This document shows positions 1-34,256 of a stretch of 34,256 nucleotides of DNA, one piece after another; positions within the stretch are counted from its first letter, which is position 1, and each line of letters starts with the position of its first letter. The position numbers and the translations under genes are program-made. Source of the DNA: a virus; the IMG/VR virus record IMGVR_UViG_3300013372_004188, positions 1 through 34,256 of that record; one strand, 5' to 3'. The notes under the pieces were generated by a model, which saw only the letters and a program-made list of their open reading frames with translations, searched no databases and was not told the origin of the DNA.

Positions 1-46
1 CCCCCCCTATTATCCCCCAAACTATCCCTTGATCCCCATCCCCCCT
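1..46 (-). other. G-quadruplex-capable G-rich tract
   Basis: The plus strand carries five C-runs of 7, 5, 3, 4 and 6 bases separated by loops of 6, 7, 5 and 2 bases, so the minus strand fits the G3+N1-7 quadruplex rule with one run to spare. This stands out in an AT-rich genome. No gene is visible here. Folding is inferred from the pattern only, and the tract may continue beyond the window edge. Confidence 0.5.
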
Positions 47-52
47 TTCTTT

Positions 53-104
53 AATAAAAATACTTCGTATTTTTATTGCGCTTTGCGCGATTTGTTGAAA
101 ATCG
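53..104. repeat. three tandem short inverted repeats upstream of dUTPase gene
   Basis: Three hairpins follow one another. The first is AATAAAAATAC/GTATTTTTATT around a TTC loop (53-77), the second GCGC-TTT-GCGC (78-88), and the third CGATTT-GTTGA-AAATCG (88-104). A perfect TTGACA lies just after, at 106-111, but no good -10 box is seen 16-18 bases further on. The block may be the end of an upstream transcript or a leader of the dUTPase operon. The structures are seen; the role is unknown. Confidence 0.5.
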
Positions 105-140
105 ATTGACAAGTTTTAGAATCTGTGCGAAATTCAAGTC

Positions 141-608
141 ATGGAACAAACATCGTTCAAAGTTTTAAAAAATGGATTCGAAAACAATCTGATCGCACCA
201 GCCAAAGGAGACGCTGGTTGGGATTTGATTGCTTCTTCCGGTCCAGAAATTGTTTTCTCTGATGAGAAAAAGAAAAATATTTTATATATCGAATATGACA
301 CTGGTGTTGTGCTTCAGCCACCAAATGGATTTTATACATTGCTTTTTCCTAGATCTAGCATTAGTAAATACGAATTATCTTTAGCAAATTCTGTTGGAGT
401 TATCGACTCTGGTTATAGAAATACAATTAAATTAAGGTTTAGATTTTTAGGCAAAAAGCTTTCTAAAAATTCCCTGATCTATCAAAAGGGAGATAAAATT
501 GGACAATTGATATTCGCTCCAATGTTTATGTTTTCCGCTCATCAAACAGAATCGCTTGAAGAATCTGAAAGAGGTTTAGCTGGATTTGGAGAAAGGACAG
601 GCTCATGA
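141..608 (+). CDS. dut: dUTPase (trimeric type)
   Basis: It hydrolyses dUTP to dUMP and pyrophosphate, keeping uracil out of phage DNA and supplying dUMP for dTTP synthesis. All five trimeric dUTPase motifs are readable: DAGWDL (residues 24-29), PRSS (70-73), GVIDSGYRN (86-94, with D89 as the expected catalytic Asp), GDKIGQL (117-123), and the C-terminal RGLAGFGERTGS arm (144-155) that closes over the substrate. At 155 residues it has the usual family length. The ATG at 141 has no clear Shine-Dalgarno. The stop overlaps the next start as ATGA, so it is probably co-translated with the sigma-like gene. Confidence 0.95.
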   Translation: MEQTSFKVLKNGFENNLIAPAKGDAGWDLIASSGPEIVFSDEKKKNILYIEYDTGVVLQPPNGFYTLLFPRSSISKYELSLANSVGVIDSGYRNTIKLRFRFLGKKLSKNSLIYQKGDKIGQLIFAPMFMFSAHQTESLEESERGLAGFGERTGS

Positions 609-1186
609 GATTAATGCCAGAGCAGATGGACGATCTCGACCTGATTCAAGAAGTCAGGTCAAACGGAAACAGTTCTTGTTTCAAAGAAATCGTTAATCGT
701 CACTCTGGCATTTATCTTCAAATGATTCATAGCTACGCTCCAAAAGAGACTTCTATTGATAATTTTTATGATTTATTAAATAGTAAAGAGTCGCATATTT
801 ACGATGCGATTCAATCTTTTGATGAAAATAGAAAGATAAAATTCTCAACTTATCTTGGCAATTGTACTCGGTGGCTTTGTTTAAATTCGTCTAACAAAAG
901 AAGACACCAGCAGATTGAAGAAAATTTTGATTGCATATTTGAAACCGAAGAAGAAAAAGAATCTTCAGATCAAAAAACCATAGAAGAAATCTTGTCTAAA
1001 CTCGATGAATTTGAAGATCAAAGAATTAAAAAAATATTTCGGATGAGATATTTTAGCGGAGAAAAAAAGCCATTAGCTTGGAGAAAAATTGCAAAAGAGC
1101 TTGACTTATCGATTCAAGGCTGTATAAATATCCACAATTCAGCCTTCAAAAAGCTGAAGAAAAACTATCAAAAAAAATATGATTAA
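605..1186 (+). CDS. phage-encoded sigma-70-family factor (possible gp55-type late sigma)
   Basis: This protein probably binds host RNA polymerase and redirects it to phage promoters. Residues 10-100 resemble sigma region 2: a FKEIVNRHSGIY segment (26-37), then YDAIQSFDENRKIKFSTYL (66-84), which matches the A-x3-FD-x(n)-KFSTY core of region 2.3/2.4. Residues about 125-190 form a region-4-like helix-turn-helix (WRKIAKELDLS, 159-169). At 193 residues it is close to T4 gp55 in size and lacks region 1.1. The start has a good AAAGGA Shine-Dalgarno 7 bases upstream and overlaps the dUTPase stop. Its target promoters are unknown; candidates are the repeated elements at 24756 and 26669. It could also be an ECF-like sigma. 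Confidence 0.75.
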   Translation: MRLMPEQMDDLDLIQEVRSNGNSSCFKEIVNRHSGIYLQMIHSYAPKETSIDNFYDLLNSKESHIYDAIQSFDENRKIKFSTYLGNCTRWLCLNSSNKRRHQQIEENFDCIFETEEEKESSDQKTIEEILSKLDEFEDQRIKKIFRMRYFSGEKKPLAWRKIAKELDLSIQGCINIHNSAFKKLKKNYQKKYD

Positions 1187-1613
1187 CGTAGTAGCACTCG
1201 CAGGAAACGCCGTGGGAGATCCCACTGTTCGTTCGACAAATTCAGGCAAGAAGGTCGCAACCTTTCGCCTTGCTGTAAACAACCCACTTTCTGAAAAGGA
1301 AGTGCTTTTCATCGATGTTGACACTTGGGAAAAGCAAGCCGAATTCGTTGAAAAGTACGTCAAGAAGGGAAGTCTTATTTCAGTTGTTGGACGATTGAAG
1401 CAAGACACTTGGGAGAAGGATGGTCAAAAGCGTTCTTCTATTTCCGTAATTACCGAGCGTCTTAACTTCGTAAATTCTGGAAAGAAGAAGGACGGAGGGG
1501 AAGCTTCTGACGAAGACGCTTCCGCGCCACGCACCGCAAAGCCCGCAGCAAAAACTTATGCAAAGGCTGCTCCAAAGCCAGCTACTGATTCAGACGACGA
1601 TATTCCAATTTAA
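1179..1613 (+). CDS. ssb: single-stranded DNA-binding protein
   Basis: It coats single-stranded DNA during replication and recombination. Residues 1-105 form a bacterial-type SSB OB fold (MINVVALAGNAVGDPTVR, later KKVATFRLAVNN, VDTWEKQAEFVEKYVKKG and VVGRLKQDTWEKDGQ). Residues 106-138 are a low-complexity Ala/Lys/Pro linker. The protein ends in DDDIPI, close to the DDDIPF tip by which bacterial SSB recruits partner proteins, so interaction with host repair proteins is plausible. Codon use is richer in G+C (many AAG, GTC, CGC codons) than in its neighbours, as in the major tail gene, which suggests high expression. It overlaps the sigma-like gene by 8 bases. Confidence 0.93.
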   Translation: MINVVALAGNAVGDPTVRSTNSGKKVATFRLAVNNPLSEKEVLFIDVDTWEKQAEFVEKYVKKGSLISVVGRLKQDTWEKDGQKRSSISVITERLNFVNSGKKKDGGEASDEDASAPRTAKPAAKTYAKAAPKPATDSDDDIPI

Positions 1614-2713
1614 TGAAAATCTCCTTTGAAGCTCCCTTAAACCCAATTTCTTTTGGGAACGTTTCTTATAATTTTTTAAAAGAATTTTATAAAATCGCTC
1701 AAAAGGATTCTTCATTCCAGTTATTGATTCATCCAATTGCTGAAGTGAATTTAAGCGCGTTTGATAAAATAGAAAAAGATTTTTCTAATTGGATTCAATC
1801 GTGCCTTAATAATAGGTTTAAATTCTTATCAAAGGACACTACAAGTTTAAAGCTTTGGCATTTAAATGGAGCGCAAAATAGAATTTGCCCAAAACAAGTG
1901 CTTTATACTTTTTATGAACTTGACGAGCCGACAGATGTAGAACGCTGCATCGTCGGCTTACAAGATACAACAATTTTTTCGAGCGCAAATTCCGCTAGAA
2001 GCTTTGCTTTTTCCGGTCTTGGAAAAGTTTATTCTGTTCCATTAGGATTTGACAGCGATTTCTTTAAAACATCAAAAACATATCTTGAAGGTAAAACCCA
2101 TTTTATTTTAATGGGTAAGTTTGAAAAAAGAAAGCATACCGACAAAATCATCAAGACTTGGATAAAGAAATATGGAAACAATCCGAAATATCAACTTACC
2201 TGTTCTATTTTAAATCCTTTCCTGAATAAAGATTTGATGAAAAATATAATGGATGGATATAGGTCGTTGGCTTGGAACGTTAACTTTCTACCTTTTGTAA
2301 AAACAAACTCAGAAGTTAATGACATTTTAAACTCTGCCGACATTGATTTGAGCGGCCTATCTGGAGCAGAGGGTTGGGGACTGCCATCTTTTAATGCAAC
2401 ATGCTTGGGTAAATGGAGCATTGTACTTAATGCTACTAGTCATTTAGATTGGGCTACAAAAACAAATTCAATTCTAGTTGAACCTTCTGGTAAAATTCCA
2501 GCATACGATAACACTTTCTTTGTGAAAGGCGCGCCTTTTAATCAGGGAAATATTTATGATTTTACTGAAGATCAGGCTGTCGCGGCTATGGAAAAAGCCG
2601 TCAAACTTGTTGAAGATAAAAAAATAAACGAAGAAGGAATAAAATTGGGACAAACTTTCACTTACGAAAGAACCGTGGGACAAATTGTTTCAATTATAAA
2701 TCAACTTCCTTAA
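1613..2713 (+). CDS. GT4-type glycosyltransferase
   Basis: This is a GT-B fold glycosyltransferase of about normal length (366 residues). The C-terminal half has the nucleotide-sugar-binding signature: HFILMGKFEKRKHTDKII opens the second Rossmann domain, and GAEGWGLPSFNATCLGK, with E253 in the usual position, is the donor-binding motif of GT4 enzymes. The N-terminal acceptor domain is divergent (MKISFEAPLNPISFGNVSYN). It starts in a TAATG overlap with ssb, so it belongs to the dut-sigma-ssb operon and not to the fibre operons that hold the other glycosyltransferases. Acceptor and sugar are unknown; host envelope, phage DNA or virion protein are all possible. Confidence 0.8.
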   Translation: MKISFEAPLNPISFGNVSYNFLKEFYKIAQKDSSFQLLIHPIAEVNLSAFDKIEKDFSNWIQSCLNNRFKFLSKDTTSLKLWHLNGAQNRICPKQVLYTFYELDEPTDVERCIVGLQDTTIFSSANSARSFAFSGLGKVYSVPLGFDSDFFKTSKTYLEGKTHFILMGKFEKRKHTDKIIKTWIKKYGNNPKYQLTCSILNPFLNKDLMKNIMDGYRSLAWNVNFLPFVKTNSEVNDILNSADIDLSGLSGAEGWGLPSFNATCLGKWSIVLNATSHLDWATKTNSILVEPSGKIPAYDNTFFVKGAPFNQGNIYDFTEDQAVAAMEKAVKLVEDKKINEEGIKLGQTFTYERTVGQIVSIINQLP

Positions 2714-2726
2714 ACCTTACTCGTAA

Positions 2727-3170
2727 ATGAGTTGGCACAGCAAATGCAAATCATCAGTTCTTATGTATATTAATTCACAAATAACAGATGCAGTCACGCA
2801 AACGCTAGGTTCGTCTTATTCATCTTCTAGCTACACTCTATCAAGTATTCCAGCGGAATGGAACACTTCTGGATGTTTTGACGGATTTCCTGAATTTAAA
2901 CAGGAAACAGAAGACGGTTACAAGATTATCGTTTGCATCCCTGGATGCTCAAAGGAAAATGTTTCCGTTAAGTATGTTCCTGATGAAAACGTTGTGAACC
3001 TTGAGGCTAAGTCAGAAGTAGAAAACTTCAATCGAAATTATGAGGCGTCGTATCGCGTTCCAAAGAAGTTCAATTTGGAAGAGATTCAATGCTCATTAAA
3101 AAATGGCCTTTTGACCATCTTTGCTCCACACAGTAAAAATTCAAAACCTAAAGAAGTTAAAATCACATAA
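2727..3170 (+). CDS. small heat-shock protein, Hsp20/alpha-crystallin family
   Basis: It is an ATP-independent holdase chaperone. Residues about 55-135 fit an alpha-crystallin domain: FKQETEDGYKIIVCIPGCSK, then NVSVKYVPDENVVNLEAK, a YRVPKKFNLEEIQCSLKNG segment and LLTIFAP. The NGLLTIFAP ending matches the conserved (N/D)GvLtI.lP strand. The N-terminal 50 residues are serine-rich and unconserved, and a second in-frame ATG at 2763 could be the real start, since neither has a Shine-Dalgarno. Hsp20 is widespread in T4-like cyanophages, where it is thought to help scaffolding or virion folding. It is the last gene before a strong terminator. Confidence 0.88.
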   Translation: MSWHSKCKSSVLMYINSQITDAVTQTLGSSYSSSSYTLSSIPAEWNTSGCFDGFPEFKQETEDGYKIIVCIPGCSKENVSVKYVPDENVVNLEAKSEVENFNRNYEASYRVPKKFNLEEIQCSLKNGLLTIFAPHSKNSKPKEVKIT

Positions 3171-3174
3171 ACCC

Positions 3175-3201
3175 AAAGCCGCTTGAAAAAGCGGCTTTTT
3201 T
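3175..3201 (+). terminator. Rho-independent terminator after Hsp20 gene
   Basis: A 10-base-pair stem, AAAGCCGCTT/AAGCGGCTTT, encloses a GAAA tetraloop and is followed by more T residues. It lies 5 bases after the Hsp20 stop codon and should end the dut-sigma-ssb-GT-Hsp20 transcript. Confidence 0.9.
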
Positions 3202-3214
3202 GTTAATATAAAAT

Positions 3215-3598
3215 ATGCCACTTTACACTTATCAGAACCCACAGACGGGAGAAACAATTGACCTTATTCAAACAATGAACGAGGAACACTCATATACTGA
3301 CAAAAACGGGCTTCAGTGGAAAAGGGTATTCCAAGTGCCTAACGCCGCTGTAGACTCGCAAATAGACGCTAATAACCCACTGGCATTCGTGGACGCAACA
3401 AGGAACAAGAAAGGTACATACGGCGACCTTTTAGACAAAAGCGCTGAACTTAGCGAAAAGAGGGCCAAAACATACGGAGGAGAAGACCCTATTAAGCAAA
3501 AGTTTTTAAATGATTATTCAAAAAAGACGAAGGGTAAAAAGCACCCATCGTTATTGAAAAAGACCTATGAGTCAAAAAATGTTAAAGTAGATTATTAA
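3215..3598 (+). CDS. FmdB-like phage protein lacking the zinc-binding cysteines
   Basis: The N-terminus (MPLYTYQNPQTGETIDLIQT) matches the MP-x-Y-x-Y...G start of FmdB-type regulatory proteins, a fold often found in aquatic phage genomes. The usual CxxC pairs are replaced and the 127-residue protein has no cysteine, so it cannot form the zinc ribbon. The C-terminal half is lysine-rich and probably helical (GDLLDKSAELSEKRAKTYGG), ending in a basic tail. The gene follows the terminator after Hsp20, its AT-rich leader has no Shine-Dalgarno, and its end overlaps the oppositely oriented glycosyltransferase gene by 17 bases. Function is unknown. Confidence 0.7.
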   Translation: MPLYTYQNPQTGETIDLIQTMNEEHSYTDKNGLQWKRVFQVPNAAVDSQIDANNPLAFVDATRNKKGTYGDLLDKSAELSEKRAKTYGGEDPIKQKFLNDYSKKTKGKKHPSLLKKTYESKNVKVDY

Positions 3599-5705
3599 TT
3601 TTTTCCATTACCATTTCTGGCGTAATGGATCTTGTGCATTCAAAATTCTTATTTTCTGGACACCATAGCCAATTGTTTTTGTCAAATGTATGCTTTTCGT
3701 TATTCCAGCATCCGTTACATACTTTTTCATTTATAATTCTATAAGGCGTTTCGAATTCTGCAAATGGCTTGCTGAAGCCGCTAATTAAAACTACAGGCTT
3801 ATTCAAAGCCCAAGCAAGCCAAGACAAACCAGATCCCAAGCCTATAAAGAATTTTGAGTTATGAATTTGGGACATTCTTAACTCAAGGGGAAAATCTCCG
3901 GTTTTATCAACTGCGCCTTTGGGAATTGGATTCATTATCGCATTGCCAAATAACGAATACCTATCAATGCACCAAGCCTCATATCCCTTTTTATTTAAAA
4001 GCTCAATCAGCTTTTCCCACCCATTCGGATTATTCCAATATTTGCATTGTGCCGTGCTTTGAGTTGCTATACAAACATATTTTTTATTTGTTTGACCTAC
4101 ATTTGGGAATGATAACTTGGGCCTGTCTTCGCGATGATCTAGTTCTAAAATATAACTTGGAACATGATTTAGTTTTGTTAAACGAGGATTGACAACAGAT
4201 TTATCAATCCAATTTTCCATAAAATAACCTACGTCATAAACGGCATAATAGCCATTATTTGAATTTTGTTCTGAAATAAAATTTATATTTTTATAATTTG
4301 GCTTTAAAGATCTGAGCAAATCTTGATTGTATAAAGTGCAATCTATTTGACATTCATGCTTTTTTTGGAACCTATCTATAACAGGGACATACGCCAACAA
4401 ATCACCTAAGCTTCCTGTTTCTACATTTATTTTTACCTTTTTGCCTTTTAAGTTTAATTTTTCAGAAAAAATCAACATTCTACCATTAGGTGTTTTTTCA
4501 TAAACATTCACTTTCCAGTTTACAAAATAACTTCGTTTTGGTCTTGACCACATATTATTGTTTATTGTTGTCGCATATATTAATTCGCCAGAAGAGTCAT
4601 CTATAAATTCAATATCATATGTTTTCTTTTGAGAGCCAATAACTTCAGCTTTAACTCCTTGGCGAAAATCTATAATAACTTTATTATCTTCAGTATTTAT
4701 TTCTGTGTCCCGATAAGACTGAATAAATCTATTTGCAAAAATCTGCTCTCTATATTCACTGTACAAATTGACCAAATCATTTACTCTATTTGAATAAGAA
4801 TTTTTTTCAGCGTTCGCCAAAGCTTTTTCTTTAAAACTTGAGTAATTATTTACTACTGTTTTAATTCCATTAATTGCTGATTCCAAATTTCTTTCTGTAA
4901 CGCACATACCATCGTATTGTTTTTCTTCAAAAGTCCCAACAACTGGCAATCCACAAGACATAGCTTCAAGTAAAGTTAAATTTGGATGACCCGCTTCTAA
5001 TTCCGAAAAATGCAGAAAAATATCGTGCTTACCATAAAGCTCTATGAGTTGAGTTTCGCTCAAATCAAAAAATTTAGTCAGTTTTAAATAATTGTTTATT
5101 TCGCTTGGCAAGGTAGAAAAAAAGTTTTCATTATTTTTGGGACCAGCTATAGTTATGGGCAAGTCAAGTTTCATAGCTGCCTCAATAGCAATTTTGAAAC
5201 CCTTTCTATCTGCATTTGGATTACCAGCATACCCGTTATTCGCAACGCACAACAAACTGACACCATCTTTTAAAATATTAAAATTTAATTTGTCTTTTGT
5301 TGGAGCAAAAACATCCGTATTTACAGCGTGAGAAAAATATCTTAATTTTTTACTTCCAAAATATTCCACGAAAAACTTGCATGGAGATGTTGATATTACG
5401 CTATTTTCTATGGCTTTTAAATTTTCTTTAAAGCAGTGAGAATCTTTTCCGTACAAGAAAGCATGGTGATCGTGAATGGTAAAAATATATGGAATTTCTC
5501 TTTCAAAGCACATGTTTGCTAGATTAGCGACATGAACATGAACTACTTGACTATCATCATAGTTAACATCATTTAAATATTTAATCTCGCTTTTAATTCC
5601 ATTTTTTTCAAGCTGTAAGTGATAATCCCAAATAATTTTTTCTACAGCGCCCCACCCATTAGGAGGTATAGCCAACAGGCCAGGAGTTATATTTATAACT
5701 TTCAT
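3582..5705 (-). CDS. bifunctional glycosyltransferase: GT4 domain fused to TibC/Aah-like GT9 protein O-heptosyltransferase domain
   Basis: Residues 1-325 are a GT4 glycosyltransferase: glycine-rich start with PPNGWGAVE (14-22) and donor motif EAGHPNLTLLEAMSCGLPVV (237-256). Residues about 343-425 are a beta-rich domain (NMWSRPKRSYFVNWKVNVY), followed from about 426 by a GT9-type Rossmann domain (VETGSLGDLLAYVPVIDRF; IGLGSGLSWLAWALNKPVVL). The C-terminus carries C663-x2-C666, C682 and C690 in the context CNGCW...WCP...FEC. This arrangement matches the bacterial autotransporter heptosyltransferases (Aah/TibC), in which four cysteines hold iron. Those enzymes put heptose on serines of beta-solenoid adhesins. 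The gene is the last of the fibre/oxygenase/glycosyltransferase operon and starts in an ATGA overlap. The GT9 assignment is strong by motif; the exact sugar and protein target are inference. Confidence 0.82.
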   Translation of the reverse strand: MKVINITPGLLAIPPNGWGAVEKIIWDYHLQLEKNGIKSEIKYLNDVNYDDSQVVHVHVANLANMCFEREIPYIFTIHDHHAFLYGKDSHCFKENLKAIENSVISTSPCKFFVEYFGSKKLRYFSHAVNTDVFAPTKDKLNFNILKDGVSLLCVANNGYAGNPNADRKGFKIAIEAAMKLDLPITIAGPKNNENFFSTLPSEINNYLKLTKFFDLSETQLIELYGKHDIFLHFSELEAGHPNLTLLEAMSCGLPVVGTFEEKQYDGMCVTERNLESAINGIKTVVNNYSSFKEKALANAEKNSYSNRVNDLVNLYSEYREQIFANRFIQSYRDTEINTEDNKVIIDFRQGVKAEVIGSQKKTYDIEFIDDSSGELIYATTINNNMWSRPKRSYFVNWKVNVYEKTPNGRMLIFSEKLNLKGKKVKINVETGSLGDLLAYVPVIDRFQKKHECQIDCTLYNQDLLRSLKPNYKNINFISEQNSNNGYYAVYDVGYFMENWIDKSVVNPRLTKLNHVPSYILELDHREDRPKLSFPNVGQTNKKYVCIATQSTAQCKYWNNPNGWEKLIELLNKKGYEAWCIDRYSLFGNAIMNPIPKGAVDKTGDFPLELRMSQIHNSKFFIGLGSGLSWLAWALNKPVVLISGFSKPFAEFETPYRIINEKVCNGCWNNEKHTFDKNNWLWCPENKNFECTRSITPEMVMEKINNLL

Positions 5706-7657
5706 ATTTTTTTAACTAAACCAAGTTCACTTATTTTAGATAAATACTCTTGGTCTACAAGTATTTTTTTAGTATAAATTTCTTTTTCTTCTCTTACTTT
5801 TAGTTCAACATTTATGGGGTTATCTCTTTTTTCGATGATTTTGATAAATGTTTGCCTACCAGTTATTTGGACATTTTGCGTCTCTTCATTTAATGTTAAT
5901 TGTGCAATTCTATTATCAATAGAATTTGAAGTATGAAAAACTATAGCTAATGCATTATGATTTTCAACTGGTAAAACCGCAAAATACTCTACTTGAGAAT
6001 TCGAATCTATCTCGCACTCCTTCACATCTTCATTGTATTCGCTCATCGAAGATTTATAAACATTCTCTTCGCTTTTTAAATTATGAAAATATATATTTTC
6101 TAACCCATTAGATTCAGAGCCTATTTTCTGCATCCAATTGTTATATTCTAATTGATCTTTTATCAATGGAAATTTATTAGCGAATAATTCTGTTTTTATT
6201 GCATGAAAAACTGTTTTAAAAGTACTCCCTTCTTGACATGGCTCTTCAACAAAATAAGCATCATTTTTATTTAATTTTGACAAAACTTTAGATAGAAACT
6301 TTTTATCTTTTAACAAAAAATCAAAATTCATGCATATAGCTTTTTTATATCCAAGCTTTTTTGCAAAGTTGATTCCATTGTAATAGTTTGTATATACAGC
6401 TGGACCATGATAGATATCGTTATCCGTTTTATCTAAACATAATTGTATTTGATAATTATGATCTCCTTCCCTTGCATGCCCAGTGAATCTTTTGTAAAAT
6501 GTATGTTTAGTCAAAATATTATTTTTATCAACAACACAGTAATCAGAAACATTTTGCAAAACCTCTGGAACTGAACAGTGCGAGGTTAATATAACAGGAG
6601 CGTCACTAATTTGCTTTAAATGGCTAATGCATTTTTCAGTTATTTCTGTTATTGAATTATTTACGGGATAAGACGATAAGACAAAAGCATAATCATTAAA
6701 TTTTGTTATATTTAATTTATCTAAAATTTTACTTTCATTTTCTTTTAGATTGTCAAAGTTTAAATATTCTACATTGTGAAATTTGTCGTACATTCCCAAA
6801 TAAACTGGCAAATTATAAATTAAACTTGGAATATTAAAAGAAATCGCCTCTCTAATAACAAGTGGACTCGTTTCTTTATTATTTTCCGACCCTCTTGAAG
6901 TAAAAAGAAAAAGATCTGCGGCTTGATAAAAATTCTCCACATCTTTTCTTTCGTTCCACCAAGTGCAATTGCTTGGCCACTCTTTCATTAAAGGCTCCCA
7001 ATAAAACCTAAAATTATCAGCCTGATTTCCAATAAAATGAAATTGGATTGGATAATTTATAAGACTTTTTGCGTATTCAATTATTTCAGCTTGGTTTTTC
7101 CTAGGAGTAAAAAGACCAACATTAACAACATGTTTTTTAGAAGGATCTAACCCTAATGCTTTCAGAGCTTGTTCTCTTGGCTTTCTAATTTTTATTGATA
7201 TTGGGTATTCGTGAACTTCAGATGGAATCTTTAAAGACTCTACGTTTCTTTTTTGAAATTCGCTTACGAACGTAAACTTGTCTGGAAAAAACCTTTTTGA
7301 AGATGGATCAAAGCTGCTATCGTGAGAAGTTTCAACTATAGTATATTTTCTTTCTTTGGAGTATATTTTCTCGGCCAAAGCATTGTCCATAAAGTATTCT
7401 GGCATCTCTTCAAGATGCAAAACATCTGGATGTATTTGATTTATAATTTTTAGTAAATCATTTTTATCTTCTCTTAAAGTAAAAAATTTATCTTTTAGCA
7501 AATCGATGATTTGATTTTTTTGTACTACAAACCCACCGTGATCAGCATATTCAACGCAATATATTTCACATTCTTTTTTTAATATCTGTATTTTCTTTAA
7601 AAGAAATTGAGGAAGCCCACCCGTTGATAGATGAGGAGCAATGTAAAGAATTTTCAT
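5702..7657 (-). CDS. multidomain glycosyltransferase (GT4 plus C-terminal transferase-like and beta domains)
   Basis: Residues 1-345 are a GT4 enzyme: MKILYIAPHLSTGGLPQFL start, NVGLFTPRKNQAEIIEYAK at 179-197, and KETSPLVIREAISFNIPSLI (261-280), the EX7E-type donor-binding region. Residues about 350-545 form a second domain (PVILTSHCSVPEVLQNVSDY; HGPAVYTNYYNGINFAKKLG; ICMNFDFLL) that looks like an additional sugar-transferase-type module, though I cannot name its family. Residues 550-651 are predicted beta-rich. The start is placed at 7657 and not at the in-frame 7732, because 7657 begins exactly at the fold and has AGGAGA about 11 bases upstream, while 7732 lies inside the previous gene. Acceptor unknown. 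Confidence 0.8.
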   Translation of the reverse strand: MKILYIAPHLSTGGLPQFLLKKIQILKKECEIYCVEYADHGGFVVQKNQIIDLLKDKFFTLREDKNDLLKIINQIHPDVLHLEEMPEYFMDNALAEKIYSKERKYTIVETSHDSSFDPSSKRFFPDKFTFVSEFQKRNVESLKIPSEVHEYPISIKIRKPREQALKALGLDPSKKHVVNVGLFTPRKNQAEIIEYAKSLINYPIQFHFIGNQADNFRFYWEPLMKEWPSNCTWWNERKDVENFYQAADLFLFTSRGSENNKETSPLVIREAISFNIPSLIYNLPVYLGMYDKFHNVEYLNFDNLKENESKILDKLNITKFNDYAFVLSSYPVNNSITEITEKCISHLKQISDAPVILTSHCSVPEVLQNVSDYCVVDKNNILTKHTFYKRFTGHAREGDHNYQIQLCLDKTDNDIYHGPAVYTNYYNGINFAKKLGYKKAICMNFDFLLKDKKFLSKVLSKLNKNDAYFVEEPCQEGSTFKTVFHAIKTELFANKFPLIKDQLEYNNWMQKIGSESNGLENIYFHNLKSEENVYKSSMSEYNEDVKECEIDSNSQVEYFAVLPVENHNALAIVFHTSNSIDNRIAQLTLNEETQNVQITGRQTFIKIIEKRDNPINVELKVREEKEIYTKKILVDQEYLSKISELGLVKKI

Positions 7658-7658
7658 T

Positions 7659-8411
7659 TTAAAAAATCTCTCCTGTTTTAGAAGAATACTTTTTCTCTGG
7701 ATTAAAATTTTTAAATCTATTCCATCCAGCATCTAATTCAGATGATACTCTTTTGCCTTGAGAAAATTCTCCAAAATGATTTATTATATTTTTACCATTT
7801 TTATTTTTTAATAAAGCTGTATTTAAATTATATTTTTTATTTAAATACTCAGAAATACAAAATTCTGAAGGATACATTTTCATTTCTTGCAAAATAGGCT
7901 CTCTGCATATCCAAGACGGATAAAGAGAGAACATCATCCAAAAATATTTAGATTCTATTTCGTATCTAAATTCATTAAAAATTATATCTTCTTTTTTCGG
8001 TCCAATTTCTTCTGTTTCACTTTTGTACCAATTGTTTCTTTTTAATTGTACCTGTCTTAATTTTTTATTACTTTCTAAAATTTGAATTAATAAATTTAAA
8101 TCTATTTTTTCTAGTAATTCTACGTCATCTTCTTGATGTAAGATATAATCATAGTTAAAATCATTAACATAATCAAAAAAATTTTGCCAGTTTTTTGTTA
8201 TACCTAAATTTTCTTTATTTAAAATAACAGTATTAATTTTATATTTTTTGCATGTCTCTTTTATGAGATCATCGTTTCTATTAAACGGGTAATCATCTAT
8301 TAATACTGTGTCTACGTTTAAATTACCATAATTTAAACTTTTATTAGAACTTAATGTTTTTTCTAAATATTCTAACCTATTACTAGAAAAAACTACATGA
8401 CATATTTTCAT
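7659..8411 (-). CDS. GT-A fold (GT2-like) glycosyltransferase
   Basis: The 250-residue protein begins with the usual GT2 pattern (MKICHVVFSSNRLEYLEKTL, then VDTVLIDD at 33-40). It has NLGITKNWQNFFDYV (68-82) and the metal-binding acidic motif LHQEDDVEL (91-99, with E94-D95-D96 in the DxD position). It is short for the family and ends soon after the catalytic domain (FWMMFSLYPSWICREPIL), with no membrane segment, so it is probably soluble. It starts in a TAATG overlap with the oxygenase gene and is followed after one base by the next glycosyltransferase, so the four genes are almost certainly co-expressed. Confidence 0.82.
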   Translation of the reverse strand: MKICHVVFSSNRLEYLEKTLSSNKSLNYGNLNVDTVLIDDYPFNRNDDLIKETCKKYKINTVILNKENLGITKNWQNFFDYVNDFNYDYILHQEDDVELLEKIDLNLLIQILESNKKLRQVQLKRNNWYKSETEEIGPKKEDIIFNEFRYEIESKYFWMMFSLYPSWICREPILQEMKMYPSEFCISEYLNKKYNLNTALLKNKNGKNIINHFGEFSQGKRVSSELDAGWNRFKNFNPEKKYSSKTGEIF

Positions 8412-8965
8412 TAAAATTCTGTATCAAAGAAAAAAAGCTGAAAAAGTCTTCCATCATTGTTATCTTTGCCAAAATAATCTAACGAAGCATGAAATAGATC
8501 TCCTCTATAAAGAACTAATCTATTAAATTTGTTGCCAATTACATCTACAAGATCCCATTTTGTATAATCGTAAGCTTCTGTACCTTTCCCTTTGGGGATC
8601 TCAAAAATTGAAGAAGCTGCTGTTTCTTTGTGTCTGAATAGACCAGTTCCTCCAGTATGAGGAGCATTTGGGGTTAAATAACAAACTCCAGCCCATTTAT
8701 TTCCATTATCAGCGTGTATCCAAGTTCTATCCTTGGCGGTAGCTATTTGAAAACTTCCACTGTATTTATCTGAAAATCCAATAAATTTTCCGCTAAAAGG
8801 CTTAACGAATTCTTGTATTGTGTTTTTAACGCCATCTAATAAAAACTCTTTTGTTCTATTGCCAGGGAAATTGCCCTTAACTTCAAAAGACTGAGATAAC
8901 GCAAAATTTCTTACGCTATCTGGATTATTGTAAAAATCATCAACTACTATAATATTGGTTCTCAC
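8411..8965 (-). CDS. 2-oxoglutarate/Fe(II)-type oxygenase (DUF6445-like)
   Basis: This is probably a non-haem iron dioxygenase that hydroxylates a substrate using 2-oxoglutarate. The iron triad is visible as H84-A-D86 (TWIHADNGNKWAGVCYLTP) and H159 (YRGDLFHAS); R173 in DGRLFQLFFF is the expected 2-oxoglutarate-binding arginine. GGTGLFRHKET (105-115) and FNRLVLYRG (147-155) match the family core. The start codon is GTG, and no in-frame ATG near it would keep the N-terminus. A consensus-like promoter overlaps the start. The gene lies between a collagen-like fibre gene and three glycosyltransferases, so a virion protein or a nucleotide sugar are the natural candidate substrates; neither is proven. 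Confidence 0.85.
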   Translation of the reverse strand: MRTNIIVVDDFYNNPDSVRNFALSQSFEVKGNFPGNRTKEFLLDGVKNTIQEFVKPFSGKFIGFSDKYSGSFQIATAKDRTWIHADNGNKWAGVCYLTPNAPHTGGTGLFRHKETAASSIFEIPKGKGTEAYDYTKWDLVDVIGNKFNRLVLYRGDLFHASLDYFGKDNNDGRLFQLFFFDTEF

Positions 8966-8967
8966 AA

Positions 8968-8998
8968 ATTATAGTATACTTATTTTACCATTTGTCAA
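8968..8998 (-). promoter_or_regulatory. sigma-70-like promoter ahead of oxygenase/glycosyltransferase genes
   Basis: Read on the minus strand, a perfect TTGACA (8998-8993) and a perfect TATAAT (8973-8968) are separated by 19 bases, including the palindrome AGTATACT. The spacer is longer than the ideal 17. The -10 box ends only 2 bases before the GTG start, so a transcript from here would have almost no leader or start inside the gene. It could allow separate early expression of the modification genes, or be a chance match in AT-rich DNA. Confidence 0.4.
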
Positions 8999-9200
8999 TT
9001 GGACATTTTGCGGCTTGTAATTTGGTTTTTATTTTCATGAAGCACTTACATTTATCACATTGATAAAATTCTTTTTTAAAAAATTCACAATTTTCACATA
9101 TAAAAAATCTTTCATTTGCTTCTTTTGCCTCAGTTAAAACTTTACCATCTTTAATTAATTGATAAATTGTATTTGCAGTTGTTTTTGCTAAATCACTCAT
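8985..9200 (-). CDS. small zinc-ribbon protein (DUF6171-like)
   Basis: The 71-residue protein has a helical N-terminus and a compact metal-binding half with cysteines at 35, 38, 48, 51, 53 and 66 (ICENCEFF, CDKCKCFM, AKCPIDKW). The same pattern, CExCEFF...CxxCxCFM..K..L..A.CPxDKW, occurs in the larger protein at 27889-28683, and the short helix before it is also shared. It is encoded 3 bases after the collagen-like fibre gene, just as the larger copy follows the cysteine-rich protein gene. Zinc binding is inferred from the cysteine spacing. A role as fibre-assembly helper or regulator is only a guess. Confidence 0.75.
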   Translation of the reverse strand: MSDLAKTTANTIYQLIKDGKVLTEAKEANERFFICENCEFFKKEFYQCDKCKCFMKIKTKLQAAKCPIDKW

Positions 9201-9203
9201 TTT

Positions 9204-10688
9204 TTATGATCCAAAGCATAATACGTCAGTGCTATTATAATTGATATATCTAAGATAAACTCCCGATGATCCACCATAATTACCGCATTCAGGATAACCA
9301 AGTATTGTACCAGAAACATCTCCAGATGGGCCTTGTGGGCCTTGTGCGCCTTGTGCGCCTTGTGCGCCTTGTGCGCCTTGTGCGCCTTGTGCGCCTTGTG
9401 GACCTTGTGGTCCTTGTACGCCTTGCGCACCTTGCGCGCCTTGTGGACCTTGCGCGCCTTGTGGGCCTTGTGGGCCATCGGGGCCTTGCGGGCCTTGTGG
9501 ACCAGGAACAGTAGAATCTAAACCTTGTGGACCTTGCGCGCCTTGTGGGCCATCATTACCTTGTGGGCCTTGCGCGCCTTGTGGGCCATCATTACCTTGT
9601 GGGCCTTGCGCGCCTTGTGGGCCATCATTACCTTGTGGGCCTTGCGCGCCTTGTGGGCCTTGCGCGCCTTGCGCACCCTGCGCGCCTTGTGGGCCTTGCG
9701 CGCCTTGTGGGCCATCATTACCTTGTGGGCCTTGCGCGCCTTGCGCACCCTGCGCGCCTTGTGGGCCTTGCGCGCCTTGTGGGCCATCATTACCTTGTGG
9801 GCCTTGTGCGCCTTGTGGACCTTGTGGTCCTTGCGCGCCTTGCGCGCCTTGCGCGCCTTGTGGGCCTTGTGGGCCTTGTGGGCCATCATTACCTTGTGGG
9901 CCTTGCGCGCCTTGTGGGCCTTGTGGGCCATCATTACCTTGTGGACCTTGCGCGCCTTGTGGGCCTTGCGCGCCTTGTGGGCCTTGCGCGCCTTGTGGGC
10001 CATCATTACCTTGTGGGCCTTGCGCGCCAATATTTCCAGTTCTAAAAAACTCTATTACACAGGCTTCTGTATTTGATGGCGCATTACCACTAACATATGT
10101 TACATTATATTGCACATAAGACCCTTGATCAGTAACGCTATCAAGTTGAAATATACTTAAACTATTATCTGTATTGCTATTACTTTTAATTACAATATAT
10201 CCCTTGACCGCACTTGTGCTGTCGTCCCAAGATAATAAATAAGAAGATACATTTACATTCTCCCATTCAGAATCATGAATATATATTTGAGTTACTGATC
10301 CAATTGAATTATTATTGAACCTAAATAATCCATAATCTATACCAGATGGGCTTGTATTTGTTTCAAATTCGTATTTAAGACCACCTTTATCTCCTTGTAT
10401 TCCTTGTGGACCTTGTGGGCCATCATTACCTTGTGGGCCTTGCGCGCCTTGTGGGCCTTGCGCGCCTTGTGGGCCTTGTGGGCCTTGCGCGCCTTGCGCA
10501 CCCTGCGCGCCTTGTGGGCCTTGCTCGCCTTGTGGGCCTTGCGCGCCTTGTGGGCCTTGTGGACCTTGCGCACCCGAAGTAATTTCATTTTTTGTAGCAA
10601 ATATATCTCCTAAATCAGTATTGCTTGGATAGCTTCCACTACTTCCATTACTTCCGCCAGTGACTTTATAATTTACTACTACAGGCAT
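9204..10688 (-). CDS. collagen-like fibre protein
   Basis: This is probably a trimeric virion fibre. Three Gly-X-Y blocks are visible: residues 39-101 (21 triplets), 221-388 (56) and 396-455 (20), almost all GPQ, GAQ or GND. They surround a roughly 115-residue globular domain (104-218, [20 protein letters not shown] onward), and a 38-residue tail with two cysteines ([16 protein letters not shown]) ends the protein. Proline always sits in the X position and glutamine dominates Y; only one lysine falls in the repeats (GDK, 99-101). The N-terminus ([20 protein letters not shown]) probably attaches to the tail. The gene follows the S74 fibre gene by 3 bases and precedes a zinc ribbon, an oxygenase and glycosyltransferases. 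Confidence 0.88.
9324..10574. repeat. DNA repeats encoding collagen-like triplets
   Basis: Three blocks (9324-9503, 9525-10028 and 10386-10574) consist of 9-base units coding for Gly-X-Gln. Many are arranged in a 36-base higher-order unit coding for [12 protein letters not shown]. Copies are nearly identical even at third codon positions, pointing to recent expansion or gene conversion. Such tracts can change length by slippage or recombination, and short-read assemblies may collapse them. Confidence 0.9.
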
Positions 10689-10691
10689 AAG

Positions 10692-13232
10692 TTATTTTAT
10701 TTTATTTTTTAATCTATCAACTTCAAGTGACAACTCTTTTACAGCTTGAATTAAAATTGGAGTTAATTTTCCATAATCAATTCCAACAACTTCACCTTTA
10801 TTATTAAATCCAACAAGGTTAGGTATAACTTCATTTACTTCTTCAGCAATTAAACCAATATCATTTTTTAAATCTTTGGTTTTCCAGTCAAAAATTACGG
10901 GCCTCAATTTAGAGATTATTTCTTTGCCATTTTTTAAATTTTTAATCTTTTTCTTGAAACGCTTCGAAGAAGTTGATGTGTAAGTTTCTGCCGTAACAGT
11001 ACTTTCTACAACTAATTTTCCTGCACCAGCATTTGGAGCAGCGCTTCCTCCTCCTGGTGCTGTCCCAGACGATTGTTCAATAATTCTTACAGTCCCATCA
11101 AGCTCAATTATCATTCTTGGCACGCCTTGAAAAGCGCCACCGGCAGAGGTTTGCTTATAGCTTGTCGAAAATAGTATTGATCCGTCAGCTGGACCATTAA
11201 ATCCAGCCCCTTCTTTATAGGCTGCTTGCAAGCTTAATCTTCCATTGCCATCATCATTTCCATCAGTATCATATTCTGACCCTATAAAGTCTATTTGCGC
11301 GCCATATTGTGTGCCGTTTCCATCTCCTCCATTTATAGTTAAAATTGAATTTTTGTTCGCGTATCTTATTCCGAATCCAGAAGATATTGTTATTCCTGCC
11401 CCGCTTGTGCTGTCACTTGCAGAACGCGCTTCTAATGTTCCTCCTATAACTAACGATGTTCCATTCCAATATAAATAATTTTGATTTAAACCTAAACCAT
11501 CAGTTCCAGTTTTGCCTATAAAAAATCTATACTGACTAGAAGCGTATCCTAAAAAGAAGCCGTTTCCTGATGTTGTGAATTTACCTGCGCCAGAGGAATC
11601 CCATTCTAGTCCGCTTGTTATTCTTCCCGTTGTTCCAACAGATAAGCCTAAGTTGCCAACCGATACTGCTGTAGTGGCGCTTCCAAAGAAACCAGAAGTT
11701 GCTCTTATTTCTCCCTTGATAGTCAAACTATTTGAAGATGTTATCCATTTTAAAAATCCATAATCAGCCCCAGATAAATCTCCAATTCCAAATCTTGAAC
11801 TAGTTCCCCCTTCTAACCAAAATCCTATTCCAGAAGTAAACGATGTAGCTCCGCTACTTTTAAATACGCCATTGCTATCTAAAGTAATTGTTTGAGAAGT
11901 GATTGATCCAGTTCTAATCTTGTCAGCATTTAACTCTGAAATTTTTGCATTTGTGATCGCTGCGTTTTGGATATAGGCGCTTCCAATAACCGCATTGGCT
12001 AGCGCATTCCAAGCCAAGTCGTGAATGCCTTGAGCTACACCAGCGTCATTTTTTGCATTTGTCGCAATCATGAAGTGTCCGTCAGCTAAGGCTGGATTAG
12101 TGTCACTTGTTTGATATGTAGTTCCACCAGTCCAATAAACAAACTGTAAATTAGTACTTCCAGAGCTAATAGAATAAGATGCGCCGCCATAAACTAAAGT
12201 ATGCGCATTCCAAGAAATGTATCCAGCGGATGGAGAGTTGTCGGTCCACACGTCTGCTTTTAAAACAACAGTGTTAGTGAACATTTTTGTCGCATCTACC
12301 GCAAATGACGTTATATCAGTAGCAGCAACAAGCCCAGGAACAATCGGAAAAGTAGAAGGTGTTGCCTGAGTAGTGCTTTCGTTGCCAGAATAATCTATTG
12401 AAGTTAGCCAGTAGTAATAACTCGTACCCTGTGATGTAGAAGTATCAGTAAACGATGTTGCGTAAACAGTTGCTTTTAAAGTCGCTGTTGAAAAATTATT
12501 TACTGTATTTCTATATATTTTAACCCCAGCTAAATCAGTTGCGGTGTCATTTATCCAATCCAAAAATACAGACTTTATCGCTGAATTAGCTGTAACACTG
12601 GTTGGTGGACCAGGAGGAGTAGTGTCTCTAGCCGATAGTATAACCGTTCCATTAGTAGGTCCAGTTAAAGCAGTATAGGAAGACCTATTGCCTGATTTAT
12701 CAATGGCGGCAACTCTAACTTCATAATAAGTGTTTGCCCTAACGTCCCATTGCATTTTTTGCCCTTGAGGTGCTGGAGCAACATTAACTACTGCATCAAA
12801 AATCTGCGCCGTTCCTCCGTAAGATGTCGTGGTCGCTTCTCCATTACCATTTGCAGAGGTAGTTGCCGACAAATATCCTCCAGCAAAAACTGGTGTTCCG
12901 CTAGCTCTTCTCAATGACCAACTATAAGAAGCTAAATCAGACTCAGAATTTGCCGACACTTCCGCTTTTATATAAACCTTTTCTGTACCGTCCCTATCTC
13001 TTTCCGTTACGGTAGTTACTGTTGGAAGGGCTGGCGTATTTGGAGCTATAGTATCAGCGGACCCAACTCCAGCAGCTTGCAATGTCGTGACTACGCCACG
13101 ACTGTTCAACATCTTGTTTCTAGTTATTTTTTTTGTTTTCTTTGAAGAATTTTGAAAAAACAAAAACTCATCCTTGTCATCAAGCACTTCTACTGATTCA
13201 AGATCATCTATTCTTTTGCTTCCTGTAGACAT
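10692..13232 (-). CDS. tail fibre protein with FN3 domains and C-terminal S74 intramolecular chaperone
   Basis: This is a probable tail-tip fibre. Residues about 62-193 and 204-295 are fibronectin-III-like (second copy: TTPPGPPTSVTANSAIKSVF, then YYYWLTSIDYSGNES). A helical stretch, AAITNAKISELNADKIRTGS (424-443), resembles the segment in gpJ-type central fibre proteins. Residues 450-750 are Gly/Ser/Thr-rich beta repeats. The last 92 residues are a Peptidase_S74 domain: SSKRFKKKI gives the predicted Ser755/Lys760 self-cleavage dyad, followed by GLIAEEVNEVIPNLV, IDYGKLTPILIQAVKEL and a coiled-coil end. In this family the domain trimerises the fibre and then cuts itself off. The start follows an AT-only leader. 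Confidence 0.88.
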   Translation of the reverse strand: MSTGSKRIDDLESVEVLDDKDEFLFFQNSSKKTKKITRNKMLNSRGVVTTLQAAGVGSADTIAPNTPALPTVTTVTERDRDGTEKVYIKAEVSANSESDLASYSWSLRRASGTPVFAGGYLSATTSANGNGEATTTSYGGTAQIFDAVVNVAPAPQGQKMQWDVRANTYYEVRVAAIDKSGNRSSYTALTGPTNGTVILSARDTTPPGPPTSVTANSAIKSVFLDWINDTATDLAGVKIYRNTVNNFSTATLKATVYATSFTDTSTSQGTSYYYWLTSIDYSGNESTTQATPSTFPIVPGLVAATDITSFAVDATKMFTNTVVLKADVWTDNSPSAGYISWNAHTLVYGGASYSISSGSTNLQFVYWTGGTTYQTSDTNPALADGHFMIATNAKNDAGVAQGIHDLAWNALANAVIGSAYIQNAAITNAKISELNADKIRTGSITSQTITLDSNGVFKSSGATSFTSGIGFWLEGGTSSRFGIGDLSGADYGFLKWITSSNSLTIKGEIRATSGFFGSATTAVSVGNLGLSVGTTGRITSGLEWDSSGAGKFTTSGNGFFLGYASSQYRFFIGKTGTDGLGLNQNYLYWNGTSLVIGGTLEARSASDSTSGAGITISSGFGIRYANKNSILTINGGDGNGTQYGAQIDFIGSEYDTDGNDDGNGRLSLQAAYKEGAGFNGPADGSILFSTSYKQTSAGGAFQGVPRMIIELDGTVRIIEQSSGTAPGGGSAAPNAGAGKLVVESTVTAETYTSTSSKRFKKKIKNLKNGKEIISKLRPVIFDWKTKDLKNDIGLIAEEVNEVIPNLVGFNNKGEVVGIDYGKLTPILIQAVKELSLEVDRLKNKIK

Positions 13233-13245
13233 ATATATATTTACA

Positions 13246-14403
13246 TTAAAGATTAATAGCTTCTGTAATAAATCCAGCTGTTGGAGTTGGAGGCGCGTAA
13301 GACCCTGACATTAAAATTCCTGTGTATTCATTAACCTCAAAAGACCAAGAAGTAGAAATCACTGAACGATCCCCAATTGTTGATCCTATAGAATATGAAT
13401 CTAATCTTGCATTATTAACTTTTACTCCAAACTTTTTAACGTTCGCTTGGTTTGAAAAAACTATATCGAAGAAATATCCGCTAATAGAAACATCTTCTTG
13501 CTTAAAAGTGGTAGCTAAATTTTCTGCTGTAAAAGAATCAACTAAAGAATCAATACTCAAAGTGGCCATTACAGGCTTCTGAACTTTTCTATGAAATGGG
13601 TAATTATTCCCAAATCCATAAAGAGCTTTTCTTTCTATTGGGACTGATATTGACAAAGATTGAAAATTATCAAAATCAAAACCTAACTTTACCGCGTTCG
13701 AAGCTTCGGCGGTTGCTGTTATCTGGCACTTTCCATGCGGACAGCCGCCAGCAAAAAGACCACTATAACCTGTCATGTATCTTAAATTTCTTGAAGAGTC
13801 TAAGATTGCAATTGATTGATTGCTTGTTACTTCTGTTCCAGATCCAGTAACAAATAGCGCTGGATTTTCAAAAGTCGCGGCGCTTACTTGAGATATTTCT
13901 GCATTAGCTCCAACAAAAGACATTGAAACTGTAGCTAAACTATTTAAACCTATACTTAATTCGTAGTTATTTAAATAAACATTGCCTACACTCAATACAT
14001 TATGGCCATTAAAACCTGTATTAGCGTTAAGATCTTTGCCGTTATCTTGAGCAATCACAACATAAAAATTTCTATCTTGGTTTGATGTAAATATTCCAGA
14101 GAATGGATTTTTATAACCGTCAGTTGTTATGCCCACATCCATGCCTACGAACTTTTCGTTCCACCCTCTGTTTAAATAATACTCTAGATTAAAATCAATA
14201 TCTGGAGCTAATTGACTATGTCTTATTGCAAAACTTCCAGTTCCAAGTTGTTTTAGAGGAGTGCGCTCAACATCAAAAGAAAATCCATATGATTGAATGA
14301 AGTCTAATTTAGCGACGCCAGATGCATTGCCCGGCGTTTGCATGGCACCGCTAGGCCCAGCAAATATCGCCTCCATTTCATAAGATATATATTGTCTAGG
14401 CAT
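13246..14403 (-). CDS. tail-tube-like protein, paralogue of the major tail protein
   Basis: The 385-residue protein aligns along its whole length with the protein at 26714-27835. Both begin MPR-x4-Y-x2-EA(I/L)F-x-G and share YGFS followed by a GTGS/GNLA turn, an E/D-F-x-YYL strand, an RNF strand, a (S/T)VS(M/V) strand and SVPIERKALYGFGNNYPF against EVPIGRSTLQRLGSNFGY. It is encoded three genes downstream of the tape measure and just before the S74 fibre, so it is more likely a tail-tip, distal-tube or ring protein than the tube itself. Its start overlaps the stop of the gpM-like gene by one base. Assignment rests on paralogy and gene order. Confidence 0.65.
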   Translation of the reverse strand: MPRQYISYEMEAIFAGPSGAMQTPGNASGVAKLDFIQSYGFSFDVERTPLKQLGTGSFAIRHSQLAPDIDFNLEYYLNRGWNEKFVGMDVGITTDGYKNPFSGIFTSNQDRNFYVVIAQDNGKDLNANTGFNGHNVLSVGNVYLNNYELSIGLNSLATVSMSFVGANAEISQVSAATFENPALFVTGSGTEVTSNQSIAILDSSRNLRYMTGYSGLFAGGCPHGKCQITATAEASNAVKLGFDFDNFQSLSISVPIERKALYGFGNNYPFHRKVQKPVMATLSIDSLVDSFTAENLATTFKQEDVSISGYFFDIVFSNQANVKKFGVKVNNARLDSYSIGSTIGDRSVISTSWSFEVNEYTGILMSGSYAPPTPTAGFITEAINL

Positions 14404-15371
14404 TAGTAAGCCCTCCTTACTCCTAATGGGTCTTCTAGCATTGTGACTGATATATCATTCACATTTTTATATACAAATGTATGCTCCCACTGCGGGGCAT
14501 AAAAATATTTATTCTGATTGTATATCTTTGGAAATTTATACTGAAACTTTCTATATCCTTGCTTACTTATCAAGAAATGTAAAATGCAACGAGCTTCGGC
14601 ATCACTAATTCCTTTAAAATCAATTTTGAATTGTCTTAATACATTTGCGTGCAAACCAAAATTAGTTCTTTTAGTAAAAGAATACGGTAATTCAGTTTTT
14701 ATAACTGAAGTTTCTTTCGAGGCTTGAGCCGAATACGTTGGCTGAAATTCAAATTCGCGAGTCCATTTATCAGCATTTGGAATCGTGTTAGATGCAGCTA
14801 TAGACGAAGATGTAAAAGCTGACCCCGTGCAATAATAAAAAGATTCGTAAAGATTTCCAGTATTGCTGGGATAAGTCGAATTTCCAGTATAACGAACAAC
14901 ATCATATTTTGAATAACTTGTTGCCGCAGCCCAATCATTTTTAATATTTGATCCTGTTATCAATAAATTATTCCAATTTAATAAAGTAGATATTTGATCT
15001 GTGCTGACGCTAACTGTTATATTGTGCAAATCATTTTCGTTATAAGTATTGTCGATATTATTGACGAAACAATTAAATGGCTTATAAATTTGAGCGGCAT
15101 CAGTGTATTGAAAAAAACCTGTACCATGTAAGCTCTCAAAAAACCCAAGAATTTGTCTTGCTTGTTCTTGCTTGCGATTTTCAAATGGCATTGATATTTG
15201 CATTTGCAAATGATTAAGGCCCTTTGGCATTGTATAAAAGTAATTATCAACAGTCGTGTATTCTGTTAATTCTGAGGAGAAAGAAACTTGCATTCCATAC
15301 GAAGGAGTAAATGTGAACGACGAGGGAATCGTTCCTGTAACATTTTGATCTCTGTCGTATAAAAATGACAT
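14403..15371 (-). CDS. tail-tip protein with duplicated gpM-like minor tail domain
   Basis: Residues about 18-125 and 207-316 look like two copies of the phage minor tail (lambda gpM-type) domain. Each has a hydrophobic strand (GLNHLQMQISMPF / NVLRQFKIDFKGI), an EA/EQA-R-x-IL-x-F helix (QEQARQILGFFESLHG / DAEARCILHFLISKQG), an FQY strand and a final strand with VSV or SVT. Between them, residues 145-205 (KNDWAAATSYSKYDVVRYTG...YY...ADKW) resemble a small carbohydrate-binding module of the chitin-binding type 3 kind (W-x-Y-x-GDxV...W). The gene sits downstream of the tape measure, as gpM does in lambda. It probably closes or caps the tail tip and may touch host sugars. The duplication is visible; the binding role is inference. 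Confidence 0.65.
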   Translation of the reverse strand: MSFLYDRDQNVTGTIPSSFTFTPSYGMQVSFSSELTEYTTVDNYFYTMPKGLNHLQMQISMPFENRKQEQARQILGFFESLHGTGFFQYTDAAQIYKPFNCFVNNIDNTYNENDLHNITVSVSTDQISTLLNWNNLLITGSNIKNDWAAATSYSKYDVVRYTGNSTYPSNTGNLYESFYYCTGSAFTSSSIAASNTIPNADKWTREFEFQPTYSAQASKETSVIKTELPYSFTKRTNFGLHANVLRQFKIDFKGISDAEARCILHFLISKQGYRKFQYKFPKIYNQNKYFYAPQWEHTFVYKNVNDISVTMLEDPLGVRRAY

Positions 15372-16150
15372 TATAAAAATCCTTGATAATTAAGAGTCAT
15401 TATGGCATCATCTGTTGCGCTTGTATTTATTGATTCTCCAATAAGTTCCATATTTGACATTGTGAAAGTTCCTAGTGAGCCTATCTGTATATTAATATTT
15501 TTTTTATTAGAATCTATAACGAAATCAAAAGCTCTTTTAGATTGATAATCGTCAACAGCTATTGAAAATTGAGCAGTAACTTTATAAGGTCTTGTAGTTA
15601 CAACGTCGATCAGCCTATTTCCGCTTGCTCCGTAAAATGCTTGTCTATTGCATTCAACATTATAGGTGAAGGACTCGACGCGATTTGTTCCTGTTCCATC
15701 GCATTGAACCAAGATATCTGCTGGTCTAACTAAAGCTAATGTTCCAGTTTGATTATTTGTTGTGGAAATTAAACCTGTACCTACGTTGCCAAAAACAGAA
15801 AAATCAGCGTTTAAATTTGGGAAATTTCCAACTGAACAAGAAACAGAATAAGAATTTAAATAGCCAGAATGAAAGCCAAAATTTGTATTTCTGGAATTAT
15901 AAAATAAACCGCCACTTACCCCAAAAGTTCCCGTCATTCCTGTGATAAAGTCATTAGGAGAAAGGTATTTTTGTATGCTTAAATTAGATTGTGGTGGACC
16001 AGATGTGAATGTTCTAAATTTATTATAGCCTATTACATTTAAATGGTCAATCGGCAGCGAATAGCCAAAGTTAACATCAGCGACTCCAAAAAGTTTGTAG
16101 CCGCTGAGAAAAACTTCAACATCGTAGTTCGCTGTTGATAGTTTAGCCAT
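15371..16150 (-). CDS. tail-tube-like protein (shorter paralogue)
   Basis: The 259-residue protein is a smaller member of the family at 13246-14403 and 26714-27835. It shares the opening strand pattern (YDVEVFLSGYKLFGVADVNF then GYSLPIDHLNVIG), SGYLNSYSVSCSVGNFPNL against VTNYSVEAAVGAIPTV of the major tail protein, a VESFTYNVECNRQAFYGASG segment against QSFSIEVPIGRSTLQRLGSN, and a GTFTMSNMELIGESI strand near the end. It directly follows the tape measure with a one-base overlap, the position of distal tail proteins in siphoviruses. A role as distal tail or tip ring is therefore likely, but no hallmark Dit motif is visible. Confidence 0.6.
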   Translation of the reverse strand: MAKLSTANYDVEVFLSGYKLFGVADVNFGYSLPIDHLNVIGYNKFRTFTSGPPQSNLSIQKYLSPNDFITGMTGTFGVSGGLFYNSRNTNFGFHSGYLNSYSVSCSVGNFPNLNADFSVFGNVGTGLISTTNNQTGTLALVRPADILVQCDGTGTNRVESFTYNVECNRQAFYGASGNRLIDVVTTRPYKVTAQFSIAVDDYQSKRAFDFVIDSNKKNINIQIGSLGTFTMSNMELIGESINTSATDDAIMTLNYQGFL

Positions 16151-19100
16151 TATCTAGTTCTGAGTGTCCCCCCTAAACGCTTTTCCTCGTTTAAGGTTTC
16201 TAACACTACAGCCTTTATCCTTTCTGACATTTTCTTGTAATCTACACCGCCTTGATTTGAATTCCCTTGAGTCTCTGACTGAGAGTTTTGTCCAGTAACA
16301 TTAATGCTAATGTTGACATCTCCCATCATTTTAGCATTGTTTTCTGTAGTTGTGGTTGGAGCGGAAGGCGTGACTTCGCCGCCATCTGCGAATCTTGGCA
16401 TACGCCCTTGATTCATTGAGTCAAGGAATCTAGTGCCATAATTAGCTGTTGCCCTGCGATTTAAAACGTATTCTCCACCCATTAAGGCTACCTGTCCACC
16501 AGAATTATACCCGCGAATCATTCCTCCGTAAGCTTTACCAGGCTTAAAATTTAAGAAAGAAGAATTTTCTGCCCCTTTTAAGAATTGAGGTCCATTGCCA
16601 GAGGCCATATTAAGAAGCCCCATCCCGCCAGCTTTTGCCGCGCCTCCTGTTGCTCCAGCAGCCGCTTTAGCCGCTCCACCAAAAGCTTGGCCAACTCCAT
16701 AACTTAAAGCTGCACTTAATACAGTGCCAATTAATTGCTTCTTCAAAGCTTTCTTTTGCTCTTTTTCTTGCTGATTAAAAGCTTCTTTTTGTTTTATAAC
16801 ATCTAGCGCTTGGGCTTGTGCAGAACGAATTTCTTGATTTATAACATCATCACCTAGCAATGCATATCTCGACAATTTTTGACTTTGATCTTCAAGGTTT
16901 ATAAATGCAGAACTTTCTCCTCCTCTTAAAATGTCAGTTGCTCCACTTGTTGTGGTTTGACTTGCGAAAGCTCTTAAAGCATCTTCTCCAGAAATTGCTC
17001 CTGCACCACGAACACCAGGAAGGAATATTCCTCCGTTATTCATTCTTCTCAAATTATCAACTCCAATATTTCTTACGGCATCTTTTTTCATGACGAATTC
17101 TCCTCCGGTCAATGTGGCCAATACGTCATCTTTATAACCACTGCCTCCTGTTACCAATCCTCCTTCAGCGAATGGCTTTGGAATTAAACTAGCAACAATT
17201 TGATTAGATGCGCTTTGTAAAAATGCACTTTGTAGCGTCTTCAAGAAACCCATCGCAATACCATTTAAAGCTTGACCAAGATTGTCAGATTGATTTAAAG
17301 CGGCTTCCATAGCTTGGGCCATTCCATCCGCAAACATCTTTGGAGTTTGGTCACCAATTATTTGCTGGAATGTCTGCGCTTGATCTTGTAATTTGCCAGC
17401 TTCAACATACATTCTTTCTCCCGCAGTCATTTCTTTTTTAACTGCATCTATTTCTCCAATTGACATTTTGCCAACATCTCTTCCAGCAGTTCTTCCTTTA
17501 ACAACTTCAGCTAGTCTTGTGTCTCCAGCAAAACCAGCGCGGCCAATATTACCAGAAGTCATTATCCCTAATAATTCACCAGCCGCTCCCTGTCTTGTCT
17601 TTTCTTGATTATTGGAAAGTTCCAGCGCCATGTTCATTTGTCTGGCGCTAAGTTCTCTTGAAGACTTTATTAAATTTTGCTGCTCAAGAATCATTTCATT
17701 AGCGACTTTATTCGCTAATTCTGTAACGCTAACTTGATCATTAAACGCTTTTGCTATTTTTATTTTATCTTCAAGAGCTTTGCCTTCTTCCGCAAATATT
17801 TCTCCCTGTCTTGCGGCAAGAACTTCTGCTGCTCTGCGAGCTTTGCTAGAAGCTAAAGCCTGTTTTTCGCTTTCTAAAATAACTTCATCTGTAACGCCTA
17901 CTAAACTTAAATATTGATCATAAGCCTCTTTTTCTGCACCAACTAATTCCAAATCAGCATAATATTTAGCTTCGGAAGCTAATGCTTCTTTCATCATTTG
18001 GTCAACTTTTTCAGCAGTTGACTTTTCTAACTCTAAGGCAAATTTTGCTGCTCTCTTTTCAATCGGAATTTTTTCACGCATCGCCGCTTCAAATTGTATT
18101 TGAGATTTAAGCATTCTTTCGTCAGAAGCAAATTTAGCCTCTGCCATATCAAGTTCAACTTTATTATTAATTTCTTGTTGAGCTTCTGATTCTGCTAATT
18201 TAGACGCAGCATTGCGCAATCTTTCGTTATATTTTTCTTGTCCTAATGTCGTTCCACTTAACTCTTCATTTAAATAAGCAATATTTTGATTTATCTTTTG
18301 AGTTTCTGTTTGGAAAAGAGAAAGTTTTTGCGCTGCTGCCGCCTGAGCTTGATTAAATTTTTCACCAGTGGACTTGTCAGCTTGTGTCGCAGTTTCTAAA
18401 GATTTTACAACAGATTCTCTTGATTCCTTTGATAATGCGTTAAAATCAACACCTGTTTGATCTTTAAATGTTTTTTTAAATTCTTCAGTCTTGTACCCTC
18501 CTTGTTGAAACTGGGATAAAATTGATGATGTTTGAGTTCTATTTAATTGCCCCAATACATTTCCAAGTTTATTATCAGTAACGCCCTGAAGAGATTTCAT
18601 CAAATCAACACCAGTAGATTCTCTTGCGCCAGCTCTTTCTCGCGCTGCTTTTTTTACCTCTAAATTATATTGTTCTTGGGCATATGCTTGTTCTGTTAAA
18701 ATACCTTTTTTACGCTCTAATAAAGCTATTTCTTTATCTGAATCTAAAGCTCTTTTTGCTTGTGCTTTTCCTATTTCCATTTCGGCATCAAATATATTTC
18801 CTCTAATTTTAAGTCCTAAATCTAAAATAGCATTTTCTGCGTTTAAAGCGTCAACTGATTTAGAAACCTGTTCGACTTTTGTTAAGTTTGCAGCTTGATT
18901 TTTCAAAACAAGATCTTTACCAGCCTGTAAAGCTGCTTCCTGATTGACGTACTTTTCACTAATAACTGTTCCAGCCGCAGTTCCAGTTAACCTTGTCTGC
19001 ACTGCTTTTCCTAAAATTTCATTTAAAGCAGCTTCATCAACATTTCCTTTCGCATCTATTTTTCCAGCGGCAGATAAAGAAGCTAATATTGGCTTAATAT

Positions 19101-22100
19101 CAGCATCCACAAGCCCTTTAAATATTCCTGTTCCCACAACACCTTTTAAAGATTTTTCTATTTGAGTTGAAGCGGAAGCACCTTTCGTTTTTTGTTCTGT
19201 TTTTCTTTGTTCAGTTTCAAATGCAGCTAAAAATTGTTCTGGCGTTACTGCTTTGCCTGTTTTCTCTGCTTCGTCTGCAAGTTTACTTAAAGCTTTTATT
19301 GTTCTATCTGTTCCTGTTTCAAGCGAACCAGCAAATTTCATAACAGTTGGAGCTAATGCGGCAAATGCTGTTATTCCGATACTTAATCCTTTTACCCAAG
19401 GATTTAAATTAGTTCCAATTGTTAATAAAGCTCCACTTGCAGCTTGCCCTACGCTACCAACAGTTTCAATAATATTTGCCGCTGTTGATCCTTGTTCCGC
19501 GAAACTAGATGCAGCGGCAGTTGCTCCAGTTATTGCGGCTTGAAGAGCTATAAATTTACCAACATCAAATTCTTTACCTGCTTTTTGCCCTCCTGTAGCA
19601 GAAGCAGGAGCGCCTCCTGTAGCAGAAGCAGGAGTACGATTTAACATAGCCTCCTCTTGCTTCGCTTTTAATGGAGCGCCTTGTGCTTTTGAAATGGGAA
19701 CTAATTTACCATTTTTTTCTATAAAATAATGATCACCCTTTTGAGTTACGTCGTCTTCTGCAAAATTTGGAATTTTTCCATTAGGCTCATCTCTTGTATT
19801 TATGACCGCAAGACCATTTGGATTTCCTGCGTTTCTTAAACGTCCATCTTGAGTAATACGAATTGTACTCGGAGCAACTCCAGCAGCTATTTCTCTTCCA
19901 ATTGCATCTTTTAATGGGTCTTGTGCAAAATTTGGTATATAACCTAAAGCTGCTCTTGGGCCGCGCTTTGGAAAAACATTTTCTCCAAATTTAGGACTAC
20001 CAGCTGCAACACTGCTACCAAAATTAGATGTATATTTTCCAGAAACATATTTTTCTAATTCGCCTATACTTTTAAATTTTGTTACCGTTCTGTTTCCTTC
20101 TGGACCTTCTTCAACTGTTAAATTTGTTAAATCAGAATAAGGACGCTTTATCCCCCTCTGCTTTCCTTCATTCTGTCCAATTTTTCCTGTAGATGTTGCC
20201 TCCTCTCCTCTCACGGCAACATCGTATATTTTTCTAGCAACGCTGTCCATCAAAGAAGGATTATATGATCCTTTTACTTCTAAAAATCTTGAATTCGGAT
20301 TTTTGATACCAAATGCTGTTTTAATCGGACTGTCTTTCGAAAGGTCAAAGTCAAACCTTGAAGTTACAGTTTGAGCCGATATGTCTTCAAAACTTTTATC
20401 TCCCAATAAAGCTCCAACGCTTGCTTCAAAAATACTACCAGCAAAAGAAGTAAGAGAACCAGGATTGAACTTAGCTTTAGCTTTTGCTATTTGTTCTGGC
20501 TTCGGCATTATTCCACCAGTTACTGCGGTAGCTGTTTTAATCGCTAAATTTTTTCCTACATCTTCCAGTGCAGCTTTTGTTTCTTCTAGCGTCGATCCAG
20601 CGGCTGATTGTTCTGGAACGCCATGAACATTAAAAACTATTTTGTCTTGATTATTGTTTCCAGTTCTAGCTATTGAATAATCTTTGCCTTTACCGGGTAC
20701 AACAAATCTAGTTTCATCTTGGCTTACTAAACTCTTACCTGCTTCAAGTTTTTGACCCACAAGCGCAAGATATTTTCCATCAGTATTTATAGTGTCAGCA
20801 AAATTTGGAACGTATCCACCAGCGGCAGAAATCTTTTTTGCTCCTGCTGGTAAACCATAAGCTCTAGCCATATCTTTATTAAATATAGCTGAACCACCAT
20901 TGGCAAAATTCGGCACAATATATTCGCTGGTATTCGCGATCATTGTTCCTCGTTTACCTCCACCAAAAGCAAAATTAGGAATAGAGACTACTCGGGAAGA
21001 TGAACTCGCGCCACCAACTCCGCGACGAACATCCGCAGCTTCTTGAGCGGGAAGATAACCGCTAGCAGCGCGTCTCCTTACTTGTCCAGTTGTTGCGCTT
21101 AATCCGCCAGCCATTAATGCTGGAGTTACTGACGATGCAATATTTTGAACTTGCTGTAAAGCAGCTAATTGACGATTATAAACTCCAAGCAAATACTCTT
21201 CTTGCTTGGCGCGATCTCCACTCAAAGCAAGAATGGTTGACATTACTTGCTGATCTCTAATAAGAGTGTTAACAACAGCCTGTTCAAGAGCTTGACGCTC
21301 TTTTACTTGACTATTGATTTGTAAAATTGTTTTTAAAGATTCAAGGCCAAATTGAGCAATATCTCTTGTTAATTTTATAAATATAGCGCCTATTATCGGC
21401 AAGCCAACATTGAAAAATACAGCCGAAAGTCCTTTTATTAAACTTCTTGCTATATCGCCGCCAATACTTTCCGAATCCAAAAGATCATTAAAGCCCTCAA
21501 CAAGATTATTTACAAATTTTAGTAAATTACTTAAGCTTTCTGTTACTCCTATTTCAGCTAATTTATTCAAAAGCTGCGTCGCGGATACACTGGCTTTATT
21601 TATCTCTGCGGATAAAGCTTTATTTAATTCTATTTGTCTTACATAAGCTTCGTTTGAAGCTCCAGCAGAGACTTCAACTGCTTGGGAAAATTTAGAATTT
21701 GCACCTTGTAAATCATTTAGCAGAGCAGAAAGAATGTTGATGTTGTATTTGCTAGCTACAGCTTCCAGCAACTCAATTTTCTTTTGTCCTCCAAATTGAT
21801 CAAGCTTTCCCGCTAATTCAGTTAAAAGTTGAATCGCTGGCTTTAAATTACCCTCCGCATCTCTCGAAAATACGCCAATATCTTGAAGCGCTTTAATTGT
21901 CTCGTCGCTTCTTATTCTTGTGAAAATTGTTTTGAGAGCATTACCAATAACCGCACCACCACGCGCAGTTCTTTCTTGCGCGATTGTGATTGCGGCATTT
22001 AACTCATCAAAATTGACTCCAACTTCTTGCGCGATAGACCCCGCACGCGCGAGACCATTGGCGAGATCTTCTGCTGAAACAGCGAATTTAGTGTCAACCG

Positions 22101-22692
22101 CGACTAATTTGTTAATAATTTGAGCGGTTGTAATTCCTGTTTCTCCAAATGAATTAGCGGCGGCGGTCAAAACGTCGACCGCCTCTGATGCTTTTAAGCT
22201 TGTAAACCTTGTTAAAGTTAACGCATCAGTTGTTCTTTTTAAAGTTTCTTCTGCACTTAAACCTTGACGAGAGAATTCAAGAGCAGCTTGTGCAGCAGTT
22301 TGGAATGACTGTCCTGTCATTTTTCCCGCTTCAAAAAGTCTATCTCCAAATTTTGAAAGTTCTGCTCCACTTTTGCCGCTAATTGCCGCAATGTCAGCAA
22401 GAGTTTTTTGAACTTCTATGCCAGTTCTTACAAGGTTGGCAAAGGCATTTTGAACTCCATTTATAATTCCTACTGAAGCTCCGAACGCTAAAACGCGGGC
22501 ATTTGAAGCGGCGATTGACTTTTCAAACTCTGTTGCTAGTCCACTTACACGACCAAGAGGTTGAGCTAAATTTTTAAACGCTGTTGGATCAATGTTAACA
22601 GGAACATTGATCTGACCAACATTTTTAACTCCTTGTTGAATAGAAGCTTCTAAGCCAGATTGAACTACTGGAAGTGATATGCCTTTAGCCAT
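16150..22692 (-). CDS. tail tape measure protein (2180 residues)
   Basis: It sets tail length and is packed inside the tube; at about 0.15 nm per residue the tail could approach 300 nm, less any folded inserts. Residues 60-340 match the TP901-type core (tail core with QTAAQAALEFSRQGLSAEE, 131-149, and NALKTIFTRIRSDETIKALQ, 251-270). Residues 425-450 are hydrophobic. Five (I/V)PNFA motifs lie at 571, 593, 628, 919 and 974. Between them, residues 746-825 look like a PD-(D/E)XK nuclease fold (E756; D781/D783; E805-V-K807). A short domain at 924-972 contains AIGREIAAGV and NTRDEPNG. Residues about 1270-1690 are long helices. The C-terminus has two GGEFVM/GGEYVL repeats (1863, 2072). An AAAGG lies before the start. 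Confidence 0.92.
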   Translation of the reverse strand: MAKGISLPVVQSGLEASIQQGVKNVGQINVPVNIDPTAFKNLAQPLGRVSGLATEFEKSIAASNARVLAFGASVGIINGVQNAFANLVRTGIEVQKTLADIAAISGKSGAELSKFGDRLFEAGKMTGQSFQTAAQAALEFSRQGLSAEETLKRTTDALTLTRFTSLKASEAVDVLTAAANSFGETGITTAQIINKLVAVDTKFAVSAEDLANGLARAGSIAQEVGVNFDELNAAITIAQERTARGGAVIGNALKTIFTRIRSDETIKALQDIGVFSRDAEGNLKPAIQLLTELAGKLDQFGGQKKIELLEAVASKYNINILSALLNDLQGANSKFSQAVEVSAGASNEAYVRQIELNKALSAEINKASVSATQLLNKLAEIGVTESLSNLLKFVNNLVEGFNDLLDSESIGGDIARSLIKGLSAVFFNVGLPIIGAIFIKLTRDIAQFGLESLKTILQINSQVKERQALEQAVVNTLIRDQQVMSTILALSGDRAKQEEYLLGVYNRQLAALQQVQNIASSVTPALMAGGLSATTGQVRRRAASGYLPAQEAADVRRGVGGASSSSRVVSIPNFAFGGGKRGTMIANTSEYIVPNFANGGSAIFNKDMARAYGLPAGAKKISAAGGYVPNFADTINTDGKYLALVGQKLEAGKSLVSQDETRFVVPGKGKDYSIARTGNNNQDKIVFNVHGVPEQSAAGSTLEETKAALEDVGKNLAIKTATAVTGGIMPKPEQIAKAKAKFNPGSLTSFAGSIFEASVGALLGDKSFEDISAQTVTSRFDFDLSKDSPIKTAFGIKNPNSRFLEVKGSYNPSLMDSVARKIYDVAVRGEEATSTGKIGQNEGKQRGIKRPYSDLTNLTVEEGPEGNRTVTKFKSIGELEKYVSGKYTSNFGSSVAAGSPKFGENVFPKRGPRAALGYIPNFAQDPLKDAIGREIAAGVAPSTIRITQDGRLRNAGNPNGLAVINTRDEPNGKIPNFAEDDVTQKGDHYFIEKNGKLVPISKAQGAPLKAKQEEAMLNRTPASATGGAPASATGGQKAGKEFDVGKFIALQAAITGATAAASSFAEQGSTAANIIETVGSVGQAASGALLTIGTNLNPWVKGLSIGITAFAALAPTVMKFAGSLETGTDRTIKALSKLADEAEKTGKAVTPEQFLAAFETEQRKTEQKTKGASASTQIEKSLKGVVGTGIFKGLVDADIKPILASLSAAGKIDAKGNVDEAALNEILGKAVQTRLTGTAAGTVISEKYVNQEAALQAGKDLVLKNQAANLTKVEQVSKSVDALNAENAILDLGLKIRGNIFDAEMEIGKAQAKRALDSDKEIALLERKKGILTEQAYAQEQYNLEVKKAARERAGARESTGVDLMKSLQGVTDNKLGNVLGQLNRTQTSSILSQFQQGGYKTEEFKKTFKDQTGVDFNALSKESRESVVKSLETATQADKSTGEKFNQAQAAAAQKLSLFQTETQKINQNIAYLNEELSGTTLGQEKYNERLRNAASKLAESEAQQEINNKVELDMAEAKFASDERMLKSQIQFEAAMREKIPIEKRAAKFALELEKSTAEKVDQMMKEALASEAKYYADLELVGAEKEAYDQYLSLVGVTDEVILESEKQALASSKARRAAEVLAARQGEIFAEEGKALEDKIKIAKAFNDQVSVTELANKVANEMILEQQNLIKSSRELSARQMNMALELSNNQEKTRQGAAGELLGIMTSGNIGRAGFAGDTRLAEVVKGRTAGRDVGKMSIGEIDAVKKEMTAGERMYVEAGKLQDQAQTFQQIIGDQTPKMFADGMAQAMEAALNQSDNLGQALNGIAMGFLKTLQSAFLQSASNQIVASLIPKPFAEGGLVTGGSGYKDDVLATLTGGEFVMKKDAVRNIGVDNLRRMNNGGIFLPGVRGAGAISGEDALRAFASQTTTSGATDILRGGESSAFINLEDQSQKLSRYALLGDDVINQEIRSAQAQALDVIKQKEAFNQQEKEQKKALKKQLIGTVLSAALSYGVGQAFGGAAKAAAGATGGAAKAGGMGLLNMASGNGPQFLKGAENSSFLNFKPGKAYGGMIRGYNSGGQVALMGGEYVLNRRATANYGTRFLDSMNQGRMPRFADGGEVTPSAPTTTTENNAKMMGDVNISINVTGQNSQSETQGNSNQGGVDYKKMSERIKAVVLETLNEEKRLGGTLRTR

Positions 22693-22700
22693 CCTTTAAC

Positions 22701-22725
22701 CTTTTGAGATATTTACACTCAAAAA
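22701..22725 (-). promoter_or_regulatory. stem-loop just upstream of the tape measure start
   Basis: An 8-base inverted repeat (CTTTTGAG at 22701-22708, CTCAAAAA at 22718-22725) spans a 9-base AT loop in the 34-base gap before the tape measure gene. In the minus-strand RNA the AAAAGG that could serve as ribosome-binding site lies in the stem, so folding could limit translation of this very long gene. The inverted repeat is seen; the control role is inferred. Confidence 0.4.
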
Positions 22726-22726
22726 G

Positions 22727-23728
22727 TTACGCTTCACCGTGCAATTTCATAAGCTCATCCATAGTCATGGTTTTTTTGCCTTTCATGACTTCATTGATCG
22801 TTTTAGCCCCAGAAGTCTTCATTTCTTGCATTTCTTCTTTAGTTGCTCCAAACACAGCCTCTCCACTAGCTTTATCCTTATTTTTCTGCTTTGATTCTAA
22901 GTTTTTCTTTGCTTTTGTCTTGTCGGTATATTCAAATAACTTATCTGGATCTTTTTTTATTTCGTCTGGTATATTTTCTGTAGTCTCAAATACATTTTTA
23001 AATATTTTGCCGTAAATAGTTACTCTAACTTGAAAGTCTGTTAGTTGAACCATAGGCTTGCCCCAAAATTGCATTGGCTGATCTAAAACAAGATAGTATG
23101 GTTGAAAAAAATCTAACAACGCAATTTTTTGCAAATTGTATTCTTTAAAATCATCCATATACTCATTGAAAAATAAAATATATTCAACAAGATCTTCATA
23201 TGTCATTTCTTCAAATTCAGATTCTTTAAATACCTTTTCGTTTAAATTTTCATCTTTGAATAGAGACTCATATATGATATAATCATTTGACCGATTGCTG
23301 GCATACTCTTCAGCAGTTTTGCCTATAACCTCTTTTCTTTGCGAAATCTTTTTTGCAAGCTTTTGCCGCTCTTCGTCAATTTGTTTGCTTATAACTTCTA
23401 TTTCAAGTTTGCGAACAAAATTCTTTTTTGTTAAAATTAAACGATCAATGTAATTTTTTAAAACATCAATTTCTTCTTCTTCCTTTTCTGACCAAAACCC
23501 GTCTTCCACAATTCTTTTTAAAGCTTCTTCTTCCGAAAGAATTCCAGAAGATAAAGCATGTTCGTAAAATTCTTTAAACCTAAAATCAAAAAAAGCTTTT
23601 TCAGCAATTCCTAAATGTTTAATAAAAATAGGGCTACCCCTAAATTTTCTCTTGGAGTAGCCCTTAATAATTTCGTTAAACGATAGGAATAGTTTACTGT
23701 TCGTCAAACTTTCCTGTTTCGATGTCAT
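22727..23728 (-). CDS. unknown tail-assembly gene upstream of tape measure
   Basis: The 333-residue protein has no family I recognise. It is highly charged and mostly helical: EEEALKRIVEDGFWSEKEEE, a Lys/Glu coiled-coil-like stretch (ISKQIDEERQKLAKKISQRK), and a lysine-rich C-terminus ending KKTMTMDELMKLHGEA. The middle has aromatic-rich segments (YILFFNEYMDDFKEYN, ALLDFFQPYYLVLDQPMQFW). With the next gene it occupies the position of the tail assembly chaperone pair between the tail proteins and the tape measure. Its start lies 35 bases inside the previous gene, in the +1 frame, with a stop just upstream of the ATG, so coupled initiation is more likely than a programmed frameshift. Confidence 0.6.
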   Translation of the reverse strand: MTSKQESLTNSKLFLSFNEIIKGYSKRKFRGSPIFIKHLGIAEKAFFDFRFKEFYEHALSSGILSEEEALKRIVEDGFWSEKEEEEIDVLKNYIDRLILTKKNFVRKLEIEVISKQIDEERQKLAKKISQRKEVIGKTAEEYASNRSNDYIIYESLFKDENLNEKVFKESEFEEMTYEDLVEYILFFNEYMDDFKEYNLQKIALLDFFQPYYLVLDQPMQFWGKPMVQLTDFQVRVTIYGKIFKNVFETTENIPDEIKKDPDKLFEYTDKTKAKKNLESKQKNKDKASGEAVFGATKEEMQEMKTSGAKTINEVMKGKKTMTMDELMKLHGEA

Positions 23729-24437
23729 TTTCTAGTTTTTCGAAATCTTCGCGTTTTGCGTTTTTGCTGAAGAACCAAAACGACATGAATGTAGCAAGTT
23801 TTCTATAAGCTTTTGTGTAAATTTCATCTTCGTTCTCGTCCATTTGATGCAGAGATTCTAATTTTTGTTCAGTTGTGGACCCTTTGAACATTGGTTCAAT
23901 ATTTCCGTCTGGCATGATTTGTGTATGAGCCATGTGAAGACAGAACCAACGAACAACATTATTTTGAGCAATATTATCAGCGGTATTTTCAAAAAGAGTT
24001 CTGTATAAAGATTCAACTTGAACCATTCTCATTCTTGTTGTTGTGATTTTATCAATAATTGCGGCTTCCGCTTGTTTGTCGTAATCGCTTTTTGACGTTA
24101 GTCTTAAAAGCTCGTTTTGATATTCTGTAATCTTATTGTAAAGGGTAACTAATTCTTTAGCATCGCCTTCTGACAAAATGCCGCCAGTGTCAGAATATTT
24201 TTTTGTCAACATTCCCTTTGTCAAAATACCCTTTTTGATGCAGTTCGATAGTTCAATACTAAATTGCAATTCGGCATCTTCTAGATTTTTGCGAGAAGGC
24301 TGCTTGATGATTACTCTGACAGGAACATCTTCCTTTATTTTTTGTGTAACAGTAATCTTTTGACCGTTTTCTTCTTTAGTTTCGGTCTTTTCGACTTCTT
24401 TGTTTACCTTTACGATGTAGCTGAATAGTTCTTTCAT
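23694..24437 (-). CDS. possible tail assembly chaperone
   Basis: The 247-residue protein has a beta-rich N-terminus typical of chaperones in this position (MKELFSYIVKVNKEVEKTE, EDVPVRVIIKQPSRKNLEDA) followed by helices with ELSNCIKKGILTKGMLTKKY, where the ILTK/MLTK repeat is notable. Its C-terminus (AYRKLATFMSFWFFSKNAKR) is aromatic. It lies two genes upstream of the tape measure and overlaps both neighbours (4 bases before, 35 after), as tail chaperone genes often do. The assignment is by position and general character only, as I see no diagnostic motif. Confidence 0.5.
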   Translation of the reverse strand: MKELFSYIVKVNKEVEKTETKEENGQKITVTQKIKEDVPVRVIIKQPSRKNLEDAELQFSIELSNCIKKGILTKGMLTKKYSDTGGILSEGDAKELVTLYNKITEYQNELLRLTSKSDYDKQAEAAIIDKITTTRMRMVQVESLYRTLFENTADNIAQNNVVRWFCLHMAHTQIMPDGNIEPMFKGSTTEQKLESLHQMDENEDEIYTKAYRKLATFMSFWFFSKNAKREDFEKLENDIETGKFDEQ

Positions 24438-24730
24438 TGCTTAAATTTGTGGTAAAATTCAACTCTCACGACATCAAATTCAGAAGCCATTTTACGAATA
24501 GACTCGTTTCCCATATCAAGAATGCGCTTTCTTAGCCAAGACATTTGAGCGTCATCTAGATAATTAGCCTGTTTTACTACTGGCTTAAATGATTCTGGCG
24601 CAGAGGAATACAATGTCGTAAATTGACGATCATGCTCGTGCTTTATGTCCTCAAGAACCTCCAGCATCCTTTTAAATAAATCGGATGTGTTTGTTCTTAC
24701 CCTATCATTTAAATATTCTGAACCTGTCAT
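24434..24730 (-). CDS. small helical protein, first gene of the minus-strand tail operon
   Basis: The 98-residue protein (starting MTGSEYLNDRVRTNTSDLFK) is predicted helical and charged, with no motif I recognise. A longer reading from 24841 was rejected: it would overlap the divergent gene at 24783 and add a hydrophobic, non-conserved-looking extension. The chosen ATG has AAGG about 8 bases upstream. It ends in an ATGA overlap with the chaperone-like gene. The 52 bases between it and the plus-strand gene at 24783 must hold promoters for both directions; a weak TTTACA with an AT-rich -10 is readable on the minus strand. Confidence 0.6.
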   Translation of the reverse strand: MTGSEYLNDRVRTNTSDLFKRMLEVLEDIKHEHDRQFTTLYSSAPESFKPVVKQANYLDDAQMSWLRKRILDMGNESIRKMASEFDVVRVEFYHKFKQ

Positions 24731-24755
24731 ACCTTTTACCTTACCATATAATAAA

Positions 24756-24778
24756 TTAGATATAAAAAGTGTAAAGTA
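24756..24778 (+). promoter_or_regulatory. repeated promoter-like element, copy 1
   Basis: The sequence is TTAGATATAAAAA followed by GTGTAAAGTA. It is nearly identical to a second copy at 26669-26692, differing mainly by one base of spacing and one or two substitutions. Here the TATAAAAA core resembles the TATAAATA late promoter of T4, recognised by gp55-type sigma factors, and the phage encodes a sigma of that size at 605. The gene start follows after 4 bases. It has no good -35 box. Promoter function is inferred. Confidence 0.5.
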
Positions 24779-24782
24779 AATT

Positions 24783-25235
24783 ATGGCTATTTCGTATATT
24801 TCCGCAAACGAAAAAAATTTTATAAATGGCGCTTTTGACAATATACATGAAACATTCGCCAGAACTATAACTGTTATTTCTAATCCAAAGCTAACAGTTA
24901 TTTCAAGTTCTCCTACCTATAATTACTTTTACGACAAAGATTCATCTGCTGCCGAAACAGTACAGTATACCGAAAACAAACAGACATTTAAAGCTAGAAT
25001 CAAATACGTTAATAATTCTTTGGACCAAATGCCCGGATCAAGCGCTCAAGATAAATTAATGGTGCCAGCGGGAACAGTTAAAATAAAAGTAGCTGAAGAT
25101 GGGTATTTAGTTTTAAAAGAGGCTAGAAAAGTTGAATTTGATGGCAGACGATACTCTATCGTTTCAGACAACAAACCTTATGGAATGTTTGGGCCAAAAT
25201 ACTATTCTTTTTTTCTTTCGCCAATCAATGAATAA
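24783..25235 (+). CDS. head-closure/connector-like protein candidate
   Basis: The 150-residue protein is predicted mostly beta, with a small barrel-like C-terminus (VPAGTVKIKVAEDGYLVLKE, then KVEFDGRRYSIVSDNKPYG), the kind of layout seen in head-tail stopper proteins. A helical N-terminus (FINGAFDNIHETFARTITVI) precedes it. It is the first of four plus-strand genes that end with the probable major tail protein. This matches the stopper, completion, terminator, tube order of siphovirus genomes. The start is preceded by GTAAATT with no Shine-Dalgarno, like the major tail gene. The function rests on order and fold impression. Confidence 0.5.
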   Translation: MAISYISANEKNFINGAFDNIHETFARTITVISNPKLTVISSSPTYNYFYDKDSSAAETVQYTENKQTFKARIKYVNNSLDQMPGSSAQDKLMVPAGTVKIKVAEDGYLVLKEARKVEFDGRRYSIVSDNKPYGMFGPKYYSFFLSPINE

Positions 25236-25237
25236 AA

Positions 25238-25843
25238 ATGGCCTTACCAAAAGACGCTCAAGAAGCTATAAATAAGCAATCTGGTAAATTGCTAAGAAAT
25301 GATTTTGAAAGAATTGCGAGAATGAAATTTGAACAAATCAAAAGAGAAATGATAAAAGAATTCCTAAATCATCCCGTAACGAAAGAAATCAAAGAAGGCC
25401 CAGACGCTCAGAATGTTAGCAATACTTTAGGCGGTTACGGCAATCTATTTTCTTATATTGGATTTTATGAAGGAGAAGACCCCGTAGAACCAATTTTAGC
25501 AGAGTTCGAAAAAAGTACAATAGTTTTCTCTAGGCTTGTGGATGGAGGCGCAGTTTGGAATATATATATACCAGCAAAAGAAGACATATGGGAAGTCACT
25601 CCAATGCCTTGGGCAGAAGGTAGAAGCTGGGCCAAAGGAATAGAAACTGGTATTTCTGGACTTGGAGAGTATTTTTATACCTTGCGTGGAGGATTGCAAA
25701 ATTCACGTTCTGAAACTGCTGTGCAAGTTAAATCAAAATTACGCGGAAAAAGTAGATTTAAAAATGTAAAATACATAACAGAGATTTTGAACAAGTACGA
25801 AAAAAAATTTTCTCAATTAGATGAAGCCTCAATATCAACATAA
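25238..25843 (+). CDS. HK97 gp10-like tail completion protein candidate
   Basis: The 201-residue protein opens with a long amphipathic helix (ARMKFEQIKREMIKEFLNHP), then a glycine-containing strand region (NTLGGYGNLFSYIGFYEG) and beta strands with MPWAEGRSWAKGIETGISGL and FYTLRGGLQNSRS. The helix, then GYGNLFSYIGF and the RGGLQ turn, fit the general shape of HK97 gp10/lambda-like tail completion proteins. It begins 3 bases after the connector candidate and overlaps the next gene by 23 bases. The assignment is moderate and largely positional. Confidence 0.5.
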   Translation: MALPKDAQEAINKQSGKLLRNDFERIARMKFEQIKREMIKEFLNHPVTKEIKEGPDAQNVSNTLGGYGNLFSYIGFYEGEDPVEPILAEFEKSTIVFSRLVDGGAVWNIYIPAKEDIWEVTPMPWAEGRSWAKGIETGISGLGEYFYTLRGGLQNSRSETAVQVKSKLRGKSRFKNVKYITEILNKYEKKFSQLDEASIST

Positions 25844-26660
25844 TATCACAACCTCATTTGCTTTATGGCTTGACCATCATTTGTTAGACAAGGGAGAGGC
25901 TTATACAAATAAAACTGGTAAGCTCTACTATTACTCAGATCCTAGAGTATCAAGCACTTATAAAGTTTTTGGTAGCCCACACAAACAGTGGGTTTTCGAT
26001 TCAAGTATAACTGGCGCAACTATCCCAAGTGGGGTTTATGTAAGCGGAGTTTTTAAAAATAGAAATAACGGAGTTGTTTTAGACTTTATAAATGGAAGAG
26101 CTTTAGTAAGTGGAACAACAACAGGCGTTAACGTAACTGGCTCTTATTCGGTTAAAGATTTTAATATATATCTCTCAAACGAAAACGAAGAAGATTTAAT
26201 ATTAGAAAACAATATAGAAGCAAATTCCAAGTTTCCTCAAACTGGGACTTACATTGCCCCATATGACGAGTCTTTCCCTGCAATTTACGTTTTATCTGAT
26301 GGTAACAAAAACACTCCTTTCGCGTTTGGAGGAGAAGATGAAACTAGATCTTTAATGAGGGCTGTAGTTTTTGCCGAAAGTTCTTATCAACTTGATGGAG
26401 TTTTATCTTTATTTTCTGATTCAACTCAAAAAGTATTTAAATTAAAAGATTTCACAGACTTTCCGATAACGGAGTATGGCGATATAAAATCTGGTGTTTA
26501 TTCGTTTGACGATTACTATACTAATCCAGATATCACAACAGAATTATACATAGATGACGTTACTGCATCAAAGCTTAGAGACCGATCAAAATTAAGCTCA
26601 AAAGCTTACGTTGGATTTCTAGATTTTGAGATTATTAAATACCGCTACCCAAGAGTTTAG
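25821..26660 (+). CDS. tail terminator or neck protein candidate
   Basis: The 279-residue protein has no motif I recognise. It is rich in Tyr, Asp, Ser and beta strands (HKQWVFDSSITGATIPSGVY, VFKNRNNGVVLDFINGRALV), with a helical-looking region near ETRSLMRAVVFAESSYQLDG and a strand-rich end (YVGFLDFEIIKYRYPRV). It is just upstream of the probable major tail protein, where terminator or neck proteins normally are. It starts inside the preceding gene, and its end is followed by a promoter-like element, so the major tail gene probably has extra transcription of its own. Confidence 0.45.
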   Translation: MKPQYQHNITTSFALWLDHHLLDKGEAYTNKTGKLYYYSDPRVSSTYKVFGSPHKQWVFDSSITGATIPSGVYVSGVFKNRNNGVVLDFINGRALVSGTTTGVNVTGSYSVKDFNIYLSNENEEDLILENNIEANSKFPQTGTYIAPYDESFPAIYVLSDGNKNTPFAFGGEDETRSLMRAVVFAESSYQLDGVLSLFSDSTQKVFKLKDFTDFPITEYGDIKSGVYSFDDYYTNPDITTELYIDDVTASKLRDRSKLSSKAYVGFLDFEIIKYRYPRV

Positions 26661-26668
26661 CGTTCCAT

Positions 26669-26692
26669 TTAGATATAAAAAAATGTAAAGTA
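26669..26692 (+). promoter_or_regulatory. repeated promoter-like element, copy 2
   Basis: The sequence is TTAGATATAAAAA followed by AATGTAAAGTA, almost identical to copy 1 at 24756-24778. It sits 21 bases before the start of the probable major tail protein gene. The match is clearly longer than expected by chance even in AT-rich DNA. It may be a late promoter giving high expression of the most abundant tail protein. Promoter function is inferred. Confidence 0.55.
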
Positions 26693-26713
26693 TTTCAAAC
26701 CTTCTTTTAAATT

Positions 26714-27835
26714 ATGCCACGCAATAGAGTCATTTATCAATCAGAGGCGCTTTTCGTTGGTACTGGGAATATCGCTACCAATGCGAACCATACCGCAGCA
26801 GATATCGCCCAACTTCACCGCGTTCAATCAGCCAATTATGGCTTCTCGGTTTCTCGCCAGAATATCAATCAATTTGGTAATCTTGCTCGTATCGACTCCA
26901 TTATTATGGAGGCTCCCACTGTAAATCTCGATTTTACATATTACCTGCACGACGGTACAAACGAAAGACTTTTAGGTTTTGCTACTGGTGCAACATTAAG
27001 CGCCGCTCCTTCTTTTATCAGCGGTCTTATTGATACAACAAACGTAGGAACTCTTTCTGGTAGAAATTTCCACATCTTTACTGCTCCAGAAGGTGTTGAC
27101 GCCAATGGATTGACCACTGGTGCCGCCAATATGACTGGCACAACAGCCAGTACTATTTCAATTGGCAACGGCTTCGTAACAAACTATTCAGTTGAAGCTG
27201 CTGTAGGAGCAATTCCAACAGTTTCAGTTGGAGTAGAAGGTCTAAACATCAATGTTTGCGAAGGAAGAACAGGTCTTAATCCTGCACTCTCAATCGAAAC
27301 ATCTATAACAGGAACAAACAGCTTTTCTCTTCCTGCTCCTGTAACTGGAAACGTTCAAGTAGCCGCTCTTCGCCCTGGTGACATTACTCTTACCTTGCAA
27401 GAAGGAATTCTCACAGACCTTCCAACAGGTATTGATAATGCTAGCAACACAGCTGCCCACATTCAATCTTTCTCAATTGAAGTTCCAATCGGACGCTCAA
27501 CACTTCAGCGTCTTGGCAGCAACTTCGGTTATGCAAAGGTCATTGACTTCCCTGTCGAAGTTACAGTTAACGTATCCGCAACAGTTGCGGACTTGAAAGC
27601 TGCTGGAGATCTTAGCTCTATCATCACAAGCGATGCTGATAAAACCCTTACATTCCAATTTAAGGACGCTACTGGTGGAAGCAGGATGGTTTATCAAGTA
27701 AAAGGATGCAAGATCACCAGCGAAAACTTCTCAAGCTCAATTGGCGACAATAAATCAGTTGATCTGGTATTCACTACTCAGATCGGTGGCATTGGCGACA
27801 CCACAAACGGTGTGTTCGTAGCTGTTGCCCCATAA
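26714..27835 (+). CDS. probable major tail (tube) protein
   Basis: This 373-residue protein is the best candidate for the tube subunit. It has the tube-like beta sandwich pattern and is the last of the plus-strand neck/tail genes. Unlike its neighbours it uses many G/C-ending codons (such as CGC, CTC, GGC, AAG) and has a private promoter-like element and a strong terminator, all signs of very high expression. It is a full-length paralogue of 13246-14403 (MPRNRVIYQSEALFVGTGN against MPRQYISYEMEAIFAGPSG) and more distantly of 15371-16150. There is no Shine-Dalgarno; the leader is TTTTAAATT. It could instead be another virion protein, but this is the most likely reading. Confidence 0.72.
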   Translation: MPRNRVIYQSEALFVGTGNIATNANHTAADIAQLHRVQSANYGFSVSRQNINQFGNLARIDSIIMEAPTVNLDFTYYLHDGTNERLLGFATGATLSAAPSFISGLIDTTNVGTLSGRNFHIFTAPEGVDANGLTTGAANMTGTTASTISIGNGFVTNYSVEAAVGAIPTVSVGVEGLNINVCEGRTGLNPALSIETSITGTNSFSLPAPVTGNVQVAALRPGDITLTLQEGILTDLPTGIDNASNTAAHIQSFSIEVPIGRSTLQRLGSNFGYAKVIDFPVEVTVNVSATVADLKAAGDLSSIITSDADKTLTFQFKDATGGSRMVYQVKGCKITSENFSSSIGDNKSVDLVFTTQIGGIGDTTNGVFVAVAP

Positions 27836-27860
27836 TAAAACGACACAAATAAAATAAACT

Positions 27861-27890
27861 AAAAACCCCCGAGAAATCGGGGGTTTTTTT
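27861..27890. terminator. bidirectional Rho-independent terminator
   Basis: A 7-base-pair GC stem (CCCCCGA/TCGGGGG) closes a GAAA tetraloop, with five A on the left and seven T on the right, so it works on both strands. It sits between the convergent major tail gene and the minus-strand zinc-ribbon gene, whose stop codon overlaps its T tract. Confidence 0.95.
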
Positions 27891-28683
27891 ATGGCTCCAT
27901 TATGCCATTTAATCGTTTTTGTCTTACGTTAACTGTATTATCGTCTCTTCTTGATACAAAAAATTGATATCCTTTAAAAACAAAGTTTTTAACAGTTTTT
28001 TGATCTGTTATTTCCTTTGCAGTTGAGCGAATTAAACCATGAAATTTATTTTTTTCTTCTTCCGATAAAAAATCAATGAATTTTTTCTTTTCTAAAAATA
28101 ACTCTATTTCAATAGATCCGTCTTCTTTTTTTAATGCGGTATATTTAATATCTTTATAAGTAAAAATATATGGTTTTATAGTTTTTATTAGCTTATATCC
28201 TTTTTCAACCTGTTCACTTGTTCCATTAGTAGCATTTGGATTAACCGCTACAGATTCAACTATTCCTTTATGAGCAGCCTCTTCAGCTAACTTCATCATT
28301 TCTAAACGTTCATTTTCTGGAAATTTTGTAATATCAAATTTTGGAGTAGGGACTTGATTAACTAATCGCAATCCTGTATTTTCTCCCCACTTATCCATAG
28401 GACATGTAGCTTTTTCTAAATGAGCCTTTTTTTCCATGAAACATCCACACTTCAAACATCTTTTGTCTCTAAAAAATTCACAAGACTCACATATAGATAA
28501 TCTATTAAAAACTTTTTCAGCATTAGCTAAAAATCCATCTCCTGCAACAACCCCTTTTCCGCTTAACCAAATTTGTTTAGCTAAATTTCTTCCCATCTGA
28601 AAAACAGAGGGAAATTTAGAAACGTCTTCTGTTGCTAGATCTTGTTTAGCTTTTTCTATTTTTTGAGAAATTTCTTGATTCAT
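27889..28683 (-). CDS. zinc-ribbon protein (DUF6171-like) with C-terminal extension
   Basis: Residues 62-99 hold a metal-binding ribbon with cysteines at 65, 68, 76, 79, 81 and 94 (ICESCEFF, CLKCGCFMEKKAHLEKATCP, MDKW). It is closely related to the 71-residue protein at 8985-9200, including the helix before it. Residues 100-264 are an extra part absent from the small copy, predicted alpha/beta (YKLIKTIKPYIFTYKDIKYT, IDFLSEEEKNKFHGLIRSTA, NFVFKGYQFFVSRRDDNTV). It is the last gene of the right-hand minus operon, in a one-base overlap with the cysteine-rich protein gene. The function is unknown; the repeated pairing with a surface-protein gene suggests an assembly role. Confidence 0.7.
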   Translation of the reverse strand: MNQEISQKIEKAKQDLATEDVSKFPSVFQMGRNLAKQIWLSGKGVVAGDGFLANAEKVFNRLSICESCEFFRDKRCLKCGCFMEKKAHLEKATCPMDKWGENTGLRLVNQVPTPKFDITKFPENERLEMMKLAEEAAHKGIVESVAVNPNATNGTSEQVEKGYKLIKTIKPYIFTYKDIKYTALKKEDGSIEIELFLEKKKFIDFLSEEEKNKFHGLIRSTAKEITDQKTVKNFVFKGYQFFVSRRDDNTVNVRQKRLNGIMEP

Positions 28684-29657
28684 TATGTGCAGGTTCCTTT
28701 AACATCAGTGCAATTTGCGTAACAATATGTATAACAAGTATCGCATCCTCCTGGACTGCAATTTTCACTATTAGGTGGATCGCATGAATAATCGTATCCA
28801 CAAGCATATCCAGGATCACCTGGAGAACACTCTCCTCTGCAACAATTGCTAACAGGATTACCTGGAGGGTCATCGCAACAAGTTATGCCATCTCCGCTAC
28901 AGTCAAAACAGCAACAAGCTTCTGTTTGAGTATACCCGCCAGGATCGCAACTGCATCCGCCAGGACTACAATCGCATTCATAGCTTGTCGTATTATCTTT
29001 ATAAGTATACAAAGCAACCCACGGTCCTTTTACAGAACCGCCTGGACCATCTATTTCAACTTTATACCACCCAGCTTTACCCCAAGCATTAGTTGTTCCA
29101 CCAGTATATTGCGAAACTTGAGCTGTGTTTGTTCCTCCAGATGGTCCATTAAAATATACCAAATATTCTTGTCCTTTCAACGACATGGCAATAGCAGGGG
29201 CGGTAAGATACGGATCAGTGCCGTGAGCGGTAAGGGGCATTATTCCAGAATAGATTAAAGTTTGATAAGTATCTCCACAATAATTTCCAGAAGTACAATT
29301 TCCACTTGGAGACATATATACTCTATAAGCAACTTTATTTTCTTCAAACCAATCATATACGCCATGATCATACCAATTAACAGTAGTGGTATTAACCCAT
29401 CCGCTGTAAGCATTTGTTCCAGTTGTCATTTCAAACATTAATCTAAACGCATTACCAGATGCACAAGTTAAAGAACATGCTTGTGGCGATCCGCATTGAC
29501 AGCCTGCGCCACCAGTATTAGATGTAAAACCAGGAGGAGAATAGCCTGTAGATTGCTGTATCCTTATATAAGGAGGATTATAATCTTTTAAAGTTCTCTT
29601 GCTTAATTGTCTATTAACAAGATTTCTATATTTTCCTCCTCTTCTATATTTTGCCAT
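28683..29657 (-). CDS. cysteine-rich probable virion surface protein
   Basis: The 324-residue protein starts with a basic N-terminus (KYRRGGKYRNLVNRQLSKRT). A beta-rich middle has FRLMFEMTTGTNAYSGWVNT and KGQEYLVYFNGPSGGTNTAQ. The last about 100 residues carry 21 cysteines in short runs (CDCSPGGCSCDPGG, ACCCFDC, CCRGEC), out of 27 in the whole protein. Many aspartates and glycines sit between them, so either disulfides or bound metal could stabilise it. I know of no family match. It lies in a fibre cluster next to a sulfotransferase and is followed by a zinc ribbon, so it is probably a receptor-binding or decorating protein. Confidence 0.6.
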   Translation of the reverse strand: MAKYRRGGKYRNLVNRQLSKRTLKDYNPPYIRIQQSTGYSPPGFTSNTGGAGCQCGSPQACSLTCASGNAFRLMFEMTTGTNAYSGWVNTTTVNWYDHGVYDWFEENKVAYRVYMSPSGNCTSGNYCGDTYQTLIYSGIMPLTAHGTDPYLTAPAIAMSLKGQEYLVYFNGPSGGTNTAQVSQYTGGTTNAWGKAGWYKVEIDGPGGSVKGPWVALYTYKDNTTSYECDCSPGGCSCDPGGYTQTEACCCFDCSGDGITCCDDPPGNPVSNCCRGECSPGDPGYACGYDYSCDPPNSENCSPGGCDTCYTYCYANCTDVKGTCT

Positions 29658-29659
29658 AA

Positions 29660-30364
29660 TTATAAATCCTTATTATAACCAAATAAATCAAAATCTTGTT
29701 TGTAAAAATTATAAACTAAATCTTTAGTTTCTGCGTCGTAATATTGAGCTATATTTTTGTCATAATTTCCTTCGCGAGCATGAATGTTCATAATATTTAT
29801 ATTAGCTCTTTGTCTGCAAAAATCCAAACAATCTTGCATTTCTGTTTCTAATTTATATATTTTATCAATAGAGTTTAAAGTACCGTTTTCATCTAGTAAA
29901 AAACTGTTTTGAGTTTCTAAATGCCCGTCAAACCTTTGAATTCTTTGAAGTTTTGGCAAATTTAATTGAGTTTGGACAAAAAGCGGAAACGTTGGACATT
30001 CTTCTCTTATATTAGTTAATAAATGATTATATTGAGCAATATACAATGCAAAAAAATATTCTGATATTAATCTATGATAAGGATTTCTAACTATAGAAAA
30101 TTTAAATGCATTGTTGAAAAAATTTGAATCAAGTAATTTTTTCAATTCTATCAAAGTGAAATGCTGCATATTTTTTGCAGAGCAAATCAATCTTTCTTCT
30201 TCTGAAAAATTATTAAAAATTAAATCTTTAATATTTTCTTCAGTTTTTCTATTTGTTGTATAGAAATTATTTTTGCGAGACATGTCCAACATTTTTTCAA
30301 CAGAAGTTCCTCCTGTTTTGGGAATGTGAATAAAAATAACATTAAAATTTTTACTTATAGGCAT
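29660..30364 (-). CDS. sulfotransferase (carbohydrate sulfotransferase-like)
   Basis: It probably transfers sulfate from PAPS to a sugar. The PAPS 5'-phosphosulfate loop HIPKTGGTS is at residues 13-21 and the 3'-phosphate motif FSIVRNPYHRLISEY at 89-103, both almost ideal for the Sulfotransfer_2 type; H68 may be the conserved histidine of the family. The C-terminus (QYYDAETKDLVYNFYKQDFD) has the usual family helix ending in FGY. There is no signal or membrane segment, so it acts in the host cytoplasm. Its stop lies 2 bases before the cysteine-rich gene and its start overlaps the GT8 gene by 10 bases, so the substrate is likely a glycan made by that enzyme. Confidence 0.87.
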   Translation of the reverse strand: MPISKNFNVIFIHIPKTGGTSVEKMLDMSRKNNFYTTNRKTEENIKDLIFNNFSEEERLICSAKNMQHFTLIELKKLLDSNFFNNAFKFSIVRNPYHRLISEYFFALYIAQYNHLLTNIREECPTFPLFVQTQLNLPKLQRIQRFDGHLETQNSFLLDENGTLNSIDKIYKLETEMQDCLDFCRQRANINIMNIHAREGNYDKNIAQYYDAETKDLVYNFYKQDFDLFGYNKDL

Positions 30365-31401
30365 AAATTATTTTTATTTAAAAAATTTTCTATATAAACT
30401 TTTTTACTACTGGCGAACAAAGCTAATCCAATAAAATGAATAAGATAGTAACTATCATTCAAAGTTTCAACCGCATTTTTCTCTGGTTCGATTTCTTCGT
30501 TTTTTTCTACAGTGTATAAAAATTTACCGTTGTGTTTTCTAACATATCCAATAGGAGGAATATTTTCTGCGGGACCATTTAAATTAATTCGTTTAATTGG
30601 TCCAATGTTAATAAATCTACATATATTATTAATGATAGTTCTTTCACATAAATTATTAAATATGAAATAAAAATTCATAAAAGACTGCTCAAAAAAATAC
30701 TCTCCAGGCCAAACTTCACTTAGCCAAATCACATTAGAAAAATGAGCGTTCATTCTTTTTGAATTACAAAAATAAAATTGACCAGCATTAAATGGGGTAG
30801 GCTTTGTCGCTTCTATAAAATCAGACTGCTCTTGCGTCATATAATCCAAATTCCAAAAAACTGCCCTATGACTCCAAACTTTATAATTTAAAGATGGATT
30901 GCAAGCTACCTGTAAATATTCTGGGTTATATTCAGCCGCAAAAATATGATTTAAGTTTGCAGTAGAAATTATATCGCAATCTAAAAACAAGATATTTTTA
31001 TATTCATTTATTTTTGCATATTTGAATATTTTTAATTTTTTCATTGACGCGGCAACTCCATCAACTGGTCTAGGCAAAAGAAAAAAATCAAAATTGAAAT
31101 TTTGTAAAATTTGGAAACTTTTTATTTTATCTACAAAGCTTTCTTCAGTTATAAATAATAAATCAAATGTTTTAAACTCAGCAAATTTATGAATGCTTTT
31201 TAAGCAAATTTCTAATAAGTCTAAATAAGATTCTTCTTTAAATATTGTAAAATAAACTAAATTTTTTTCTCCAATTGGAGTTGAAGATTCATTCAAAGCT
31301 TTTGAAATTTTATTTTTCAAATGTTGCAAAATTAATTCTTTATCAGAATTTGAATTTGCGTATATTGATACATTTTGACGAATTAAATGATTAATTGCCA
31401 T
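30355..31401 (-). CDS. GT8-like glycosyltransferase
   Basis: The 348-residue protein has the GT-A/GT8 layout. NILFLDCDII (137-146) contains the DxD (D141, D143) that binds the metal and nucleotide-sugar. KPTPFNAGQFYFCNSKRM holds the GT8-type FNAG. HFIGLALF near the C-terminus corresponds to the HFxG motif. The first 45 residues are an extra helical part. Because retaining GT8 enzymes include glycogenin-like and LPS glucosyl/galactosyltransferases, the sugar cannot be told. It lies between a fibre-associated small protein and the sulfotransferase, overlapping both by about 10 bases. Confidence 0.8.
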   Translation of the reverse strand: MAINHLIRQNVSIYANSNSDKELILQHLKNKISKALNESSTPIGEKNLVYFTIFKEESYLDLLEICLKSIHKFAEFKTFDLLFITEESFVDKIKSFQILQNFNFDFFLLPRPVDGVAASMKKLKIFKYAKINEYKNILFLDCDIISTANLNHIFAAEYNPEYLQVACNPSLNYKVWSHRAVFWNLDYMTQEQSDFIEATKPTPFNAGQFYFCNSKRMNAHFSNVIWLSEVWPGEYFFEQSFMNFYFIFNNLCERTIINNICRFINIGPIKRINLNGPAENIPPIGYVRKHNGKFLYTVEKNEEIEPEKNAVETLNDSYYLIHFIGLALFASSKKVYIENFLNKNNLCL

Positions 31402-31708
31402 TTGAAATTCTCCAATTTTTTATTTCTTCGTCCCATTCATAATCACCAGGAAGAATTGGGAAAGGAACCGGAGGCTTCCATTCATAATTAGAATCTAAAG
31501 CCCACGAAGGAAATGGTTGAGGTTCAACAAAAACATCTAATTCTTGATGATAAAAATTTCCCATATTAGCTCTTGGTTTTTTAGCGATAACTGGATACTC
31601 GCCTAATTTATATGAATTAGCGTCTGGCAAAGAATTTATAAATTCTTGATCTGCTACTATAACATTTTCAACAATGTTATTTGAATTTAATTTTGCGTAA
31701 ATAGCCAT
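31391..31708 (-). CDS. small fibre-associated phage protein
   Basis: The 105-residue protein has the recurring pattern of a small protein common next to tail-fibre genes in aquatic phages: MAIYAKLNSNNIVENVIVAD at the start, then NFYHQELDVF, PFPSWALDSNYEWKPPVPFP and YEWDEEIKNWR. The W-x-P-P-x-P-F-P and YxWDE features point to a fibre chaperone or attachment role, but no function is established that I know of. It begins in a TAATG overlap with the glycine-rich fibre gene. Confidence 0.65.
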   Translation of the reverse strand: MAIYAKLNSNNIVENVIVADQEFINSLPDANSYKLGEYPVIAKKPRANMGNFYHQELDVFVEPQPFPSWALDSNYEWKPPVPFPILPGDYEWDEEIKNWRISNGN

Positions 31709-33195
31709 TAGTATCCAACATCAGTTGCTACTGGATTTCCAGTACAATAAGCAACTATTACTAAGCCTTTGTAACCAGCACCGCCACCACCACCACCTTT
31801 GCCACCACCACCACCACCACAGCCAAACCAAGTTGCTGCACCACCTAATCCTGCTGGATAAGCATAATAATCTTGTCCCCAAGCATTGCTTCCATCTCCA
31901 GCGCCATTATCTACATTTCCACCTCCATAACCATAGCTATATCCTCCACCCCCACCTCCTGATGCAATTCTTGTAGTTGTTCCTGATAATCCAGTTCCTA
32001 CAAATTGATAATTATAATTACTGCTATTTACTATTTGGCCCTGTTTACCGTCAGAAACTGCGTTGCTAGCGCTGCTGAATGGTCCACCTCCTCCTCCTCC
32101 ATCTAAATCATTTGTAAAGCCAGAGTAACCTCCATATCCTTGGCCCGAATATTGAGTAACGTAAGAGGACAAAGTACTATAACTACCCCAAACATTATTA
32201 TTGTAACCAAAATAGTAACCACTAGTTAAAAATCCACTTACAGTAGTTCCTGGTACACGATAAGCAGAACCTCCTGCTCCTCCACCACCACCATTACCTC
32301 CACTTCTTCCTACGTTAGCATATGCGCCTCCACCTCCACCTCCTCTTCCCGTTAATCCAAAAGCAACAGAATTTCCACCATCATTGCCTTGAGCGGAACC
32401 TCCTCCATTCACTTCTCCTCCTCCAGCGCCAACTGTTATAGAATATGTTGTATTTTCTGCAACGTTAATCCCAATAGAATTGTCAGTAGATACACTTGTA
32501 AAACCAAAAAAATCTTGATAAAATTCATAATCAGTATTTGCATCTTGTTCTCCATAAGCACCAGTTCTACTAAAAATTGGAATAAATTGAATTCCTCCTC
32601 CACCACCTCCACCACCTCTGCTTTTCCCTCCGCTTCCTCCACCGCCCAAAACAAAACACCAAACTTTTTCTCCACGCGGAACTGTTGTTGTAACAAAATT
32701 TGCGCTATCTCTATAAACATGCATTTTCCATGCTCCATGTCTATTTTTCCAAATCATGGTATAATTACCGCCAGTTGCTTGTATAGAAGCTCTTGTTTTT
32801 ACTTCCATTGTTGGACCTTGAGTTCTATAAACAAATCCTCCAGCCGCTGTATATTCATAAACACCATAATAATAATATGATGTACCTGTAGTTAGACCTG
32901 TATCATGACCTTTAATGAGATTGGCACTTAAACCATTAGTGTCTCCAGATGCTAATAAAGTGAAAGTAGAATTATTTGAAGACCTGTAAATCATTGTTCT
33001 GCAATATGGATGAACATATCCTGGTCTTCTAGTAGCCAAAGCATAAGGAGACCCACTTACATAATCTCCTTGCACACTTATTTTTAATGAATTAAAATGT
33101 CTATTTGATACATAAATATAAGGTTCCGTTGGGTAAAGTGAATCTTTGCCACCAAGCAAACAATTCGATAATTTTTGAAAACCAACGCCTGGCAT
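31708..33195 (-). CDS. glycine-rich tail fibre/adhesin
   Basis: Residues about 22-134 look like an FN3-type domain (TGLTTGTSYYYYGVYEYT). From 165 on the protein fits the glycine-rich domain found in phage adhesins: TTVPRGEKVWCFVLGGGGSG opens it, then poly-glycine runs (GGGGGGGG at 194, many later) alternate with Tyr/Asn/Ser segments, and it closes with GYKGLVIVAYCTGNP, the standard final strand. Such domains form poly-glycine II bundles in phage S16 gp38-type adhesins, where loops bind the host receptor. It is followed by a small accessory protein and by GT8 and sulfotransferase genes. Confidence 0.8.
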   Translation of the reverse strand: MPGVGFQKLSNCLLGGKDSLYPTEPYIYVSNRHFNSLKISVQGDYVSGSPYALATRRPGYVHPYCRTMIYRSSNNSTFTLLASGDTNGLSANLIKGHDTGLTTGTSYYYYGVYEYTAAGGFVYRTQGPTMEVKTRASIQATGGNYTMIWKNRHGAWKMHVYRDSANFVTTTVPRGEKVWCFVLGGGGSGGKSRGGGGGGGGIQFIPIFSRTGAYGEQDANTDYEFYQDFFGFTSVSTDNSIGINVAENTTYSITVGAGGGEVNGGGSAQGNDGGNSVAFGLTGRGGGGGGAYANVGRSGGNGGGGGAGGSAYRVPGTTVSGFLTSGYYFGYNNNVWGSYSTLSSYVTQYSGQGYGGYSGFTNDLDGGGGGGPFSSASNAVSDGKQGQIVNSSNYNYQFVGTGLSGTTTRIASGGGGGGYSYGYGGGNVDNGAGDGSNAWGQDYYAYPAGLGGAATWFGCGGGGGGKGGGGGGAGYKGLVIVAYCTGNPVATDVGY

Positions 33196-33206
33196 AATGT
33201 TAATTT

Positions 33207-33536
33207 TTAAGAAATTTCTGCGCCAAATGCAATAAATCCAACATCAGTTGTACTGCCAGAAACTTTAATAGAATTTCCGCTTGCTAACGAAATGCCTAAA
33301 GTCATTATGATTGAATCATTTGCTGGAACAGTTGCTCCAGAAGCAATACAGTATTGATTTGCAATTGCAGTTGCACTTGTTGGCACGACATGAACTGCAA
33401 AAGATCTATTAGTTGCGCTAGAATTTGAAACAATAATCGAAGATACAACCGCGCCGCCCGATGTTGCATTTGTATAAAGGGCTGTCCCAGCTGTTGTTGT
33501 TGAAGCTGTTCCTAAAACTTTATATGTTAAAGCCAT
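33207..33536 (-). CDS. small virion-associated beta protein
   Basis: The 109-residue protein is nearly all Ala/Ser/Thr/Gly/Val with beta strands (YKVLGTASTTTAGTALYTNA, VVSSIIVSNSSATNRSFAVH, DSIIMTLGISLASGNSIKVS). This resembles small structural proteins of large phages that form a jelly-roll-like domain at fibre bases, but I know no named family. It lies 11 bases upstream of the glycine-rich fibre gene and 39 bases downstream of the GTSG-repeat gene. A GGAT before the ATG is a weak ribosome site. Confidence 0.55.
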   Translation of the reverse strand: MALTYKVLGTASTTTAGTALYTNATSGGAVVSSIIVSNSSATNRSFAVHVVPTSATAIANQYCIASGATVPANDSIIMTLGISLASGNSIKVSGSTTDVGFIAFGAEIS

Positions 33537-33575
33537 AAGTTTATCCTATTTTAAGATTCGTTGTAAGTTTTTCTA

Positions 33576-34256
33576 TTACGATCCCATGAACAAGAATGGG
33601 TGAAGGTTAGCTATATCGCCACCATCAACTTTGAGATTCTTTGCGCTTATAGAAACTGTTGTTCCATCGTCAGTTACAGTAGAGTTAGCAAGGTTTGATG
33701 CAGGAGAACCAAATTTAGATAAGGTGTTTGTAGTAGCTGGGCTGAAACTGATGCTTAATCCGCTAGTTCCATTTACTGCAATTGTGCTTGTTCCACTTGT
33801 GCCGCCAGCGCCGCTTGTGCCGTTTGTACCGCCAGCACCGCTTGTGCCGCTTGCTCCAGTTGTACCACTAGATGCGCCGCTTGTGCCACTAGATCCGTTT
33901 GAACCGCTTGCGCCGCTTGTACGACTTGTACCTGATGTCCCACTTGTTGCGCCGCTTGTGCCGCTAGAGCCGTTAGTGCCACTTATGCCACTTGTGCCAT
34001 TTGCACCGCTTGTGCCGTTTGTGGTGCCGCTTACGCCGCTTGTGCCGCTTGTGCCGTTACGGCCACTTGTGCCGTTTGCGCCACTAGTGCCACTAGAAGC
34101 TGCATTAACACCGCTTGTTCCACTAGCGCCATTTATACCGGACGTACCATTTGCACCGCTTGTGCCACTTGTAACGCCTGTGCTTACGCCGGATGTACCA
34201 CTTGTACCATTGCGGCCACTTGTACCATCTGCACCGTTTACGCCACTTGTTGTTCC
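33576..34256 (-). CDS. Gly-Thr-Ser repeat fibre protein (5' end outside window)
   Basis: This open frame runs without a stop from the window edge to TAA at 33576 (227 codons) and has no start inside the window. The first about 155 codons encode Gly-X-Y-like triplets dominated by GTS, GAN, GAS and GTN (for example GTSGANGTSGISGTNGSSGT). The last about 65 residues are a non-repeat C-terminal domain (SISFSPATTNTLSKFGSPAS, then STVTDDGTTVSISAKNLKVD, ending NLHPFLFMGS). A shorter open frame in another phase at 33773-33982 is a shadow of the repeat. It is probably another trimeric fibre. The start, length and N-terminal domain are unknown. Confidence 0.8.
   Translation of the reverse strand, partial: GTTSGVNGADGTSGRNGTSGTSGVSTGVTSGTSGANGTSGINGASGTSGVNAASSGTSGANGTSGRNGTSGTSGVSGTTNGTSGANGTSGISGTNGSSGTSGATSGTSGTSRTSGASGSNGSSGTSGASSGTTGASGTSGAGGTNGTSGAGGTSGTSTIAVNGTSGLSISFSPATTNTLSKFGSPASNLANSTVTDDGTTVSISAKNLKVDGGDIANLHPFLFMGS

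Follow-up and report, generated by a model that had tools for sequence, protein, structure and literature searches.

Genes at the locus

The window, by which we mean the whole stretch of DNA analyzed (34,256 nucleotides; IMG/VR virus record IMGVR_UViG_3300013372_004188), carries a minus-strand run of genes for a tape measure protein, minor tail proteins, an S74 tail fiber, a collagen-like fiber, a DUF6445 protein, a GT2 protein and a GT4 protein (Table 1). P0001 is the last gene of this run, in agreement with an earlier note on the sequence which had described it as closing an operon of phage fiber genes. Its open reading frame encodes 707 amino acids, and the plus-strand reading of the same stretch is full of stop codons. 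Both halves of the protein are under purifying selection (dN/dS of ∼0.05 against the relative in contig L005), and the reading frame is therefore not due to chance. The start codon of P0001 overlaps the stop codon of the preceding GT4 gene, P0002 (ATGA), which suggests that the two may be translationally coupled, and a relative of the N-terminal half of P0002 is present in the loci of 46 of 58 P0001 relatives. Elsewhere, the window encodes a sulfotransferase, a protein with weak likeness to GT8 and a further GT4-like protein, bringing the total for this phage to at least five glycosyltransferase-like genes and one sulfotransferase.

Table 1. Coordinates of features in the window
Feature	Coordinates	Strand	Basis
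P0001: GT4 (residues 1-327) and TibC/Aah-type protein O-heptosyltransferase (340-707)	3582..5705	-	Pfam, NCBIfam, phmmer, model
P0001, GT4 half	4725..5705	-	Fold match; separate gene in L076 (45% identity) and L220 (43%)
P0001, TibC half: beta domain, GT-B catalytic domain, D435, T551, K555, R610, W629, four-cysteine iron-finger motif	3585..4688	-	Profile and alignment
Iron-finger cysteines C663, C666, C682, C690	3636..3719	-	Alignment to TibC
P0002: GT4 and further C-terminal domain	5702..7732	-	Pfam; stop overlaps P0001 start
P0003: family 2 glycosyltransferase, cassette partner of P0004	7659..8411	-	Pfam, neighborhood
P0004: DUF6445, prolyl-hydroxylase-like 2OG-Fe(II) oxygenase fold	8411..8965	-	Pfam, model
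P0005: collagen-like fiber, GPQ/GAQ shaft, few Ser/Thr (47 of 494)	9204..10688	-	Sequence, Pfam
P0006: tail fiber with Peptidase_S74 chaperone domain	10692..13232	-	Pfam
Collagen-like GTSG protein, truncated at contig end; Ser+Thr 40%	33576..34256	-	Motif density
GT4-like protein	1613..2713	+	
Sulfotransferase	29660..30364	-	
GT8-like protein (weak)	30355..31401	-	

Domain architecture and predicted active site

Profile and structure comparisons agree on the composition of P0001. Residues 340 to 705 match hepto_Aah_TibC (TIGR04414, NCBIfam) with 360 bits against a cutoff of 200 (E value, 1.3e-107), residues 325 to 706 align with TibC (4rap; phmmer E value, 1.1e-79), and the GT9 family PF01075 is found above cutoff at residues 531 to 656. 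In the N-terminal half, PF00534 (Glycos_transf_1) and PF13692 (Glyco_trans_1_4) are both above cutoff at residues 159 to 292 (37.8 and 37.2 bits). An AlphaFold2 model was built from 26 viral sequences (mean pLDDT, 81; pTM, 0.52); given this pTM, no use was made of the predicted arrangement of the two halves. In the model, residues 340 to 707 superimpose on residues 21 to 387 of TibC (4rb4) with a Z score of 38.1 and a root mean square deviation of 2.8 Å over 359 residues, covering the beta domain and the GT-B catalytic domain, and residues 1 to 327 have a GT-B fold resembling that of GT4 enzymes, e.g., BshA and MshA (Z of ∼25). The fusion of a GT4 domain to a TibC/Aah-like O-heptosyltransferase, which had been read from the sequence together with a likeness of residues 335 to 707 to TibC, is thus borne out, and the family identity of both parts of P0001 is virtually certain.

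In TibC, D110 is the candidate base, R286 contacts adenine, and W305, T226 and K230 contact sugar and phosphate (PMC4358343). By alignment, D110, T226, K230, R286 and W305 correspond to D435, T551, K555, R610 and W629 of P0001. Among 218 sequences (59 fused, 80 from split-gene loci and 79 bacterial), the equivalents of D110, K230 and W305 do not vary, including in 139/139 phage sequences, the equivalent of R286 is retained in 216 (137 of 139 phage sequences), and that of T226 is always T or S. The four-cysteine pattern of the proposed metal site, C663-x2-C666...C682...C690, is likewise in place: these cysteines align with the TibC iron ligands C339, C342, C358 and C370, in a predicted site within a loop of pLDDT ∼50, and all four are invariant in the 139 phage sequences. 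Of the residues that make contacts in the TibC dodecamer, F368 is matched in the alignment by F688 of P0001, while the thumb residue V266 aligns with an isoleucine and F265 with a gap.

Relatives in phages and bacteria

The full two-domain protein was found in 58 further viral contigs, at 43 to 97% identity. Scanning viral contigs with both halves of P0001 gave at least 586 relatives of the TibC half and 396 of the GT4 half, and among the best 80 of the ≥586 TibC loci, a GT4 gene is adjacent to the TibC gene in 58 and nearby in 17 more. In the split-gene locus L076, the gene order is GTSG collagen-like protein, FkbM-GT4 protein, GT4, a 212-amino-acid gene, TibC, and tail sheath, with 45% identity of the GT4 protein to P0001 residues 1 to 320 and 39% identity of the TibC protein to residues 336 to 707. 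Another, L220, encodes a GT4 protein (43%), a P0004 relative and a TibC protein (33%; TIGR04414, 232 bits), with a GSSG-rich protein on the opposite strand; identities to the P0001 halves are therefore 39 to 45% in L076 and 33 to 43% in L220. Proteins of the type found in L018 have an extra C-terminal FkbM domain behind TibC, and FkbM also occurs elsewhere within the operon. Since GT4 and TibC are neighbors in one branch and fused in another, the two domains belong together, and most simply they would act in succession on one substrate.

A first scan of genome assemblies, with patterns from the full-length alignment, returned no bacterial relative and was rerun with the C-terminal half, which has relatives at 495 loci. 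The GT4 half is absent from the best 80 of these 495 loci (open reading frames of 379 to 547 amino acids), and 398 Pseudomonadota genomes yielded matches to the C-terminal half only and no fusion. Among 396 genomes of Flavobacteriales, the order of the bin that contains L076, two had matches, with the domains as separate stretches in both. L076, one of the best 80 loci, is itself a phage contig with tail sheath genes inside a Winogradskyella bin; contig L389 of genome G149 is a second phage-like contig in a Flavobacteriales bin, judged by its matching genes only. The suggestion in the earlier note that a direct GT4-GT9 fusion is unusual therefore holds for bacteria but not for phages, given the 58 further contigs.

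A maximum-likelihood tree places the phage TibC sequences in one group (support, 100/100), apart from 78 bacterial sequences and with the single exception of L114, which falls inside. Long branches join in this tree, and positions within the phage clade were therefore not used. L114 (positions 5795 to 7030 and 7962 to 9101) is an Acidiferrobacterales contig from a bacterial bin and has a long branch; its TibC lies within the phage group, and GSSG-repeat open reading frames are found near it. Terminases of the P0001 relatives show similarity to their counterparts in Microcystis phage Mel-JY01 (52%) and in Flavobacterium phages (50%).

Collagen-like fibers as candidate acceptors

Linkage between TibC and collagen-like proteins was assessed in the 43 split-gene loci for which 4.8 kb or more of upstream sequence was available, by counting open reading frames rich in GTSG-like repeats; a strict GXY test missed many GTSG proteins, and a motif density test was used instead. 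A GTSG protein lies within ∼5 kb in 39 of the 43 loci and, after clustering of TibC at 80% identity, in 18 of 21 clusters, compared with 2 of 34 control loci chosen by P0004 and 1 of 71 bacterial TibC loci. Serine and threonine together make up 42 to 47% of six of the seven GTSG proteins examined and 25% of the seventh, which is only partly repeat. When the selection was reversed and contigs were chosen by a GTSG DNA pattern, TIGR04414 was found in 16 of 45 viral contigs versus 0 of 41 chosen by P0004 (Fisher P = 8e-6, a guide only, as the control contigs are somewhat shorter and the loci are related and not independent). The other 29 of the 45 GTSG contigs, all of them fragments, show no TibC. 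A search with NCBIfam models for the strand-loop-strand repeat of Aah/TibC acceptors found none in the tail and fiber proteins tested.

The earlier note had also proposed that the phage may glycosylate its own virion proteins. Linkage to GTSG fibers in many relatives and the reverse selection support this indirectly, and O-glycosylation of some virion protein is probable. In the fused branch, a GTSG protein was found in only 4 of 55 loci within the available flank (L002, L043, L044 and L053), and in the window as a fragment at the contig end; the acceptor in this branch may therefore be another protein. By composition, the GTSG fragment would be the best acceptor candidate in the window.

In L002, a close relative, the GTSG fiber gene is immediately ahead of the P0002-P0001 pair. 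Its product (positions 6063 to 6764) occupies the gene position of the collagen-like P0005 of the window, and both have the same N terminus (30 residues). The shafts are GPQGAQ in P0005 and GTSG in L002, i.e., a shaft exchange between close relatives. Between the fiber gene and P0002, the window has a DUF6171 gene, P0004 and P0003, and L002 lacks all three. The P0004 model (pLDDT, 72) has a fold like that of prolyl hydroxylases and other 2OG oxygenases (OGFOD1, PHD2 and P4H; best E value, 4e-5), with H84, D86, H159 and R173 invariant; a profile search on the sequence gave no convincing solved relative. In PHROGs, the P0004 (DUF6445) family is labeled “minor coat protein.” Genes for P0004 and P0003-like GT2 proteins are neighbors in 63 of 80 viral loci, and a scan with P0003 alone returned only a single close viral relative. 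The pair forms a conserved cassette, putatively of a hydroxylase and a glycosyltransferase. A tie between this cassette and collagen-like fibers was considered and dropped, as it was found in 3 of 80 loci. Hydroxylation by P0004 could provide acceptors on a shaft without serine and threonine, but this reading stays speculative because the cassette mostly occurs without collagen-like genes nearby.

Proposed mechanism and alternatives

We predict that P0001 is a bifunctional protein O-glycosyltransferase. In a first step, its TibC half would link a sugar to serine or threonine side chains of a repetitive phage fiber protein, using an ADP-activated donor that is most likely ADP-heptose drawn from the host. 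The GT4 half, being part of the same polypeptide, would then attach a second sugar supplied as a nucleotide sugar. Elongation and capping of the glycan could fall to the neighboring GT4 and GT2 genes, joined in relatives by genes for FkbM methyltransferases. The acceptors are most likely the GTSG collagen-like fiber proteins; on present evidence, a GTSG-type acceptor combined with this order of steps is somewhat favored.

The same role could be played with a donor other than heptose, e.g., a hexose, as hosts may lack ADP-heptose; this would alter nothing in the proposal except the sugar. Searches for gmhA in 40 virus records gave no hit, and in 23 records rfaE domain II did not score above cutoff (one weak match below cutoff in G019); the phages would therefore have to rely on the host for ADP-heptose. 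P300, which sets TibC stereoselectivity, is replaced by G624 in P0001 and is G, S or P in relatives. Nevertheless, bacterial members vary at this position too (S in 45, G in 26, P in 6 and A in 2), and the contacts to sugar and phosphate are retained, along with R610, the predicted adenine contact. Heptose is thus rather likely to be the sugar, judging from these residues, and a different donor is a less likely option, though one that carries some weight.

Alternatively, the acceptor might be another virion protein (the tail sheath, an Ig-like fiber or another fiber), and the GTSG linkage might merely reflect coresidence in the tail gene region. A tail sheath gene follows TibC in L076 and in the four split-gene loci without a GTSG protein, a gene of 607 to 684 amino acids precedes the P0002-P0001 pair in L003, L004 and L006 (with Ig domains in L003 and L006), and the collagen-like fiber nearest to P0001 in the window is of the GPQ type, almost without serine and threonine. 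Against this, GTSG proteins are enriched under both directions of selection, while they are found in 2 of 34 phage loci chosen by P0004, and we consider this explanation unlikely.

P0001 could also modify the host surface (an autotransporter, lipopolysaccharide or exopolysaccharide), blocking superinfection or changing the serotype. In bacteria, enzymes of this family modify autotransporters of the cell that makes them (PMC4358343), and serotype-changing phage glycosyltransferases are mentioned in PMC12619734. However, P0001 and its neighbors are embedded in the tail gene region, the substrate of TibC is a polypeptide prior to its secretion and not lipopolysaccharide, and no gene typical of a serotype conversion cassette was recognized within the gene run, which makes a host target improbable. 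Finally, although many phage glycosyltransferases act on modified DNA bases, as is generally known and as PMC12619734 notes, such a role for P0001 is very improbable, because its TibC half with the iron finger is a protein substrate module (PMC4358343), the gene is located with fiber genes, and no base-modifying enzyme was recognized in the gene run.

Returning to glycosylation of the phage's own fibers, it is conceivable, and we suggest it only tentatively, that self-glycosylation is widespread in aquatic phages. A TibC-type initiator, either fused to a GT4 extender or encoded together with one and often accompanied by FkbM, would coat GTSG fibers with capped O-glycans; for a shaft whose serine and threonine have been lost, as in the window, a prolyl-hydroxylase-like enzyme may supply hydroxyls. 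If so, glycosylated virions would be a common feature of aquatic phages, produced by an enzyme family so far associated with bacterial adhesins, which phages and bacteria would then share, and there would be a possible reason for the existence of GTSG collagen-like phage proteins rich in serine and threonine. For testing virion glycosylation, the analysis supplies specific genes, candidate acceptors and catalytic residues.

Comparison with known systems

The closest characterized relatives are the BAHT family (TibC and Aah; TIGR04414; PMC4358343). P0001 residues 340 to 707 match over the full length, with ∼38% identity to TibC, and share the catalytic base, the donor contacts, the four-cysteine iron finger and the N-terminal beta domain. 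In contrast to that family, P0001 has an N-terminal GT4 domain and is encoded by a phage among tail genes, with no autotransporter recognized; the phage sequences form a clade of their own, with L114 alone inside it, and the thumb-tip F265 of TibC is not kept. Residues 1 to 327 share the GT-B fold of GT4 enzymes (BshA, MshA, HepE and PglA; Z of ∼23 to 26) at a sequence identity of only 11 to 20%.

Searches of the literature collection used here found no paper on a phage TibC, on UniProt entry A0A6J5SVC1, or on a collagen-like fiber with a hydroxylase and a glycosyltransferase. Mycobacteriophage virion glycosylation uses other enzymes and differs from the P0001 system in its hosts and virion proteins. 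It nevertheless offers an earlier example of phage capsid and tail proteins that carry sugars (Freeman et al. 2023, as cited in PMC12619734).

The family name is already in the databases for a phage protein: BFVD carries A0A6J5SVC1, “Glycosyltransferase Aah/TibC” of an uncultured Caudovirales phage, which likewise has a TibC-like domain but is 924 amino acids long and 31% identical to P0001 over 378 columns. WWT39291.1 of Microcystis phage Mel-JY01 resembles P0001 in having a C-terminal TibC domain (TIGR04414, 317 bits) and an N-terminal GT4 domain, and it matches the C-terminal part of P0002 weakly over a short stretch, but it is 1,226 amino acids long, with a different GT4 domain and extra middle domains. 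This gene (L147, positions 4750 to 8430) is annotated as “methyltransferase FkbM,” whereas Pfam and NCBIfam give GT4 and TibC; the annotation hides a TibC family member. Carbamoyltransferase and DegT-type aminotransferase genes lie directly behind the fused GT4-TibC gene in some relatives (L039, 12139 to 13779; L009, 12115 to 13245), fitting a further decoration of the sugar.
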